Positions 1 to 64,000 of a DNA stretch of 64,000 nt are shown here, one piece after another. The notes beneath the pieces are model-generated. The model saw only the letters and a list, made by a program, of their open reading frames with translations, did no database searches and was not told where the DNA came from. The stretch comes from Sulfurovum sp. TSL6. GTDB lineage: Bacteria; Campylobacterota; Campylobacteria; Campylobacterales; Sulfurovaceae. The translations under genes were made by a program, and so were the position numbers. Each line of letters starts with the position of its first letter. Position 1 is the first letter of the stretch. The stretch is from the NCBI RefSeq assembly GCF_019972115.1, contig NZ_BPFJ01000003.1:1-64000 (forward strand). Direction: 5' to 3'.

Positions 1-75
1 CTGGAAGTCAAGCCTCCCATCGCCGATAATACTGCAGGCTACGTCTGTGGAAATGTAGGTCGCTGCCACTTTGAG
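1..75 (+). rRNA. rrf: 5S ribosomal RNA, 3' part only
   Basis: The first ~75 bases read as the 3' half of a bacterial 5S rRNA. They contain the CGCCGATAATACTG segment (compare CGCCGATGGTAGTG in E. coli) and end in GGTCGCTGCCA, which would pair with the missing 5' end. The 5' half lies outside the window, so 23S and 16S genes probably lie further left. The 3' boundary is estimated to within a few bases. Confidence 0.85.
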
Positions 76-179
76 TTATAACACACACTTCATTTTTACA
101 ATCAATCAACTCTTATCAATATTCAGTTTTTTATCAAGTTATTATTTTATCTTTTTACATATGATTTACACTCATAGGT

Positions 180-185
180 TATAAT
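180..185 (+). promoter_or_regulatory. -10 box of candidate sRNA A
   Basis: A perfect TATAAT followed by AC lies 9 nt before the 5' arm of the sRNA A closing stem, so transcription would begin near 192. The same TATAATAC is found at the same place before copy B. There is no clear -35 box, only T-rich sequence upstream, which is normal for Campylobacterota sigma-70 promoters. Confidence 0.6.
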
Positions 186-191
186 ACGTGC

Positions 192-285
192 AGAAAAGAT
201 AACCATTAGCTTTTATGAGATCGTGTTTTACTCTTGTCCAATATAAGTAGTCTTCCTTGATATTTCTTGTATCGGTTATCTTTTT
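192..285 (+). ncRNA. candidate small RNA, copy A of a tandem pair
   Basis: This segment of about 94 nt has its own TATAAT box and a perfect 10-bp closing stem (AAAGATAACC at 195-204 with GGTTATCTTT at 274-283). The stem runs into a short T tract, so it could end transcription itself. The interior keeps blocks also present in copy B at 393-484: GAGAT, TGTTTTACTC, TTGTCCAA and CTTCCTTG. It has no convincing reading frame. The C- and U-rich blocks would sit in loops and resemble anti-Shine-Dalgarno seeds. TTTACTC (227-233) and TTGTCCAA (234-241) are complementary to 703-709 and 682-689 in the leader of the porin gene downstream. I recognise no named RNA family. Confidence 0.6.
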
Positions 286-380
286 CTAAAAAGTCTTTCT
301 TTCACCTTCAATTATAATTGTTCTTTCAGAATTAAACCTTTGATTAATGCTCTATTTACTCCTCATTAACTCCCATCGTT

Positions 381-386
381 TATAAT
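381..386 (+). promoter_or_regulatory. -10 box of candidate sRNA B
   Basis: A perfect TATAAT followed by AC, 8 nt before the closing stem of copy B. Position and sequence match the box before copy A, so promoter and transcript appear to have been duplicated together. Predicted start is near 393. Confidence 0.6.
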
Positions 387-392
387 ACAAAC

Positions 393-484
393 ATAAAGGT
401 AACCATCTCCCTTCAAGAGATTTGTTTTACTCCTTGTCCAAAATTTGTAAACTTCCTTGTTTCTCTTGACACGGTTATCTTTTA
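393..484 (+). ncRNA. candidate small RNA, copy B of a tandem pair
   Basis: Second copy of the structured element at 192-285. Its closing stem is AAAGGTAACC (395-404) with GGTTATCTTT (473-482). The one difference from copy A in the 5' arm turns an A-U pair into a G-U pair, so the stem is kept. Interior blocks shared with copy A are GAGAT, TGTTTTACTC, TTGTCCAA and CTTCCTTG. TTTACTCCTT (426-435) and TTGTCCAAAA (434-443) are perfectly complementary to 700-709 (the Shine-Dalgarno) and 680-689 in the porin leader. TTTTACTCCTT is also complementary over 11 nt to the ribosome binding site of the exported protein gene at 13168-15369. Function as a trans- or neighbour-acting sRNA is inferred. Confidence 0.6.
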
Positions 485-486
485 TT

Positions 487-531
487 GAAGAGCCTATCCC
501 TCCCGATATAACTCCCTTTTTTAGGCTCTTC
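487..531 (+). ncRNA. C-rich stem-loop, third element or terminator
   Basis: A perfect 10-bp stem, GAAGAGCCTA (487-496) with TAGGCTCTTC (522-531), encloses a 25-nt loop carrying three CCC runs (TCCC, CTCCC, CTCCC). The stem is followed by a T-rich stretch. It could be the terminator of copy B, a third small RNA, or a separate C-rich loop acting on Shine-Dalgarno sequences. The loop is unusually long for an intrinsic terminator. Confidence 0.45.
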
Positions 532-638
532 GTTTATCTTTTGATCTGTCTTTTTTTTCTTTGATTGCATCTCTTTTTATAACATTTATAACCTTGTATT
601 AATTATATTCAAAATATTTACAAATTTTATTTATTTAA

Positions 639-664
639 GTCTAAAATCAGTCTAATTGGTCTAA
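639..664 (+). repeat. three GTCTAA direct repeats before the porin gene
   Basis: GTCTAA occurs at 639-644, 650-655 and 659-664, spaced 11 and 9 bases, close to one helical turn. The repeats overlap a possible -10 (TAAAAT at 642-647), some 50-70 bases before the porin start. They could be an operator. No regulator can be named from the sequence. Confidence 0.35.
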
Positions 665-710
665 ACTAACCGTTACATGTTTTGGACAAACATAAATTAA
701 AGGAGTAAAC

Positions 711-2276
711 ATGAAAAGAATTATAACAGCGTCACTTGTTGCAGCACTTGCAGTAACTAGTGTTCAGGCAGAATCTTTGTCAGACAGACTAAGTTCAGTA
801 GAAGCAGAGTTAGCTAAGGTCACTAAAAAGCTTAAAAAACAAAATAAGAAGATCAATGAAGTAAAAGCACACGATGCAGGAGATAACATCAAATGGGGTG
901 TTGACTTAAGAACATCTATCGATAACATCAACTATGATATGGCAGATGGTACTGAAAGAGGTAAAAATGACCTTATGGCTACAAGATTGTGGTTAAACAT
1001 GGCTTATGCTCCAGATGCTCACAATGTATTTAAAGGACAACTGGCTTACAATAAAGCATTTGGTGCTGATCTTGGTGCAACTACTGCCCCAGCACTTAAT
1101 CCATTTGGTATGAGAGGTACTGGATTTGATGTTTTTAACTGGTTCTCTAATGAGTCATTGACAAATGATAACCTTAAAGTAAGACAAGCATACTGGTTGT
1201 ATCTAGGTGAGAAAGCATTTGGTTTGGATATGCCTTGGACATTCTCTGTAGGTAGAAGACCATCAACAAATGGATTCCTTGCAAACCTTAGAGATGATGA
1301 TGCAGCACAATCACCACTTGGTCACATTATCAACGTTGAATTCGATGGTTTAAGCTCAAAACTTGATCTTTCAAAAATTACTGGTGTACCAGGTATGTCA
1401 TTTAAACTATGTATGGGACAAGGTTCTACTAATGCAACACCTATGTATGGTAATTTAGCGTATACAGCATATGCGAATGATGATGCTTCTATGGAAGATA
1501 TCAAGCTTGCAGGATTTATCTTTGAACCATATAATGATGGTCAGTACATTGTAAAAACTACAGCATTTAGAGCTTATGACCTTCCTGGATTTAATACAGC
1601 TAATATGTTGGGAGCATTGGGTATGAATCCTCTTATTGCTCCAGAGGATGCTACAATGAACCAAAATGGTGATATTGACGGTGCTGCGATTTCTGTGTTG
1701 GTTGACGGTGTGACAGATGATGGATACTTTTCTGATGTAAAACTATTTGCTTCTTTGGCAGGGACTAAAACAAAAGCAGATGCAGATGGACAAATGTTAG
1801 GTATGGATGCTACTGCAATGGGGCTAGGAATCATCGGAGCTGACTATGGTGAAGATAAAGGAGGTCACTCTTACTGGGTTGGTGCACAGCTTCCTGTAAA
1901 TGTGGGTGATGAGAATTATGGTAAACTTGGTGCAGAGTTTAACCACGGTAGTAAATATTGGAGACCATTTGACTATGCAGAAGATACTATGGTCGGTTCT
2001 AAATTGGCTGCACGTGGTGATGCATGGGAAGTATATTATACTTATCAAATCAATGAAGCGTTAAGTGCTCAATTCAGATATACTCAAATTGATTATGACT
2101 ATACCGGAAGTAATGGATTCTTCGCTTCAGGCGGTACTCCACTTAAAATTGATGATCTTAAAGTTATGGCAACAGGTGCTATGGGACCAGCTGCACAAGG
2201 GTTGGCACAAGCATTCTTACCAAATGTTGTTGAAAAAGCAACAGATGCTAGATTCTACCTCAGATATAGATTCTAA
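711..2276 (+). CDS. outer-membrane porin-like protein (DUF3373 type)
   Basis: A 521-residue exported protein. Residues 1-20 form a signal peptide ending VQA-ES. Residues ~22-50 form a short, lysine-rich coiled coil (SVEAELAKVTKKLKKQNKK). The rest is glycine-, aromatic- and aspartate-rich with alternating polarity, as expected of an outer-membrane beta-barrel, and the last residues (FYLRYRF) end in the terminal phenylalanine typical of barrel proteins. The layout matches the DUF3373 porin-like family common in Campylobacterota; substrate unknown. The start is fixed by AAAGGAG 5 nt upstream. The leader carries sequences complementary to the two candidate sRNAs upstream, and a strong terminator follows, so it is probably a monocistronic, post-transcriptionally regulated gene. 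Confidence 0.8.
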   Translation: MKRIITASLVAALAVTSVQAESLSDRLSSVEAELAKVTKKLKKQNKKINEVKAHDAGDNIKWGVDLRTSIDNINYDMADGTERGKNDLMATRLWLNMAYAPDAHNVFKGQLAYNKAFGADLGATTAPALNPFGMRGTGFDVFNWFSNESLTNDNLKVRQAYWLYLGEKAFGLDMPWTFSVGRRPSTNGFLANLRDDDAAQSPLGHIINVEFDGLSSKLDLSKITGVPGMSFKLCMGQGSTNATPMYGNLAYTAYANDDASMEDIKLAGFIFEPYNDGQYIVKTTAFRAYDLPGFNTANMLGALGMNPLIAPEDATMNQNGDIDGAAISVLVDGVTDDGYFSDVKLFASLAGTKTKADADGQMLGMDATAMGLGIIGADYGEDKGGHSYWVGAQLPVNVGDENYGKLGAEFNHGSKYWRPFDYAEDTMVGSKLAARGDAWEVYYTYQINEALSAQFRYTQIDYDYTGSNGFFASGGTPLKIDDLKVMATGAMGPAAQGLAQAFLPNVVEKATDARFYLRYRF

Positions 2277-2282
2277 GAACAT

Positions 2283-2309
2283 TTAACAAAGGGTTTTTCC
2301 CTTTGTTAA
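2283..2309 (+). terminator. rho-independent terminator of the porin gene
   Basis: A perfect 11-bp stem, TTAACAAAGGG with CCCTTTGTTAA, with a TTTTT loop, begins 6 nt after the stop codon; T-rich sequence follows. Confidence 0.8.
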
Positions 2310-2404
2310 CCTCTCATTTTTAAAAATTCTTACACACTTAATCCACTTTTTTTCTTTATCCTACTACACGTATCATTATTAATTTAAATTAAATGAAGTT
2401 CGGT

Positions 2405-2410
2405 TATAAT
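2405..2410 (+). promoter_or_regulatory. -10 box of the DUF302 gene
   Basis: TATAAT 37 bases before the chosen start codon. Transcription would begin near 2417, so the in-frame ATG at 2412 would fall outside the mRNA; this supports the start at 2448. Confidence 0.55.
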
Positions 2411-2447
2411 AATGGCCACGTACAAAACACACACTAAAAGGAATACT

Positions 2448-3446
2448 ATGAAACACTTCACAAAATTGCTACTTACAATGGTTGTTGCAATGGGACTGGC
2501 AACAGGAATAGTTGCAAATGACACTAAGGCAGCTACACACAATGTAAGCATTTTAACTGCAGATAACAGTGATGGCAAGATCACACCTAAAACGATCTCA
2601 GCGGCATTTGAAAAAGCAGGTTTTTTCATCAATGATAACAGAGATATGACTGCACCATGGGCAAGACAATGTAAAGCGGGTACTAAAAATTTTACAACAG
2701 TTGACTATGATGTTTATAACCTCTTTACGATCTTTAAAAAAGACGTAGTGGTTAGCTTAGCTAAGAAATATGCGAATATCGGACTTTTCTCTCCAATGAG
2801 TATGTCGATCTGGACAAAAAAAGGTTCAAAAACGATTTCTGTTGCTTCGTTAAGTGCTGCAGCTATGGCAGAGATCATGGGTGTTCCTGCGGATGATGCA
2901 GAGTTGATTGCTTACGCTAAACTTGTAAAAGAGACACTTAAGGCAGCGCTTCCTAATGCAAAAGAAGAAAAAGTGACTTACGAGATGAAAGAACCAGAAG
3001 GTCCACTTGTTTCAACTGCTCAAGGGAAAATGGATCCTGATGCAGATTGGGAAGAGGTTAAAGATAAATTCCAAGCTGATTTTGAGCAAGCACTGATCCC
3101 GGCTATGTTTATCAATGCAGGATTTAATGACCTTAACTATGATATGGAAGAGAGCGGATCTCAAGCATTTACTTTTTATGATGTTTACTCTATCTGTTAC
3201 CTAGAAGTGATCTATACTGTGTCTAAAACACACCCTGAAGCAGGAGCATTTGCACCATGTTCAATGTACATGTATCAGAAAAAAGGTACAAATACTATGG
3301 AGATCGGATTCCCTTCAGTTTATAACTGGATAGCATCTTTGGCAATAGAAGACAAAGCATCTCATGATGTTCTTATCATGGCACAGAAAAAAATGGAAGA
3401 TATACTCGAAAAGCTTACTTCAAAAACGCTTGTTGCTGAAGAATAA
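2448..3446 (+). CDS. exported protein with two DUF302 domains
   Basis: 332 residues from the ATG at 2448, which has AAAGGA 6 nt upstream and gives a clean signal peptide (MKHFTKLLLTMVVAMGLATG, cleavage after VVA or nearby). An in-frame ATG 36 bases earlier is rejected because it precedes both the Shine-Dalgarno and the predicted transcription start. Two related halves follow (about residues 25-140 and 185-310). Each has the DUF302 pattern of a phenylalanine-rich strand, then a Y/F-DVY segment (YDVYNLFTIF; YDVYSICYLE), then AxFxPxSMxxxxKKG (LFSPMSMSIWTKKG; AFAPCSMYMYQKKG). DUF302 proteins are small alpha/beta proteins of uncertain role, sometimes near sulfur or metal metabolism genes. Probably periplasmic, with its own promoter. 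Confidence 0.75.
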   Translation: MKHFTKLLLTMVVAMGLATGIVANDTKAATHNVSILTADNSDGKITPKTISAAFEKAGFFINDNRDMTAPWARQCKAGTKNFTTVDYDVYNLFTIFKKDVVVSLAKKYANIGLFSPMSMSIWTKKGSKTISVASLSAAAMAEIMGVPADDAELIAYAKLVKETLKAALPNAKEEKVTYEMKEPEGPLVSTAQGKMDPDADWEEVKDKFQADFEQALIPAMFINAGFNDLNYDMEESGSQAFTFYDVYSICYLEVIYTVSKTHPEAGAFAPCSMYMYQKKGTNTMEIGFPSVYNWIASLAIEDKASHDVLIMAQKKMEDILEKLTSKTLVAEE

Positions 3447-3484
3447 GTCATGTTTCGGCGGGGATCTTTACCCCCCACCTCTAT

Positions 3485-3523
3485 GATGAGATAACACTTT
3501 TACTTTAAAAGCGATATCTCATC
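3485..3523. terminator. possible bidirectional stem-loop between convergent genes
   Basis: GATGAGATA (3485-3493) pairs with TATCTCATC (3515-3523) across a 21-nt loop. It overlaps the 3' end of the MOSC gene and lies just after the DUF302 gene. The long loop and weak T tract make this uncertain. Confidence 0.35.
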
Positions 3524-3937
3524 TTCTTTTTTAATTATACCACCTTCAATTACTTTAGCAAAAATACCTCTATCATCTTTAAGCAGTGTAGGCAGACTTT
3601 CATCTATTTTTGAAAGATGGTCGCACATGGTACAGTTCTGGCTTATCTCCAAAACCACTTCACCGATACGCAGCTGATCTCCTGGCATAAGATGGTAAGG
3701 ATTATAGTCCATTAAGATATTTTCTCCCAAAGAACCAAAAGGCATCTGGATATTGTTTCTGTTGGCTAACTGATAACTTGCTTCTGATGTGAGCAGCACT
3801 GATCTGTTGATATTTGTATCATGATATTTATCTTCTACAATACCCTTTGAGTCCAAATGAAACAGCTCTTTTTCAACTCTCCTAGAGGATCCTTGTACTG
3901 ATATAAAAAGACTTGTTACTTTCCCTACATTTTTCAT
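3500..3937 (-). CDS. MOSC-domain protein
   Basis: A 145-residue soluble protein covering a single MOSC domain (the molybdenum cofactor sulfurase C-terminal type). Supporting features are the early strand VTSLFIS, the GIVEDKYH segment, the LGENIL strand, the GDQLRIGEVVLEIS stretch, and the Cys motif SQNCTMCDHL where free-standing MOSC proteins carry their conserved cysteine. MOSC proteins bind or deliver sulfur to molybdenum enzymes; the exact substrate here is unknown. The window also carries a Mo enzyme (soxC) and moaC, which fits but does not prove a link. It is transcribed convergently with the DUF302 gene. Confidence 0.75.
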   Translation of the reverse strand: MKNVGKVTSLFISVQGSSRRVEKELFHLDSKGIVEDKYHDTNINRSVLLTSEASYQLANRNNIQMPFGSLGENILMDYNPYHLMPGDQLRIGEVVLEISQNCTMCDHLSKIDESLPTLLKDDRGIFAKVIEGGIIKKEDEISLLK

Positions 3938-3975
3938 AAAAGTGTTCCTCTATATTTTTTTAGAATTGTACCATA

Positions 3976-4059
3976 AAGATTTTATAGAGGGAGACTTGAC
4001 TGCTGGTGTCAGAAAACTCAAAGGTCTTTTGTATTATTTTAAATTAAGATTTTATAGAG
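3976..4059 (+). repeat. pair of 14-bp direct repeats before the 4072 operon
   Basis: AAGATTTTATAGAG occurs exactly at 3976-3989 and again at 4046-4059, 70 bases apart. Both lie in the 134-bp gap between the MOSC gene and the 4072 gene. They could be paired regulator sites. The second copy sits just before the ribosome binding site of the 4072 gene. Confidence 0.4.
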
Positions 4060-4071
4060 TCAGGATGTTTA

Positions 4072-4509
4072 GTGAATAAAAGTAATGCAGAAGCAATAGA
4101 ACAATTTTATAAACTGGTTGAAGAAAATATGGATAACGGCATGGTGTACAGAGATGCCATAGAGTTGGCTGCAGTCACTGTAGGAGGACTTATAACCGCT
4201 AAAGTCTCTCAGGCGATGGCGAAGTATCAAGAAGCGATACACCCGCAGTCTCATTTGTCACAAGAAGAAGATACAGATGCCTTGGCCCTGTTAAGTATGG
4301 GAGTACTTTGGGATAATACCTATTTTAATCCGATAGAGCCGGATCCCTCTACTCCTTTGGAAAATACTTTGGCTGAATCCATTTATTTTATTATGAAGTA
4401 TGGCAGAGAGGAAGATGGGTTGAACAAAGCATTAGAAGCCAATGAAAAGACGGTGGGGGATGTAGAGTCACGTGCTGAAGCCATACGAAGAGTATTGGGA
4501 AAAGTATGA
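4072..4509 (+). CDS. unknown cytoplasmic protein coupled to a SoxY-like gene
   Basis: A 145-residue acidic, mostly helical protein with no signal peptide or membrane segment; I recognise no family. The start is GTG with AGGA about 7 nt upstream; the nearby ATG at 4065 runs into a stop after four codons. A middle segment is proline- and acid-rich (NPIEPDPSTPLENT), and the C-terminal third looks helical. The stop overlaps the ATG of the SoxY-like gene in an ATGA arrangement (4506-4509), so the two are very likely translated together. The context suggests a role with that SoxY-like protein, but nothing in the sequence shows what it is. Confidence 0.7.
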   Translation: MNKSNAEAIEQFYKLVEENMDNGMVYRDAIELAAVTVGGLITAKVSQAMAKYQEAIHPQSHLSQEEDTDALALLSMGVLWDNTYFNPIEPDPSTPLENTLAESIYFIMKYGREEDGLNKALEANEKTVGDVESRAEAIRRVLGKV

Positions 4510-4973
4510 ATCGACGCCATTTTTTAGTTTTGGGTTTTTGTATATTCCCCTACACGGCAGAGGTATTCGCTGTAGATTATAGAAAGCGCAAACCTCTAGC
4601 ATGGAAGGCCTCTTCGATCAATGATGCAGCACTGGCACTGTACGGAAGAGAAAAATTTGCAACGATCCAAAAGAGTACAGATATAGAACTTATCGTTCCT
4701 AAGGGCATCGTAAGAGATCCGGAAAACATACCCATTACTATACGTTCATCTATCAAAGCGAAAAGCCTTGCTGTTTTCCAAGATGCCAATCCCAAGAGTT
4801 TAGTCGCAGTCTTTCATTTGAGTGAAGAGAGTATTATCGAGTATGAGCTTAATATGAGGATGGAGTTTAAGGGAACCGTTTTTGCCGTACTTGAAGGCTT
4901 GGATGGCAAACTCTATTATACACGAGAATATATTGAGGTACTCCTATTAAGCTGTATGGGTTCTGGAGAGTAA
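4506..4973 (+). CDS. SoxY-like sulfur carrier with atypical C-terminus
   Basis: 155 residues beginning with a Tat-type signal (NRRHFLVLG). The mature region aligns with the SoxY encoded at 7954: VDYRKRKPLAW matches IDFRATKPDTW, a VAVFQDANP-type stretch (LAVFQDANPKSLV) is shared, and VLEGLDGKLYYT matches VEGRDGKFYVG. SoxY carries sulfur intermediates covalently on a cysteine in a flexible C-terminal GGCGG-type arm. Here the arm reads LLLSCMGSGE: the cysteine is kept but the double glycine before it is lost. It may be a divergent carrier, or a partner that no longer swings between Sox enzymes. It is coupled to the upstream 145-aa gene and separated from soxC by 272 bp holding a promoter. A SoxY paralogue is likely; activity is uncertain. 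Confidence 0.7.
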   Translation: MNRRHFLVLGFCIFPYTAEVFAVDYRKRKPLAWKASSINDAALALYGREKFATIQKSTDIELIVPKGIVRDPENIPITIRSSIKAKSLAVFQDANPKSLVAVFHLSEESIIEYELNMRMEFKGTVFAVLEGLDGKLYYTREYIEVLLLSCMGSGE

Positions 4974-5174
4974 CTTGGTTGTTTTATAGGGTTTAAAATG
5001 ATATTTCATTGGGGGGGAGTCTTTTAGGTCAGTATGGCATACTATATATAATATTTATGATAATTATATGGTTTTTTTATCTTTGTGGTGCATATTCGTT
5101 ACAGATAGAAGATAATTATGGATATTATAGGGACAGATTGATCATTTTAATCCCTAACTTTTATTTTTTTTGAA

Positions 5175-5180
5175 TATAAT
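5175..5180 (+). promoter_or_regulatory. promoter -10 of the soxCDYZ operon
   Basis: TATAAT after a T-rich stretch, with transcription expected near 5187. The leader of about 60 nt has AAGGCATA twice (5183-5190 and 5201-5208), and CTAAGG (5181-5186) could pair with CCTTAG (5212-5217). A strong AAGGAGG precedes the soxC ATG. The repeats lie at the transcription start, where a repressor or leader structure could act. The remaining gap sequence (4974-5170) shows no gene. Confidence 0.6.
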
Positions 5181-5245
5181 CTAAGGCATATGACGAAATT
5201 AAGGCATACATCCTTAGTCATTTTAAAATTAATCAAGGAGGACAA

Positions 5246-6595
5246 ATGAATAAGATAACAAAAGAAGAGTTTGACGTTGTTTCTGAAGTATCAGAGCAGA
5301 CATCAAGAAGAAACTTTTTCAAGAAAACAGCAACTTATTCTATGGGCGCATTGGCTGCAGCTAGTGTTGTCGCACCCGTCACAATAGATGCGAGTGAGCA
5401 TATTAAAGCAAACCCAGAGGATGATCCAAACATCATGGAAGAGAAGCCATGGAGCCTTAAATTCGGTGCTCCAGTAACAGAGAACCTGTACGGTCAGCCA
5501 TCACCATATGAGCATGCAGTTACAAGAAGAACAACACCTATTCTTTCTTCAGGTAACTACAGAGCATCAATTGCGGTTACACCTATTCAGGATCTAAACG
5601 GTATTATCACACCGAATGGTCTTTTCTTTAACAGACATCACGGTGGTACACCAACCATTGACCCTAACCAACATAGACTTATGATTCACGGTCTTGTGGA
5701 AAAGCCGATTGTTTTAACGATGGACCAGTTGAAAAGATATCCAAATGTAAGTAGAGTACACTTTCTTGAGTGTCCAGCAAATGGTGGACCGGAGTGGAGA
5801 GGCCCTCAGTTCAATTCTATCCAATTTGCAAAAGGGTTTATGTCTTGTGCTGAGTGGACTGGTGTTTACATCAAAGATATTCTTAAAGACCTCGGTCTTA
5901 AGCCAGAGGCACAATGGATGCTTGCAGAAGGTATAGATAACTCTCACATGGGTAGAACGATCCCTGTAGATAAAGTACTTGATGATGCAATGATCGTTTG
6001 GGGACAAAATGGTGAAGCATTACGTCCAGAGCAAGGTTACCCGATCAGAATCGTTGTTCCAGGTTGGGAAGCAAACTTATGTGTGAAGTGGCTATGTAGA
6101 CTTGAGTTCGCATCTGAGCCATTCTATGCAAAAGAAGAGACATCTAAATATACGGCATTGAAGCACACAGGTAAAGCGATCCAGCACTTCTATGCAAACG
6201 AAGTTAACTCTGTTATTACTTCACCTTGTCCTGAGAAACCATGGACTGATCTTAAAAAAGGTGATATGGTAGAGATAGAAGGACTTGCATGGTCTGGTAT
6301 GGGTACGATTACAACAGTGGATGTATCATTTGACGGTGGTAAAAACTGGGTAGAAGCATCACTTAAAGGTTTAGTGCTTGAAAAAGCTTGGACTAGATTC
6401 TCTATTATGCATGAATATACAGGTAAGCCAATGCTTCTTAGTTCACGTGCATCAGATGATGCAGGACACATTCAGCCGACAGTGAAAAATGAAAGAGCTG
6501 CTGTGGGAATCGAAGGTGTTTACCATAGAAATGGTATCCATACATGGGAAATAGATGCAAAAGGAGAGGTTACAAATGTACAAATCTTATCGTAA
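5246..6595 (+). CDS. soxC: SoxC, molybdenum subunit of sulfane dehydrogenase
   Basis: 449 residues. SoxC is the molybdopterin subunit of Sox(CD)2, which oxidises the sulfane sulfur held on SoxY in the periplasm. A Tat signal is visible (SRRNFFKK at residues 20-27, hydrophobic stretch to about 48, cleavage near IDA), as expected for a cofactor-loaded export. The sulfite-oxidase fold follows, with HFLECPANG placing the molybdenum-ligand cysteine at residue 176. The C-terminal part matches the Mo-co dimerisation domain (VDVSFDGGKNW, ARASDDAGHIQP-like SRASDDAGHIQP). It heads soxC-soxD-soxY-soxZ, overlapping soxD by 20 nt. The Shine-Dalgarno is AAGGAGG 5 nt before the ATG. Confidence 0.93.
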   Translation: MNKITKEEFDVVSEVSEQTSRRNFFKKTATYSMGALAAASVVAPVTIDASEHIKANPEDDPNIMEEKPWSLKFGAPVTENLYGQPSPYEHAVTRRTTPILSSGNYRASIAVTPIQDLNGIITPNGLFFNRHHGGTPTIDPNQHRLMIHGLVEKPIVLTMDQLKRYPNVSRVHFLECPANGGPEWRGPQFNSIQFAKGFMSCAEWTGVYIKDILKDLGLKPEAQWMLAEGIDNSHMGRTIPVDKVLDDAMIVWGQNGEALRPEQGYPIRIVVPGWEANLCVKWLCRLEFASEPFYAKEETSKYTALKHTGKAIQHFYANEVNSVITSPCPEKPWTDLKKGDMVEIEGLAWSGMGTITTVDVSFDGGKNWVEASLKGLVLEKAWTRFSIMHEYTGKPMLLSSRASDDAGHIQPTVKNERAAVGIEGVYHRNGIHTWEIDAKGEVTNVQILS

Positions 6596-7853
6596 AAAAA
6601 TTGTTGCAAGTACACTGCTTGCATCTGTAGTATTTTTAGGAACTGCTTGTAATGCATCTAACGGTACAAAGGATACAGCTGAGGCAAAGCCTGCAGCTGA
6701 AACAAAAAGTGTAGCACCAGCAACTACAACAATGAATACAGAAGGTTTCACTAAAAGAGAAATAGATGCGGTAGGTCCAGCAAATGCTTTAGTATCTGAT
6801 AGTGTTAAGAAGACATATGAGCACAATGGTAAACTTGCTGTTGACGGTGGGGTGATCTACCCGATCGTAAATGGTAAGACAGGTGCGTATTATGCAAATG
6901 AAGAAGCACATAAAACACCATTTAACAAAGGTAAAAGAGCAACTGAAAACGAGCAGAAAGCTTGGGATATAGATGTTATGCCTGACGGTACGGGACTTCC
7001 TGAAGGTTCAGGTACTGTAGAAGAGGGTGATGAGCTTTATGAAGAAAAATGTCTATCTTGTCACGGTGACTTTGGTGCCGGTTCTGGACTTTACCCAAGA
7101 CTTACTGTTGGTAATGCATATGAAATGCAAAAAACAATGAAACTTCAACGTGTAAATCCAGACTCTGACGGTCCTCAGCGTGGATTTGGTTCGTACTGGC
7201 CGTATGCAAGTACATTGTGGTGGTATATTAAAACGGGTATGCCTCATCAAGCACCTATGTCTTTAACAACAGACGAAGTGTATGCTTTAGCTGCATATGT
7301 TCTTTATATCAATGAGTTGAAGATCGATGGAGAGCTTGTAGATGATGAGTATGAACTTGACAGAGAGAAGTTCTTAAAGATCGTTATGCCAAACGTTGAT
7401 GGTTTTGAGCCTGATATTAATGGTCCAAAAGGACAAGACAATGCACGTGAATACTATAACAATCCATTAAATTATGGTAATGGTGTGAGATGTATGAAAG
7501 ACTGTTTTGAAGGTGAGCCAGAAATACAGAGAATTGCATTTGCACTGACTGACTTTAACCCACCGTTGAGTTCTGAAAAAACATTGCCAGAAGTAACAGA
7601 GGCAGCACCTGCAGCACCAGGAAAAGACACATATGACGCAAGTTGTAAAGTATGTCATGAAACAGATGCAATGGGTGCTCCGGCTGTAGGTGATAAAGCG
7701 GCTTGGGCTGCAGCACTTGAAAAAGGTATAGACCAAGTTTATCATAATGCTATCAATGGAAAAGGCGGTATGCCTCCAAAAGGTGGTGCTATGGATCTTT
7801 CAGATGAGAAAGTGAAAGAAGTAGTTGATTATATGATAGAAGCAAGTAAATAA
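6576..7853 (+). CDS. soxD: SoxD, diheme cytochrome c subunit of sulfane dehydrogenase
   Basis: 425 residues from the ATG at 6576, which has AAGGAG 9 nt upstream; an earlier in-frame ATG at 6555 inside soxC lacks a binding site. The N-terminus is a signal peptide ending LGTAC, possibly a lipoprotein signal with a weak lipobox. An alanine/threonine-rich linker follows (residues ~30-55). Two c-type heme motifs are present, CLSCH (159-163) and CKVCH (357-361), each with a downstream methionine in an MPxxxG/MPPK context. SoxD takes electrons from SoxC and passes them to the respiratory chain. It overlaps soxC by 20 nt, which suggests coupled translation. Confidence 0.9.
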   Translation: MYKSYRKKIVASTLLASVVFLGTACNASNGTKDTAEAKPAAETKSVAPATTTMNTEGFTKREIDAVGPANALVSDSVKKTYEHNGKLAVDGGVIYPIVNGKTGAYYANEEAHKTPFNKGKRATENEQKAWDIDVMPDGTGLPEGSGTVEEGDELYEEKCLSCHGDFGAGSGLYPRLTVGNAYEMQKTMKLQRVNPDSDGPQRGFGSYWPYASTLWWYIKTGMPHQAPMSLTTDEVYALAAYVLYINELKIDGELVDDEYELDREKFLKIVMPNVDGFEPDINGPKGQDNAREYYNNPLNYGNGVRCMKDCFEGEPEIQRIAFALTDFNPPLSSEKTLPEVTEAAPAAPGKDTYDASCKVCHETDAMGAPAVGDKAAWAAALEKGIDQVYHNAINGKGGMPPKGGAMDLSDEKVKEVVDYMIEASK

Positions 7854-7953
7854 CTGTGAGTTATCACAATTATTACACAATATATAAGTAATATAAGATA
7901 TGAGGTTGGCTGATGTCGACCTTTTATCTAAATTTTTGTACAAAGGAAATAAA

Positions 7954-8400
7954 ATGGATAGAAGAAAATTTATGAGTTTAAGTATGGTTGCAGCTGCTGT
8001 ATTGCCAGCAAGTTTATCTGCAATTGATTTCAGAGCTACAAAGCCTGATACATGGACTGCACACACTGTAGCAGATTCAATTAAAGCACTTTACGGTGAT
8101 ATCAAACCAGAAGAAAAAGGTGTAAAAGTTAAAGCACCAAAAGTAGCAAGTAACGGTGGAGCTGTTCCTGTAACTGTTGAATCTGATATCGATGCTAAAA
8201 CTGTAGCTGTTTTCCAAGATGCAAACCCTGAAGCAACAGTATGTGTATTTGATGTACAAGAAGGTGGAATTGTTGACTATGGTTTTAAGATCAAAATGAA
8301 AAAATCTGGTACGATCACTGCAATCGTTGAAGGTAGAGATGGTAAGTTCTATGTAGGTAACGTAACACTTGAAGTTGCACTTGGTGGATGTGAAGGTTAA
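7954..8400 (+). CDS. soxY: SoxY, sulfur-carrier protein
   Basis: 148 residues from ATG 7954 (AAAGGA 7 nt upstream; the in-frame ATG at 7900 gives an unlikely extension with no signal). The N-terminus is Tat-like (DRRKFMSLS, alanine-rich core, cleavage near LSA). The C-terminus GGCEG* is a slight variant of the SoxY GGCGG swinging arm; its cysteine binds thiosulfate-derived sulfur as the thioconjugate handed between SoxAX, SoxB and SoxCD. It is separated from soxD by 100 bp and followed 75 bp later by soxZ, its partner. Confidence 0.9.
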   Translation: MDRRKFMSLSMVAAAVLPASLSAIDFRATKPDTWTAHTVADSIKALYGDIKPEEKGVKVKAPKVASNGGAVPVTVESDIDAKTVAVFQDANPEATVCVFDVQEGGIVDYGFKIKMKKSGTITAIVEGRDGKFYVGNVTLEVALGGCEG

Positions 8401-8475
8401 CCCTTCCCCTCAACCAGCAAGACTAGGTTTAAAACTTAATAGATATAAACAGAAATAGAAAGAAAAAGGAATATT

Positions 8476-8790
8476 ATGGGTAATATGAGAATTAAAGCGA
8501 AGCTTAAAGAAGATGTAGTTAATGCAAAAATAAGTGCTAAACATGACATGCTTACATACGATCAAGCAAAGAAAAAAGGTGTGGATGCAAACTTTATCAC
8601 ACATATCACAGCGACAGTGAACGGAAAAGTAGTATATGATGTATCTACAAGCCAATTCTGGTCTAAAAATCCATTGTTTAAATTTAAGTTTAAAGCTGAT
8701 GGATTGAAGAAAGGTGATAAGATAGAGATCACTTGGAAAGATCTTAAAGGTAATACTGTTACTGAATCTAAAGAGATCAAAGGTCTTTAA
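8476..8790 (+). CDS. soxZ: SoxZ, partner of SoxY
   Basis: 104 residues with no signal peptide and no cysteine, as usual for SoxZ, which is exported bound to Tat-carried SoxY. The immunoglobulin-like sandwich signature is clear: MRIKAKL at the start, HDMLTYDQAKKKG, FITHITATVNGKVV, and the ending KGDKIEITWKDLKG. AAAAGGA 7 nt before the ATG sets the start. It is the last gene of the sox operon and is followed by two hairpins. Confidence 0.92.
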   Translation: MGNMRIKAKLKEDVVNAKISAKHDMLTYDQAKKKGVDANFITHITATVNGKVVYDVSTSQFWSKNPLFKFKFKADGLKKGDKIEITWKDLKGNTVTESKEIKGL

Positions 8791-8800
8791 TAATACTCTC

Positions 8801-8821
8801 GTCTGACCGTTTCGGTCAGAC
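8801..8821 (+). terminator. hairpin after soxZ (first)
   Basis: GTCTGACC pairs with GGTCAGAC across a GTTTC loop, starting 10 nt after the soxZ stop. There is no T tract directly after it; the second hairpin downstream has one. Confidence 0.6.
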
Positions 8822-8832
8822 AGTGTAAAGAG

Positions 8833-8875
8833 TTAACCTATATACTTTGAAATAGAGTCTATAGGTTAATTTTAT
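8833..8875 (+). terminator. rho-independent terminator of the sox operon (second hairpin)
   Basis: TTAACCTATA (8833-8842) pairs perfectly with TATAGGTTAA (8860-8869), followed by TTTTATT. Confidence 0.65.
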
Positions 8876-8886
8876 TACAAAGGGAA

Positions 8887-9143
8887 GATGTTTCAACCTT
8901 TGATGGTAACACTTTTCTTTCTTCTTTTTCTTATCTCCCCGTTATTGTGTGATACAACATACCGACATTGATGACCTCTCCCTATTTTATTTTGCTTGAC
9001 ATATTGGTATTGATGATGAGGGAAGTATCTTATTGCCTCGAGACTTCAACGAATATCTATGTCAAATCGTTAGAGATGGTTTTTATCCCACTTTGGACCT
9101 TGTAGATGGCAATAATAGTATCGTTTACAGTGTGATAGGATAA
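8887..9143 (+). pseudogene. decayed small exported-protein gene
   Basis: An ATG at 8887, with AAGGGA just upstream, opens a frame that reads as a signal peptide (MFQPLMVTLFFLLFLISPLL) and stops at 8970. The sense continues in another frame: HTDIDDLSLFYFA, a TGA at 8997, then an uninterrupted 47-codon stretch (HIGIDDEGSILLPRDF and on to NSIVYSVIG) ending at 9143. HTDIDD and HIGIDD look like related segments. One frameshift and one nonsense change would explain this as an inactivated gene of about 85 codons. A hairpin follows. The family is not recognised. It fills most of the 470-bp gap between soxZ and the 9261 gene. Confidence 0.4.
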
Positions 9144-9152
9144 TATAGAGAG

Positions 9153-9173
9153 ACAGTGAGATATTCTTACTGT
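9153..9173 (+). terminator. hairpin after the decayed gene
   Basis: ACAGTGAG (9153-9160) pairs with CTTACTGT (9166-9173), one G-U pair, loop ATATT, followed by A/T-rich sequence. It suits the end of the decayed gene at 8887-9143. Confidence 0.4.
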
Positions 9174-9260
9174 TATTAAACTATATTTACAGGGGGTGTG
9201 TAAAGTGATGGAGTGGGAATATCTTAAAATGAAGGTTGAGTTTGAAAAGGAATAGCGGGA

Positions 9261-9722
9261 TCAAAGTGTTTGATGCACTTCAAACCAGTACGCTTCATTT
9301 CTTGTTATCGTAGCTTTTTTTCTTTGATTAAAGTGTTCAGTGATATCAAATCCTTCTGTACCTAAACCCTCTTTATATTCCTTGATAAATGCCGTATAGG
9401 TTTCTTCTTTCATCGCAGTGATCTCATAGGTCACTTTATCATAGACCAGTTCTCCCACATGGTTTTGTTCTCTGTGTATTTCATTGAGATTGATACTGCC
9501 ATAACGTTCTTCTTCAGGAAGGGTCATGTTCATCTCTATATAAGTACGCATAGATGCGAGCATATGCTCTAGTTGTTTCACTGGAATATTTGCAGATTCA
9601 ATGATCGTGGAAAGATCTTGTGTGTATCCCCAGGCACCCGAAACAGAAAGATCTGCATCAAAAGCTGCTTTGATAACGTCTTTTAGATCATTATCGCTCT
9701 TGAGTTGTTCGAATTTTAGCAT
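9261..9722 (-). CDS. unknown 153-residue protein downstream of prfA
   Basis: A soluble, acidic, mostly helical protein with no export signal or membrane segment. I do not recognise the family. Visible features are an N-terminal LKFEQLKSDNDLKDVIKAAF segment, a glutamate-rich centre (LPEEERYGS), and a C-terminus rich in charged and aromatic residues (NEAYWFEVHQTL). Its ATG lies only 3 bp after the prfA stop, so it is almost certainly in the prfA transcript. It may be a lineage-specific protein; nothing here shows a role in translation. Confidence 0.7.
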   Translation of the reverse strand: MLKFEQLKSDNDLKDVIKAAFDADLSVSGAWGYTQDLSTIIESANIPVKQLEHMLASMRTYIEMNMTLPEEERYGSINLNEIHREQNHVGELVYDKVTYEITAMKEETYTAFIKEYKEGLGTEGFDITEHFNQRKKATITRNEAYWFEVHQTL

Positions 9723-9725
9723 GGA

Positions 9726-10793
9726 TCAAAGACCTGCTTCCTGGATGGCTTCTGTTTGCGCATGGGCAATAAGTGGATCGATGACCAATTTTAAGTTACC
9801 ATTGTTCATGATGTCATCCAGAGCATAAAGTGTCAATCCGATACGATGATCGGTAAGTCTATTTTGCGGGTAGTTATATGTTCTAATCTTCTCTGAACGG
9901 TCACCTGAACCCACTTGAAGTTTTCTTTGGCTTGATGTTTCATCCAGTTGTTTTTGAAGTTCTGCTTCGTAAACTCTTGCTTTAAGGACTTTCATGGCTT
10001 TGTCCCTGTTTTTATGTTGGGACTTCTCATCTTGTATGGCCGCTACTATACCTGTAGGAATGTGTGTCAAACGTACAGCAGAATCCGTTGTGTTGACCGA
10101 CTGTCCACCACAACCGCTTGAACGGTATACATCCATTTTAATTTCGTTTGGTTTGATATCTATCTCTACATCATCCACTTCAGGTATGATAGCCACTGTA
10201 ATAGCAGAAGTATGCACACGTCCTTGTGTTTCGGTATCTGGAACACGCTGTACACGGTGTGTTCCCGCTTCATATTTGAGCTGTGAGTATACACCATCAC
10301 CTTTGATTTGGGCGATGAGTTCTTTGTATCCCCCGGATGTACCTTCATTGGTACTGACGATCTCTATTTTCCAACCCATTTGTTCTGCATAGCGTGAGTA
10401 CATTCTAAAGACATCAGCCACAAAAAGTGCACTTTCGTCCCCTCCTGCACCTGCACGAAGCTCAAGGAAAATGTTTTTGTCATCATTTTTGTCTTTCGGG
10501 ATCATGAGCACTTTAATTTCCTCTTCCAAGGCAGGCAGCATGGGTTCTAATTCGCTGAGCTCTTCTTTTGCAAGGTCACCAAGCTCTGCATCCCCTAAAA
10601 GCTCTTTATTCTCTTCTATGGCATCAGCAGTTTCAACGTAAAGATTTGCTTTCTCTACTAATGTACTAAGGTCAGACTGCTCTTTACTGAGTTCAGTCAT
10701 ACGCTTAATATCACTGGCAATATCCGGAGAACTTAAGAGTTCACTGAGTTCGTTGTATCTGTCGATGAAAGGTTGAAGTTTTTCTTTGAACAT
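9726..10793 (-). CDS. prfA: peptide chain release factor 1
   Basis: 355 residues, normal length for RF1. It ends translation at UAA and UAG. The GGQ motif that triggers peptide release is in [18 protein letters not shown]. The stop-codon reading region has PDT in [15 protein letters not shown], corresponding to the PxT of RF1 (RF2 would have SPF). The N-terminal half is the expected long coiled region. It lies 51 bp after rpsT on the same strand and is followed by the unknown 153-aa gene; the rpsT-prfA order is common in Campylobacterota. Confidence 0.95.
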
Positions 10794-10844
10794 AGGCGTT
10801 CTTTGTGTTAGATTGTTTTTTTAGTGAGGGTGTATCGAGACTGC

Positions 10845-11114
10845 TTATGCAGCTTCGATAGCATTTACCATTTTATGAAGACGGCTTACTTTTCTAGCAG
10901 CTGTAGTTTTCTTGATAAAACCTTTGCTTACTAGTGAGTGGATTTGTTTGTTCGCTGTTGCGAATGCAGTTGTTGCTGCTGCTTTATCTGCTGCTGCTAC
11001 TGCTTCGTGTACGGCTTTTGTGATGTTTTTGATTCTCGTTCTGTAATATCTGTTTCTTTCAGTTCTTACAGCAGTTTGCAAAATACGTTTTTTTGCTGAT
11101 TTGTGATGTGCCAT
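10845..11114 (-). CDS. rpsT: 30S ribosomal protein S20
   Basis: 89 residues, lysine/arginine-rich and helical. It starts [10 protein letters not shown], contains the conserved [18 protein letters not shown] region, and ends in an alanine-rich helix with [21 protein letters not shown]20 binds 16S rRNA early in 30S assembly. Shine-Dalgarno AAAGGAAA lies before the ATG. A possible -10 (TATTAT on the minus strand, 11176-11181) lies 62 bp upstream. Confidence 0.95.
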
Positions 11115-11280
11115 GTTGTTTCCTTTATAGGTATGTTGTTATTACTCAATTAATTAGAGTGAAAATAGTTCGCGAATAATAGCTAAAAAAAGATTAAAGA
11201 TTTATTAATGTTATGCACTAGCGGATGAATTGCATGAAGAGATAGAGGGTTTTATAGCGGAATGTTAATCAAATATGCGT

Positions 11281-11286
11281 TAAAAT
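11281..11286 (+). promoter_or_regulatory. possible -10 of glmM-lspA
   Basis: TAAAAT preceded by TGCGT, about 50 bp before the glmM start in a 221-bp divergent gap with rpsT. No clear -35 box. Confidence 0.4.
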
Positions 11287-11335
11287 GGAGCCATAGAATC
11301 AAGGGACAGTGTAAAACCCTATCAAGGAAATAATT

Positions 11336-12673
11336 TTGGAACTTTTTGGAACAGATGGTGTACGTGGAAAAGCAGGGAAAAAAGTCAGTGCAGTGAATGC
11401 CATGCGTTTGGCTATGGCTACAGGTATCTATTTTAAACAATTTGCTAGAACCAACAAAATATTAGTAGGAAAAGATACTAGACGTAGTGGGTACATGATA
11501 GAAAATGCTATTGTCTCTGGGCTTACTGCAGTAGGATTTGATGTGATACAGATAGGACCTATGCCTACCCCTGCTATTGCCTTTTTGACAGAAAATATGC
11601 GTTGTGATGCGGGTATTATGATCTCGGCAAGCCATAATCCTTATTATGATAATGGGATCAAATTTTTTGATGGAGAGGGGAATAAGCTTAACCGAGATAA
11701 GGAAGAAGAGATCGAAGCAATATTTGCAGATAATGAGCTTATCGATAGTGCGCAAGTGATGGATAAGTCGATAGGAAAGTCTAAACGTATCGATGATGTG
11801 ATCGGACGTTATATCGTACACATTAAAAATTCATTTCCTAAGCCACTTACATTAGCGGGGAAAAGAGTCGTGATAGATTGTGCGAACGGTGCAGGGTATA
11901 TTGTCGGACCTACTATTCTGCAGGAACTGGGTGCAGATGTGGTTGTGTTAGGTGACAAGCCTAACGGATTTAACATCAATGAAGGATGTGGTGCCATGCA
12001 TCCTGAGTATTTGTCAAAGGCTGTACTGGAGTATCGTGCAGATGTGGGTATCGCATTAGATGGGGATGCAGACAGACTTGTCATGGTTGATGAGAAAGGT
12101 GATGTGATTGATGGAGATAAGTTGATGGGTGTGCTTGCTGTACATCTTAATAATCAAGGGACGCTCAAAGGTGACGGGATGGTTGCTACGGTGATGAGCA
12201 ATCAGGGACTCGATGAGTATCTTACCTCGCAGGGGCTTACATTGCACCGTGCTGCAGTAGGAGATAAAAATGTTGTGGAAATGATGCAGAAACATGGTAT
12301 AAACTTTGGTGGAGAACAGAGTGGACACATCATTTTCTCAGACTATGCAAAAACAGGAGATGGCATCTCCAGTGCATTGCAAGCTTTAGCATATTTGGTA
12401 GACACAGAGCAAAAGGCAAGTGAAGCATTTAATCCGTATGAGTCATATCCTCAACTTTTAGTGAACCTTTTGGTACAGGAAAAAAGAGATTTTGATACGA
12501 TAGAAGGCTTAGCTACTTTCAAAGAAAAAATTGAAGGGTTAGGTATACGCCATCTTTTCCGTTACTCCGGAACAGAAAATAAAATACGCCTTTTGCTTGA
12601 GGGAAAAGATGAGAAAAAGCTTGAAGAGATCATGGAAGAGTGTGTAGAATTCTTTAAAAGCGCTTTAGCCTAA
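11336..12673 (+). CDS. glmM: phosphoglucosamine mutase
   Basis: 445 residues. Converts glucosamine-6-phosphate to glucosamine-1-phosphate, the step leading to UDP-GlcNAc for peptidoglycan, lipid A and, here, the glycan locus. The protein begins [10 protein letters not shown], the catalytic serine loop is [12 protein letters not shown], the metal loop is [11 protein letters not shown], the sugar-binding loop is GGEQSGH, and the phosphate loop is [11 protein letters not shown]. The start is TTG with AAGGAAA 8 nt upstream; no ATG or GTG would give the conserved N-terminus. The stop overlaps the lspA ATG by one base. Confidence 0.95.
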
Positions 12674-13122
12674 TGAGAGCCTTTGCTGTCTTTTTTCTGG
12701 TACTTTTAGGTACCTTCATTATAGACCAGAACATTAAATCGCTCTTTATAGAAGGTTATTATCGTGCGGGAGCATGTATAGACCTTGAGTTGCATTATAA
12801 TAAAGGGGTGGCATTCTCTATGCTATCCTTTCTTGGACCTTATCTTAAATGGATACAGGCACTCCTTGTACTGGTGATCTTATTCTTTGTGTTTAAAGAA
12901 GGGTACATCAAGCGTTATGCATTTCCTGTAGGGTTACTGGTAGGTGGCGCAATAGGTAATGTGTATGATCGTTTTGTGCATGGGGGCGTTGTGGATTATG
13001 TTGCCTGGCATTGTGGTTTTAACTTTGCAGTCTTTAACTTTGCAGATGTTGCTATAGACCTTGCTGTTGTGTGGCTATTAGTGATGATCTACTTCTTCCC
13101 TCAAAAATCAAAAACTAAATGA
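12673..13122 (+). CDS. lspA: lipoprotein signal peptidase (signal peptidase II)
   Basis: 149 residues with four membrane helices. It cleaves prolipoproteins ahead of the lipid-modified cysteine; several candidate substrates are in this window. The catalytic aspartates sit in NVYDRFVHGGVVDY and FNFADVAID, and the early DQNIK segment corresponds to the conserved D-x-x-x-K. The start overlaps the glmM stop (TAATG). Confidence 0.93.
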   Translation: MRAFAVFFLVLLGTFIIDQNIKSLFIEGYYRAGACIDLELHYNKGVAFSMLSFLGPYLKWIQALLVLVILFFVFKEGYIKRYAFPVGLLVGGAIGNVYDRFVHGGVVDYVAWHCGFNFAVFNFADVAIDLAVVWLLVMIYFFPQKSKTK

Positions 13123-13125
13123 AAC

Positions 13126-13150
13126 TAGAGCAGCTATCTAGGCTGCTCTA
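13126..13150. terminator. bidirectional terminator between lspA and the 13168 gene
   Basis: TAGAGCAGC (13126-13134) pairs with GCTGCTCTA (13142-13150). On the minus strand the stem is followed by T-rich sequence, so it could serve the leftward gene; on the plus strand the T tract is weak. Confidence 0.55.
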
Positions 13151-13167
13151 TTGAAGAGTAGAACTAA

Positions 13168-15369
13168 TTAGTTGTCGGTCTTTCTTCTTAATAAATATAA
13201 GAAACCTAATGAGGTTATGATAAGGAACATCATATCAAGACCTTTTTGGTGAGGATTGTATGTACAACCTCCACCTCCTCCAGCTGTTGCCAGTTCAGGT
13301 GTAACTGGTTCAGGTATTACTGGTACGGTAGGTCCTTGTGATGTTGAGACACTAAACATAGAGTAGTCCCCGCCCACTTCATTATTCTTCTCATTCCATA
13401 CAGAAAAGATAATGTTGCCTGCCGGTGTTGCGCGAAGTTGGGACTCGGCTCTATTATTTATGCCTATCCCATCTACTACGCTTGGCTCTAGGTATGTTAA
13501 ACCTTTATCTTTAGTACGTGTGTAGTAGATGTTACCATCAATTGAGCCACCAATAGTGTCATAGACATTGGATTCAATACCCCATGCAGCTAAGAGCACA
13601 CTCTTATTTTGACAATCTTCTGGATTTGTAGGGTTAGTTGTATCCTTACAACCTGGTCCATTTCCCTGCATTCCAACTAAACGAGGTTCTTTCACATTAA
13701 ATCCCTTGTCTGTGATGTTTGAAAGATTCTTAGCTGTTGTCCAACTATCATTACTTGCATTATAGGTACGTACCCAGAAGTTGTAGTTATCCAAATCAGT
13801 ATACTTCGCTATTGCCCAATCTTTTGTATACGTGTAACCGACATGGAAATCATCTCCACGGAGTACTGCACGATGGGCTCTTGCATCTTCGTATGGATTT
13901 TTTTCTGTGGTATCACCGAGTGTATTGGTTGGTGCACCCTCTGGCTCTCCAATGGCACTCCAAGGAATGGTATTGCTACTCATGTTATATGCAGGAGTAT
14001 TATTGATCTGCGTTGCTGCAGCGTAATCTATCGCTTCTGCATTTGGATCCACGGTTGGAATCATATCTTGGAACCTTAACCCTGTTGAGTTTGGATCATT
14101 ACTATCTACAAAACCCAAACGTGCCATGATATCAGCCGGACCACCTTCTGTTTCTGTACCTTCTCTCCAGATAACCCCCATTCTTAAACCATTTGCACCC
14201 GCTTTAGACTGTGGTATAACACGGACACGACGGGTATTTTTGGTTGGATCACTGATAATTGCTCCTGTAGCATTGGTGTCAGGGGTATTGAACGGGAAAG
14301 TATGGTAGCGCACAAATTTCCCTTCATCCAATCCACTCGAACCTTTTGTCTCTTCATAGCTTACGATCGCGATCTTTTCAGGTCCAACCAATGCTAAATT
14401 GGCACGAGACGCTCCAGTAGAGCCATGATCAAGCGCGGTGATGAGGTTACCCGCATTATCATACACAGGGTTGAAATTTCCACCACCACTGATACCGGTC
14501 ATATTATTGGTTAGTCTTACCGGAGTGCTGAATGATGTATTCATGAGGTCTTCTGTATAAGTGTACCAGATATCAGTCCCATGTGTAACTTTTGCTCCAG
14601 ATGCACCATCTCCAGGTCCTTCTGCCTGACCAAGCTGCAAGCCGTGAGGATCCTCCTGCCAGGTAATAACCCATTTACCTAATGCAGGTGTTCCTACACT
14701 CAGCCCTCTATTGACATCTTGTTTGGCATCTCTCTTTGCACTGGTAAGCCGTGCCGTTGACCAAGTAGGCGTAGCATCTTTAAAGTTTATATGAGATTCA
14801 TACACACAGGAGAAAGGCACCTGTATCCCACCCCTTTCCAAGTAACTGGTAGATCGCTGATCTCCACTTGGACAGTATTTGTCAGTCCACGTTACCACGG
14901 CAAATGAACCTGAACGGAAGATATTTGGTTTATCTGAATCACCATAAAAAGGTACTGCATCATCATCCATGATACCATTATTATTCGTATCTTGCCACTT
15001 AGTAGAGATGCTTGTCTGTCCTGCTGTATTTGAGATATTTACTGGATCACTCCAATCTGATTGTGAAGCACAATACCCATTCGACTCTTCAGCCTTACAT
15101 GTACGTGCATAAATATCTCTTGCTCTACGTACAGCATCATCTTTGACATCATAGACATCTGGACCATTTGCATCCCCATAGACACTAATCAACGTCCCAT
15201 CCCCCAATCTTACAAGCTTTGTTTTAAACGCCAGACCATCACCTGTGACACTTCCTCCTGCAGAGAGTACTTCAGCATCCGAAAATTGTAAGCCTGCTTG
15301 TAAGCTGCTTCCCAATAACAATGTCCCAACAATCATATTTAGTTTTATAGATCTGTAACTTGGACTCAT
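13168..15369 (-). CDS. exported beta-rich protein with C-terminal sorting tail (choice-of-anchor O-like)
   Basis: 733 residues. Residues 1-25 are a signal peptide ending LQA. The body is rich in W, T, D, N and G, with many short beta-strand repeats of sialidase or beta-propeller style (TDIWYTYTEDL, GNIYYTRTKDK, DNYNFWVRTY). The end is a tripartite tail: a linker rich in P, V and E, then GGGGGCTYNP, a hydrophobic helix and RRK. Such tails occur in GlyGly-, MYXO- and JDVT-CTERM proteins that are processed by membrane proteases and anchored. The body resembles proteins called choice-of-anchor O; I hold that name loosely. Role unknown, probably a surface protein. Its leader AAAGGAGTAAAAA is complementary to candidate sRNA B. 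It is transcribed alone. Confidence 0.65.
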   Translation of the reverse strand: MSPSYRSIKLNMIVGTLLLGSSLQAGLQFSDAEVLSAGGSVTGDGLAFKTKLVRLGDGTLISVYGDANGPDVYDVKDDAVRRARDIYARTCKAEESNGYCASQSDWSDPVNISNTAGQTSISTKWQDTNNNGIMDDDAVPFYGDSDKPNIFRSGSFAVVTWTDKYCPSGDQRSTSYLERGGIQVPFSCVYESHINFKDATPTWSTARLTSAKRDAKQDVNRGLSVGTPALGKWVITWQEDPHGLQLGQAEGPGDGASGAKVTHGTDIWYTYTEDLMNTSFSTPVRLTNNMTGISGGGNFNPVYDNAGNLITALDHGSTGASRANLALVGPEKIAIVSYEETKGSSGLDEGKFVRYHTFPFNTPDTNATGAIISDPTKNTRRVRVIPQSKAGANGLRMGVIWREGTETEGGPADIMARLGFVDSNDPNSTGLRFQDMIPTVDPNAEAIDYAAATQINNTPAYNMSSNTIPWSAIGEPEGAPTNTLGDTTEKNPYEDARAHRAVLRGDDFHVGYTYTKDWAIAKYTDLDNYNFWVRTYNASNDSWTTAKNLSNITDKGFNVKEPRLVGMQGNGPGCKDTTNPTNPEDCQNKSVLLAAWGIESNVYDTIGGSIDGNIYYTRTKDKGLTYLEPSVVDGIGINNRAESQLRATPAGNIIFSVWNEKNNEVGGDYSMFSVSTSQGPTVPVIPEPVTPELATAGGGGGCTYNPHQKGLDMMFLIITSLGFLYLLRRKTDN

Positions 15370-15595
15370 TTTTTACTCCTTTAGTTGGTTATTTAAGAAG
15401 AATGTTTAAAATATAACAAGAATCTACTACTGTAAACATACTCAGTTTTTTTGTGTTTTAAAACACATACCTTAAAAACAGTATAAATCCTTTTTTTCAT
15501 TTTGTCAAATATATAATGATTTAAGATAGTTATTACTTATGTTTTAAAGGTGATAGAGGATTAGGGAAGGGGTGAAAATAAAGAGGATAAAGTAT

Positions 15596-16372
15596 TTAGA
15601 TTTTCTCTAAATACTTCAGTAACTGTTGATGCACTTTGCCATTGCTTGCGACAATACTTTTATCATCAAAATCAAATGGTTGATTGTTTACATTGCTGAT
15701 ATGCCCACCTGCTTCTTGCACGATCAAGATCCCTGCAGCCACATCCCAGGGTTTAAGATCAATCTCATAGAAGGCTTCTACCTTTCCTTGAGCAAGATAG
15801 CATAAATCAATAGATGCTGCACCTAGCCTGCGGATATCCTGAATATGTGGAAGCAGGTTAGTCATACAGTTGATCACCCACTGGTACTCAATACCGGCAT
15901 TGACCTTGGCATAAGGGAACCCTGTGGCGATCAGTGCATTTTGAAGCTTGCTTTGTGGGCTCACCTCAAGTCGTTTTCCATTACAATACGCACCCTCTCC
16001 ACGTACGGCCCAGAACAGTTCTTCTAAAATAGGGTTGTAGACTACAGCCAGTGTAGGCTTGCCTTGTTCCCAGACACCAAGCGAGATCGCAAGATGGGGG
16101 ATGCCGTGAACGAAGTTGGTAGTACCATCTATGGGGTCAACGTAGATGGCCTTATCATAGTGGTAGCTTCCGTGGTGACTCTCTTCTCCTACAAGGGTAT
16201 GGTCAGGAAATGCTTTTTGGAGTTGATCGAGAATAAAAGCTTCGGTTTTAAGATCAAATTCGGTGACAAGATCAACGACACCTTTATGGGTGACCTCCTT
16301 GTGAGAAGAGTAGCCTTCTTTTACGATTTTACCTGCTTCCAGTGCTATCTGTTTTAATGTATCTATATTCAT
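15596..16372 (-). CDS. suhB: inositol-1-monophosphatase family protein
   Basis: 258 residues, the normal size of the family. The two metal-binding motifs are clear: GEESHHG with DPIDGTTNFVHG (around residues 60-90), and the C-terminal motif LKPWDVAAGILIVQEAGG. These Mg-dependent enzymes hydrolyse inositol or similar sugar phosphates; the E. coli homologue SuhB also acts in rRNA transcription. The physiological substrate cannot be told from the sequence. It is divergent from the PqiA-like gene, whose start lies 27 bp away. Confidence 0.88.
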   Translation of the reverse strand: MNIDTLKQIALEAGKIVKEGYSSHKEVTHKGVVDLVTEFDLKTEAFILDQLQKAFPDHTLVGEESHHGSYHYDKAIYVDPIDGTTNFVHGIPHLAISLGVWEQGKPTLAVVYNPILEELFWAVRGEGAYCNGKRLEVSPQSKLQNALIATGFPYAKVNAGIEYQWVINCMTNLLPHIQDIRRLGAASIDLCYLAQGKVEAFYEIDLKPWDVAAGILIVQEAGGHISNVNNQPFDFDDKSIVASNGKVHQQLLKYLEKI

Positions 16373-16398
16373 AGGAATGATTATAGTATAATCTCTCT

Positions 16399-17217
16399 AT
16401 GAAAAAAAAGAAAATGATGCTGTTATTGTCCCTATTGGTGATCATCATGGGGTATTTTGGACTGCAAGCTTACTCACAGGCAAAGAAGTATGAGCAGAGT
16501 ACGCAAACACTTGTCATGGATAAAGAGATTTCAGCACAGGCTGAATATCAGGCAAAAAGTTGGGCGGAGCAATTCAGCTTGGGATACTATGAGAATGATA
16601 AACGGCTTTTACGAGAAGCAATTATCCATGTACAAAAAGAGCATCAATTAGAAGCAAAGCGTTATACCTTCTATGTGATGGCGATGCTTCTTTTAATTTT
16701 GATCAGTGCTTTTTTGACAGAGTTGAGACAGTTCACCTTTTTTGGCGGTTTAGCAGCATTAGTCGTGTTAACTTTTGGTCTCTTTACACCTCTGCTGACA
16801 GTGACGATCCATAAAGAGTTTGAGTATATTGGTGATGTCATACTCTCTTTTGAGTCTAAAAGTCTTTTGGGATCTGTTGTGAAATTATCGGAGAGTGGTG
16901 AGATTGCGGTAGCCTTTGTGATCCTCCTTTTTTCTATACTTATTCCACTCTTGAAAACGCTCTCTTTAATGTATGTATCGGTTGTGATGGAAAGTAAGTT
17001 TTCTCATGGTATCGTAAAGTTTTTCAAATGGGTTGGAAAATGGTCAATGCTGGATGTCTTTGTGGTGGCTACTTTGCTGGTTTATCTCACAAGCAGTGGT
17101 TCTGATGTCAGTCAGGCTGAGATACAGGTAGGGCTTTATTTCTTTTTGGCCTATGTGATCGTCTCTATGTTGGTGAGTTTGAGTGCTGATAGGATGTTGC
17201 AGAGGATGAAGGGTTAG
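16399..17217 (+). CDS. PqiA-like inner-membrane protein
   Basis: 272 residues. One N-terminal membrane helix (residues 7-25) is followed by a soluble, probably periplasmic stretch (26-88) and then about five membrane helices. The signature GKWSMLDVFVVATLL is the hallmark of paraquat-inducible protein A domains, and ILIPLLKTLSLM matches another conserved helix. PqiA/LetA proteins work with MCE proteins in lipid movement between membranes. No MCE gene is adjacent, and the cysteine-rich N-terminus of E. coli PqiA is absent, so only a family-level call is safe. Confidence 0.7.
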   Translation: MKKKKMMLLLSLLVIIMGYFGLQAYSQAKKYEQSTQTLVMDKEISAQAEYQAKSWAEQFSLGYYENDKRLLREAIIHVQKEHQLEAKRYTFYVMAMLLLILISAFLTELRQFTFFGGLAALVVLTFGLFTPLLTVTIHKEFEYIGDVILSFESKSLLGSVVKLSESGEIAVAFVILLFSILIPLLKTLSLMYVSVVMESKFSHGIVKFFKWVGKWSMLDVFVVATLLVYLTSSGSDVSQAEIQVGLYFFLAYVIVSMLVSLSADRMLQRMKG

Positions 17218-17354
17218 GGGCATCCCAGGAAGCATTTCTTACCCCCCCCCATACCTCCACTAAATTATTTAGTCAAATAACGAAATGTCTTTCTACAAAA
17301 ACTTAAAACTATTTAGTTTATACACCTGTAAATTTAGCAATATATACTTAATCT

Positions 17355-17747
17355 TCAAATTTCTGACAGATTAGGTAATTTAAATTTATTAGCGTGGGGT
17401 ACATATTCACGATGTTTAAATTGCTCTGAGCCTTTTTCTTGCAGCACTGAGATGACATCATTGGCAACGATTTTATTCTCATGATGGTAGAGATGTTCAT
17501 TTAATCCATTTGCAACAGAGTTGGCATCAACAAGTACAACTTTTGCATGAATTACATGGGTTTTTTTTGACCGTTATATCCCATAAAATCAGGGTTTCCT
17601 TTGGTATGACCAGAAATATTTAGAGCCAAATCTCTGCTATTGAAATAACTGTAATACGTTGAGTCAAATCAAGTAACCGAGCTAATTTGTAGTCGAATTC
17701 AAAAGTATCGCTGTCCTCATCTATAATGTTGTCAAAATACGTGATAG
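17355..17747 (-). pseudogene. decayed leftward gene remnant of unknown family
   Basis: The 660-bp gap 17218-17877 holds protein-like reading segments on the minus strand in different frames. They are ITYFDNIIDEDSDTFEFDYK... (17747 down to a stop at 17620), then DLALNISGHTKGNPDFMGYN... (ending near 17555), then VVLVDANSVANGLNEHLYHH... down to KLPNLSEI and a stop at 17355. Each is coherent, and the order is that of one protein broken by frameshifts. No start or export signal is visible and I do not recognise the family. The rest of the gap shows a run of nine C at 17242-17250 and A/T-rich sequence before 17878, probably holding that gene's promoter. Confidence 0.45.
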
Positions 17748-17877
17748 AGATTCTCCTCTATCAATCATCTTAAACTATATATATAAGAAAAATTCAAGTA
17801 AATTATATATTTTAATAATATTTTATAAGATTATTATGATAAAGTACCGGGATTAAAATTATAAAAAGGGATTATAT

Positions 17878-20196
17878 ATGTTTAAAACTGTACTACAAAC
17901 ACTACTATTTTTGCTTATATCACTCTTATTCTTAACAGGATGTGATGATATAAATGTAGCAACAAATATTCAAGAAGGCGTTTCGCTTACAAAAAATGAT
18001 CAAACTATCATATTTGAAACTGACCATGGTGATGCAAAAGATGTTCTTGATATTGATAAGAGAGTCTTGACCGTTAATGGTGTTGATAGAACAGATAATA
18101 CGGTAACAGAGAATGAAAATACCTGGAACTTCGGACCTCTTCGTGTTGTATATCAGCCTGTAGCACCACAACTTTTACCTGAAGGTAATGTACGCATTAT
18201 TCTGACCATACCTTCTAAAGATATATATCCTACAGCTTCTGACTTCTATACCAAAGAGCTACATATTTTTGTAGATACATTGGCACCAACAATAGAGCCG
18301 CTTACCCCGAATAATAATACAACTATTACTGATCCGTTAACTCCTTTTATTTTTGATATCCATGATAATATCAACGGAAGTGGTTTAGATGAAAGTTCGG
18401 TGAAAATAACTTTCACAGATACAAATACGAGCCATATGTTGGTTTTTGATGCAAATAGCAATACCTATAGATATTTACCATCTGTAACTGAACCGTTCGC
18501 GTTAGGCAATATTGCATTTACTGTTTATGCTAAAGATCAAATAGGCAATGACGCAAGCTTTGCAGGAACCGTAACCTTGATAGATGTTATACCTCCAGTA
18601 TTGACACTTAATGGTGAAGCCAATATCACTTTAGAACAAAATGAAAACTATGTAGAACTAGGAGCTACTGCTACGGATGATAGGGATGGTAATATCTCAG
18701 TAGAAATCTCTGGTAGTGTAGATACATCAAGAGAGGGAAGTTATGCACTAACATATACAGCAACAGATAGCAGTGGCAATAGTGCGAATGTGACACGTCT
18801 AGTTACTGTTAAGAATAAGGTCATAGGATTGACACTTACTGCTTCTCAAACTCACTTTGTCAGACAAAAAGACACTTTTTATGATGATTATATACCTGTG
18901 AATGCGTCAATCAAAGTTATGGGTTTATATAGTGATGGACATAGTGAAGAGGTGACAGATCAAGTAAAGTGGAATACTACTGAGGGAAAGATAGCTTTCT
19001 TTACAGATTATTTTAAGGCAGAAAAGGGGATATTTGTTGTCTCTGCATCACTTAATAATTTGATTTCTAATGAAATTACTATCAATGTAGAAGATGATAC
19101 AACAAGTCTCATACAGTATGAAATAGACCATGTGGTGGATAGCAATGATATCTGGGTAAATATAGCACTCAATCATAAACCGCTAGAGGATGTTCAATTA
19201 ACACTAAAACTTAGACCTGAAGACAGGGTAGCCTTTGAAGATGGTCTACTTAAGCAAAACTATACAATGGTATTCACTCCTGAAGATTGGGAGAAAGGGA
19301 TGAGAACACTTGATGTCCGTCTAAAAATATCAGATGCCAATATGAGCAATGAAATCATTATAGTCACTGATGATATTGTGAGTAATGATAACAACTATAG
19401 CGGGAAGAATCCCGTAGATATCCATATAAATAGAGAAGCTTCTTTAGCAAAACTCATTGCGCCTTCATTACAAGCAAGAAGAGGAGCTATACGAGGTGTA
19501 CCTATAAAATTTAGAGTTACTTCTGTGACACCAGGGCTGGAATATAGCCTTGTCAATCCACCTGAGGGGATGAAAGTAATAGGCCAAACATCTATAGAAA
19601 ACACAGAGATTTATGGGATAGATGTCTTGTGGGATGTGCCAATGGATGCAGAAGAAGGTAAGATTCATGTTATTACAGCTAGAGCAACTGACACTAAAGG
19701 TAGACAAAGTACTATTGACTTCCAAATAAAAGTACCTACCACAAGCCTTATAGCTATAGAGATAGTAAGCAATGAACTTAGAGTAACAGATAAAAGATCT
19801 GCATTGTATGGTATGAAGATGAAGGGGCATAATGGAGAGGATATAAGTACGCTTAGACTCCGTTCTGTTGATTATAAGGATGTATGGAAACATTATGCGG
19901 AGCCGCTAGATGCAAATAAAGAAATAGAGCATATAGTTTTTGTCATTGACAATATGCCAGAAATGATAGATATTAAATTCCCATCGTATATGGATACTTT
20001 TGAAAAACGGATTAATATTGGTGCAGGATTTGATAGATATTCAGAAAATTGTCTAATGACTGAAGATTGCTGGAATTGGAGAAATGGAAGTAGTTATTTG
20101 TATGAAAATACTAATGGTGTATCTATTCCTCATAAGTATAAAGGTGAAATTAACGGCTCTAAAGTTTTTATATTCACTATCAATGAAAACTTATAA
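17878..20196 (+). CDS. large lipoprotein with Ig-like (DUF5011) domain
   Basis: 772 residues. A lipoprotein signal is present (hydrophobic run ending LFLTGC, Cys 22). The protein is acidic and beta-rich. Residues ~95-235 read as Ig-like/Big domains (FVDTLAPTIEPLTPNN; AKDQIGNDASFAGTVTL). Residues ~238-312 are a clear DUF5011 domain (ELGATATDDRDGNIS, TYTATDSSGNSANVTR). Later parts resemble further Ig-like folds (VTSVTPGLEYSLVNPPEG). The C-terminus has DCWNWRNGSS and no sorting tail. Such proteins are usually surface-exposed adhesion or scaffold proteins. The next gene begins 12 nt after its stop and also carries a DUF5011 domain, so they form an operon and probably work together. The region looks richer in A+T than the housekeeping genes before it. 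Confidence 0.7.
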   Translation: MFKTVLQTLLFLLISLLFLTGCDDINVATNIQEGVSLTKNDQTIIFETDHGDAKDVLDIDKRVLTVNGVDRTDNTVTENENTWNFGPLRVVYQPVAPQLLPEGNVRIILTIPSKDIYPTASDFYTKELHIFVDTLAPTIEPLTPNNNTTITDPLTPFIFDIHDNINGSGLDESSVKITFTDTNTSHMLVFDANSNTYRYLPSVTEPFALGNIAFTVYAKDQIGNDASFAGTVTLIDVIPPVLTLNGEANITLEQNENYVELGATATDDRDGNISVEISGSVDTSREGSYALTYTATDSSGNSANVTRLVTVKNKVIGLTLTASQTHFVRQKDTFYDDYIPVNASIKVMGLYSDGHSEEVTDQVKWNTTEGKIAFFTDYFKAEKGIFVVSASLNNLISNEITINVEDDTTSLIQYEIDHVVDSNDIWVNIALNHKPLEDVQLTLKLRPEDRVAFEDGLLKQNYTMVFTPEDWEKGMRTLDVRLKISDANMSNEIIIVTDDIVSNDNNYSGKNPVDIHINREASLAKLIAPSLQARRGAIRGVPIKFRVTSVTPGLEYSLVNPPEGMKVIGQTSIENTEIYGIDVLWDVPMDAEEGKIHVITARATDTKGRQSTIDFQIKVPTTSLIAIEIVSNELRVTDKRSALYGMKMKGHNGEDISTLRLRSVDYKDVWKHYAEPLDANKEIEHIVFVIDNMPEMIDIKFPSYMDTFEKRINIGAGFDRYSENCLMTEDCWNWRNGSSYLYENTNGVSIPHKYKGEINGSKVFIFTINENL

Positions 20197-20208
20197 GGAG
20201 ATATGAAT

Positions 20209-23200
20209 ATGTTTTATTTTATAAAAAGAATTTTGTTTGCTCTTCTTTTAATTAATTTTGCTGAAGCAGAGGATTGTATTTCTGATACTTCTGTTTATAG
20301 TTGTAATACAATCATAAATGACAAAACAGGAAAATCTACAGGTGGAATTAACTGTAAAGTTCCAAATATGCCGAATATGAATATTTTTGCTAATGATGTA
20401 TTTGATAGACAAGGAAATTTAAAATCCTATTTTGGTACAGGGGCAACTGTCTGTCATGTTTTAGGATGGCTGAATGAGGGTGCATCAAATCTTTCTAAAG
20501 TTACAGGGATGCAAGTAGATATTCGAGATGAACTAACATTAAATATTCACCATATTCCAGGGTCTGTTGGTGGGCAAACAGGAGGGCTAGAGAATCTAGA
20601 ACTTGACAGTGATGCTTTTGCTGGATATGGATTGGGGACTCCTAAATTAAAATATCAGCCTGATGGGAATCGTTTTGCCTCGCACATGAATACTATTGTA
20701 GTACACGAGTTTTTCCATATTATACAAGGTATAGTCAAGACGAAATATATTTATGAACATTTTGATGATGATGAATTTGAGGGTGATCGAGGATGGCTTC
20801 TGGAAGGATCAGCTAGAATGTTTGAAGATATTGTTTATGATGCAGATAATCCATATGCAGAACCAGGCTTTAGCCCTATGTATGAGGGCGATGATATTGA
20901 GGATATCTTGAGTGATATAATCTCACATAGTACTCGGTATAAAACTTTTATGTTCTGGAAGTTACTTCAGGGACATTGCCAACTTGATTTTTATAAGATG
21001 CTTGGAGACCCATTCAGAAATTTCAATGATGTTGCACAAAGTTGTAGTACTGTACCAGATGTTTATAATGATAAATTAGCAGGAGCATTTGTCCTGTATA
21101 ATTGGGCAATGATCCTTCATAATGATTTGAGCCTAATAGAAGGTGATGAACTTTCTTATATTCCAGGAATCAAGAAGAAAGTAACAAAGATGCATAAACC
21201 AGATTTCAAATCTCATTTAGACTTGAAAACTATGGTAGATAGTAAACTTCCAAAGTTTTCGGCAAAATCATTTCTTCTTACTCAGGAAACTATATCTGAT
21301 GCTTGTGCTGATATTAATTTAACGCTTAATGCAACAGGGGATTTGAAACTTGTGGCGGTAAGAGTGAGTGACAATGGTAGTAAGGATATATCAAATAATT
21401 TCATGATGCAAACCAATGACACTCCATATATACTAACCGATGAAGATAAAAAAGGTGATTTGTTTATCACTATTACTAATACAACTGCGCAAGACATAGC
21501 TATAGATAAGTTTCAGTTAGACAAAGAGAATGGAGAAGACACGCCTGTAACAACAATTGATGGCGCTATTGAAACCACTATAAGTTGGTCACAGTCTTGT
21601 GATATCAATATGGATTTAACGTTAGAGGGAAATAATGTTATTCAAGATGTAAAGGATGTAGAATATAGTGGCATAGAGCATGCCTATGTACCGACAGAGG
21701 GGCATATTTACCCAAATACAAGGTATACAGCTTCTGCAACAGGTGAGAAACGTGAAAAAAGTGTGCTAGAAGAGAGTAAACTTGAAGAGAACCCTGTTGA
21801 TATTTATGCTATTGTAAAAACTCCAGGCGGAAGTAAATTTAAACATTATCAGGCGCATAATTTTGGACAATTGAACCTAGGTGAATTTGCAGTTATAGAA
21901 GTAAAAAGCAAACGAATCGAAAGTAGTTATACTTCAAGTGGTGGAAGTAGTGGAAGTAGTGGTGGAAGTAGTGGTGGCGGTACCTCTGTGCGGACATATG
22001 ATGAGTGTATTGACTCAGAAAAGAAGTATACCTGTCAATGTGTACCCTGTGAGTACATCATTTACGGGTTAGAAAACACAGTGCAATATGGTCCAATAGG
22101 AGATGCAGAAGTCGAAATAATACGTGCAGATACATATGGGAATACGAATCAAGTTGTGTATAGAGGCAGCACAAGTAATGAAGAGGATCTTTTTAAGTCA
22201 GGGATTATTAAATTTACAAAAGATGATTATACTAAATTTGAAGATGAAGTGTACTATGTGGTAGATGCGAAAGGCGGATCTGACCTCGATAGAGATGATG
22301 ACCTTGTCAAAGATGATACCTCTACCCCTAATAATGGTACTATTCATGCAATTATTAAAGGTAGCGACCTAAAAACAGTTTCATTTAGAGTGAATGCTTT
22401 AACTGAAGCAATTTATCAAGTCAGTGGAGACTTATTGGGGGTCAACTATGATGCCGATAAATTACAGGGTAAATTAGCTACAGCAGCGAAAAAACTTTTT
22501 AAAGAAAAAACGTTTATCTTTAACAATGAATTAGAAATTAATTACCATGATGTACTTCTTTGGACACCAGGTGTGGATAAGAAAAAACTCTTTAAGCCTT
22601 ACGATACCTTTGTGGAGCCTATAGTTGTCAAAACATATGCAGATGAAGACCGTGTAAAAGAGAGTTATAGACTCATTTATGAAAAGTTAGATACGGATGC
22701 CCCACAACTTACGCCATTGGCACTAGAAATACCACATACAATACCAAACAACAGCATCATCGGGAAAGTTTCGATAGAGAGTGAAGGAATAAGCGGCATA
22801 GACCACATAGAACTTCATGGAGATGCAAACAGTACATTTAGTATAGATAAAGAAGGTTTAGTTAAAGTTGTAGATGCCTCAGCATTGATTCTAGATGCTG
22901 TATACAAGCTAGATATGGTAGCAGTGGGTTTAGATGGAAAACGTAGTATCAGTATGGAACTGATTGTTAAAGTTATAGAGGGTGTACCTTTGGCTGATCC
23001 TAATGCTACGGTACCTATGTTAGAAAGTGTAGTGCTTAATGATATCCTGGAAAATAGTCCTGCCGGCACGCCAGTTGGACAAGCCAACTTTGTAGATACT
23101 TCTTTAAATATTGTAAGCTATAGGCTAAGCGGAGAAGATAATAGCTCTTTTTCTATAGACAATACAGGAGAAATAACAGTTGCAAATGGTGCAGACATTG

Positions 23201-25569
23201 ACTATGAAAAGTCAGATACATATACTGTTAAGGTATCTGCCATTAATGAAGCTGGTAATGAGAGTTTCCCTGTGTCTCTCTCTTTTAACGTAATTAATGA
23301 GATAGATACACCATTGCACGATTTAGTGTACTTGACACATCTTTCTGAAAATGTACTTATAGGTACAGTTGTAGGAAAAATAGTCAAACTTAGAGAAGGA
23401 AGAAGTCCTATTACCTCTTTTGATATACTTAACCCTAACGTACCGTTTGCTATAGATGTAAATGGTACTATCCGTACAACAGGGTATATTAACTATGAAG
23501 ATGTAGATGAATACAATCTGCTTGCTATTGCAAAAACAGATAGTGGAAATGGTAATAAAGTTGACCTCCAGATACTTATCACTGATATTTACCCTGAAAC
23601 AGGAAAACCAAGCATACAGCCATTTACTGCAACCATAGATGAAAACAGTTATGCTGGTATAGAAGTAGGTCAACTAGATATCAACCAGGGTGCAAGTCCA
23701 GTAGAGCTTATAGAGTTGCGCGGCACTGGGCACTCTAACTTTACTGTAGATGTCAATGGAACTATTGTGGTAACCGATAATGCAACATTGGATTATGAAG
23801 AAAAAAATACATATGCCTTACAGGCTATAGCGCATAATGCAAATGGAAGTAGTGTATTGGTTTCTGTTGATATAACTTTAAATAATCTTAGTGACGAAGC
23901 TGCAACGTTGAAAGATTTGACAAAAAATATTGAAGAAAATATTGTTGAAGGTACAATTGTTGGTAGTGTTGATATTGTCAATATGGGGGAAAGTGAAATA
24001 GAGTACTTTGAATTAATTGGTGAAGGGAATAATAGTTTTGTTATTGATAATTTAGGTGTGATACGTGTTGCAAATTCTGCCATTTTAGACTTTGAAAATC
24101 AAAATATTTTTGAACTTCAGGTAGTTGCACATAGTAGTACAGGAGCCAGTCTCCCTGTTGCGATGAATATTTATTTAAAAAATATACCAGAGCATGTGCC
24201 TATTCTTAAACCATTGATTGCTACTGTCGAAGAAGAATCACCACTTGGTACTATAGTGGGGCGAGTAGAAGAAGAAATTGGTGGTGATAGCCCTATACTC
24301 TCATATGAATTAAACAATACAAGTGTATTTATAGTTACATCGTCAGGGGAAATCATCCTTAATACCCCATTGGATGCAAGTAAAAAAGATTTTTATGAGC
24401 TCGGTATGACTGCTACAAATTCAGCAGGGGTAAGTGCACCCGTAAGCATTAAATTTAATATTTCTATACCTGATGTGATTGCTCCTGTCATTGAATTGAT
24501 TGGTCCTAGTACTTTATCTATTGTTGAAGGATCCATTTATAATGATTTGGGAGCCAGAGCTACGGACAATATTGATGGAGATATAACAAGTAAAATAAAT
24601 GTGGATAATCCCGTAGATACTAGTGCTCCTGTAGGAACAAACTTTATAATCAGATATAATGTTGAGGATCTTGCCGGAAATGTGGCTGCAGAACTTACTC
24701 GGAGTGTTATCATTGTGAGAGATCTAAATATCAATCTTCAGGATTGGAAAGCAAATGGAGATGGTAATTGGGTATTACAGGAAGATAATAGGAGTGTATT
24801 GCAAACGTTAAATGCTAATCCTACAATTTTTCATAATAACGTCAATAGTCAGAGTGAAGTCTTTGAATTAACTGGTGGAATAACAGTCAAAACGACAGGA
24901 GACGATGATTTTATTGGTTTTGTCTTAGGCTATAATGATGGAGATCTTGTTCGTGATGATGTGGATTATTTACTTATAGACTGGAAACAAGCTGATCAGA
25001 CTGATGGAAAAAAAGGTTTAGCCATTTCTAGAGTTACTGGGCCTATCACACCAGGGGCTTGGGCACATAACGCTACTGAAGGAGTAACTGAACTTCAAAG
25101 AGGGAAAACATTAGGTAATATTGGATGGAAAGATAATACTGAATATATCTTCAAAATCATTTATACAGAATCACTGGTTGAAGTATATATTAATGATGTA
25201 AAAGAATTAAACATTACAGGAACATATCCTGATGGTGCATATGGTTTCTATAACTATAGCCAAGGAGAAGTATTATATTCAGCACTATTTGCAGAGAATA
25301 CTACTGCAATACATCTTGTTGCCAATGCGGGGATTGATAAGAGTGTAGCATTTGGGAGTGAAGTAATATTAGATGCTTCTGGGAGTACGAGTACAAATCA
25401 AATTATTTCATATAGATGGCTAGAAGATGGTGTGCTATTAGGGAGTGAAGAAATTGTTATTATGGATAGTTTTTCTGTAGGTGAACACAATATTACATTA
25501 AGTATAGAAGACATTGAAGGGAATACTGATATCGATCATGTAAACATACTAATTACAAATAGCTTATAG
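20209..25569 (+). CDS. giant surface protein: gluzincin metallopeptidase with cadherin-like repeats
   Basis: 1786 residues from ATG 20209 (AAGGAG 8 nt upstream; the in-frame ATG at 20203 is only 2 nt away). Signal peptide to about AEA-EDC. The N-terminal domain has HEFFH (166-170) and WLLEGSA with glutamate at 199, the gluzincin pattern in which two His and the later Glu bind zinc. A Ser/Gly linker lies near residues 577-590, followed by a CxC/CxxC cluster (YTCQCVPCEY). Residues ~830-1420 hold five or six cadherin-like repeats (FSIDNTGEITVANG, FVIDNLGVIRVANS). Then come a DUF5011 domain (~1427-1505), a thrombospondin C-terminal-like domain (DDFIGFVLGYND, DYLLIDWKQAD) and a PKD domain (ANAGIDKSVAFGSEVILDAS). 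No C-terminal anchor is seen. It is probably secreted or surface-held; the substrate is unknown. Confidence 0.7.
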   Translation: MFYFIKRILFALLLINFAEAEDCISDTSVYSCNTIINDKTGKSTGGINCKVPNMPNMNIFANDVFDRQGNLKSYFGTGATVCHVLGWLNEGASNLSKVTGMQVDIRDELTLNIHHIPGSVGGQTGGLENLELDSDAFAGYGLGTPKLKYQPDGNRFASHMNTIVVHEFFHIIQGIVKTKYIYEHFDDDEFEGDRGWLLEGSARMFEDIVYDADNPYAEPGFSPMYEGDDIEDILSDIISHSTRYKTFMFWKLLQGHCQLDFYKMLGDPFRNFNDVAQSCSTVPDVYNDKLAGAFVLYNWAMILHNDLSLIEGDELSYIPGIKKKVTKMHKPDFKSHLDLKTMVDSKLPKFSAKSFLLTQETISDACADINLTLNATGDLKLVAVRVSDNGSKDISNNFMMQTNDTPYILTDEDKKGDLFITITNTTAQDIAIDKFQLDKENGEDTPVTTIDGAIETTISWSQSCDINMDLTLEGNNVIQDVKDVEYSGIEHAYVPTEGHIYPNTRYTASATGEKREKSVLEESKLEENPVDIYAIVKTPGGSKFKHYQAHNFGQLNLGEFAVIEVKSKRIESSYTSSGGSSGSSGGSSGGGTSVRTYDECIDSEKKYTCQCVPCEYIIYGLENTVQYGPIGDAEVEIIRADTYGNTNQVVYRGSTSNEEDLFKSGIIKFTKDDYTKFEDEVYYVVDAKGGSDLDRDDDLVKDDTSTPNNGTIHAIIKGSDLKTVSFRVNALTEAIYQVSGDLLGVNYDADKLQGKLATAAKKLFKEKTFIFNNELEINYHDVLLWTPGVDKKKLFKPYDTFVEPIVVKTYADEDRVKESYRLIYEKLDTDAPQLTPLALEIPHTIPNNSIIGKVSIESEGISGIDHIELHGDANSTFSIDKEGLVKVVDASALILDAVYKLDMVAVGLDGKRSISMELIVKVIEGVPLADPNATVPMLESVVLNDILENSPAGTPVGQANFVDTSLNIVSYRLSGEDNSSFSIDNTGEITVANGADIDYEKSDTYTVKVSAINEAGNESFPVSLSFNVINEIDTPLHDLVYLTHLSENVLIGTVVGKIVKLREGRSPITSFDILNPNVPFAIDVNGTIRTTGYINYEDVDEYNLLAIAKTDSGNGNKVDLQILITDIYPETGKPSIQPFTATIDENSYAGIEVGQLDINQGASPVELIELRGTGHSNFTVDVNGTIVVTDNATLDYEEKNTYALQAIAHNANGSSVLVSVDITLNNLSDEAATLKDLTKNIEENIVEGTIVGSVDIVNMGESEIEYFELIGEGNNSFVIDNLGVIRVANSAILDFENQNIFELQVVAHSSTGASLPVAMNIYLKNIPEHVPILKPLIATVEEESPLGTIVGRVEEEIGGDSPILSYELNNTSVFIVTSSGEIILNTPLDASKKDFYELGMTATNSAGVSAPVSIKFNISIPDVIAPVIELIGPSTLSIVEGSIYNDLGARATDNIDGDITSKINVDNPVDTSAPVGTNFIIRYNVEDLAGNVAAELTRSVIIVRDLNINLQDWKANGDGNWVLQEDNRSVLQTLNANPTIFHNNVNSQSEVFELTGGITVKTTGDDDFIGFVLGYNDGDLVRDDVDYLLIDWKQADQTDGKKGLAISRVTGPITPGAWAHNATEGVTELQRGKTLGNIGWKDNTEYIFKIIYTESLVEVYINDVKELNITGTYPDGAYGFYNYSQGEVLYSALFAENTTAIHLVANAGIDKSVAFGSEVILDASGSTSTNQIISYRWLEDGVLLGSEEIVIMDSFSVGEHNITLSIEDIEGNTDIDHVNILITNSL

Positions 25570-25580
25570 GATACGGTGAA

Positions 25581-25850
25581 TTAAATCACCATATCCACAT
25601 CATCATGATCCTGACAGTATTTGAAGATACGATTTCTCTCTTCTTCTGTCTCTACAACACAGCTGGCGTTATAGGTATGGAACTTACCTGTCCGTGAAGA
25701 GTTTCCTAAAGAGCAAAGGTGTTCTTTTTCTCCCATCGCTTCTTTGATACATTTTAAGAGTGCTTCCTTGTCTCTCCCTATGAGCTTAAATCCCCATTGG
25801 GTAGGATACTCTATCTTCGGTTTTTCTGGTGTTTTGTCGTCTAAAATCAT
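25581..25850 (-). CDS. DUF493 (YbeD-like) protein
   Basis: 89 residues, one small alpha/beta domain of the DUF493/UPF0250 family. Supporting segments are YPTQWGFKLIGRD at the start, the central HTYNASCVVETEEER, and the ending DHDDVDMVI. YbeD-type proteins resemble ACT-like regulatory folds; no function is established. The gene lies 18 bp downstream of moaC on the same strand and is likely co-transcribed. Confidence 0.75.
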   Translation of the reverse strand: MILDDKTPEKPKIEYPTQWGFKLIGRDKEALLKCIKEAMGEKEHLCSLGNSSRTGKFHTYNASCVVETEEERNRIFKYCQDHDDVDMVI

Positions 25851-25868
25851 AGGTTCTCCTTTGTAAAC

Positions 25869-26342
25869 TTATGCGCGATTAAAATCGCCACTCTTACCGC
25901 CGGATTTATTTTCTAGCTGAACGTTTTTGATCACCATACCCTTGTCAATGGCTTTGAGCATATCGTAAATAGTGAGTAGTCCTACACTCACTCCCGTAAG
26001 CGCTTCCATCTCTACACCTGTCTGTCCATTGAGTTTTGCTGTGACGGTGAGTTTGAATCCCGGGAGGTCCGGAAGCTCTTCGATGTCTGTTTTTACGGAT
26101 GTCAGCATGAGTGGATGACACATAGGAATAAGTGTTGAGGTTTGTTTTGTTCCTTGGATGGCAGCGATGACAGCGGTTTGCAGCACGGGTCCTTTTTTTG
26201 CTGTATTTTCTAGTACGGCATCAAAAGCAGGTTGTCCCACTTCTATGATCCCACTTGCCGTAGCGATACGTGTTGTGTTGTCTTTGTCAGAGACATCGAC
26301 CATCTTTGGTTTGTTTTGTTCATCTAGATGTGTAAGGTTCAC
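25869..26342 (-). CDS. moaC: cyclic pyranopterin monophosphate synthase
   Basis: 157 residues, normal length. MoaC acts after MoaA in molybdenum cofactor synthesis, making cyclic pyranopterin monophosphate. The family segments are evident: [17 protein letters not shown], the active-site [11 protein letters not shown], the conserved [23 protein letters not shown], and the catalytic lysine region KAIDKGM. The cofactor would serve SoxC in this window. Confidence 0.94.
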
Positions 26343-26433
26343 TTTTTGTCCTCATGCTTTTATTCTAGTACATATTTTAACATAAATAGACACAACTAAA
26401 GAAAAAGTGGTGCTAAAAATAGAAAAATGACGA

Positions 26434-26448
26434 ATATAGTCACTATAT
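26434..26448. promoter_or_regulatory. 15-bp palindrome, probable operator
   Basis: ATATAGT-C-ACTATAT is a perfect inverted repeat with 7-bp arms. It lies 2 bp upstream of the TTGACT box of the 26503 operon, a normal place for an activator or repressor. The DNA-binding protein encoded first in the operon is an obvious candidate ligand, by inference only. Confidence 0.5.
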
Positions 26449-26450
26449 AC

Positions 26451-26479
26451 TTGACTTCTATCATCATATAAGATAAGAT
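26451..26479 (+). promoter_or_regulatory. promoter of the recombinase-like/ccoG operon
   Basis: TTGACT at 26451-26456 and TAAGAT at 26474-26479 are separated by 17 bp, a standard sigma-70 layout. The start codon follows 24 bp later, with AAAGGA before it. Confidence 0.55.
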
Positions 26480-26502
26480 AATTAAAATTATAAAGGAATC
26501 AT

Positions 26503-27177
26503 ATGGTTTATGGATATATGAGACAAGTACCGGGCTTTCCTCATTTAACCGCACAGCAAAGCGATATTCTCTCCTTTGGGTTAAAAAAGGGACTTGAGAT
26601 TGATAAAGAAGTGGTTGAGTATGCGACCAAAAACCTTCCTCTTGATGCTAGGGAAGAGTTTGAGGATTTCTTGCAAACTATGCAAGAGGGCAATACGGTG
26701 ATTGTCTCTTCTTTTTATATATTGAGCGACAAGGTTGAAGAATTGATAAAGGTGATTAATTGTATGCTGAGTCATAGTGTGAATCTCTGGATCGTAGATG
26801 CAAATCTACTGATGAATAAAGAGACGAATATGGTTGATATCTTTCCTTTATTGAACGCATTAAGAAAAGAGGAAAAAGAGAAGACCAATCAGATAGGACG
26901 TCCAAAAGGAAGCAAATCAAGTTCCAAGTTTGATATTCATCAAAGAAAGATTATCACTTTTCTAAGCGAAGGAATGAGTGTCAGTGCGATAGCCAGAGAA
27001 TTAGACGTGAGCCGCAGTTCTTTGAAAGACTATATCGAGTCACGCGGGATCAAAGAACTGGTAGACGGGGCATGGATGGAGATGGTTACATCAAAAGATG
27101 TCAAAAATATGGACAACATCGTACTGATTTGCCCATTTGAAGAAGCGAGAAAAGCAAAAGAACAAAAGGTGTTATAA
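26503..27177 (+). CDS. serine-recombinase-like DNA-binding protein lacking the catalytic serine
   Basis: 224 residues. The first ~125 match the resolvase/invertase catalytic fold: VYGYMRQ in place of the IGYARVST start, TAQQ, FLQTMQEGNTVIVSSF corresponding to the LREGDTLVVWKLDRL strand, and IKVINCMLSHSVNLWIVD. The nucleophile position reads RQVPGF and the arginine-bearing DRLGR loop reads YILSDK, so recombination chemistry should be impossible. A Hin-like tail follows: IGRPKGSK as an AT-hook-like arm, then a helix-turn-helix (GMSVSAIARELDVSRSSLKDYI). A role as transcriptional regulator is inferred from this and from its place at the head of the ccoG operon. Its stop abuts the ccoG ATG. Confidence 0.7.
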   Translation: MVYGYMRQVPGFPHLTAQQSDILSFGLKKGLEIDKEVVEYATKNLPLDAREEFEDFLQTMQEGNTVIVSSFYILSDKVEELIKVINCMLSHSVNLWIVDANLLMNKETNMVDIFPLLNALRKEEKEKTNQIGRPKGSKSSSKFDIHQRKIITFLSEGMSVSAIARELDVSRSSLKDYIESRGIKELVDGAWMEMVTSKDVKNMDNIVLICPFEEARKAKEQKVL

Positions 27178-28623
27178 ATGGAATCTACAATCACAACAGA
27201 AAAATCAACAAAAAATCAGGCAAAAGAGTATTTAAAAGGTTGGGTACCTTATCGTATCAAGAGATATTGGGTCTATGTCGCGGCAACGGTAGTGGCTTTG
27301 CTAATGCCATGGATCACGATCAATGGCAACCATCTCTTTTTATTAAGTTTTGATCAGAAGAAGTTGCATTTGGCAGGGGTAGCTTTTGATATGCAAGAGC
27401 TCTATCTGATGCCATTTTTGCTTATGCTTCTTTTCCTGGGGATCTTTGCAGTCACAGCCGTAGGAGGTAGAGCATGGTGTGGGTGGGCTTGTCCCCAGAC
27501 TATCTTCCGTGTGATCTATAGAGACGGTATAGAGACCAAACTTTTAGGATTGAGAAAAAAGATCAAAAATAAGCAAAAAGAACCAGATATGAGCAAAATG
27601 GAAAACAAAGTGAAAAGTGTTATTGCTATATTGCTTTGGTCTGTTCTCTCTTTTGTGGCAGCAGCTAACTTTTTATGGTACTTTGTACCCCCTGAAGATT
27701 TCTTCAAGTATTTGAGCAATCCAGCAGAGCATATGGTACTGGTAGGTGTGTTGGTGAGTACGGCACTCTTTCTCATTCTTGATGTGGTGTTTATCAAAGA
27801 GGATTTCTGTGTCTATGTCTGCCCTTACAGCCGTGTACAGTCTGTACTTTATGATGATGACACTATTATGGCAGTCTATGATCCTATAAGAGGTGGAGAG
27901 ATCTATGAAGGGCATGGGTATGAGAGAGAAAAGAAATTTACGAAACAAAAAGATCTATTGAGTGTGGACAGTAGTGCGGAGTGTACCACCTGTGAGAGTT
28001 GTGTGACAGTGTGTCCTACCCATATTGATATCCGTAAAGGACTCCAGCTTGAGTGTATCAACTGTCTGGAGTGTGTCGATGCCTGTACTTCAGTCATGGG
28101 CGCATTAGGTAAACCAAGTTTGGTGCAGTGGTCAAGTGAAAAAGAGACCCTTCGTCATGAAGGTAAAACGAACTACTTTAGAGGCAAGGTCATTGCATAT
28201 TTTGCAGTGCTTATGATCGTGCTTGTCACACTGTTCGTGATGGGAAGCAAAAAAGAGCATATGCTTTTAAATATTAACAAGAGTCAAAGACTGTATAAAG
28301 TACTCGATAACGGCGTCGTGCAAAATGACTATATTTTCATGTTCGCCAATACAGACAGCAAAGATCATACCTATTACTTTGAGATCGTAGGAAATGACAA
28401 GATCACCATTAAGAGACCGTCTGAAGCATTTAGACTTGGTGCAGGTCAGAAAAAGAAAAAAGTCGTTGTCTTGGAAACAAAAGAACAATTGGCAAACAAT
28501 ACAAGAAAAGATGTTCCTATCCCTATAGTGGTAAGAGCCTATGCTACAGATGACAAAGAAAAGATAATGGTTGAAAGAGAACAGGTCTTTTTCTACCCTC
28601 GTGCAGACCTGGTTAAAAAATAG
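27178..28623 (+). CDS. ccoG: cytochrome c oxidase accessory protein CcoG (FixG/RdxA)
   Basis: 481 residues. An integral membrane iron-sulfur protein needed to assemble cbb3 oxidase, probably handling copper for CcoN. Membrane helices lie near residues 35-55, 75-97, 145-165, 185-205 and 340-360. A CxxxCP motif is in WCGWACPQTIFR, and two ferredoxin-type [4Fe-4S] motifs are in CTTCESCVTVCP and CINCLECVDAC. The C-terminal ~110 residues form the periplasmic Ig-like domain of the family. No ccoNOQP genes are in this window. It starts directly after the recombinase-like gene. Confidence 0.92.
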   Translation: MESTITTEKSTKNQAKEYLKGWVPYRIKRYWVYVAATVVALLMPWITINGNHLFLLSFDQKKLHLAGVAFDMQELYLMPFLLMLLFLGIFAVTAVGGRAWCGWACPQTIFRVIYRDGIETKLLGLRKKIKNKQKEPDMSKMENKVKSVIAILLWSVLSFVAAANFLWYFVPPEDFFKYLSNPAEHMVLVGVLVSTALFLILDVVFIKEDFCVYVCPYSRVQSVLYDDDTIMAVYDPIRGGEIYEGHGYEREKKFTKQKDLLSVDSSAECTTCESCVTVCPTHIDIRKGLQLECINCLECVDACTSVMGALGKPSLVQWSSEKETLRHEGKTNYFRGKVIAYFAVLMIVLVTLFVMGSKKEHMLLNINKSQRLYKVLDNGVVQNDYIFMFANTDSKDHTYYFEIVGNDKITIKRPSEAFRLGAGQKKKKVVVLETKEQLANNTRKDVPIPIVVRAYATDDKEKIMVEREQVFFYPRADLVKK

Positions 28624-28631
28624 GAGAGACA

Positions 28632-28823
28632 ATGCTTGGCACAGAACCGACACTGGACAACATTGAGGACTACAAGGCTCAAGGAAGTACAGAAAAGAGA
28701 TTGATCGTGTGGATCGTGATCCTCTCCGGATTATTGGTAGGGGCTATCTATGGGATGTTGATCGCAAATTCGAGTGTGTCAGATGCTTTGGTAATAAAAG
28801 AGCCAATAGGTATATTTAAATAG
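28632..28823 (+). CDS. small single-pass membrane protein
   Basis: 63 residues with one clear membrane helix (about residues 24-45, LIVWIVILSGLLVGAIYGML) after an acidic N-terminus. AGGAGAG 5 nt before the ATG and spacing of 8 nt from ccoG and 11 nt to the next gene support a real gene. I do not recognise a family. It may be a small oxidase or CcoG accessory subunit, by position only. Confidence 0.65.
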   Translation: MLGTEPTLDNIEDYKAQGSTEKRLIVWIVILSGLLVGAIYGMLIANSSVSDALVIKEPIGIFK

Positions 28824-28834
28824 CAGGAGAGTCG

Positions 28835-30004
28835 ATGAGTAAAGTATTGGTACTGGGTGGTGGTTTTGCTGGTGTTGAAGCAGCCATTTATCTTAAAAAA
28901 CATGACTTGGATGTCACACTGGTGAGTGACAGGGATTATTTTTATATCTATCCTACATCTATCTGGATACCTACAGGTGAAGTGACCAGAGAAGAGGCTT
29001 CTGTTCCTTTGGATATGCTTGCGATGAAACATGGTTTTCAGTTAATTGTGGATCCTGTTGCGCATTTTGAGGCGAAAACTAAAAAAGTAACCCTGCAGAG
29101 CGGTCGTGTACTAGAGGGGTATCCCTATATCGTTGCGGCACTCGGACAGGACAAGATGCAGTTAAAGGGTATGGAGCATACACTTTCTATATGTGGTAAA
29201 CCAGAAGAGGCTACGGCACTTTATGAACGTTTGGACACATTGATACAGAAAAAGGAGGGAAGAATTGCCATGGGCTTTGGCGGGAACCCTAAAGATACCT
29301 CTGCGGTACGTGGAGGGCCTGCGTTTGAAGTACTTTTTAATGTGGATACCTATCTGAGGAAAAGAGGGGTACGGGAGAACTTTGAACTTACGTTTTTTGC
29401 GCCTATGGCAAAACCCGGACAGAAGATGGGTGAAAAAGCCTTAGTGATGATGGAGAAGATGTTCAAGATGACGAACATCAAGAAAAAAGTAGGTACTAAG
29501 ATCACGCATTTTGAAGCAGATGGTATCTGTTTTGAAGATGAGACCAAATTAGAGTCAGATCTGACGATGTTTATATCCGCAGGTACCGGGCATCACATAC
29601 TCAAAGAGTCTGGACTTCCACTTAGTGATGCAGGGTATGTTGTCACCAATGCGTATAATGAGATAAAAGGTTTTGATGGCGTGTATGCCATTGGTGACTC
29701 TGCATCGCTTATAGGACCGGAGTGGAGAGCAAAACAGGGGCATATGGCTGAAGTGATGGCTAAGAATGTAGCGTATAACATTTTTAATGATATACAAAAT
29801 ATAGATTCCAAACAAAGCTATAGTGCACATTTGAATATTTTATGTGTCATGGATACAGGAAACGGGGCAGCGTTTGTCTACCGCAGTGATAAAGGCGGGA
29901 AAATGATTCCTATGCCCGTTGTTGGTCACTGGCTGAAAAAGATGTGGGGATGGTACTGCCGTTATTCTAAACTAGGAAAGATCCCCAGAATTCCTGGGAT
30001 GTAA
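28835..30004 (+). CDS. FAD-dependent oxidoreductase resembling sulfide:quinone reductase
   Basis: 389 residues. Two dinucleotide-binding folds are seen: VLVLGGGFAGVEAAIYL at the N-terminus and the FAD-closing motif GVYAIGDSASL near residue 283. The layout and the amphipathic C-terminus (VGHWLKKMWGWY) match the SQR/NDH-2 group of membrane-attached flavoenzymes. Cysteines are at 120, 232, 337 and 375. The cysteine found in classical SQR around residue 159 (KCAGAP-like) is not present (SAVRGGPAFE), so sulfide oxidation by the standard trisulfide route is doubtful. It may be an SQR relative with another donor. It is last in the operon with ccoG and is followed by a terminator. Confidence 0.7.
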   Translation: MSKVLVLGGGFAGVEAAIYLKKHDLDVTLVSDRDYFYIYPTSIWIPTGEVTREEASVPLDMLAMKHGFQLIVDPVAHFEAKTKKVTLQSGRVLEGYPYIVAALGQDKMQLKGMEHTLSICGKPEEATALYERLDTLIQKKEGRIAMGFGGNPKDTSAVRGGPAFEVLFNVDTYLRKRGVRENFELTFFAPMAKPGQKMGEKALVMMEKMFKMTNIKKKVGTKITHFEADGICFEDETKLESDLTMFISAGTGHHILKESGLPLSDAGYVVTNAYNEIKGFDGVYAIGDSASLIGPEWRAKQGHMAEVMAKNVAYNIFNDIQNIDSKQSYSAHLNILCVMDTGNGAAFVYRSDKGGKMIPMPVVGHWLKKMWGWYCRYSKLGKIPRIPGM

Positions 30005-30027
30005 CGGTTTAACCGTTTCCCTTTTTT
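30003..30027 (+). terminator. rho-independent terminator of the ccoG operon
   Basis: AACGG and CCGTT flank TTTAA (extendable to AACGGTT/AACCGTT), followed by TCCC and six T. Confidence 0.65.
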
Positions 30028-30139
30028 CATGTAATTTTCGGCTTTTTCTTATAAATAAGAGTAATTTTGTCCTACTTAAGATTGTATTTATAGTTTTTAA
30101 GAGATAATGCAGGTACAAAAATTATTTTAAGGAAATTAA

Positions 30140-30655
30140 ATGGCAACAGTAACATTTAAAAACGACATCGTATGTAACCTGGCAGGTACAGAAATCAATG
30201 TAGGTGACACAGCGCCAGTAACTACAGTAGTAAACTGTGATCCAATGCTTCAAGACGAAACAATCGGCGGTGAAGGTAAAGTGCAATTGGTCATTGCCGT
30301 ACCATCACTTGATACAGGTGTATGTGATGCAGAAACTAGAAGATTTAACACTGAAGCAGCTAGCCTTGACGGTGTAGAAGTCATTACTGTATCTATGGAC
30401 CTTCCATTTGCAGCAGCTAGATGGTGTGGCGCTGCGGGAATCGATAACATTAAAGTATGTTCAGATTTCAGAAACAAAGATTTTGCTAACAATTATGGTG
30501 TTCTTTTGGCAGATGGACCTTTAGCGGGTATCATGGCAAGAGTTATCTTTGTTATCGGTAAAGATGGTAAAGTTGCGTATAAGCAAGTTGTTCCGGAAAT
30601 TACAGAAGAGCCTAACTACGAAGAAGCATTGGCAGCAGCTAAGGCAGCTTGTTAA
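30140..30655 (+). CDS. tpx: thiol peroxidase
   Basis: 171 residues, single atypical 2-Cys peroxiredoxin domain. The peroxidatic cysteine is in PSLDTGVCDAETRRFN and the resolving cysteine in AARWCGAAG, the Tpx arrangement. It reduces hydroperoxides using thioredoxin. AAGGAAA before the ATG; an AT-rich leader of about 110 bp probably holds the promoter. A hairpin follows the stop, so it appears monocistronic. Confidence 0.93.
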   Translation: MATVTFKNDIVCNLAGTEINVGDTAPVTTVVNCDPMLQDETIGGEGKVQLVIAVPSLDTGVCDAETRRFNTEAASLDGVEVITVSMDLPFAAARWCGAAGIDNIKVCSDFRNKDFANNYGVLLADGPLAGIMARVIFVIGKDGKVAYKQVVPEITEEPNYEEALAAAKAAC

Positions 30656-30672
30656 TTCGTTTTCCTCTTTTA

Positions 30673-30703
30673 GATAAACCTCTTCTTTTGAAGAGTGTTT
30701 ATC
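30673..30703 (+). terminator. terminator of tpx
   Basis: GATAAAC-CTCTTC pairs with GAAGAG-GTTTATC with a single bulged T and a TTTT loop; T-rich sequence follows. Confidence 0.65.
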
Positions 30704-30808
30704 ACTATCTTCTGTCCTCCTCTTTATTTTCAATTTTTTTTATTTACCGTTAGTTATCTAATTTGTGTTAAAATATTTTTATACTACGCTTCAAGGACAA
30801 TAAAAAAT

Positions 30809-31378
30809 ATGCGATATCTCTATGGATGCATGGTACTCATTTGGTTGACAGGATGTAAGCAACCTCTTGAACCTACTGTGGTTAATAACCAATATACGCT
30901 AGAAGAATGCAAAGAAGAGTTACTAGAGGCTGAAGATTTTTCTCAAGGTGAAAGTATAGATAAGATTGTTGTGGTGAAGAAAGAGCGTACAATGTATTTG
31001 TATAGAGACAATAAAGTGATGAATACATTACCGGTTTCATTAGGTAAAAATCCTATAGGGACAAAACAGCAGCAAGGAGACAATAGGACACCAGAAGGTG
31101 AATTTTGGATCTCCAGAAAACTCTGTTCGCCTAGATATTATCGTTCTCTTTGTATCTCTTATCCTCGACCCGAAGATAAAGCCCGTGCTGCCAGAAGAGG
31201 TGTGAACCCAGGGGGAGCTGTTACACTTCATGGACAACCTACATGGAATGCAGATGGCAAAGGGGATAGTTATACACTATCCAAAAATTGGACGCAAGGG
31301 TGTGTCGCTGTGACAAATGCTGCAATGCAAGAGTTGTGGTATGCCGTGCGTGAAGGTGTACCTATTGTTATACGATAA
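30809..31378 (+). CDS. L,D-transpeptidase (YkuD) lipoprotein, first paralogue
   Basis: 189 residues from ATG 30809 (AAGGAC ~10 nt upstream). A longer in-frame opening from 30695 overlaps the tpx terminator and is rejected. The lipoprotein signal ends WLTGC (Cys 16). A YkuD domain follows: IDKIVVVKKERTMYLYRD, DNRTPEGEFWIS, LHGQPTWN and the catalytic WTQGCVAVTN. L,D-transpeptidases make 3-3 peptidoglycan crosslinks or attach proteins to the wall; Campylobacterota homologues can also trim peptides and set cell shape. A second copy lies at 31797. It is probably the first gene of a three-gene operon, with 9 bp to the next. Confidence 0.85.
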   Translation: MRYLYGCMVLIWLTGCKQPLEPTVVNNQYTLEECKEELLEAEDFSQGESIDKIVVVKKERTMYLYRDNKVMNTLPVSLGKNPIGTKQQQGDNRTPEGEFWISRKLCSPRYYRSLCISYPRPEDKARAARRGVNPGGAVTLHGQPTWNADGKGDSYTLSKNWTQGCVAVTNAAMQELWYAVREGVPIVIR

Positions 31379-31387
31379 GGGTAGAGT

Positions 31388-31774
31388 ATGAGATATACGC
31401 AAAAGCAGATCGATAAATTTAATCGTCAAAAATACATCGTGGAACTAGAAAAAATCAGTAAAAATCTTTTTCGTATGTTCAGAGATGAGAATGTAGCTGC
31501 TGAGGATTTTGTAAAAAAATTTGCGCAACTAAAAAGTAAGTTTGATGAAAAAGAAGAGGTACAACTTGAATCGGAATTTCATCAACAACTTAAAGAGTAT
31601 GTGTTCCGTCTTTATCGGCAAACATGTTTGGCTGAATCGTTTACAGATAAAGACTTTTCAGATATCAGAGAAGCGGAGATGAGCAATCTAAACAGGTTGC
31701 AGAAGCTGAAAAACGGCACATCTTATAAAAAAGACAAGCATAAATCAAAACGCCAAAATGAGGATTGGGGTTGA
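31388..31774 (+). CDS. unknown small basic protein between two L,D-transpeptidase genes
   Basis: 128 residues, highly charged, mostly helical, with a lysine-rich tail (KKDKHKSKRQNEDWG). No signal peptide or membrane segment. I recognise no family. It begins 9 bp after the first L,D-transpeptidase and ends 22 bp before the start of the second. GGGTAGAG before the ATG is a moderate binding site. Confidence 0.6.
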   Translation: MRYTQKQIDKFNRQKYIVELEKISKNLFRMFRDENVAAEDFVKKFAQLKSKFDEKEEVQLESEFHQQLKEYVFRLYRQTCLAESFTDKDFSDIREAEMSNLNRLQKLKNGTSYKKDKHKSKRQNEDWG

Positions 31775-31796
31775 TGCTTTGCGTGAAAGAAAAGCG

Positions 31797-32384
31797 ATGA
31801 AACTGAGTATTTTCGGGATAGCAGTACTACTGTTTGTGGTTGGCTGCGGCGAGCCTACGTATTATGGGAAAGTAGACAATACCCCGTATGCGATACAAGA
31901 GTGTGTCAATGAATTGGCAAGAGGCACTGATATCGACCATGATGCCAAGATAGACAAGATCGTTGTCTATAAGAAAAAAAGAATGATGTATGCGTATAAA
32001 GATGGTAAAGTGGTTGAAAAATTTCGTATCTCTCTAGGTGCTAATGGTGGAGCCAATGCTGGGGACAAGGTAAAGGTAGGGGACTACAGAACTCCGGAAG
32101 GTACCTATAGTATTGTGAGAAAGAAATGTGATTCAAGACTGTATAGGTCTCTAATGATCTCTTATCCTAGCGAGGCTGATAAAGCAAGAGCAAGGGCAAG
32201 AGGTGTAGATCCGGGTGGATATATCACGATCCATGGACAACCTAAATGGAATGCGGATGGACGAGGCGATGAATATACCCTATCGCGTGATTGGACTGAG
32301 GGATGTGTGGCAGTCCGAAACCTTGCTATGGATAAACTTTGGGCTGCTGTTGAAAAGGGTGTAAAAATAGAAATACACGCATGA
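31797..32384 (+). CDS. L,D-transpeptidase (YkuD) lipoprotein, second paralogue
   Basis: 195 residues from ATG 31797, chosen because it gives a lipoprotein signal (MKLSIFGIAVLLFVVGCGEP, Cys 18); the ATG at 31758 overlaps the previous gene and spoils the signal. The domain is the same as in the first paralogue: IDKIVVYKKKRMMYAYKDG, DYRTPEGTYSIV, IHGQPKWNADGRGD, WTEGCVAVRN. The paired copies are clearly related along their length (YPSEADKARARARGVDPGG against YPRPEDKARAARRGVNPGG), so this is a tandem duplication with divergence. Confidence 0.85.
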   Translation: MKLSIFGIAVLLFVVGCGEPTYYGKVDNTPYAIQECVNELARGTDIDHDAKIDKIVVYKKKRMMYAYKDGKVVEKFRISLGANGGANAGDKVKVGDYRTPEGTYSIVRKKCDSRLYRSLMISYPSEADKARARARGVDPGGYITIHGQPKWNADGRGDEYTLSRDWTEGCVAVRNLAMDKLWAAVEKGVKIEIHA

Positions 32385-32492
32385 TTCATTGTATAATATT
32401 AGATTATTTCAAATTATATGTCAATTTTAGCTTGGTTTGATGAATCTTATATTATGATATTGAATAATATTGGATAACCAAGGAGAAAAATT

Positions 32493-33017
32493 ATGAAAAA
32501 AGTACTTATATCGGCATGTTTATCTATGTTCACAACGCTGCTTATGGCAGGGGGAGATACAAGCGAAACACTTGCACCTGTGGCTGAGATATCAACTAAG
32601 CCTTGTAAAACAAATAAAGTTTATGTTGAAGCAGATGCAGGCCTTATGTGGCAAGATGCGGCTTACACAGATGGAGAGGATGGTGCGTATAAGCGAGGGC
32701 ATTCAGTAGGGAAAGCAGGTAAGTATAGACATGCGATGAATTACTGTCGTGCATTGAATTATGCTGGATATAATGATTGGAGATTGCCTACATCAATGGA
32801 GTTATCTCATGTACATAATCCACAAGGCAATCCATTTGCATACTATCGTGGTTCAGACTTTTGGTCATCTACACCTACTACGGAGAATAGATATTATGTG
32901 GTTTATGCTGCAGATGCAATGCAATATGCGAGAAAACCTAGTCAGTCTAATTATATTAGATGTGTCCGTTGTTTAGGTGAAGGGTATGTCTATTCTAGAT
33001 CAGAAGATGTAAAATAG
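32493..33017 (+). CDS. exported Lcl/DUF1566 domain protein
   Basis: 174 residues. Signal peptide MKKVLISACLSMFTTLLMAG. A DUF1566 (Lcl C-terminal) domain follows, with GLMWQDA, a YCRALNYAGYNDWRLPTSME stretch, FWSSTP and the ending IRCVRC, which are the conserved pieces of the domain. Such domains resemble C-type-lectin-like folds in surface proteins. AAGGAG precedes the ATG. It is followed by the convergent murB gene. Confidence 0.8.
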   Translation: MKKVLISACLSMFTTLLMAGGDTSETLAPVAEISTKPCKTNKVYVEADAGLMWQDAAYTDGEDGAYKRGHSVGKAGKYRHAMNYCRALNYAGYNDWRLPTSMELSHVHNPQGNPFAYYRGSDFWSSTPTTENRYYVVYAADAMQYARKPSQSNYIRCVRCLGEGYVYSRSEDVK

Positions 33018-33022
33018 CTTTT

Positions 33023-33799
33023 TTAGAGGATTTTTATCTCTTCTATTAATGTAATATTAAACCTCTTTAAAACTTCACTTTTTGCCAAGTCTATAAGAGA
33101 CTTGGCTTCTTCATACGTTCCACCCCCTAAATTAACCAAGAAATTGGCATGAACACTGCTCCATTGCATTTGACCTTTTCTTACACCTTTTAGTCCCACA
33201 GCCTCTATCAGACGTCCGGCATAATCACCTTCAGGGTTTTTAAACACTGAACCTGCACTGGGTTCAAGAGGTTGATTGGATCGTAGGTTGAGCAGCTCGT
33301 CTAGAAGTTTTTGGTTAAAACCATACTGTATCTCAAACTTTGCTTGGGTTGCAATACCTCCTAGTTTAGCAAAACGGTAGCCGTGTTCTATCTCTTGCGC
33401 TAATATCCATGTACCATTGATCTTTATAGAGTGTAAGATATTAAATATTTCATACTCTTTGACCCCTGCATTCATTGCAAGCATGCCACCCAGTGTACCG
33501 GGAAGTTTAGAACAAAACTCAAAACCGCCAATATCATGTTTTTTAGCATAAGAGACGATGCGACCTGTAGGCATTGCCGCACCAATAACCAACATATCTT
33601 CTTCTTGAATGATAGTAGCAAAATCTTTAGAGAGCATCATCAGTGGGGGAGGTGTAGGTGAGACAAGTAAGTTGTTCGCTCCTCCGATGAGGTATCTGTC
33701 TTGAGGTATGCTATCGCCTTCTTCTATCATCAGTACCTGTGTGGGCTGTCCCACCTTGATACTGGAGTATTTGGAGAAGTCTATGGTCTTAAAAAACAT
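33023..33799 (-). CDS. murB: UDP-N-acetylenolpyruvoylglucosamine reductase
   Basis: 258 residues, the short form of MurB seen in Campylobacterota. It reduces UDP-GlcNAc-enolpyruvate to UDP-MurNAc with NADPH and FAD. Visible pieces are the FAD-binding YLIGGANNLLVS, the LPGTLGGMLAMNAGVKEYEI loop, and the catalytic region PSAGSVFKNPEGDYAG. The C-terminal domain is compact. It starts immediately after the mqnD stop codon, so the two share a transcript. Confidence 0.92.
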   Translation of the reverse strand: MFFKTIDFSKYSSIKVGQPTQVLMIEEGDSIPQDRYLIGGANNLLVSPTPPPLMMLSKDFATIIQEEDMLVIGAAMPTGRIVSYAKKHDIGGFEFCSKLPGTLGGMLAMNAGVKEYEIFNILHSIKINGTWILAQEIEHGYRFAKLGGIATQAKFEIQYGFNQKLLDELLNLRSNQPLEPSAGSVFKNPEGDYAGRLIEAVGLKGVRKGQMQWSSVHANFLVNLGGGTYEEAKSLIDLAKSEVLKRFNITLIEEIKIL

Positions 33800-34663
33800 T
33801 TAGCTGTTCCGTAGGGCTTCGTACTCTTTTGGAATCAAATACGCTTCCGTTTTGATAGGGGTCTCCCATAAGCCATGTTGAAAACCTAACTCGTATAGTC
33901 TGTCGAGTGCTTTTATTTGAAGATCAGAGAGTTCGACAGATGCATCTGATGCATACATATCAAGGTATTTTTTAAGCATTTTATCTGAAATACGTACAAG
34001 GTTTTCTGCCTCAAGTTTGGCACAGAGTTCTTCTTTTCTGTCATTCGCCACTTTGACACCCTCAATGAGGATATTTTCTATATCGATAGCACGGTTTAGG
34101 GGTAGGCTTCTTCGTATCGCCATACCGCCAAGAGGCAGAGGCAGACCTTCCCCTGCCAATTCTACCCAAATATCCCACACTTCTTTTTCTACTTCCAGAC
34201 TTGCATCAAAATCCAAGATGGATTCATGGATCAGTACGCCCGCATCCACCTTTCCTGAAACGACAGCCTCCTCAATTTCAAGGAAATCCATATAGACAGG
34301 TTTTGCATCTGGGTAATATATTCTGAAAAGCATGGCATTGGTCGTATATTTTCCAGAAAGCGCTACTTTAAAATTACGCTTCAGCTTTTTATCTTTACGG
34401 CGTATGAGCTTGGGTCCATACCCTTCTCCGAAACTTACTGCAGTACGAAGCAGTGCATACTCATCTTTGATGAGTGGGTACATACCAAAACTGATGGCAG
34501 ACACATCATAAGTTCCTTTAAGTGCTTCCACATTGAGTGTTTCAATGTCTAGACCAATATTTTCAAACGTATAGCCTTTGGTATCTACCCAGCCAAATTT
34601 AATGGCAAAATACATAAAAATATCATCTGCATCTGGAGAATGGGCTAATTGTATAGGATTCAT
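33800..34663 (-). CDS. mqnD: menaquinone biosynthesis protein MqnD-like (futalosine pathway)
   Basis: 287 residues, a periplasmic-binding-protein-like fold used enzymatically by the MqnA/MqnD family. It begins LAHSPDADDIFMYFAIK, the substrate-binding start of MqnD (1,4-dihydroxy-6-naphthoate synthase) in this phylum. Other family segments are DVSAISFGMYPLI, the phosphate-like loop ALSGKYTTNAMLFR, and GVLIHES with the conserved histidine. LPLPLGGMAIRR is also typical. MqnA and MqnD are related, so the exact step is less sure than the pathway. No signal peptide. Confidence 0.75.
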   Translation of the reverse strand: MNPIQLAHSPDADDIFMYFAIKFGWVDTKGYTFENIGLDIETLNVEALKGTYDVSAISFGMYPLIKDEYALLRTAVSFGEGYGPKLIRRKDKKLKRNFKVALSGKYTTNAMLFRIYYPDAKPVYMDFLEIEEAVVSGKVDAGVLIHESILDFDASLEVEKEVWDIWVELAGEGLPLPLGGMAIRRSLPLNRAIDIENILIEGVKVANDRKEELCAKLEAENLVRISDKMLKKYLDMYASDASVELSDLQIKALDRLYELGFQHGLWETPIKTEAYLIPKEYEALRNS

Positions 34664-34835
34664 GGGCTAGTGTACTCTCTTTGTTAGGATAAATGTATTT
34701 TATCATTGTTTGTATTTGTGGCAACTTTTTAAAAAATTTTATAAAAAACATGTCAATTTGACATATTTTTGTATCTTGTATCAGAAACGTATTAGAATGG
34801 TGCTAGAATTCAACATTAAGGTTAAGGATATGACA

Positions 34836-35873
34836 ATGGCAATGGATGCAAACAAGCAAAAAGCACTGGATATGGCGATCAAGCAGATCGATAAGACGTT
34901 TGGTAAAGGTACACTGATGAGACTGGGGGACAAAGAGTTTGAACCTATCGAATCTATCTCAACAGGTTCACTTGGTTTGGATATGGCTCTAGGTATCGGG
35001 GGTATACCTCAAGGGCGTATTATAGAGATCTATGGTCCTGAGTCCTCAGGTAAAACAACACTTGCACTTCAGACGATCGCTTCGGCACAGAAAAAAGAGA
35101 TGGTCTGTGCATTCATCGATGCGGAACATGCACTCGATGTAGTTTATGCTAAGAACCTGGGCGTAGATACGGATAATCTTTTGGTGTCTCAGCCAGATTT
35201 TGGTGAGCAGGCACTGGATGTGCTTGAAACATTGGCAAGATCAGCAGCGGTTGACCTGATCATCGTTGACTCCGTTGCTGCACTTACTCCAAAAAGTGAG
35301 ATAGAGGGAGATATGGGTGATTCTCATGTCGGACTGCAGGCAAGACTGATGTCACAAGCACTACGTAAACTCACTGCTATTCTACATAAAACGAATACAA
35401 CGGTGATCTTCATTAACCAAATTCGTATGAAGATCGGTACGATGGGATACGGATCACCAGAAACAACGACAGGTGGTAACGCCTTGAAGTTCTACTGTTC
35501 TGTGAGAATTGACGTACGTCGTATCGCAACATTGAAACAGGGTGAATCTTCCATAGGTAACCGTGTCAAAGCAAAAGTAGTGAAAAATAAAGTCGCGCCT
35601 CCATTTAGACAAGCAGAGTTTGACATCATGTTTGGCGAGGGGATCTCTTTTGTAGGAGAACTCATTGATTATGGTGTGAAGATGGATATTGTAGATAAAT
35701 CAGGTGCATGGTTCTCTTATGGTAGTGAGAAACTGGGTCAAGGTAAAGAAAATGCAAAGGTCACCATCAAAGAAAATCCTGAACTGATGGCAGAGCTGGA
35801 AGGCAAAATCAAAGAAGCGCTTGGTTTTGGTGAAGCACTGGCAGTAGATGAGAGTGAAATGACCGAAGATTAA
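34836..35873 (+). CDS. recA: recombinase A
   Basis: 345 residues from the ATG at 34836, which sits 8 nt after AAGG and gives the family start [20 protein letters not shown]. The ATG at 34830 is too close to the binding site, and a further in-frame extension from 34710 has no homology. RecA forms filaments on single-stranded DNA for recombination and induces the SOS response where one exists. Walker A GPESSGKT lies at residues 67-74, Walker B LIIVDSV near 140, and the DNA-binding loop [20 protein letters not shown] follows. No intein or LexA box is apparent. Confidence 0.96.
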
Positions 35874-36171
35874 AACATAATACCACCTAGACTAGAGCCT
35901 CAAATACTTCTGGAGGTTCTGGCATACTTTCATAGAAACGTATCAAAATCCAATAGACGCAGATAACTACACATTCCTACTTTTCAATTTTCTAAGGGCT
36001 CTTTATACCTTTTGCTCTGAGTTTTTTTAGCCTAGGAAGACCAAAACTTAACATAATGACACACTCTAGCTTTTAACGATGCTTTGATGGATTATACTTA
36101 TTTAAGTATAGGGTAAAATTCGATAAAATAATAGATAAATGTAAAATACCAAATGTATATAAAGGATATAA
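35874..36171. other. recA-eno intergenic region
   Basis: The 298-bp gap carries a weak hairpin (AGAGCCTC 35894-35901 with GAGGTTCT 35913-35920) that may end recA transcription. TAAAAT at 36114-36119 may be the -10 for eno, and AAGGA sits before the eno ATG. On the minus strand 35976-35887 reads as a coherent 29-codon stretch (RFYESMPEPPEVFEALV at its end) without a start codon, possibly a gene remnant. Nothing else recognisable. Confidence 0.4.
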
Positions 36172-37446
<1,275 letters not shown>

Positions 37447-37461
37447 ATGAAGGTATAATAT

Positions 37462-37713
37462 ATGGCAGATCTGAGAGAAGAAGGCAGTATAGCCGGACTG
37501 TCACTAAAAACTTTTTTAGTGACAGTCCTAGGTATTCTTCTCTTTGGCATCTATATTGGTATTTTGGTCTATGGGGAGAACTCACTAACTGTTTTGAATC
37601 AGTTAAAAGAGAAAAAACAAGGCTTGTCTCTTGAAGAGAAAATATTAAAAGTAGAAAATCAAAGACTTCAAAAAGAGTATTTTGAATTAAAACAGTTAGA
37701 ACCTAAGGAGTAA
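37462..37713 (+). CDS. FtsB/DivIC-like small membrane protein
   Basis: 83 residues: a cytoplasmic N-terminus, one membrane helix (about residues 17-37, TFLVTVLGILLFGIYIGILV), then a coiled coil (LNQLKEKKQGLSLEEKILKV and on) with leucines at heptad spacing. This is the plan of FtsB/DivIC, which bridges the division proteins FtsL and FtsQ. The sequence is too short and diverged for certainty. It begins 15 bp after eno and ends 2 bp before the next gene. Confidence 0.65.
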   Translation: MADLREEGSIAGLSLKTFLVTVLGILLFGIYIGILVYGENSLTVLNQLKEKKQGLSLEEKILKVENQRLQKEYFELKQLEPKE

Positions 37714-37715
37714 GT

Positions 37716-38561
37716 ATGAAAAAGTATCTATGGGCAGTAATGGCAGTATTATTTGTGAGTGCGAATGCATCCGGTTTTAGAGATATTGATATAGAGACAC
37801 ATTCATTTCTGTCTGATCTCAGAGAAGCGGGAGGGTCAGATGATGACTTTTTAGATGACGAGGAAGAAGAAGTAACAGAGAATGAAATGGATGCTCCTGA
37901 GGCTGTATTGGAAGAAGAAAAAAAGTCTGAAGATGACCATGCAGAGGCAATACGTCAAAAAGCGATGGATGACGCCAAGAAAAAAGAAGAGGCACAGAAG
38001 ATAGAAGCTAAAAAGGAGGAAGAGACACTTTCCCAAAAAGAAAAAGAAGCACTATTAGCTGAGATCGCTGCTAAAGAAGAAGAGTTAAAAAAGGCAAAAG
38101 AACAAGCGGAACAAGAGCAACGCGAAGTTGAAGCGTATGAAAAAAAAAGAGCTGAAAAGCTTGCTCGAGAAGCACAAGAAAAAGCTGAATTAGCAAAAAT
38201 AACAGCGGAAGCTAGAGCAACAGAAACAGCGTTAGCCAAAAAAGAAGCCGCTGCAAAAAAATATGAAAGTACTTCGACGCCTGCAGACATTGATCTTACT
38301 GCGGAAAGGAAAGCAGCAAAAGATGCAGCAGATAAGGAATACTGGGAAGCAGTGCAAGAGATGAATTCGGTTGAGAAAAAAGTGCAAAAAAAAGCGGAAC
38401 TAGCAAAAACAGCATTAGAAGCTCAAACAAAGGCTGCAAAAAAATCTGAAAGTGCAGCGAAGAGTTTAGATATTGATCTTACTGCGGAAAAGAAAGCAGC
38501 AAAAGATGCAGCAGATAAGGCATACTGGGAAGCAGTACAAGAGATGAGAAAGACTGAGTAA
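37716..38561 (+). CDS. exported coiled-coil repeat protein
   Basis: 281 residues. Signal peptide MKKYLWAVMAVLFVSANAS, then an acidic stretch (DDDFLDDEEEEVTE), then an almost unbroken Lys/Glu/Ala-rich region (~60-281) that should form a long coiled coil. Near the C-terminus a 61-residue unit is duplicated: DIDLTAERKAAKDAADKEYW recurs as DIDLTAEKKAAKDAADKAYW, each ending WEAVQEM. No enzyme motif. In Campylobacterota the gene after the eno-FtsB-like pair often encodes an exported cell-envelope protein; here the AMIN domain I might expect is not evident. It overlaps nothing but ends 6 bp before the convergent antiporter gene. Confidence 0.65.
   Translation: MKKYLWAVMAVLFVSANASGFRDIDIETHSFLSDLREAGGSDDDFLDDEEEEVTENEMDAPEAVLEEEKKSEDDHAEAIRQKAMDDAKKKEEAQKIEAKKEEETLSQKEKEALLAEIAAKEEELKKAKEQAEQEQREVEAYEKKRAEKLAREAQEKAELAKITAEARATETALAKKEAAAKKYESTSTPADIDLTAERKAAKDAADKEYWEAVQEMNSVEKKVQKKAELAKTALEAQTKAAKKSESAAKSLDIDLTAEKKAAKDAADKAYWEAVQEMRKTE
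38286..38547 (+). repeat. in-frame duplication within the coiled-coil gene
   Basis: About 79 bases at 38286-38364 recur at 38469-38547 with five substitutions, a spacing of 183 bases (61 codons). The high DNA identity points to a recent duplication that could vary in copy number. Confidence 0.75.
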
Positions 38562-38567
38562 GATTTT

Positions 38568-39743
38568 TTACACTTTCAACTCTTTTTCCTTATGTTTTTT
38601 ATGTGCTTGTAAAGCTTTAATGATAGTCATAGAGATCAATATCTCAAAAATACTGGCTAAGATTAGCTGATAATATGTCAATAAGTCTAATAACTTTGTG
38701 TCATACCCAATGGTTGCAACCGCAACAAGCAGAGTCAATGGCATAGAGAGAGAAAGCGCTATAAGTAAAGCATCCTTCGAGCTACCACTAATCCCTCTTA
38801 ATACAATCGCAGCAAATAATCTAGCAATAATCATTAATACTGTAATAAGCAGTGCTCCTGGAACAACTCCCTGCAGAGTAAGCGCCTTCAGGTCAAATGA
38901 TGCTCCGACATGGATAAAGAATAGAGGCACCAAAAACCCAAAGCCTAGACTGGACATTTTTTTTTCAAGCTCTTTCTCATGATGGAAGAATGCAGATATC
39001 GCAATTCCCGCGATAAAGGCACCCAAGGCAAGCTCTAATTCTAATGACAACATGACTGCGATCATAATAAAAAATAGGGCCATAGATAGACGTATGTCCT
39101 GTGCAGAAGTGTCCAGTTTTGGCACCAAAGTGCTTTTGAGTTCAGGGTACCACCAAAAGAGCAGATTGAACATTCTATAGAGTATATAAATGACGAAGAT
39201 AAACAGGAGCAAGTAACCGATCTTCAAAATAAGTTCTATAGGTGATCCTGTAGTAATGTAAGCATCAAAGACAGTCAGTGCTGCAATACTTAAGATCTCC
39301 CCCAGTACACCAGCGATAAAGGCTAAACGTATCCATGATTCTTCTTTTCCGTATACTTTAGATAAAGAAGCCAACAATCCTATGGATATAAGTGGCATAG
39401 AGATAATGACAATAGCATTCAGATCAAAAATAAAACCAAATATGATAGAAAAGACAACCATGAAGAATAAGAACAGTATAGATCTCTGTATCACTCTTTT
39501 AGGACTTTTTGTGATCTGTTTTAAATCGACTTCCATCCCAGCTAAAAACATGAGATAGAGAAATCCGACTTCTGCAATGAGGCTAAAGTATTGGTTGTGA
39601 CCAACCAAACCAAGATAAGCAATAATAGACCCTAATATAATTTCCACAGGGGGGATAGGCAAACGTAAAAATTTGGCAACAAAAGGGCTCCCCCATATAA
39701 GCAGAGACAGGGTGAGTATCAGGACGATATTAGTGTGTATCAC
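38568..39743 (-). CDS. cation/proton antiporter (CPA2, KefB-like)
   Basis: 391 residues with about 12 hydrophobic segments, the Na+/H+ exchanger domain of CPA2 proteins. Typical pieces are GLVGHNQYFSLIAEVGFLYL with LMFLAGMEVDL, and LELALGAFIAGIAIS where the family has the acidic ion-binding residue (E/D). It lacks the C-terminal TrkA-N regulatory domains of KefB/KefC; the protein ends shortly after the membrane domain. The ion carried cannot be told. The start overlaps the bioB 3' end by 14 bp, suggesting co-transcription with bioB and topA. Confidence 0.8.
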   Translation of the reverse strand: MIHTNIVLILTLSLLIWGSPFVAKFLRLPIPPVEIILGSIIAYLGLVGHNQYFSLIAEVGFLYLMFLAGMEVDLKQITKSPKRVIQRSILFLFFMVVFSIIFGFIFDLNAIVIISMPLISIGLLASLSKVYGKEESWIRLAFIAGVLGEILSIAALTVFDAYITTGSPIELILKIGYLLLFIFVIYILYRMFNLLFWWYPELKSTLVPKLDTSAQDIRLSMALFFIMIAVMLSLELELALGAFIAGIAISAFFHHEKELEKKMSSLGFGFLVPLFFIHVGASFDLKALTLQGVVPGALLITVLMIIARLFAAIVLRGISGSSKDALLIALSLSMPLTLLVAVATIGYDTKLLDLLTYYQLILASIFEILISMTIIKALQAHKKHKEKELKV

Positions 39744-40590
39744 AGCTTGTTGCTACCTCGTAGCCAAGTCTATCGAGCATCGCCTTATCGCTGCTTGCTT
39801 CGATACCTTTGGTGGTCAAATAATTCCCTATAACCATAGCATTTGCACCAGATTCAAACATGAGATTTTCTTTTCCGTTAAACAGAAGTTCACGTCCGCC
39901 TGCCACCATAAGAAGTCTATCTTCTCCCAAAAGACTACGTGCCTTTTTGATGATATCTACAGCTTCATCCAGTTCTATGTTCCTTGTTTTGATAGGAAGT
40001 GCAGGGTTAGGATGATAAAAGTTAAGAGGCGTTGATTCTGGACTAAGAGATGCAATCGCGTTCAGAAGTGAGTCTCTGTCTTCTTTTGTCTCTCCCATTC
40101 CAAAAATCCCTCCAGAACATAGTGCTAAACCTACGGATTTTACATTTTCACAGGTCTCATAACGTTCACTCCAGGCATGTGTTGTACAAATATCTGCATA
40201 ATAATTTTCAGAGGTTTCAAGGTTATGGTTATAGCTGTCAATACCATGCTGTTGCAGGTAGAGAAGCTGTTCTTTGTTGGCTGTACCATTACACGCGATA
40301 AGGTTGAGGTCTGTGACTTCAGCCTTGACTGCCTGTGCAGCACGTGCAACAAAATCAACTTTTTTATCATCGAGACCTTTGCCGGCAGTCACCAGACAGT
40401 ACCCCAAAGCACCGTTGGCTTTTGCAGCTTTTGCTTCAGATACGATTTGTCCTATATCTTTGTAACTGTAACGTTCGATATCTGCATGATATCTCACACT
40501 TTGTGTACAGAATTTACAGTCCTCTTTGCAAGTACCGCTAAGAATGTTATTGATAGCACATAAAAATATTTGTTGTTTATGATTTGACAT
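39730..40590 (-). CDS. bioB: biotin synthase
   Basis: 286 residues, a radical-SAM enzyme adding sulfur to dethiobiotin. The cluster motif is SGTCKEDCKFCTQS (CxxxCxxC) near residue 20. Other family pieces are YCLVTAGKGLDD, the N-H-N-L-E-T stretch YNHNLETSENYY, and SGGIFGMGETKEDR. It is shorter than E. coli BioB, mainly at the N-terminus, as in Campylobacterota. The start codon overlaps the topA stop by one base. Confidence 0.9.
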   Translation of the reverse strand: MSNHKQQIFLCAINNILSGTCKEDCKFCTQSVRYHADIERYSYKDIGQIVSEAKAAKANGALGYCLVTAGKGLDDKKVDFVARAAQAVKAEVTDLNLIACNGTANKEQLLYLQQHGIDSYNHNLETSENYYADICTTHAWSERYETCENVKSVGLALCSGGIFGMGETKEDRDSLLNAIASLSPESTPLNFYHPNPALPIKTRNIELDEAVDIIKKARSLLGEDRLLMVAGGRELLFNGKENLMFESGANAMVIGNYLTTKGIEASSDKAMLDRLGYEVATSCDTH

Positions 40591-42788
40591 TATTTTGCCT
40601 CTTCTTTATGTTTACATTTAAAGCACTGATAGATATCACCGCTTTTGAGCGTTTTTTTACCCATAGTATAGCCACACTCCGGACAATTTTTATCTACAGG
40701 TTCAAAGTTGGCGATGAATTTACATTTCGGATAGTTCACACAACCAAAGAATTTACCTCTTTTCCCTTCTCTCTCTTGAAGCTTCCCTCCACATTCCGGA
40801 CAGGGAACTGTGAGTTCTTTCGCAGGCTCAAGAGACTTTGCATTTTTACATTTTGGGTAAGCGGAACAGGCAAGGAATTTTCCTCTTTTCGAGTTTTTGA
40901 TAACCATCATCGAACCACATTTTTCACACTTTTCGTCTGTCTCTTCAGGTCCCTCTACTTCTGTTCCATCCGTGTTTTTCGTGTATTTACATTTAGGGAA
41001 ATTGCTACATGCGATAAATTCGCCATATCTCCCTTTACGCAAAAGAAGTTCAGAATCACATTTAGGACATTTTTCCCCTGTAGGGATGGCTACTTTAAGA
41101 CTTTTTATATTTTTCTTACCCTCTTCTACCTTATGTAAAAAAGGGGTGTAGAATGCTTTGAGAACAGTTTGCCAGTCAGTGTTTCCTTCTGCTATTTCAT
41201 CGAGCGTCTCTTCCATATTTGAAGTAAATCCGCTGTCTACGATCTCAGGGAAGTGTTTCTCAAGCATTTCTGTGACAGTAAAGGCTACTTCTGTGGGATG
41301 AATACGTTTTTTCTCTAACTCAATATACTTACGTGTTTGAAGTGTGGTCACAGTAGGTGCATAGGTACTTGGACGACCGATACCCAGTGACTCCAGCTTT
41401 TTGATGAGACTTGCTTCATTGTATCGTGCAGGAGGTTCTGTAAAATGTTGCTCTTGCTTGATGTTATCCAGACTTACTGCTTGACCTTTTTCGAGTTCCG
41501 GTAAAAGTTTGTCTTTATCGGTATATCCTGTGACTCTATAGAACCCATCAAAAAGAAGTTTTCTTCCGCTTGCTTTGAAGGTACATTTATCTCCCTTGAA
41601 GAGAAGTGTTTGTGATTCCATTTGTGCTTCTGTCATCTGACAGGCCAAGAAACGGTTGTAGATAAGTCTATAGAGTTTCAGCTCATCTACAGATAGATAG
41701 TCTGCAGCAGTCTTGCTGTCAAACTCGATCATAGTAGGGCGGATAGCCTCATGCGCTTCCTGCGCACCTTTTGATTTTGTTGCATAGTTTTTGGCTTTAG
41801 CCGGAAGATATTTGTCCCCGTAAGTGGTTTGGATGTATTCTCTTGCTGCTGTTACCGCTTCTTTTGCAAGATTCAGTGAGTCGGTTCTCATATAGGTAAT
41901 GACACCCATGGTACCTTTGTCTGTTTTCACCCCTTCATAGAGCTTTTGTGCGACCATCATGGTTTTTTTAGGTGAAAATCCCAGTTGGGTAGAGGCTGTC
42001 TGCTGAAGGGTTGAAGTCATAAACGGTGGAGGTGTTTTGGTCTTTCTTTTCGTCTTTTCCAGTGACACTACAACAAAGGATTCACTTTTGGCCGAAGTAA
42101 CGATCTCTGTGGCATCTGCTTCAGTTTTAACCGTCAGCTTCTCAATCTTGAGACCGTTATAATCATAGATAGAAGCTTCGATGTCTTTTTCAAAAAGTGC
42201 ATCTATTGTCCAATACTCTTCAGGAACGAAGGCTTTGATTTCACGTTCTCTGTCTACAACCAGTTTCAATGTCGAACTTTGTACTCTACCGGCACTCAGC
42301 CCTTTTTGGATCTTACTGGCAAGCAGAGGTGAAAGTTTGTATCCTACGATACGGTCAAGCAGTCTTCTTGTCTGTTGTGCATCCACAGAGTCCATATCCA
42401 CTTTACGCGGTGTTTCAAGCGCATGCTGTATAGCATTTTTGGTGATCTCATGAAAGACGATACGGGGAAGCTCAGTAGGCTCTTTCCCGATCGCCTTGGC
42501 GATATGATACCCAATAGCCTCACCTTCGCGGTCCTCATCCGTTGCGATAAAGACGGTTTCTGCTTCTTTGGAAAGTTTCTTTAACTCTTTGACCGTGGGG
42601 TTCGCATCTCTTGGGATGGAGTATTTAGGGATAAGATCACCGTTTTCGTCATCGACCGTAATGCCAAAAGTACTTTTTGGAAGGTCACGAATATGCCCTT
42701 TTGAGGCGATGACTTTATAGTCCTTATTTAAGAAACTGGTAATGGTACGTGCTTTAGCAGGTGATTCTACTATAATTAGGTTTTTCAT
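40590..42788 (-). CDS. topA: DNA topoisomerase I
   Basis: 732 residues. It relaxes negatively supercoiled DNA. The Toprim domain is at the N-terminus (IIVESPAKARTI, FIATDEDREGEAIGYH) and the active-site tyrosine is in GVITYMRTDSLNLAKEA. At the C-terminus are four zinc-ribbon repeats with CxxC pairs (CPKCDSE, CEKCGSM, CPECGGK, CPECGYT), one of them with CFKC. Bacteria vary in the number of these repeats. It heads a leftward topA-bioB-antiporter unit. The 124-bp gap to asnB must hold both divergent promoters. Confidence 0.95.
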   Translation of the reverse strand: MKNLIIVESPAKARTITSFLNKDYKVIASKGHIRDLPKSTFGITVDDENGDLIPKYSIPRDANPTVKELKKLSKEAETVFIATDEDREGEAIGYHIAKAIGKEPTELPRIVFHEITKNAIQHALETPRKVDMDSVDAQQTRRLLDRIVGYKLSPLLASKIQKGLSAGRVQSSTLKLVVDREREIKAFVPEEYWTIDALFEKDIEASIYDYNGLKIEKLTVKTEADATEIVTSAKSESFVVVSLEKTKRKTKTPPPFMTSTLQQTASTQLGFSPKKTMMVAQKLYEGVKTDKGTMGVITYMRTDSLNLAKEAVTAAREYIQTTYGDKYLPAKAKNYATKSKGAQEAHEAIRPTMIEFDSKTAADYLSVDELKLYRLIYNRFLACQMTEAQMESQTLLFKGDKCTFKASGRKLLFDGFYRVTGYTDKDKLLPELEKGQAVSLDNIKQEQHFTEPPARYNEASLIKKLESLGIGRPSTYAPTVTTLQTRKYIELEKKRIHPTEVAFTVTEMLEKHFPEIVDSGFTSNMEETLDEIAEGNTDWQTVLKAFYTPFLHKVEEGKKNIKSLKVAIPTGEKCPKCDSELLLRKGRYGEFIACSNFPKCKYTKNTDGTEVEGPEETDEKCEKCGSMMVIKNSKRGKFLACSAYPKCKNAKSLEPAKELTVPCPECGGKLQEREGKRGKFFGCVNYPKCKFIANFEPVDKNCPECGYTMGKKTLKSGDIYQCFKCKHKEEAK

Positions 42789-42912
42789 ATTTACTTACTT
42801 TATATAGATAAATTTTTGGCATTGTAACACAAAAGAGAGTAAAAGCAAGAGAAGAGTATTATTTTAAACAAGTATAATTGAGAAAACAAGTGATCAAGAA
42901 GGACTTCGATAG

Positions 42913-44709
42913 GTGTGTGCAATATTTGGGATCATCGGAACCTATGAGGAGGAAAAAGCCATAGAGGCTTTTGATGCATTGGCCCATCGGGGGATAGATG
43001 CAAAGTATACCTCTGTGAATGCGCATTGTTTTCTTGGCGTCCATAGGCTTGCCATTACAAATGTAACGAAAACACTCACACCCATATATAATCATGATGG
43101 GCTACAGATACTTTTCAATGGTGAAATTTACAATTATGAAGTCTTGGCGGTGGAACTTCAGCTTCACAAAGCAAGTGAGGTTGATGTCCTGTATGCTGCA
43201 TACAGGAGATGGAGTGATGATTTTGTCACACATCTAAGGGGAATGTTCGCCATTGTGATCGTCGAAGAGGCACAGGTCAAGTTATTTCGTGACCCTTTTG
43301 GAAAGAAACCGGTCTATTATACGTTGGATGGACAAAAATTCATCTTTGCCAGTGAAATGAAAGCCATCCACTCCCTTGTTCCGTTTACATTTGACAGGCA
43401 GATAGTGACACAATATCTCTCTTTTCAAACTCCGCTTTCTCCCCATACCTTTGATAGGCATATTCATCAAGTAGATGCAGGGGAGATGGTAACGTTTACT
43501 GTAAATGAGGGGAGAGTGAAAAGGAAAAAGTATTATACGCCGTTCAGTGACGGCCAAACCATTTCGGCACAGGAGAAAGCAGAAGAGAAGCTGGAAAATG
43601 TGCTTTTGGAGTCTGTGGCAATGCGTTTGCCCAAAGAGGTAAAATTCGCCTGTCTTCTTTCTGGAGGTGTGGACTCTTCACTTATCTGCGCCATGGCATC
43701 TTTAACACAAAAGGTACATACCTTCAGTATAGGGTATGAAGGATATGAGAAGTATGATGAACGTCCTTTTGCCAAAGTAGTAGCGGAGCATATAAATTCC
43801 AACCATCATGAAGTGCTCTTCAGTAAAGTAGATTTTTTGCAAACCATAGAGGAGGTGATCTCCTCTATGGATGAACCTTTGGCCGATCCAGCCATGCTGC
43901 CTCTTTACCATCTGATGAAAGCCGTTCATAAAGAGGGGTTCAAGGTGGTGTTGACAGGAGATGGAAGTGACGAACTCTTCATGGGGTACAGAACCTATAA
44001 AGAGTTTTATGACCTTGAACAGGCCAAGGATCTGGAGTTCAAAGGGTGGTTGCACCACTACTTTAAATCACATTTTTCTATGCATAAAGAGTGGGAGTGG
44101 TACAAACGTATCTTTGAAGGGAGTACATTGTTCCGGTCGACCGCTGAGATATTCACCGACCTTCAGCAAAACAGGCTTTTACGCATGAATGTGAAGGATA
44201 ACTGTTCTTTAGCAGCACTTGAGCCTTACAAAGAAGAGTTTGAACAGAGTAGCCGTGTCTCACCTATGGAGTGGTACAGCTTTTTAGATCTCAAAGTGAT
44301 GCTGGGAAATGTCTTTTTGCGTAAGCTAGACCGCATGAGCATGGCACACAGTATAGAGGCAAGAAGTCCGTTTTTAGACAAAGAAGTGGTGGCTACAGCA
44401 TTCTCCTGTACTCCTGATCTTCGTATGATGAAACCTTCCAAGGCATTGGTGAAAAATGTTGCTAGAAAGTATCTTCCCAAAGAGATCGTCGATCGCAATA
44501 AAAAAGGGTTTAACTATCCTTACATGGAGTGGTTGCAAGAGAGCGGAGAGTTAGAAGTCATTCATCGTATACAGAAAAAAATGAACCTTTTTCATGAAAG
44601 TGAACTTGAAATGTATTTGGAAAAAGGGAAACAGGGGATGTTCAAACAACATCTTTTTTCACTCTATATGTTATGTAAATGGTTGGAAAAGGTAAATCGT
44701 AGATCCTAG
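42913..44709 (+). CDS. asnB: asparagine synthase (glutamine-hydrolysing)
   Basis: 598 residues. The start is GTG followed directly by Cys 2 (VCAIFGIIG), the glutaminase nucleophile after removal of Met. The N-terminal Ntn domain has LAHRGIDA and ILFNGEIYNYE; the C-terminal synthetase domain has the PP-loop SGGVDSS near residue 253 and TGDGSDELFMGY. It makes asparagine from aspartate, glutamine and ATP. In some bacteria similar proteins sit in cell-envelope or polysaccharide loci. Here it lies 1.7 kb upstream of the glycan locus but is separated by dcd and an isomerase on the other strand. Confidence 0.88.
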   Translation: MCAIFGIIGTYEEEKAIEAFDALAHRGIDAKYTSVNAHCFLGVHRLAITNVTKTLTPIYNHDGLQILFNGEIYNYEVLAVELQLHKASEVDVLYAAYRRWSDDFVTHLRGMFAIVIVEEAQVKLFRDPFGKKPVYYTLDGQKFIFASEMKAIHSLVPFTFDRQIVTQYLSFQTPLSPHTFDRHIHQVDAGEMVTFTVNEGRVKRKKYYTPFSDGQTISAQEKAEEKLENVLLESVAMRLPKEVKFACLLSGGVDSSLICAMASLTQKVHTFSIGYEGYEKYDERPFAKVVAEHINSNHHEVLFSKVDFLQTIEEVISSMDEPLADPAMLPLYHLMKAVHKEGFKVVLTGDGSDELFMGYRTYKEFYDLEQAKDLEFKGWLHHYFKSHFSMHKEWEWYKRIFEGSTLFRSTAEIFTDLQQNRLLRMNVKDNCSLAALEPYKEEFEQSSRVSPMEWYSFLDLKVMLGNVFLRKLDRMSMAHSIEARSPFLDKEVVATAFSCTPDLRMMKPSKALVKNVARKYLPKEIVDRNKKGFNYPYMEWLQESGELEVIHRIQKKMNLFHESELEMYLEKGKQGMFKQHLFSLYMLCKWLEKVNRRS

Positions 44710-44733
44710 GTAATGGTATACTTATTACCTAGG
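44705..44733. terminator. terminator between asnB and dcd
   Basis: CCTAGGTAAT pairs perfectly with ATTACCTAGG around a 9-nt loop. The asnB stop codon lies inside the 5' arm. T-rich sequence follows on the plus strand. Confidence 0.65.
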
Positions 44734-44740
44734 GCTTTAA

Positions 44741-45307
44741 TTATTTGTTTTTAAGGATTCTGGGGAGGGTGATACCTGTTTGACTCTGGTATTTCCCCGC
44801 TCTGTCACGATACGTTGTTTCGCACTGCTCATCTCCCTCTAAGAAGAGTACCTGTGCGATGCCTTCATTCGCGTAGATCTTTGCAGGAAGAGGTGTAGTG
44901 TTGGAGATCTCTATCGTGATATGCCCTTCAAATCCGGGCTCGAATGGTGTGACATTCACAATGATACCACAACGCGCATAGGTACTTTTTCCTAGACAGA
45001 TAGCCAAAGTATCACTCGGCATTTTAAAGTACTCAACGGTTCTTGCAAGGGCAAAAGAGTTAGGAGGCACGATACAGACATCCCCTTTGAAGTCCACGAC
45101 ATTGTTTTCATTAAAGTCTTTTGGATCCACCACTTCAGCGTTGATGTTCGTAAAGATCTTAAATTCATCCGTAACTCGAATATCATAGCCGTATGAGCTT
45201 AGCCCGTAACTGACCACTCCTTCTCCTACCAGTCCTTCACAAAAAGGGGTTATCATCTCTTCGTTCAGTGATTTCTCGCGTATCCATTTATCGGATTTTA
45301 GTCCCAT
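44741..45307 (-). CDS. dcd: dCTP deaminase
   Basis: 188 residues, a trimeric dUTPase-like fold. It converts dCTP to dUTP for thymidylate synthesis. Conserved pieces are [13 protein letters not shown], the active-site [20 protein letters not shown] with its catalytic glutamate in [12 protein letters not shown], and [15 protein letters not shown] at the C-terminus. It lies 27 bp after the isomerase gene on the same strand. Confidence 0.93.
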
Positions 45308-45334
45308 GTTCTTCCTTCGTTTATAAATAAGATG

Positions 45335-46150
45335 TTATCTGAGTATTTGTATATCAGCGTTTGTTTTGATCTTTTCAAAATAGTCTTTAAGCGCTTTATT
45401 TTGCTGTTGCTGTCTCCATTTTGCAGCAACGGCACCTTGGGCTGCTTCAAAAGGCATGTTTACCTTGCCTTTTTTGGAAAGAACCTTATAGCTTATATAT
45501 CGGTCTCCTGCATTAAAAGGGCGCGTAAATGAACCATCTTGTGTTTGTAAAATGCTGCCAAGTAACGCAGGGTTTAGGTCTTTTGTCGACTTGGTCACAG
45601 AACGGCTTTTAATACCTTTGGTGTTTTTTGTTTGAAGAAATTTCTTCATGCTCTCTTCAGATGGTGCAGAGTATTCAATCAGATTGACAGAGGCAGGAAT
45701 GGTAAATTCACCTTGGTGATTTTTGTAAAAAAGCTTGAGTTCGTCTTCACTTGGAGTGGGGATAGAACTGACCACATTTTGCTGAAAGAACTTCTCTTTT
45801 TTCATCGCCTCTTTGACACTTGAACGATAGTTATTCCATGTGGTCCCCTGTTCTTTCAGGATCTTTTGCATTTTAGGAACAGTAAGGTTGTTTTGTGCTG
45901 CAATCGCTGCTATTTTTTCATCGATGTCTGCCTCAGCGATCTGCACATCTTTCATTGCCGATTTTTGCAATCGGTCCTGGATAAGAAGATCAGTGGCTTG
46001 TTCCTTAGAAACCTGCATTTGTCTTTGTACTGCACGTATCTCTGCAGTGGTAATAGGCTCCCCCTCAACGATAATGGCAATAGCATCTACCATTTTAGCG
46101 TGTGAGAGTGTCAGTAAAGTAATAAATCCAAGTAGAACAAGTTTTTTCAT
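45335..46150 (-). CDS. SurA-like periplasmic peptidyl-prolyl isomerase/chaperone
   Basis: 271 residues. Signal peptide MKKLVLLGFITLLTLSHA. Residues ~20-135 are the helical SurA N-terminal chaperone region (VDAIAIIVEGEPITTAEI; DRLQKSAMKDVQIAEADID). Residues ~140-240 form a parvulin-like domain (SVNLIEYSAPSEESMKKF; LLGSILQTQDGSFTRPFN), although the usual active-site aspartate and cysteine are not obvious. The size and layout match the SurA-like chaperones of Campylobacter. It probably helps outer-membrane proteins fold, including the porin in this window. Confidence 0.8.
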   Translation of the reverse strand: MKKLVLLGFITLLTLSHAKMVDAIAIIVEGEPITTAEIRAVQRQMQVSKEQATDLLIQDRLQKSAMKDVQIAEADIDEKIAAIAAQNNLTVPKMQKILKEQGTTWNNYRSSVKEAMKKEKFFQQNVVSSIPTPSEDELKLFYKNHQGEFTIPASVNLIEYSAPSEESMKKFLQTKNTKGIKSRSVTKSTKDLNPALLGSILQTQDGSFTRPFNAGDRYISYKVLSKKGKVNMPFEAAQGAVAAKWRQQQQNKALKDYFEKIKTNADIQILR

Positions 46151-46338
46151 AGATATCCGTTTCCCTAATAAGTTGGAAAATTATAACATAATCATGTAAA
46201 TATTATATGAATTGTTTTGTTTAGGATATAATACTTTTTCATAGAGAATTGACACATCAATGTGGAATAACGTGGGCTTCATGGAGCATTTTAAAAAGAT
46301 GTATATTTTATATAGGGGTATGGTTAAACCTGTTTAGA

Positions 46339-46344
46339 TATAAT
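46339..46344 (+). promoter_or_regulatory. -10 box at the head of the glycan locus
   Basis: TATAAT preceded by TTTAGA, about 40 bp before the first gene start, with transcription near 46351. No other convincing promoter gap exists downstream to the window end. Confidence 0.55.
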
Positions 46345-46384
46345 TTTTTATATTACAAAATTAAATTTATATATGGAGAGTGTA

Positions 46385-47350
46385 GTGAGTAAAAAGAATT
46401 TTGCACTTATAGGAGCAGCAGGGTACATTGCCCCAAGGCATATGAAGGCTATTAAAGAAACAGGTAATAATCTTGTTGCGGCACTTGACCCCTATGACGG
46501 CATAGGTATTATAGACAGTCATTTTCCTGAGGCAGATTTCTTTACAGAGTTTGAACGTTTTGATAGATTTGTAGATAAATGGCGACGAAATACAGGTAAA
46601 AAAATAGATTATGTGTCAATCTGTTCTCCTAACTATTTACATGATTCCCATATACGATTTGCCCTCAAAAGTGGCGCGGATGCTATTTGTGAAAAACCGC
46701 TTGTACTAAACCCATGGAATATCGATCAATTAAAAATCATTGAAGAAGAAACCGGTCAAAAAGTTTATAATATACTACAGCTCAGACTGCATCCTTCCAT
46801 CATCGCACTGAAAGAAAAGGTACAAAAAGAGTTGGCAGAGAACCCTGATAAAACCTATGATATTGATTTGACCTATCTGACTTCTAGAGGTAAATGGTAT
46901 TTCATTTCATGGAAAGGGAATGAAGCAAAGTCAGGAGGGATCGCATCAAATATCGGTGTACACTTCTATGACATGTTGTGTTGGATCTTTGGTGATATTG
47001 AAGAGAATATCGTACATCTTAAAACAGCTGATACGAATGCAGGCTTTTTCAAATTGAAAAATGCTAATGTAAGATGGTTCTTGTCAGTCAATTATGACTA
47101 TATCCCTGAAGAGGTAAAAGCACAGGGGCAGAGAACCTATAGAAGTATTACTGTAGATGGAGAAGAGATAGAATTCTCTGGAGGATTTACGGATCTCCAT
47201 ACAAGATCATATGAAGAGATACTTAAAGGTAATGGCTTTGGGCTGGATGAAGCTTATGGTTCTATCAACACTGTTTCAACCATACGAAATCTTGCCCCTG
47301 TAGGGCTTAAAGGTGAGTACCATCCCTTCTGTAAAAAGGTAATTGGCTAA
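46385..47350 (+). CDS. wbpB: UDP-N-acetylglucosaminuronate 3-dehydrogenase (WbpB/WlbA)
   Basis: 321 residues from GTG 46385, which has GGAG 6 nt upstream; an in-frame ATG at 46373 overlaps that binding site. It is a Gfo/Idh/MocA oxidoreductase: Rossmann start FALIGAAGYIAPRHMKAIK, ICSPNYLHDSHIRFAL, and the catalytic CEKPLVLNPWNID. The close match to WbpB/WlbA-type proteins indicates oxidation of UDP-GlcNAcA at C3, the first step towards a 3-amino sugar acid. It is followed by wbpD and wbpE, the enzymes for the next steps. No WbpA (UDP-GlcNAc 6-dehydrogenase) is in the window. The stop overlaps the next ATG by one base. Confidence 0.9.
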   Translation: MSKKNFALIGAAGYIAPRHMKAIKETGNNLVAALDPYDGIGIIDSHFPEADFFTEFERFDRFVDKWRRNTGKKIDYVSICSPNYLHDSHIRFALKSGADAICEKPLVLNPWNIDQLKIIEEETGQKVYNILQLRLHPSIIALKEKVQKELAENPDKTYDIDLTYLTSRGKWYFISWKGNEAKSGGIASNIGVHFYDMLCWIFGDIEENIVHLKTADTNAGFFKLKNANVRWFLSVNYDYIPEEVKAQGQRTYRSITVDGEEIEFSGGFTDLHTRSYEEILKGNGFGLDEAYGSINTVSTIRNLAPVGLKGEYHPFCKKVIG

Positions 47351-47919
47351 TGGCAGAATTTTTTGTCCATGAGAGTAGCTATGTTGATGAACATGTAAAC
47401 ATAGGAGATAATACCCGAATCTGGCACTTCTCGCATATTCTTTCACATACTACTATCGGTACAGACTGCTCGTTTGGACAAAACTGTGTAGTAGGGCCCA
47501 AAGTCACAGTAGGTAATGGTGTTAAAGTACAGAACAATGTTTCCCTCTATGAAGGAGTTGAAGTAGAGAATGATGTCTTTCTTGGGCCCTCTATGGTTTT
47601 TACCAATGTGATCAATCCAAGAGCCTTTATACAGAGAAAAGAAGAGTTTAAAAAGACACTCCTTAAAAAAGGATGTTCTATTGGAGCAAATGCAACCATT
47701 GTGTGTGGTATTACTATCGGTGAATATGCACTTATAGGTTCTGGTGCTGTGGTGAACAGAGATGTAAAACCTTATGCCCTTATGGTCGGGGTTCCTGCTA
47801 AACAGATAGGGTGGGTAGGTATTTCTGGAAATACATTGGTATTTCATAATAATACTGCAGAAGATGAATTCGCACAGTATGAAATAATCGAAGAAAATTT
47901 ACAAGTGAGTAAAAAGTGA
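47350..47919 (+). CDS. wbpD: UDP-2-acetamido-3-amino-2,3-dideoxyglucuronate N-acetyltransferase
   Basis: 189 residues, a left-handed beta-helix of hexapeptide repeats (IGTDCSFGQNCVVGPKVTVG, VQNNVSLYEGVEVENDVFLG). The WbpD signature is clear: IWHFSHI at the N-terminus, FTNVINPRAFI with its loop EEFKKTLLKKG, and IGEYALIGSGAVVNRDVKPY. It acetylates the 3-amino group to give UDP-2,3-diacetamido-2,3-dideoxyglucuronate. Overlaps at both ends (TAATG and GTGA) point to coupled translation with wbpB and wbpE. Confidence 0.9.
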   Translation: MAEFFVHESSYVDEHVNIGDNTRIWHFSHILSHTTIGTDCSFGQNCVVGPKVTVGNGVKVQNNVSLYEGVEVENDVFLGPSMVFTNVINPRAFIQRKEEFKKTLLKKGCSIGANATIVCGITIGEYALIGSGAVVNRDVKPYALMVGVPAKQIGWVGISGNTLVFHNNTAEDEFAQYEIIEENLQVSKK

Positions 47920-49001
47920 ATATAGATTTCGCAAAACTACAATACCAGTACCAACTCTATAAAACTGAGATAGATGAGGCGATACAATCGGTACTAGATA
48001 AGTCAAACTATATTATGGGAGAAGAGATAACCCAACTTGAAACTTCTTTGCAAGAGTTTACGGGGGCAAAACATGCTATTACCTGCTCCTCAGGAACAGA
48101 TGCTTTATTACTTGCCATGATGGCACTGGATATTCAGCCAGAGGATGAGATCATCACAACACCTTTTACTTTCATCGCTACATCAGAGACCATTGCTTTT
48201 TTAAAAGCAAAACCGGTCTTTGTGGATATAGATGAGAGAACCTATAATATAGATCCTTCTAAAATAGAAGAAAAGATTACACATAAAACCAAAGCGATCA
48301 TCCCTGTTTCACTATATGGGCAACCAGCGGATATGGATGTTATTCAAGCCATAGCAGGTAAACATGGTCTTAAAGTCATCATCGATGGTGCGCAAAGTTT
48401 CGGAAGTACTTATAAAGGTAAGACAGACAGCAACTTAGGAGATATTTCAACGACAAGTTTTTTCCCGGCTAAACCACTTGGGTGCTTTGGTGACGGAGGT
48501 GCAGTCTTTACCAATGATGATACACTAGCAGAAAAGATGAAGTCACTAAGAGTACACGGGCAGTCCAAAAGATACCATCATCAGTATATCGGTATGGGTG
48601 GAAGAATGGATACCATTCAGGCAGCAGTACTGAATGTAAAGATCAAGTATTATGAAAAAGATCTTGCTTTGCGTCAAGAAGTTGCGAAGAGATATGCTAA
48701 AGCTTTAGAAGGTAAAAATATGATTTTACCTTTTGTGGAGAAAGATGTTACTTCAGCATGGGCACAGTATTCTGTACGGGTTCAGAATCGTGATGAAGTG
48801 CAAATAAAACTCAAAGAACACGGTATCCCTACAGCTGTGCATTATCCTATGCCTGTACATTTGCAGGAGTGTTTTGAGTATTTGGGATATAAAAAGGGTG
48901 ACTTTCCTATATCTGAACAAGTTTCTAATGAGATTATGAGCTTACCTATGAATCCTTACTTGACAGATGAAGAAATAGTATATACTGTTAATAGCATATG
49001 A
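47916..49001 (+). CDS. wbpE: UDP-2-acetamido-3-keto-glucuronate aminotransferase
   Basis: 361 residues, a DegT/DnrJ/EryC1 PLP enzyme. It places an amino group at C3 of the sugar nucleotide made by WbpB. Family signs are the TCSSGTDALLLAMMALDI phosphate-binding region, TPFTFIATSETI, the cofactor aspartate in VIIDGAQSFGST, and the Schiff-base lysine in SFFPAKPLGCFGDGGAV. The start is GTG overlapping the wbpD stop. WbpB and WbpE normally work as a coupled pair that recycles NADH and 2-oxoglutarate. Confidence 0.9.
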   Translation: MNIDFAKLQYQYQLYKTEIDEAIQSVLDKSNYIMGEEITQLETSLQEFTGAKHAITCSSGTDALLLAMMALDIQPEDEIITTPFTFIATSETIAFLKAKPVFVDIDERTYNIDPSKIEEKITHKTKAIIPVSLYGQPADMDVIQAIAGKHGLKVIIDGAQSFGSTYKGKTDSNLGDISTTSFFPAKPLGCFGDGGAVFTNDDTLAEKMKSLRVHGQSKRYHHQYIGMGGRMDTIQAAVLNVKIKYYEKDLALRQEVAKRYAKALEGKNMILPFVEKDVTSAWAQYSVRVQNRDEVQIKLKEHGIPTAVHYPMPVHLQECFEYLGYKKGDFPISEQVSNEIMSLPMNPYLTDEEIVYTVNSI

Positions 49002-50260
49002 TCAAAAAATTAAAACCAAAATCTGAATTCAGTAGAAATGTACTAACCCTTATGACAGGCACTACCATAGCACAAGCTATACCTATAGCTATAAGTCCAA
49101 TACTTACGAGGATATATACGCCAGAAGACTTTGGAGTATTTGCATTGTTTATGGCAATTACTGGATTGTTTTCTGTTGTTGCAAGTGGACGATATGAACT
49201 TGCTTTGATGATTCCGAAAGAAGATGAAGATGCAATTAATATATTTGCACTAGGTATGACTATTGTTTTGTTCTTAGCATTGTTTCTTTTGACTTTAGTA
49301 GTTTTATTCAATAAGTCCTTAACAAGTATACTAAATAATGATGAGATTGGATATTGGCTTTATTTTGTACCTATAGCTTTATTTTTTACAGGGCTATTTA
49401 ATATGCTCAGTTATTATAATAACAGAAAGAAAAATTATAAAAATATTGCAAATGCAACTATCATTAAATCTATTGTCTCGGCCATAATTCAACTCAGTAT
49501 TGGGTTTGTAAAGGCTGGAGTTACTGGTTTAATAAGTGGACACATTGTTTCGACATTGTTTGCTAATACACGTTTGTTTAAAAATATTATTAAAGATAAA
49601 ATACTGCTATCTAAAATATCTAAAAACAAAATGATAACTCTCACAAAACACTATAAAAACTTCCCAAAATATCAAGCGCCTCATGCGATGTTAAATACTT
49701 TTTCATCCAACATACCGATTTATATGTTTACCCCATTTTTTAATCTAACTGTTGTTGGATTTTATTCATTAAGTACAAGAATTGTATTTGCACCCATGAT
49801 GATATTGGCAGGGGCAAGTGCAAAAGTATATAATCAAAAGGTTATGCAGATACATAATGAACATGGCAATAGTTATGGCTTTACTGTAAGACTGTTAAAA
49901 TCTCTATTAAAAAAGATTAGTATACCATTTTTGATAATTATTGTTTTTGCCCCTGATATTTTTGCTTTTGTATTTGGTGAAGTGTGGAGAGAAGCAGGTG
50001 TCTATACACAGGTTTTATCTCCATGGTTGGGGATGGTTATTTTTACATCAACTATTTCTTTTATCCCAAGCTTGTTAAATTTACAAAGAAAAGCATTGTT
50101 TTTAGAAATAGTTTATACTATATTAAGAGTTATTGCTATAAGTATTGGATTGTATTATCAAAATGTTTTTATTGCGTTAATATGTTATTCCATAGTTGGA
50201 TTTTTAATGTTAAACTATAATATATGGTGGATGCTTAGTTCACTAAAAAAGGTAAATTAA
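48998..50260 (+). CDS. Wzx-type oligosaccharide flippase
   Basis: 420 residues with 12 predicted membrane helices, member of the MOP exporter group (polysaccharide biosynthesis protein). The N-terminus (VLTLMTGTTIAQAIPIAISP, LTRIYTPEDFGVFALFMAIT) is typical of Wzx/lipopolysaccharide flippases. It would move the undecaprenyl-diphosphate-linked glycan across the inner membrane. C. jejuni uses the ABC transporter PglK for this; no PglK is present in the window. It overlaps the wbpE stop (ATGA) and the next gene (TAATG). Composition is visibly more A+T-rich from here to about 56 kb. Confidence 0.82.
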   Translation: MIKKLKPKSEFSRNVLTLMTGTTIAQAIPIAISPILTRIYTPEDFGVFALFMAITGLFSVVASGRYELALMIPKEDEDAINIFALGMTIVLFLALFLLTLVVLFNKSLTSILNNDEIGYWLYFVPIALFFTGLFNMLSYYNNRKKNYKNIANATIIKSIVSAIIQLSIGFVKAGVTGLISGHIVSTLFANTRLFKNIIKDKILLSKISKNKMITLTKHYKNFPKYQAPHAMLNTFSSNIPIYMFTPFFNLTVVGFYSLSTRIVFAPMMILAGASAKVYNQKVMQIHNEHGNSYGFTVRLLKSLLKKISIPFLIIIVFAPDIFAFVFGEVWREAGVYTQVLSPWLGMVIFTSTISFIPSLLNLQRKALFLEIVYTILRVIAISIGLYYQNVFIALICYSIVGFLMLNYNIWWMLSSLKKVN

Positions 50261-51975
50261 TGGCTGGTCTATATGGTGTCATTTCGACTAAAAAACAAGA
50301 TATAAAAGAAATATATACAAATTTTTTTAGCTCCACTTTAGATAATACAATAAATGAAGAGTTTAAATATAAAAATTTTATTTACGGGCGAAGTGTTATA
50401 GACAAATTTTTAAATGATAGAGTGTTGTATGAAGATGAGACTATCATTATAGGCTTTGAAGGGGTTTTTTATAACAAAGTAACTAAAAAAAGTTATGAAA
50501 CAATTATTCAATGGTATCACAATGATGGCATAGATTTTGTTCAAAATATTCGAGGACAGTTTTGTGGGTTTATTTATGATAAAAATATAGATAAACTATA
50601 TATTTTTAATGATTCTCTTTCAACAAAACCACTCTATATTTATAAAAATAATGATGTTTTTATGTTTGCTTCAGAATTAAAAGTAATTACAAAATTATTA
50701 TCACAATTAAGTATTGAAAAAATTTGGGATCATGATGCTGTTTACTCGATGCTTACTGTTGGACATATGCTAAATGATTTAACATATGAAAAAAATACAA
50801 AAAAATTAAATTATGCAACTATTTTTGAAATAGATAAACATTTTAATATGGAAGAAAGACAATACTTTAATTTTTGTAAAAAAGAGAACTTTGATTTATC
50901 TAAAGAACAAATCATTGAGAAAATAGACGAGTTACTGATATCTAGCGTAAAAGAGTGTTGGGCAAAAGATGATGAATACAATTATAAACATTATACTTTT
51001 TTAAGTGGAGGCCTTGATAGTAGGGTAAATCTTTTTTTAGCAAAAGAGCAGGGATATATGGATGTTTTAACAATGACCTTTTCACAATCAGGAAGTAGCG
51101 ATGAAAAAATAGCCCAAGAGATTGCTAGTAAAGAGGGCTTTAAACATTTTTTCTATGCTCTTGATAATGGTAAGTTTTTAGAGAAAGAGATAGAGAGATA
51201 TATAGAAGCAAATGACGGTTTGACAATTTTTAATGGGGCAGCTGCTGGTTACGATTATTTGTCTTCAATAAATCACACTGACTTTGGTGCTTTGCATACA
51301 GGACAGATTGGTGATTTATTATTTGGCTCATATGTTAAAAAATATTTTACAGTTGATAATAGTGCTATAAGTGACCAAACACAACTTGTACAAGAGATAA
51401 CATTTTTTGAAGACTATGCAATTAAGTACAAAAATAATTCTGAATTATTTGGCTATGAGCAGAGAGTAATTAATGGTACTTTAAATGGGGATAGAACAGC
51501 TACACATTTTACAGATATGCTTTCACCGTTTTATAATAGGAGTCTCATGGAATTTTGTTTGACAATACCAGATGTATTTAAAAAGGATGAAGCAATTTAT
51601 TTAGATTGGTTTAATAACAAACATAAACAGATATCAAATTATAAATGGGATAGTGCAGGAGTAAAACCAAAAAGTATAATATTGGTGAAATATGCAAAAC
51701 AATTCAAACGATATAAAAATGCTTTTTTAAGAAGAGTAGGATTAAAAGTTGATAATATGAATCCTTTTGATATGTGGTTAAGAAATAACAAAAAGATATT
51801 GAAAAATCTAGATGTTTTGTATTTTACTCATATTAATGATATTGAAGATATCAATTTACAAAAACTGCTAAAGAATATGTATAATTGTGATATCAAACAT
51901 AACCATTATGGGAGTAATAATAAATTTTTAGTTATTACTGTATTGTTATCATATAAATTGCATATGAAAGGTTAA
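50260..51975 (+). CDS. asparagine-synthase-like amidotransferase without glutaminase cysteine
   Basis: 571 residues in the two-domain layout of AsnB. The N-terminal glutaminase-like domain begins MAGLYGVIS, so the catalytic Cys 2 is replaced by Ala, and GFEGVFYN takes the place of the usual NGEIYN. The synthetase domain keeps the PP-loop SGGLDSR (249-255) and a TGQIGDLLFG segment. It should therefore activate a carboxylate with ATP but use free ammonia or a partner glutaminase. In P. aeruginosa and Bordetella O-antigen loci, related proteins (WbpS type) are proposed to amidate uronic acids. With wbpBDEI here, the substrate could be the diacetamido-uronate. The role is inferred. Confidence 0.7.
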   Translation: MAGLYGVISTKKQDIKEIYTNFFSSTLDNTINEEFKYKNFIYGRSVIDKFLNDRVLYEDETIIIGFEGVFYNKVTKKSYETIIQWYHNDGIDFVQNIRGQFCGFIYDKNIDKLYIFNDSLSTKPLYIYKNNDVFMFASELKVITKLLSQLSIEKIWDHDAVYSMLTVGHMLNDLTYEKNTKKLNYATIFEIDKHFNMEERQYFNFCKKENFDLSKEQIIEKIDELLISSVKECWAKDDEYNYKHYTFLSGGLDSRVNLFLAKEQGYMDVLTMTFSQSGSSDEKIAQEIASKEGFKHFFYALDNGKFLEKEIERYIEANDGLTIFNGAAAGYDYLSSINHTDFGALHTGQIGDLLFGSYVKKYFTVDNSAISDQTQLVQEITFFEDYAIKYKNNSELFGYEQRVINGTLNGDRTATHFTDMLSPFYNRSLMEFCLTIPDVFKKDEAIYLDWFNNKHKQISNYKWDSAGVKPKSIILVKYAKQFKRYKNAFLRRVGLKVDNMNPFDMWLRNNKKILKNLDVLYFTHINDIEDINLQKLLKNMYNCDIKHNHYGSNNKFLVITVLLSYKLHMKG

Positions 51976-51978
51976 GTT

Positions 51979-52521
51979 TTGAACTTTGCAAAAAAAATAC
52001 TGAATATATTAAACTTTAAATATTTAACTTTATTTTATAAAACTATAAAATTAAAAAAAGGCGTTACCATAGATTATCGATGCGAAATAGAACAAAAAAA
52101 CAATATTTCCATTGGTAAGAGGAGTATATTATACAAATGTATTACTATTTATAAAAGTAAAGAAGGATATTTGAGGATAGGTGATTTTTCGCATATAGCA
52201 CCATATGGGTATATTTTAATAGAAAAACAAAACTTGACTATAGGTAATAACGTTGCTATCGGACCAAATTGTTCTATATTTTGTAGTACAAACAGTATCC
52301 CTGAAAATAAAGGGATACTGTTTAAAGATAGTTACAATAAAGGGGATATTACTATTGGAAACAATGTGTTTATTGGTGCAAATTGTGTTATTTTGCCCAA
52401 TACAATAATTGATGACAATGTTGTAATAGGTGCGAACTCTGTAGTTAAAGGAAAATTGAAAAGTGGGTTTATGTACGGTGGGAATGCGGCAAAAATGATA
52501 AAAAGAATATTTAATGACTAA
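51979..52521 (+). CDS. hexapeptide-repeat acyltransferase
   Basis: 180 residues. The left-handed beta-helix repeats are seen in ISIGKRSILYKCITIYKSK, LTIGNNVAIGPNCSIFCSTN and ITIGNNVFIGANCVILPNTI, with the usual C-terminal VVIGANSVVKGKLKSGFMYG. It lacks the N-terminal Rossmann part of PglD, so it is not the standard bacillosamine acetyltransferase. It may O-acetylate or N-acetylate a sugar in this glycan. The start is TTG with AAAGG 7 nt upstream. It overlaps the next gene by 8 bp. Confidence 0.75.
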   Translation: MNFAKKILNILNFKYLTLFYKTIKLKKGVTIDYRCEIEQKNNISIGKRSILYKCITIYKSKEGYLRIGDFSHIAPYGYILIEKQNLTIGNNVAIGPNCSIFCSTNSIPENKGILFKDSYNKGDITIGNNVFIGANCVILPNTIIDDNVVIGANSVVKGKLKSGFMYGGNAAKMIKRIFND

Positions 52522-53533
52522 AAAGCTCTTAGTTGTTGGAAACAGCAGTATACACATATTTAATTTTATAGAGCTGGTAAAAGATTATTTTGATGATGTG
52601 TTACTATTGACAGATAGAAAAAATGAGTCGTGGAATATAGATACAATAGAAGTGGATTTTGGATTAAGAATAAATGGTTTTAAAAACTATAAAAATTTAA
52701 AGAAAATAATTAATGATTTTAATCCAAGTACTGTACACATTCATCAAGTCAATATTCCAGCACTTTTAACACTTTTGGCACTAAAAGGCAATAATACACA
52801 GACAGTATTAACGGCATGGGGAAGTGATATTCTTTTAACACCTAAAAAAAGTATATTTTTAAAATGGATAGTAAAATATATACTAAATAGTGTTGATATT
52901 ATTACTGCTGATTCAGATACTGTTTTATTGGAAGCAAATAAATTGACAAATAAAAAGTTAAATACTTATAACATAAATTTTGGTATTGAAATACCCTATT
53001 GTACAATGTATAAAGAAAATATTATTTATTCAAATAGACTGCATAAAGAATTATATAATATTGATAAAATTATCTTGTCTTTTCATAAATTTCTAAAACT
53101 AGATCCATCATGGAAATTAGTTATTGCAGGTAATGGAGAAGATAGTGGAAAATTAAAAAATTTAGTAAAAACTTTAAATATTACCAATAGTGTAGAATTC
53201 ATTGGTTGGGTTGACACGAAGACAAATTTTGAATACTATTGTAAATCTAAGATATATGCATCAATACCTAATAGTGACTCTATATCTATTAGTCTTGTTG
53301 AATCTATAGCTTCCAATTGTATAGTTTTTGTATCAGATTTACCAGCAAATAGGGAAATTGTTACTTCAGATATAGGCTTTATAGTTAAGGACTTAGAAAA
53401 TATAGACTTTGCATTATTTAAAACAATTAATAATCAATACTATCAAGATAGAAGAGATATTATAATTAAGCAATTTTCAAAAGAGCATAATAAATCTTTA
53501 TATATAAGTTTATATGAGAATAGCAATCTTTAA
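52514..53533 (+). CDS. glycosyltransferase (GT4-like)
   Basis: 339 residues, two Rossmann-like halves. N-terminal segments VVGNSSIHIFNFIELV and VHIHQVNIPALL, then TAWGSDILLTPKK, and the C-terminal nucleotide-binding part KLVIAGNGEDSGKLK, VEFIGWVDT, SISISLVESIASNCIVFVSD with the E-x7-E style motif. GT4 enzymes retain the anomeric configuration; the donor sugar cannot be told. Strongly A+T-rich. It overlaps the acyltransferase by 8 bp and abuts the next glycosyltransferase. Confidence 0.78.
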   Translation: MTKKLLVVGNSSIHIFNFIELVKDYFDDVLLLTDRKNESWNIDTIEVDFGLRINGFKNYKNLKKIINDFNPSTVHIHQVNIPALLTLLALKGNNTQTVLTAWGSDILLTPKKSIFLKWIVKYILNSVDIITADSDTVLLEANKLTNKKLNTYNINFGIEIPYCTMYKENIIYSNRLHKELYNIDKIILSFHKFLKLDPSWKLVIAGNGEDSGKLKNLVKTLNITNSVEFIGWVDTKTNFEYYCKSKIYASIPNSDSISISLVESIASNCIVFVSDLPANREIVTSDIGFIVKDLENIDFALFKTINNQYYQDRRDIIIKQFSKEHNKSLYISLYENSNL

Positions 53534-54640
53534 ATGGGCATTAAAATGAAAATACTCTATTTGTCCGATACTGATCTTGATGGAACGTCAGGCATAGCTC
53601 AAAAAGTTTTGATGCAAAGCAATCAATGGTCAAAGCAGGGACATAATGTATCACTGATCTCATTAGAATCTCTTTCTCTTTTCTCTCTTCAGGGAGAGAG
53701 GCTTACGGAACCAAAGATAGATATAAAAAGAAGAGGGTGGAAGATATATGTCCATCTTCTTTTAAGTACTTGGCGATTAAAAAAGATATTGAAAACGGTT
53801 GACTATGATATTGTTTATATGCGGTATCGGCTCTATTCTCCCTTCTTAAAAAGAACATTGGGAGATCACATTAGAATTGTAGAGATCAATACAGATGACA
53901 TTAATGAGTATAAGTTTTCTTCTAAACTTTTATACTTGTACAATAAATTTTTTCGTAATCTTTTTTTACAACCTGTAGATGGATTTGTATGTGTAAGCCA
54001 TGAATTACAAAAGAAGTTTGAGTATCTTGCTAAACCATCTATTGTCATTGCAAATGGTATCAATACAGATATGTATGCATTTGAACCATCAACAGGTAGC
54101 ATAAGGCCTTCATTAGTATTCATCGGCTCACCCAATCAAAAATGGCATGGTGTAGATAAAATCATTTTTCTAGCTGAAAAGCTCATAGAATTTGATTTTC
54201 ATATCATTGGTATGGATGGGAAGAATAGGCCTAATCTTTTTTTTCATGGGTATCTCTCTACTGATAAAGCAAAGCATTTTGTTAAAGATCAAGATATAGG
54301 CATTGGCACGCTTTCTTTGTATGAAAACAAAATGACTGAAGCCAGCCCACTAAAAACAAGACAATACTTCGCTCATGGACTTCCTGTCATCTATGCTTAT
54401 GAGGATACGGATATCAGTGAAGAAGAACCATTTGTTTTGAAACTTCCAAATACAAAAACAAATATAGAAGAGCATATCAGGGAGATTAGACACTTTGTGC
54501 TATCTGCTCATCATAATAGTAAATTTAGACAACTTGCAAGAGACTTTGCGGAGAAGACGTTAGATGTGTCAGTAAAAGAGAATCAAAAAATTGAGTTTTT
54601 TGATATGATATTGCAAAGTAAGGACAAGTGGGAAGTATGA
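53534..54640 (+). CDS. glycosyltransferase (GT4-like)
   Basis: 368 residues, or 364 if translation starts at ATG 53546 (KILYLSDTDLDG), which looks the more natural N-terminus; neither start has a strong binding site. The GT4 features are GTSGIAQKVLMQ (donor or acceptor loop), VSHELQKKFEYLAKPSIVIANG, VFIGSPNQKWHGVDKI and EASPLKTRQYFAHGLPVIYA. It would add one sugar to the lipid-linked glycan on the cytoplasmic face. The stop overlaps the next gene as ATGA. Confidence 0.75.
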   Translation: MGIKMKILYLSDTDLDGTSGIAQKVLMQSNQWSKQGHNVSLISLESLSLFSLQGERLTEPKIDIKRRGWKIYVHLLLSTWRLKKILKTVDYDIVYMRYRLYSPFLKRTLGDHIRIVEINTDDINEYKFSSKLLYLYNKFFRNLFLQPVDGFVCVSHELQKKFEYLAKPSIVIANGINTDMYAFEPSTGSIRPSLVFIGSPNQKWHGVDKIIFLAEKLIEFDFHIIGMDGKNRPNLFFHGYLSTDKAKHFVKDQDIGIGTLSLYENKMTEASPLKTRQYFAHGLPVIYAYEDTDISEEEPFVLKLPNTKTNIEEHIREIRHFVLSAHHNSKFRQLARDFAEKTLDVSVKENQKIEFFDMILQSKDKWEV

Positions 54641-55869
54641 AAAAAAACCTTATTTTATTTACTGTGTCATATCCTTATGGGGATAAAGAACAGTTTTTGG
54701 AAACTGAAATTTTATATTTAGCTAAATATTTTGAAAATGTAACTGTCATTCCTACATTTATAAAGGGAGATAAGAGAGAAATTCCAGAAAATATAGTTGT
54801 AGATACAACGTTTGCATATCAAAACAATAACATAAAGTTTGCTTTTTACAGTTTGGTTACAAAATATACCTATAAAGAGATCATTGCTAATCTCAGTATA
54901 ATACTTTCTTTAAAAAAGTTACAAAAACTGGCTTCTTTTACTGGTAGAGGTGTCGCACTTTTTAAACATCTGAAAGTCAATTATAGTACAGAAAATATTT
55001 TTTATTCATATTGGTTTAATGGGGCTGTTTTTGCTTCTTTTTTGTATGATCAAAAAGTTGCAAAAATCAACTATGTAACTCGAGTACATGGCAGTGATCT
55101 TTATCTTGAACAAAATGACGGGTATTTGCCTCTGAGACCAACAGTACTCAAAAATATTAAAAAAATTTTTCCTATTTCCAAAAATGGGTATGATTATCTA
55201 AGGCAGCATTATCAGATGGATTTATCAAAAATATCACTCTCTAGATTGGGAACAAGTGACCACAATATCACTACGAAAATGTCTCAGGATTCAAAGCATT
55301 TTCATATTGTAAGCTGCTCTCACCTGAGTCCAGTAAAGCGAACGGATTTAATGATCATGTCTTTATCAAATGTAGCACAAAAAAATCCAACAATCGCCTT
55401 TTTCTGGACACATATAGGTACTGGTGTAGAGTATCGCAAAATAAAAGCTTTTGCACACAAGATGCTTCCTGAAAATGTTACAGTAGATTTTCTTGGAAAT
55501 TTAGACAACGCAGCTGTTTTTGATTTTTACAAAAATCATTTTGTTGATCTATTTATCAATACGAGTATTTCTGAAGGTATACCTGTGACATTTATGGAAG
55601 CAATGAGTTGCTCTATCCCTGTTATGGCATTAGATGTTGGCGGTATTTCAGAAATAGTGAACAATGATAATGGAATTTTGTTAGATAAAAAAGCGAGTTA
55701 CGATACAATTGCAGAAGCATTACATCACATAGTAAATAATAAGACTTTATTGGCAGATAAGAAAAGCCATGCAAGAGATACTTGGGACCATTACTATAAT
55801 GCTAATCATAATTATAGGGTTTTTGTTGAGGTATTATCTAGTTTTTCAGGAGGAAGATCATCAAAATAG
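54637..55869 (+). CDS. glycosyltransferase (GT4 family)
   Basis: 410 residues from ATG 54637, set by the ATGA overlap with the previous stop; a GTG 9 bases earlier is possible. Clear GT4: YVTRVHGSDLY, FPISKNGYDYLRQHY, FHIVSCSHLSPVKRTDLM, and the catalytic SISEGIPVTFMEAMSCSIPV (E-x7-E) with ALDVGGISEIV. The 3' end overlaps the beginning of wbpI by 10 bp and carries that gene's AGGAGG binding site. Confidence 0.85.
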   Translation: MKKNLILFTVSYPYGDKEQFLETEILYLAKYFENVTVIPTFIKGDKREIPENIVVDTTFAYQNNNIKFAFYSLVTKYTYKEIIANLSIILSLKKLQKLASFTGRGVALFKHLKVNYSTENIFYSYWFNGAVFASFLYDQKVAKINYVTRVHGSDLYLEQNDGYLPLRPTVLKNIKKIFPISKNGYDYLRQHYQMDLSKISLSRLGTSDHNITTKMSQDSKHFHIVSCSHLSPVKRTDLMIMSLSNVAQKNPTIAFFWTHIGTGVEYRKIKAFAHKMLPENVTVDFLGNLDNAAVFDFYKNHFVDLFINTSISEGIPVTFMEAMSCSIPVMALDVGGISEIVNNDNGILLDKKASYDTIAEALHHIVNNKTLLADKKSHARDTWDHYYNANHNYRVFVEVLSSFSGGRSSK

Positions 55870-56918
55870 TTACTATTATAGGGGCTAGACCGCAATTTAT
55901 AAAAGCAGGAAGTATTAGCAGAGAGATTTCTAAATATAAAGAGATACAAGAAATCATAGTACATACTGGGCAACATTTTGATGCCAATATGAGTGATATA
56001 TTTTTTGAAGAGATGAAGATACCAAAGCCTGATTATAATCTTGACATCAATGGTCTTGGTCATGGTGCGATGACAGGTCAAATGCTGGAGAAGATAGAAG
56101 AGGTTTTACTGCAAGAGAACCCTGACTGGGTACTAGTATATGGAGATACCAATTCTACATTGGCTGGGGCTTTAGCTGCATCAAAATTACATATAAAAGT
56201 GGCACATATAGAAGCAGGCTTAAGATCCTTTAATATGAAAATGCCTGAAGAAGTAAATAGAATATTGACAGATAGAGTGAGCAAGATACTCTTTTGTCCT
56301 ACAGATACAGCTATAGAGAATCTGAAAAATGAAGGCTTTGAAAATTATGACTGTAAGATAGTGAAATCTGGCGATGTGATGCAAGACGGAGCGATATTTT
56401 ATAAAAATCTTGCTGTTGAGCCAAATATTGAAATCAAGGATGACTTTGTACTTTGTACTATTCATAGAGCTGAAAATACAGATGATGAAAATAGACTAAA
56501 AAATATATTTGAGGCATTGGATGAAATTGCTAAAGAGAAACAAGTCATCTTGCCTCTACATCCAAGAACAAAAAAAATACTAGAAAATTTAAAATTAAAC
56601 ATTCAGAATTTGACAATTATTGACCCAGTAGGCTACCTGGAGATGGTATGGCTTATAGATCATTGTAGTTTAGTGATGACCGATAGCGGGGGGCTTCAGA
56701 AAGAGGCTTACTTCTTTAAGAAACCGTGTATAACTTTAAGAGATGAAACAGAGTGGGTGGAGTTAGTAGAGAATCGGTTTAATGTACTTGCCGGAGCTAA
56801 TAAACAGAAAATACTCGATTTATATAAAAATTTTGAATTTTCTGATGATTTTGGTTTAGGTTTATATGGCAATGGTAATGCCAGTTATCATATTCTTCAA
56901 GAATTATTAAAAAGGTAA
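55860..56918 (+). CDS. wbpI: UDP-2,3-diacetamido-2,3-dideoxyglucuronate 2-epimerase (WbpI), AUC at the start position
   Basis: 352 residues if read from 55860. It is a UDP-GlcNAc 2-epimerase-fold enzyme matching WbpI rather than WecB: KIVTIIGARPQFIKAGSISR, IIVHTGQHFDANMSDIFFEE, LVYGDTNSTLAGALAASKLH, HIEAGLRSFNMKMPEEVNRI, and MTDSGGLQKEAYFF. It would make UDP-2,3-diacetamido-mannuronate. The codon where AUG is expected (before KIVTIIGARPQF) is ATC, 6 nt after AGGAGG; an in-frame stop lies at 55839 and the first ATG is at 55989. Starting there would delete the GARPQF nucleotide-binding loop. So the gene may use an AUC start, or carry a mutation or sequencing error. It overlaps the previous gene by 10 bp. 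Confidence 0.82.
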   Translation: MKIVTIIGARPQFIKAGSISREISKYKEIQEIIVHTGQHFDANMSDIFFEEMKIPKPDYNLDINGLGHGAMTGQMLEKIEEVLLQENPDWVLVYGDTNSTLAGALAASKLHIKVAHIEAGLRSFNMKMPEEVNRILTDRVSKILFCPTDTAIENLKNEGFENYDCKIVKSGDVMQDGAIFYKNLAVEPNIEIKDDFVLCTIHRAENTDDENRLKNIFEALDEIAKEKQVILPLHPRTKKILENLKLNIQNLTIIDPVGYLEMVWLIDHCSLVMTDSGGLQKEAYFFKKPCITLRDETEWVELVENRFNVLAGANKQKILDLYKNFEFSDDFGLGLYGNGNASYHILQELLKR

Positions 56919-56925
56919 GTATTAG

Positions 56926-57420
56926 ATGTATTTAATGGAACAGTTTTACAGAAAGATACTGAAAAAAGAACCACCATATTATGTTAAATATTCTCTGACA
57001 ACTATCGTGTGGAAACCTATTCGTAAATATATCAATGTTGTTATTATCCCTAATACCCCTTTTTCAAATCTTCGCGTAATACTGTATCGAATGTTGGGAT
57101 TTCAGATCGGCAATAATGTATTTATAGGAATGAAATGCTACCTTGATGACATTGATCCTCAAAAGACAATTATAGAGGATGATGTTGTTATTTCATATGG
57201 TTGTTATTTTGCTTGCCATGGAAAAGGACAGGGGCATACGGATATTATCATTAAGAGGGGAGCTTATCTTGGGATGAGATCTAATGTGGTATCAGGTAAA
57301 AATGGCATTACAATAGGTGAACATGCCGTTATTGCAGCAGGTTCTTTGGTCCATAAAAATGTTCCCTCCGATACAACAGTAGGTGGGGTTCCCATAAAAA
57401 AGATTGTATATGACAAATAA
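56926..57420 (+). CDS. hexapeptide-repeat acyltransferase
   Basis: 164 residues (155 if ATG 56953 is used; the ATG at 56935 is also possible). A helical N-terminus (MEQFYRKILKKEPPYYVKY) precedes a beta-helix: FQIGNNVFIGMKCYLDDI, VISYGCYFACHGKGQGHTDI, IKRGAYLGMRSNVVSGKNGI, TIGEHAVIAAGSLVHKNVPS. This plan matches small sugar O- or N-acetyltransferases in polysaccharide loci. It has no PglD N-terminal domain. The 3' end overlaps the next gene by 11 bp. Confidence 0.75.
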   Translation: MYLMEQFYRKILKKEPPYYVKYSLTTIVWKPIRKYINVVIIPNTPFSNLRVILYRMLGFQIGNNVFIGMKCYLDDIDPQKTIIEDDVVISYGCYFACHGKGQGHTDIIIKRGAYLGMRSNVVSGKNGITIGEHAVIAAGSLVHKNVPSDTTVGGVPIKKIVYDK

Positions 57421-58621
57421 GTATGTAACAATCATCAATCAATATATCGGCTCTCCTTATCATGGAATGGAATATAGACATTATTATCTCGCCAAAAATT
57501 TGATGTCACAAGGGTATAAGGTGACTCTGGTGAGTGGATCATACTCACATCTTTTTTCTTCGCCTCCTAAAGTGACTAAGAGTGTTCTCAAAGAAACAAT
57601 TGATGGAATAGAATATATATGGATTAGAATACCAGAATATAAATCATCAAAGTCTATAGGGCGCATATGGAATATGCTTTGCTTTACATGGAAATTACAC
57701 TTTTTAAAAGCTGTTGTACCTTCTCATATTATTGTTTCTTCCCCCTCTCTCTTCCCTGTGAAGGTTGGTGCAAAATTAGCCAAAAAGTTTCATACAAAAT
57801 TTTTATTTGAAGTTCGGGATATTTGGCCACAGACACTTGTGGAACTTTCAAGCTTGTCTTCTTCTCATCCACTCATAAAACTTATGGAACATTATGAAAA
57901 GTTTGCATATAAAAAAGCAGATAAAGTTATCTCATTGCTTCCTGCTGCGAAAGAGCATTTTGAAAAACAAGGTATGCAAAAAGATAAATTTGTGTATTTG
58001 CCAAATGGTATCGAAACAGAAGAACAAAAGAGTGTTTCTCTGTCTCAAGAGATCAGAGAAAAAATACCTACAGAAAAACTTATTATCGGATATAGTGGAA
58101 CGATTGGGATAGCAAATAATCTTGACTACCTGATTGATGTTGCTGAGATTTTGAAAAAAAATGATGAAATACATTTCATGATTTTAGGTAACGGTGGGGA
58201 GAAAAAACGACTACAAGAACGCGTTAAGAGGTTATCTTTAAAAAATGTAACCTTTTTAGAAGCTATATCAAAAGAGGAAGTTACCAGTTTTTTAACATAT
58301 ATAGATGTTGCATTTATATCATTATTGCCTGAAAAGCTTTTTAAGTTTGGAGTCTCTCCTAATAAGGTTTTTGAGTATATGTATGCAAAAAAACCAATAC
58401 TTTGGGCAATTGAAGCAGGGAATAATTTAGTAGAAGATGCTGAGTGTGGTTTAAGTGTTCCCTTGAATGATGTTATTGCATTAAAAGAGTCCATCTTGAG
58501 ACTAAAAGAATCAGGAGAAGATGTTCTCAATGAATTAGGACAAAATGGATATAATTTTGTTAATATGCATCACAGCTATAAAATGTTGGCAGAGAAATTA
58601 ATCAATATAATAGAGGAATAA
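57410..58621 (+). CDS. glycosyltransferase (GT4 family, WbuB-like)
   Basis: 403 residues from ATG 57410; a TTG 6 bases upstream is the alternative. The sequence resembles WbuB-type enzymes: SPYHGMEYRHYYLAKNLMSQ, VTLVSGSYSH, HIIVSSPSLFPVKVGAKLAK, FEVRDIWPQTLVELSS, YLPNGIETEE, GYSGTIGIANNLDYLIDVAE and GVSPNKVFEYMYAKKPIL. WbuB is proposed to transfer an N-acetyl amino sugar such as FucNAc; here the sugar is unknown. It lies just before pglB. Confidence 0.83.
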   Translation: MTNKYVTIINQYIGSPYHGMEYRHYYLAKNLMSQGYKVTLVSGSYSHLFSSPPKVTKSVLKETIDGIEYIWIRIPEYKSSKSIGRIWNMLCFTWKLHFLKAVVPSHIIVSSPSLFPVKVGAKLAKKFHTKFLFEVRDIWPQTLVELSSLSSSHPLIKLMEHYEKFAYKKADKVISLLPAAKEHFEKQGMQKDKFVYLPNGIETEEQKSVSLSQEIREKIPTEKLIIGYSGTIGIANNLDYLIDVAEILKKNDEIHFMILGNGGEKKRLQERVKRLSLKNVTFLEAISKEEVTSFLTYIDVAFISLLPEKLFKFGVSPNKVFEYMYAKKPILWAIEAGNNLVEDAECGLSVPLNDVIALKESILRLKESGEDVLNELGQNGYNFVNMHHSYKMLAEKLINIIEE

Positions 58622-58623
58622 TA

Positions 58624-60726
58624 ATGTTCAAAGAGAAAGAATTAGGCTATAAAGAACTAGGATTACTTATTTTAGTTGCATATGCATTTAGTTTTCTGGT
58701 AAGAATGATATGGGTATGGCAGTTTCAGGATAATCCAAACTTTTTTTGGAATGATCAGCTAATGATCAATACAAATGATGGTTACTTCTTCGCTTCGGCA
58801 GTTGAATATTTACTCAATGGAGCACATGCAGATAATCCTAGAGTACCTATTGCAATCGATAGTTATCCCGGGATGGTATATACAACATATTTTTTAACAA
58901 AATATACACCATTCTCATTAGAAACAGTGATACTTTATCTCCCTGCAGTCATATCAAGTTTGGTTGTTATTCCTTTGGTATTGACGGGGAAACTTATCAA
59001 ATTACCATGGGTTGGTTTCTTCTCAGCACTTTTAGGTTCTATTGTATGGAGTTATTATAATCGTACGATGATAGGATATTATGACACGGATATGTTCTCT
59101 GCATTGTTGCAATTTACTGTTTTATATTTTTTCTTATTGACTATTTATGTCAAGGATGATAAAAACGTATTATGGCTAGCTTTTACATTATTAATTTACC
59201 CATACTTTTATCCTCAAGGGTTAAGTCTTATTTATGCTATTTTTATATTGTGGACACTATATCAGCTTGTTTTTCAAAGAGAGGAAAGAAATAGTTATTT
59301 ATTTATTATAGTAGCTTCTGTAGCACTTTGGGCTGTTCCTGTATGGGTGAAAGTTGTTTTGATTATTTTGGCTTTTGCATTTTTAGAACAGATAAAAAGT
59401 AAAATAGATAATAAAAAGTTTTTTTACCTCACTTTACTTGCATTACTTGTATTCTTTTTCTTTGGTAATGTATTTTCCTTGATATGGGGGAAAGTAAGTA
59501 TTTATTTAAATCGTGGCGTTGAAGAGAGCGGGTTACATTTTTATCAAGTGATACAAACAGTAAGAGAAGCGGGAAGTATTTCCTGGGAAACAGTCTCAAA
59601 TAGAATTATTGGGCATCCTATTTTATTGGTATTGAGTCTTTTCGGTTATATTTTTTTGGTTATAAAATATAAGCCGTTTATTTTGGCTTTACCACTTATT
59701 GGTGTAGGTGTTTTTGCACATTGGGCGGGATTAAGATTCACTGTTTACGCTGTACCTGTTGCAGCATTTTCTGTTATATATCTTTTTTATATCTTATCTC
59801 AGTTTGTTGAGAACAAAAAAATGGCTTATGGGGTATTCATAGTATTATCGATATTGGCATTGCAACCCAATATTAAACATATTATAGGGTATAAGGTTCC
59901 TACAGTTTTAAATACTCAAGAAGTAAAAGATTTAGATGCCCTCAATAAAATAGCAAATTCTAAAGATTACACGCTAAGCTGGTGGGACTACGGATATCCT
60001 ATTTGGTTTTACTCTGATACTTCTAGTTTAATTGATGGGGCGAAACATCATAATGATAATTTTATTATCTCTAAAATTATGCAAACATCTTCTCCGGAAC
60101 TTGTTGCCAATTTAAGTCGTTTAGCTGTAGAGACATATGTGGATTCTAATTACTCTACTATTACGAATATCATGTTTAAGAACAAACAAAAAGATCAGCT
60201 TGATCCTAATCTTTTTTTGTCGGAACTAGAAGATTCAAACTATAAACTTCCTAAAAAAACAAGAGATATCTATCTCTATCTCCCTTATCGAATGCTAAAT
60301 ATTTTCCCTACTGTGGCAGTTTTTGGGAATTTGGATTTAACTACTGGGCAGGAAGAGAGAAAAATTGCTTTTTATCCTACACAAGCTATGAGTAATAAAA
60401 ATGGGATGGTAACTTTTAGTAATGGCATTTTGTTTGATACAAAAAAAGGTATGATCAGATTAGGACAACAAGAAAAAACTGTGAAACATTTTATAGTGAC
60501 AAAAAATACTAAAGAAGGGAAAGTCCAACTGCAGTCTCAGCTTTATCATGCTGAGGGTGACTATACTATTGTTTATATGCAAAGTTATGGGCGGTTTATT
60601 GTAATGGACAATGAAACATTTAACTCGACCTATGTACAGATGTTTATGTTAGAGAAGTATGATAGTAATCTTTTTGAGCTTGTCGTCTCATCACCTTATA
60701 GCAAAATTTATAAACTCAAAAAATAG
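58624..60726 (+). CDS. pglB: PglB, bacterial oligosaccharyltransferase (STT3 family)
   Basis: 700 residues. It transfers a lipid-linked oligosaccharide en bloc to asparagine in D/E-x-N-x-S/T sequons in the periplasm. The N-terminal ~420 residues hold about 13 membrane helices. The first periplasmic loop has NTNDGYFFASAVE with the catalytic/metal aspartate, and MIGYYDTDMFSALL carries the second D-x-D. The C-terminal periplasmic domain has the STT3 signature WWDYGYP beginning at residue 453, almost the same place as in C. jejuni PglB. It starts 2 bp after a glycosyltransferase gene and abuts pglC. Confidence 0.93.
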   Translation: MFKEKELGYKELGLLILVAYAFSFLVRMIWVWQFQDNPNFFWNDQLMINTNDGYFFASAVEYLLNGAHADNPRVPIAIDSYPGMVYTTYFLTKYTPFSLETVILYLPAVISSLVVIPLVLTGKLIKLPWVGFFSALLGSIVWSYYNRTMIGYYDTDMFSALLQFTVLYFFLLTIYVKDDKNVLWLAFTLLIYPYFYPQGLSLIYAIFILWTLYQLVFQREERNSYLFIIVASVALWAVPVWVKVVLIILAFAFLEQIKSKIDNKKFFYLTLLALLVFFFFGNVFSLIWGKVSIYLNRGVEESGLHFYQVIQTVREAGSISWETVSNRIIGHPILLVLSLFGYIFLVIKYKPFILALPLIGVGVFAHWAGLRFTVYAVPVAAFSVIYLFYILSQFVENKKMAYGVFIVLSILALQPNIKHIIGYKVPTVLNTQEVKDLDALNKIANSKDYTLSWWDYGYPIWFYSDTSSLIDGAKHHNDNFIISKIMQTSSPELVANLSRLAVETYVDSNYSTITNIMFKNKQKDQLDPNLFLSELEDSNYKLPKKTRDIYLYLPYRMLNIFPTVAVFGNLDLTTGQEERKIAFYPTQAMSNKNGMVTFSNGILFDTKKGMIRLGQQEKTVKHFIVTKNTKEGKVQLQSQLYHAEGDYTIVYMQSYGRFIVMDNETFNSTYVQMFMLEKYDSNLFELVVSSPYSKIYKLKK

Positions 60727-61326
60727 ATGTTAAGCAGAGTAGAAAAAATTCAAAAAAGAGTTTTTGATCTTCTGTTGTCTATTATTGGGATTGTTTTGAC
60801 ATGGTGGATTATATTGTTAGCATGGATGATTGCCAGTATCGAGACTAGAGGTAATGGCATGTTTTCACAAAAACGCGTAGGAAAAAAGGGAAAGCTGTTT
60901 AGGGTTTTTAAAATAAAGACGATGAAAGATATCCCCGGTATAAATACAACTGTAACCACCAATAGAGATGCTCGTATCACAACAAGTGGCGCCTTTTTCC
61001 GGAAAACCAAGATAGATGAGCTTCCTCAACTTTTTAATGTACTTTTGGGCACGATGAGTTTTGTAGGGGCACGACCAGACGTACCTGGTTTTGCAGACCA
61101 ACTAGAAGGTGAGGATAGAGTGATATTGGAATTGGCACCGGGCATCACAGGACCATCTTCGCTGAGATATAAAGATGAAGAAGCACTTTTGGCTAAACAA
61201 AAAGACCCGGAAAAATATAATAAAGAAGTGATTTGGCCAGATAAGGTTCAGATAAATAAAGCCTATATTAAAGATTGGTCACTCAAAAAAGATGTAGAAT
61301 ATATAATAAAAACAATTATAGGATAA
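60727..61326 (+). CDS. pglC: PglC, phosphoglycosyl transferase
   Basis: 199 residues, the minimal monotopic phosphoglycosyl transferase. It moves a phospho-amino-sugar (N,N'-diacetylbacillosamine phosphate in C. jejuni) to undecaprenyl phosphate, starting the glycan. One N-terminal re-entrant helix (LLSIIGIVLTWWIILLAWMI), then QKRVGKKGKLFRVFKIKTM, the catalytic Asp-Glu pair in KTKIDELPQLFNVLLGTMSF, and VGARPDVPGF. The length and the adjacent pglB and pglE favour the bacillosamine type over the galactose-1-phosphate type. Confidence 0.9.
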   Translation: MLSRVEKIQKRVFDLLLSIIGIVLTWWIILLAWMIASIETRGNGMFSQKRVGKKGKLFRVFKIKTMKDIPGINTTVTTNRDARITTSGAFFRKTKIDELPQLFNVLLGTMSFVGARPDVPGFADQLEGEDRVILELAPGITGPSSLRYKDEEALLAKQKDPEKYNKEVIWPDKVQINKAYIKDWSLKKDVEYIIKTIIG

Positions 61327-61329
61327 CCT

Positions 61330-62430
61330 ATGGATAGAATTTTTCTTTCTCCACCACACATGAGTGGTAAAGAACAGCAGTATATATCTGAAGTGTTTGA
61401 GAGTAACTATATTGCTCCACTCGGAGAGTTTGTGAACCGTTTTGAAAGCAGTATCTGTAACTGTACAGGCACCAAACATGCACTAGCTCTCTCTTGCGCG
61501 ACTGCAGGGTTACATTTGGCTTTGTGTGTATTGGGTGTAGAAAATGGAGACTATGTGTTGGCTTCTAGTTTTACGTTCATCGGTTCTGTGAATGCTATTT
61601 TGTATCAGAATGCAAAGCCTATATTTGTAGATAGTGATGAGAGCTGGAATATCTCACCCAAACTTCTAAAAGAAGCGATTCAGAAGTCACCCAGAAAACC
61701 TAAAGCACTTATTATTACCCACCTCTATGGACAGTTGTGTAAACTGGATGAAATTATTACTATCTGTAAAGAGGAGGGTATCTTTCTGATAGAAGATGCC
61801 GCAGAATCTTTGGGTGCGAGTTATCAAGGTAAACAGAGTGGTACGTTTGGCGATATGGGAGTATATAGTTTTAACGGTAATAAAATCCTCACTACTTCTG
61901 GTGGAGGTATGCTGGTGAGTGACAATGAAGAGTGGGTAGCCAAAGCACAGTTCCTTTCTACACAAGCTAAAGAGAATTTTTTGCATTATGAGCATAAAGA
62001 GGTTGGATACAATTATCGTATGTCAAATATTTTAGCCGCCATTGGTGTGGCACAAATGGAAGTGTTAGATGAACGTGTGAATAGAAGACGAGAGATATTC
62101 GACCTCTATCAAAAAGTACTTGGCACATATGAAGAGATACAATTTATGCCAGAGATTGAAGGCAGTAGAGGAAACCGCTGGTTAAGTACTTTGACATTAA
62201 AAAAAACTGACCCTAAAAAGATCATCACTGTATTGGAAGAAGCCAATATAGAAAGTCGTCCACTTTGGAAACCGATGCACATGCAGCCACTGTTTTCTGA
62301 TGCGATGGCCATAGAGGATGGGACATCACAAACATTTTTTGAACAAGGAATCTGTCTGCCAAGTGGGAGTAGCATGAGTGATGAAGATGTTATGAGGGTT
62401 TGTGATGCAATTAAAAAGGCGATAAAATGA
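61330..62430 (+). CDS. pglE: PglE, UDP-4-amino-sugar aminotransferase
   Basis: 366 residues, a DegT-family PLP enzyme. It converts UDP-2-acetamido-4-keto-2,4,6-trideoxyglucose, the PglF product, to the 4-amino sugar. Typical pieces are the HMSGKEQQYISEVFESNYIA start, LALSCATAGLHLAL, ASSFTFIGSVNAI, LIEDAAESLGASY with the PLP-binding aspartate, and the Schiff-base lysine in YSFNGNKILTTSGGGML. The stop overlaps the pglF ATG (ATGA). Confidence 0.9.
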   Translation: MDRIFLSPPHMSGKEQQYISEVFESNYIAPLGEFVNRFESSICNCTGTKHALALSCATAGLHLALCVLGVENGDYVLASSFTFIGSVNAILYQNAKPIFVDSDESWNISPKLLKEAIQKSPRKPKALIITHLYGQLCKLDEIITICKEEGIFLIEDAAESLGASYQGKQSGTFGDMGVYSFNGNKILTTSGGGMLVSDNEEWVAKAQFLSTQAKENFLHYEHKEVGYNYRMSNILAAIGVAQMEVLDERVNRRREIFDLYQKVLGTYEEIQFMPEIEGSRGNRWLSTLTLKKTDPKKIITVLEEANIESRPLWKPMHMQPLFSDAMAIEDGTSQTFFEQGICLPSGSSMSDEDVMRVCDAIKKAIK

Positions 62431-64000
62431 AAGGCTTGTTTCGCCCAACATCATTAAAAAGAATGGTCTTTTTCCTTATTGCAGATCTCATTCTTTCAGG
62501 GGTCACGCTTTATCTTGCATATTTATTGCGCTTCAATTTTCAGATACCAGAAGAATTTTTAGATTCTTTTTGGCTGACCTATGGTGTGATTACAGGGGCA
62601 AAGGTCTTTTTTCTTTTTATGCTTAAAAACTATTTTATTATTTGGAGATTTTTTAGTTTTTATGATGCAAGAAATATATTTAAAGCACATATATTGGCGT
62701 ATATGTTTTTTATCGTCATTTATTTGGTTTTTAAAGAATATTTTACTCCGTTCCCCCGTAGTGTTATTATAATAGATTTCTTTTTGTCTCTTATTTTTAT
62801 AGGTGGGTTAAGGGGAGTGAAACGTTTCATTACTGAGGGACGTAGACAGTATTCGATGAAACCGACTCTTATTATTGGTGTAAACAGTAAGACAAATACG
62901 ATTATTCAGAGTGCTTTAAAAGAAGAGATAGATTATTATCCCGCTGCTATTATTTCCACTGAAGAAGATGAAAAAATGGCAGATGGATATATCAATAATG
63001 TAAAAGTTTTTGATATGTCTGCACTGACAACAATCATAGAGAAAAAGAACATTTCAGCAGCGATCCTTACTGAGAAATTAGCACAAAATGAACTTAAACA
63101 CTTGGTTGACAGATTAAACAAGGCTGGAGTAACTGAGATCAAACAGGTTAAGATCTTAGGTTCAGAGCACGAAAAGCTTGAAAATCTTTCGATTGAAGAT
63201 CTATTAGCACGTCACCCCAAAGATCTTGATCTTGATACGATCTCCTCTTTTGTGAAAGATAAATCTATTCTTATCACAGGAGCCGGAGGGAGCATAGGCT
63301 CAGAGATAGCCAGACAGTGTCAGAAGTTTGAAGCTTCATCCCTCATTTTGGTAGACAACAGTGAATACAATCTCTATCAGATAGGGGAACAGATAGAAAA
63401 TGCCAAACTGAAACTGTTGAGTGTTACAGATAAAAAGAATTTAGAGGCTGTTTTTAAAGAAGCCAAACCACAGATAGTGATACATGCAGCAGCCTATAAG
63501 CATGTACCTATCTGTGAAGAGAACCAGGAGATGGCTGTCTTGAACAATGTGTTAGGTAGTAAAAATGTCATAGATCTAAGTATAGAAAATGGTGTAGAAA
63601 AGGTAGTGGTCATCTCCACCGATAAAGCGGTACGCCCAACCAATGTCATGGGCGCTACCAAGAGAGTGACAGAACTCTATGCCAATAATGTTGATGCAAA
63701 AGGAACCGAAATAGTAGCGGTGCGCTTTGGGAATGTATTGGGCTCAAGCGGCTCGGTCATTCCCAAGTTTAAACAGCAAATAGAAGCAGGTGGTCCTGTG
63801 ACAGTAACACATCCTGATATTACGCGTTATTTCATGCTGATATCTGAAGCATGCCAGTTGGTATTGCAAACGGCTGCGATAGCCAAAGGGGGTGAACTGT
63901 TTATATTGGATATGGGAGAAGCTGTCAAAATTGCAGAATTGGCACAGCAGATGATACGGCTTTATGGCAAAGAGGATGAAGTGGAAATTGCTTTTACAGG
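62427..64000 (+). CDS. pglF: PglF, UDP-GlcNAc 4,6-dehydratase (3' end beyond the window)
   Basis: 524 codons are visible and the frame runs off the right end. The N-terminal ~190 residues contain about four membrane helices (FFLIADLILSGVTLYLAYLL) and a regulatory Rossmann-like part. The catalytic SDR domain begins SILITGAGGSIGSEIARQCQ. It has IVIHAAAYKHVPICEENQEM and the hallmark STDKAVRPTNVMGATKR, in which Met replaces the usual SDR tyrosine; KFKQQIEAGGPVTVTHPDIT follows. It makes the 4-keto-6-deoxy intermediate used by PglE. Full-length homologues are near 590 residues. No PglD acetyltransferase is seen in the window. Confidence 0.92.
   Translation, partial: MKGLFRPTSLKRMVFFLIADLILSGVTLYLAYLLRFNFQIPEEFLDSFWLTYGVITGAKVFFLFMLKNYFIIWRFFSFYDARNIFKAHILAYMFFIVIYLVFKEYFTPFPRSVIIIDFFLSLIFIGGLRGVKRFITEGRRQYSMKPTLIIGVNSKTNTIIQSALKEEIDYYPAAIISTEEDEKMADGYINNVKVFDMSALTTIIEKKNISAAILTEKLAQNELKHLVDRLNKAGVTEIKQVKILGSEHEKLENLSIEDLLARHPKDLDLDTISSFVKDKSILITGAGGSIGSEIARQCQKFEASSLILVDNSEYNLYQIGEQIENAKLKLLSVTDKKNLEAVFKEAKPQIVIHAAAYKHVPICEENQEMAVLNNVLGSKNVIDLSIENGVEKVVVISTDKAVRPTNVMGATKRVTELYANNVDAKGTEIVAVRFGNVLGSSGSVIPKFKQQIEAGGPVTVTHPDITRYFMLISEACQLVLQTAAIAKGGELFILDMGEAVKIAELAQQMIRLYGKEDEVEIAFT

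Follow-up and report, generated by a model that had tools for sequence, protein, structure and literature searches.

In enterobacteria, the stress- or regulator-controlled sRNAs MicF, MicC, OmrA/B and RybB block the translation of outer-membrane protein mRNAs; these RNAs depend on Hfq and pair through a 5' seed, and OmrA/B are tandem siblings under OmpR. The CcsR-type and cuckoo-family sRNAs of alphaproteobacteria are multicopy, C-rich and carry pyrimidine-rich anti-Shine-Dalgarno motifs in their loops. The streptococcal csRNAs are sibling sRNAs controlled by CiaR, whose promoters contain TTTAAG-N5-TTTAAG 10 nt before TATAAT (PMC3091779). RepG of Helicobacter pylori targets tlpB (PMC8322730), while CJnc190 of Campylobacter jejuni is processed by RNase III and targets ptmG (PMC8687705). 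Hfq and ProQ are reported to be absent in both species (PMC8322730, PMC8687705), and a comparison of epsilonproteobacterial transcriptomes found that ncRNAs except 6S are unconserved even between C. jejuni and H. pylori (PMC3847290).

A tandem pair of putative sRNAs was located in Sulfurovum sp. TSL6, in the window (the whole 64,000-nucleotide stretch of DNA that was analysed), and is followed by a gene encoding a DUF3373 protein (Table 1). A first-pass annotation had proposed two sibling structured RNAs with their own promoters next to an rRNA operon. The siblings proved to be real: their alignment, which takes in the promoter, averages 83% column identity across 162 columns. The blocks GAGAT, TGTTTTACTC, TTGTCCAA and CTTCCTTG are present in both copies, and the ten-base closing stems were located as described; the sole change between them (AAAGATAACC versus AAAGGTAACC, against the same GGTTATCTTT) converts an A-U to a G-U pair, as had been claimed. 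In each copy the interior is rich in pyrimidines and the 3' arm of the stem continues into T, although what had been read as a separate final stem is in fact the 3' arm of the closing stem. A 5S gene does adjoin the pair, but the contig begins inside the rRNA operon and only the last ~76 nt of that gene are present at its end. Furthermore, the genome contains three copies rather than two: the third, in a match of 184 bases with 85% identity, follows a second 5S end where contig C1 begins, and C1 opens with the same 5S-end sequence as the window. This copy had been missed, together with the inner stem, the 11-bp-repeat promoter and the target described below. The resemblance goes well beyond chance, as copy 1 was recovered by the family profile (E = 3.6e-9) and was scored at 49 bits (E = 1.5e-10) by a covariance model whose source copies included copy 2 but not copy 1.

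Table 1. Features of the putative sRNA locus and its predicted target (positions in the window).
Feature	Position	Strand	Evidence or remark
3' end of 5S rRNA gene	1-76	+	Rfam RF00001, 21.8 bits, truncated
Copy 1 promoter-upstream region, TTWAY repeats at 11-bp spacing before -10	139-179	+	motif score 32.6
Copy 1 -10 box TATAAT	180-185	+	15 nt ahead of closing stem
Putative sRNA copy 1, closing stem 195-204/274-283, TGAGATCGTGTTTTACTCTTGTCCAA loop	192-285	+	
Copy 2 promoter-upstream region, ATTAATGCTCT-ATTTACTCCTC-ATTAACTCCCA, three 11-bp repeats	340-380	+	motif score 52.7
Copy 2 -10 box TATAAT	381-386	+	
Putative sRNA copy 2, main hairpin, closing stem 395-404/473-482	393-484	+	
Near-invariant seed GTTTTACTCCTTGTCCAAAA in copy 2, complementary to the DUF3373 mRNA leader	424-443	+	
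Second conserved block TGTAAACTTCCTTGTT in copy 2	446-461	+	motif recurs in 3' hairpins of many homologues
Copy 2 3' hairpin GAAGAGCC...GGCTCTTC, pyrimidine-rich loop, then T-rich run	487-541	+	fold z-score -4.2 with this hairpin included
DUF3373 mRNA leader and start, ACATGTTTTGGACAAACATAAATTAAAGGAGTAAACATG	675-713	+	predicted target site UUUUGGACAA and AAGGAGUAAA
DUF3373 outer-membrane porin gene, predicted target	711-2276	+	Pfam PF11853, E = 4.8e-104; porin-like fold

Structure was assessed by folding and by comparison of homologues. RNAfold z-scores of approximately -2.2 and -2.4 were obtained for the two hairpins, and of -4.2 when copy 2 was extended to position 540. Copy 2 possesses an inner stem (CAAGAGA, 414-420, with TCTCTTG, 462-468) and an additional 3' stem-loop at 487-531, with which the whole copy spans 393 to ~541; this 3' hairpin and the following T-rich run probably constitute its 3' end. 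Homologues fall into two architectures, class A with the closing stem AAAGG...CCTTT and class B with a 5' hairpin (GAAAGAG) preceding the main hairpin. When 38 class A copies were aligned by structure, pairing held in 93.7% of cells and both sides had changed in 13 of the 21 pairs of the closing and inner stems. Double-change cells numbered 121, compared with 39.7 in shuffles, and shifted controls all collapsed. This alignment was fitted to the structure and is thus biased towards pairing. With no model-fitted alignment, positions 5 to 8 of the closing stem were paired in 99% of cells across 19 sequences, against 80% with swapped partners (permutation p = 5e-5, relatedness uncontrolled). The inner stem exists as CAAGAGA/UCUCUUG, GAGAGGG/CCCUCUC, AGAAC/GUUCU and AAAGAGC/GCUCUUU, all of them paired, whereas the enclosed loop GUUUUACUCCUUGUCCAA is nearly invariant in sequence. 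The extensive compensatory change in both stems therefore indicates that the elements act as RNA. A lack of covariation in the closing stem had been named in advance as a result that would refute the proposal; covariation was looked for and was strongly present.

The family was detected by sequence profile in 51 of 78 Sulfurovum-genus genomes, at 1-6 copies each, and in 31 of the 40 good ones; in a search of 60 relatives, many genomes of the genus yielded the same core, at identities reaching 98%. Outside the genus, the profile detected no convincing member in 200 genomes of the phylum, among which four further genera of its taxonomic family are represented. Matches there, by blastn or profile, were weak only, the best being two in tandem in G053 that lie inside a protein-coding repeat on the opposite strand. 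In an independent collection, carriers of the neighbouring gene were mostly Sulfurovum. Searching the window for sRNAs against Rfam 15 gave 0 matches at the gathering threshold and none at a permissive level, the best sub-threshold sRNA being BtsR1 (16.2 bits versus 66), in agreement with the earlier remark that no named family fits. Judged against Rfam and the open-access literature, the only sources checked, the family is undescribed. The comparison supports the existence of sibling structured RNAs, with their own putative promoters, that are unlike any Rfam family.

Copies are situated after a 5S gene and before DUF3373, after a 5S gene and before an argH-like gene, or elsewhere, and tandem pairs like that of the window also occur in G089 and G091. 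In this genome the copies follow 5S genes and stand in tandem, so that they might be taken not for separate genes but for trailers or terminators of rRNA operons, or for a dispersed repeat element. We consider this very improbable, given that many siblings reside away from 5S genes and that the elements possess a conserved promoter of their own and an invariant loop with covarying stems. The loop of copy 1 is a variant, ACUC-UUGUCC, one base shorter and also found in copy 1 of G089 and G091. Orthologues of copy 1 with this shorter loop were observed in three species (window 195-283; L191, L192), which suggests a kept variant that may have its own target.

That the elements are transcribed is inferred. 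The closing stem begins 15 nt (copy 1, position 195) or 14 nt (copy 2, position 395) after the start of TATAAT, and this spacing is the same in nearly all homologues. The promoters share TATAAT or TATACT preceded by three TTWAY repeats with an 11-bp period, and this comparative evidence agrees with the first-pass assignment of a separate promoter to each sibling. In 39 sRNA promoters aligned on the -10 box, TTWAY was present at -15 in 28, at -26 in 20 and at -37 in 16; at the same positions in 162 other TATAMT sites upstream of genes, it was present in 8, 3 and 2. On this comparison, generic periodic AT promoters of epsilonproteobacteria were rejected as the source of the repeats, with the qualification that many of the 162 sites may not be real promoters. 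A promoter weight matrix applied to 464 kb of this genome identified only the two window promoters above a score of 16 and gave no match in 400 kb of a second genome (864 kb sampled in total). A simple promoter and terminator scan yielded nothing useful. Direct repeats with an 11-bp period relative to the -10 box are typical of OmpR/PhoB-family response regulators, and we infer that a regulator of this type controls the sRNA promoters.

For the DUF3373 protein, a profile search gave a match to a solved '50 kDa outer membrane protein'. The window protein is modelled with moderate confidence (pLDDT 60.6, pTM 0.64) as a beta-barrel, with best fold matches to porins such as Omp32 and OmpF and to the exporter AlgE. 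Conservation of the mRNA leader of this gene is high throughout the genus (ACAUGUUUUUGGACAAACAUAAAUUAAAGGAGUAAACAUG). Two parts of the leader, UUUUGGACAA and AAGGAGUAAA, are complementary to the sRNA loop GUUUUACUCCUUGUCCAAAA; one block is UUGGAC in the 5' part, and the other, AAGGAGUAAA, covers the Shine-Dalgarno sequence. Among 437 sampled leaders of this genome, that of DUF3373 ranked first for copies 2 and 3 (-27.2 and -30.5 kcal/mol) and only sixth for copy 1 (-22.9 kcal/mol). In G015 it ranked first of 397 sampled leaders with two different siblings, and none of 1000 shuffled cores bound the DUF3373 leader as well. These rankings cover sampled stretches of two genomes with a crude choice of start codon, and were accompanied by a genome-wide pattern search. 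In 18 whole genomes, TTGGACN{0,20}AGGAGTAA recovered the sRNA antisense and, in nearly all, the leader-type sequence, with two strays (G029 and G075). Sequence comparison thus establishes a conserved complementarity that, sRNA antisense aside, is practically unique to the DUF3373 leader in these genomes. The leader of G014 reads AGGAGTTAA and was missed by the exact pattern. In 29 further genomes, many of them picked for lacking the sRNA or the box, the pattern gave little else than DUF3373 leaders, the antisense of sRNAs and a few strays. Often, no other feature separates the sRNA from a DUF3373 gene downstream of it on the same strand. Seed drift in the sRNA is often wobble-compatible (GUUCAA, GUCCGA), and in G033 GUCC is lost from the sRNA and UUGGAC from the DUF3373 leaders. 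The likeness to multicopy pyrimidine-rich sRNAs drawn in the first-pass annotation is borne out to this extent: what the loop presents is an anti-Shine-Dalgarno sequence, and its complement is specific and conserved.

We think it probable that these are co-regulated sibling antisense sRNAs, acting in trans under regulated promoters, whose loop pairs with the DUF3373 leader in two blocks and lowers the synthesis of a major porin without Hfq. RNAs of about 90-150 nt would be transcribed from the common type of promoter, and the long covarying stem would present the invariant pyrimidine-rich loop. Within it, GUCCAA would pair with the UUGGAC of the leader's 5' part, and UUUACUCCUU would pair with AAGGAGUAAA, which comprises the Shine-Dalgarno sequence and spacer. 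Pairing over AAGGAG would block ribosome binding and so reduce porin synthesis, while the GUCC:GGAC block would supply specificity. Most likely, the sRNAs switch the porin off; repression, like direct pairing in the cell, is inferred, there being no expression or binding data.

The leader itself can fold. Its 5' CAU(G/A)UUU pairs with AAA(C/U)AUG, start codon included, and 97.9% of this stem is paired in 28 leaders, with a G-C to A-U double change in two; support is modest, as the helix hardly varies. Opening of this stem by the sRNA, which would displace its 3' strand, might activate the porin instead. The conserved pairing and the two double changes are compatible with such an effect, but AAGGAG itself would be covered by the same sRNA pairing, and at -3.9 kcal/mol the stem is weak, so that we regard activation as unlikely. 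The stem (window 675-713; L062-L090, L174-L180) is also kept in G063 and G071, both without the sRNA and the GGAC box. A local leader hairpin, AUGUUU-UUGGAC-AAACAU, was considered and rejected, being broken in several leaders (for example L068, L082 and L086), whereas the start-codon stem holds. The two GGA motifs of the leader, one in a loop and one in the Shine-Dalgarno sequence, resemble a CsrA site in geometry, which would make the resemblance to the sRNA secondary. However, conservation exceeds GGA and covers the full sRNA complement, and no CsrA gene (PF02599) was found in three good genomes (G000, G015 and G023) in which positive controls were detected. This reading is largely refuted, and we give it almost no credence. 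Hfq (PF17209) was likewise not found in the same three genomes, again with positive controls detected.

The relationship between sRNA and leader box across genomes is incomplete. Several genomes carry the sRNA without a detected DUF3373 gene (G011, G027, G006 and G018), at least four carry the box without a detected sRNA (G028, G065, G070 and G083), and G060 combines the sRNA with DUF3373 leaders that lack the box. On hand-compiled counts, the co-occurrence reaches only weak significance (Fisher p = 0.039), in part because assemblies break at the rRNA operons that adjoin these loci. Since the sRNA persists in some species in which no DUF3373 gene was detected, further targets are likely. The siblings might even serve as general anti-Shine-Dalgarno RNAs that damp a regulon of which DUF3373 is merely the best of many targets, a possibility that we take seriously without favouring it. 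AAGGAG is the common Shine-Dalgarno sequence, the sRNA is retained where DUF3373 was not detected, and a second conserved block (UGUAAACUUCCUUGUUU) together with an excess of CCUUG in the 3' hairpins (20 motifs versus 2.3 expected) suggests further targets. Conversely, complements of the second block (UGUAAACUUCCUUG) were not enriched in its own genome (51 sites versus 61 for the control), no shared target of this block emerged in two genomes, and the GUCCAA half lies outside any Shine-Dalgarno sequence and matches the DUF3373 leader specifically. In two Sulfurovaceae MAGs (L234 and L235), the leader upstream of DUF3373 keeps TTTTGGAC, with AAGGAATAATT replacing AAGGAGTAAAC; the DNA searched yielded no sRNA bearing a corresponding change.

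The best explanation for these RNAs is that they work like the streptococcal csRNAs and CJnc190 while apparently being unrelated to them in sequence. As with the csRNAs, a genome may hold several near-identical siblings at scattered intergenic positions, direct repeats with an 11-bp period lie just upstream of the -10 box, and an unpaired region is complementary to the Shine-Dalgarno and start region. They differ in phylum and sequence, in a repeat that reads TTWAY rather than TTTAAG and so does not meet the CiaR criterion, in an anti-Shine-Dalgarno sequence placed inside a long closed loop rather than between two stem-loops, and in a two-block complement to one porin leader. Judged by sequence alone, the Sulfurovum RNAs appear to work like csRNAs but do not belong to them. 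They resemble RepG and CJnc190 in having a C/U-rich loop whose complement lies in a leader or ribosome-binding site, though the family profile detected no true homologue in the 200 phylum genomes from outside the genus; those RNAs, however, are single loci in single species groups with no sibling family, their targets are not porins, and biogenesis differs (RNase III processing in CJnc190). The predicted translation block on an outer-membrane protein mRNA recalls the enterobacterial porin sRNAs, in contrast to which the seed lies in a closed loop and Hfq was not found in the Sulfurovum genomes examined. CcsR-type and cuckoo sRNAs are similarly multicopy with pyrimidine-rich anti-Shine-Dalgarno loop motifs, but the motifs differ (CCUCCUCCC instead of ACUCCUUGUCC) and no sequence relation was seen. 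Unlike the sponge RNAs CsrB and RsmY, the loops carry UCC and not repeated GGA, and CsrA was not found.

The evidence is evenly balanced as to whether the whole constitutes a genus-wide, Hfq-free porin circuit, comprising up to six siblings, one dedicated response-regulator operator, a shared two-block seed and a dedicated, almost unique site in one porin mRNA, with sRNA and target often side by side behind an rRNA operon, in which the seed may derive from an inverted copy of the porin leader. An sRNA family maintained across a whole free-living genus whose members have no detectable Hfq or CsrA, and with a target that is clear and testable, would demonstrate a separate evolution, in the Sulfurovum lineage, of envelope control through porin-repressing sRNAs, and would provide a natural system for sRNA pairing without Hfq. 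The covariance model, promoter motif and target site are ready for experiments in this ecologically important sulfur oxidiser.

Three further observations were made. A sulfur-oxidation cluster comprising two SoxY, a SoxC-like molybdopterin oxidoreductase, a cytochrome c and SoxZ is present at window positions 4506-8790. Upstream of the DUF3373 leader (window 600-680 and homologues), a conserved TTAAGTNTANACTTAG...CTAAACTA element is probably the promoter or operator of DUF3373. Finally, the block at 446-461 recurs in the downstream hairpins of L013, L014, L016, L039 and L045, and the downstream 3' hairpin itself weakly matches the covariance model, as if it were a shortened duplicate of the first hairpin.
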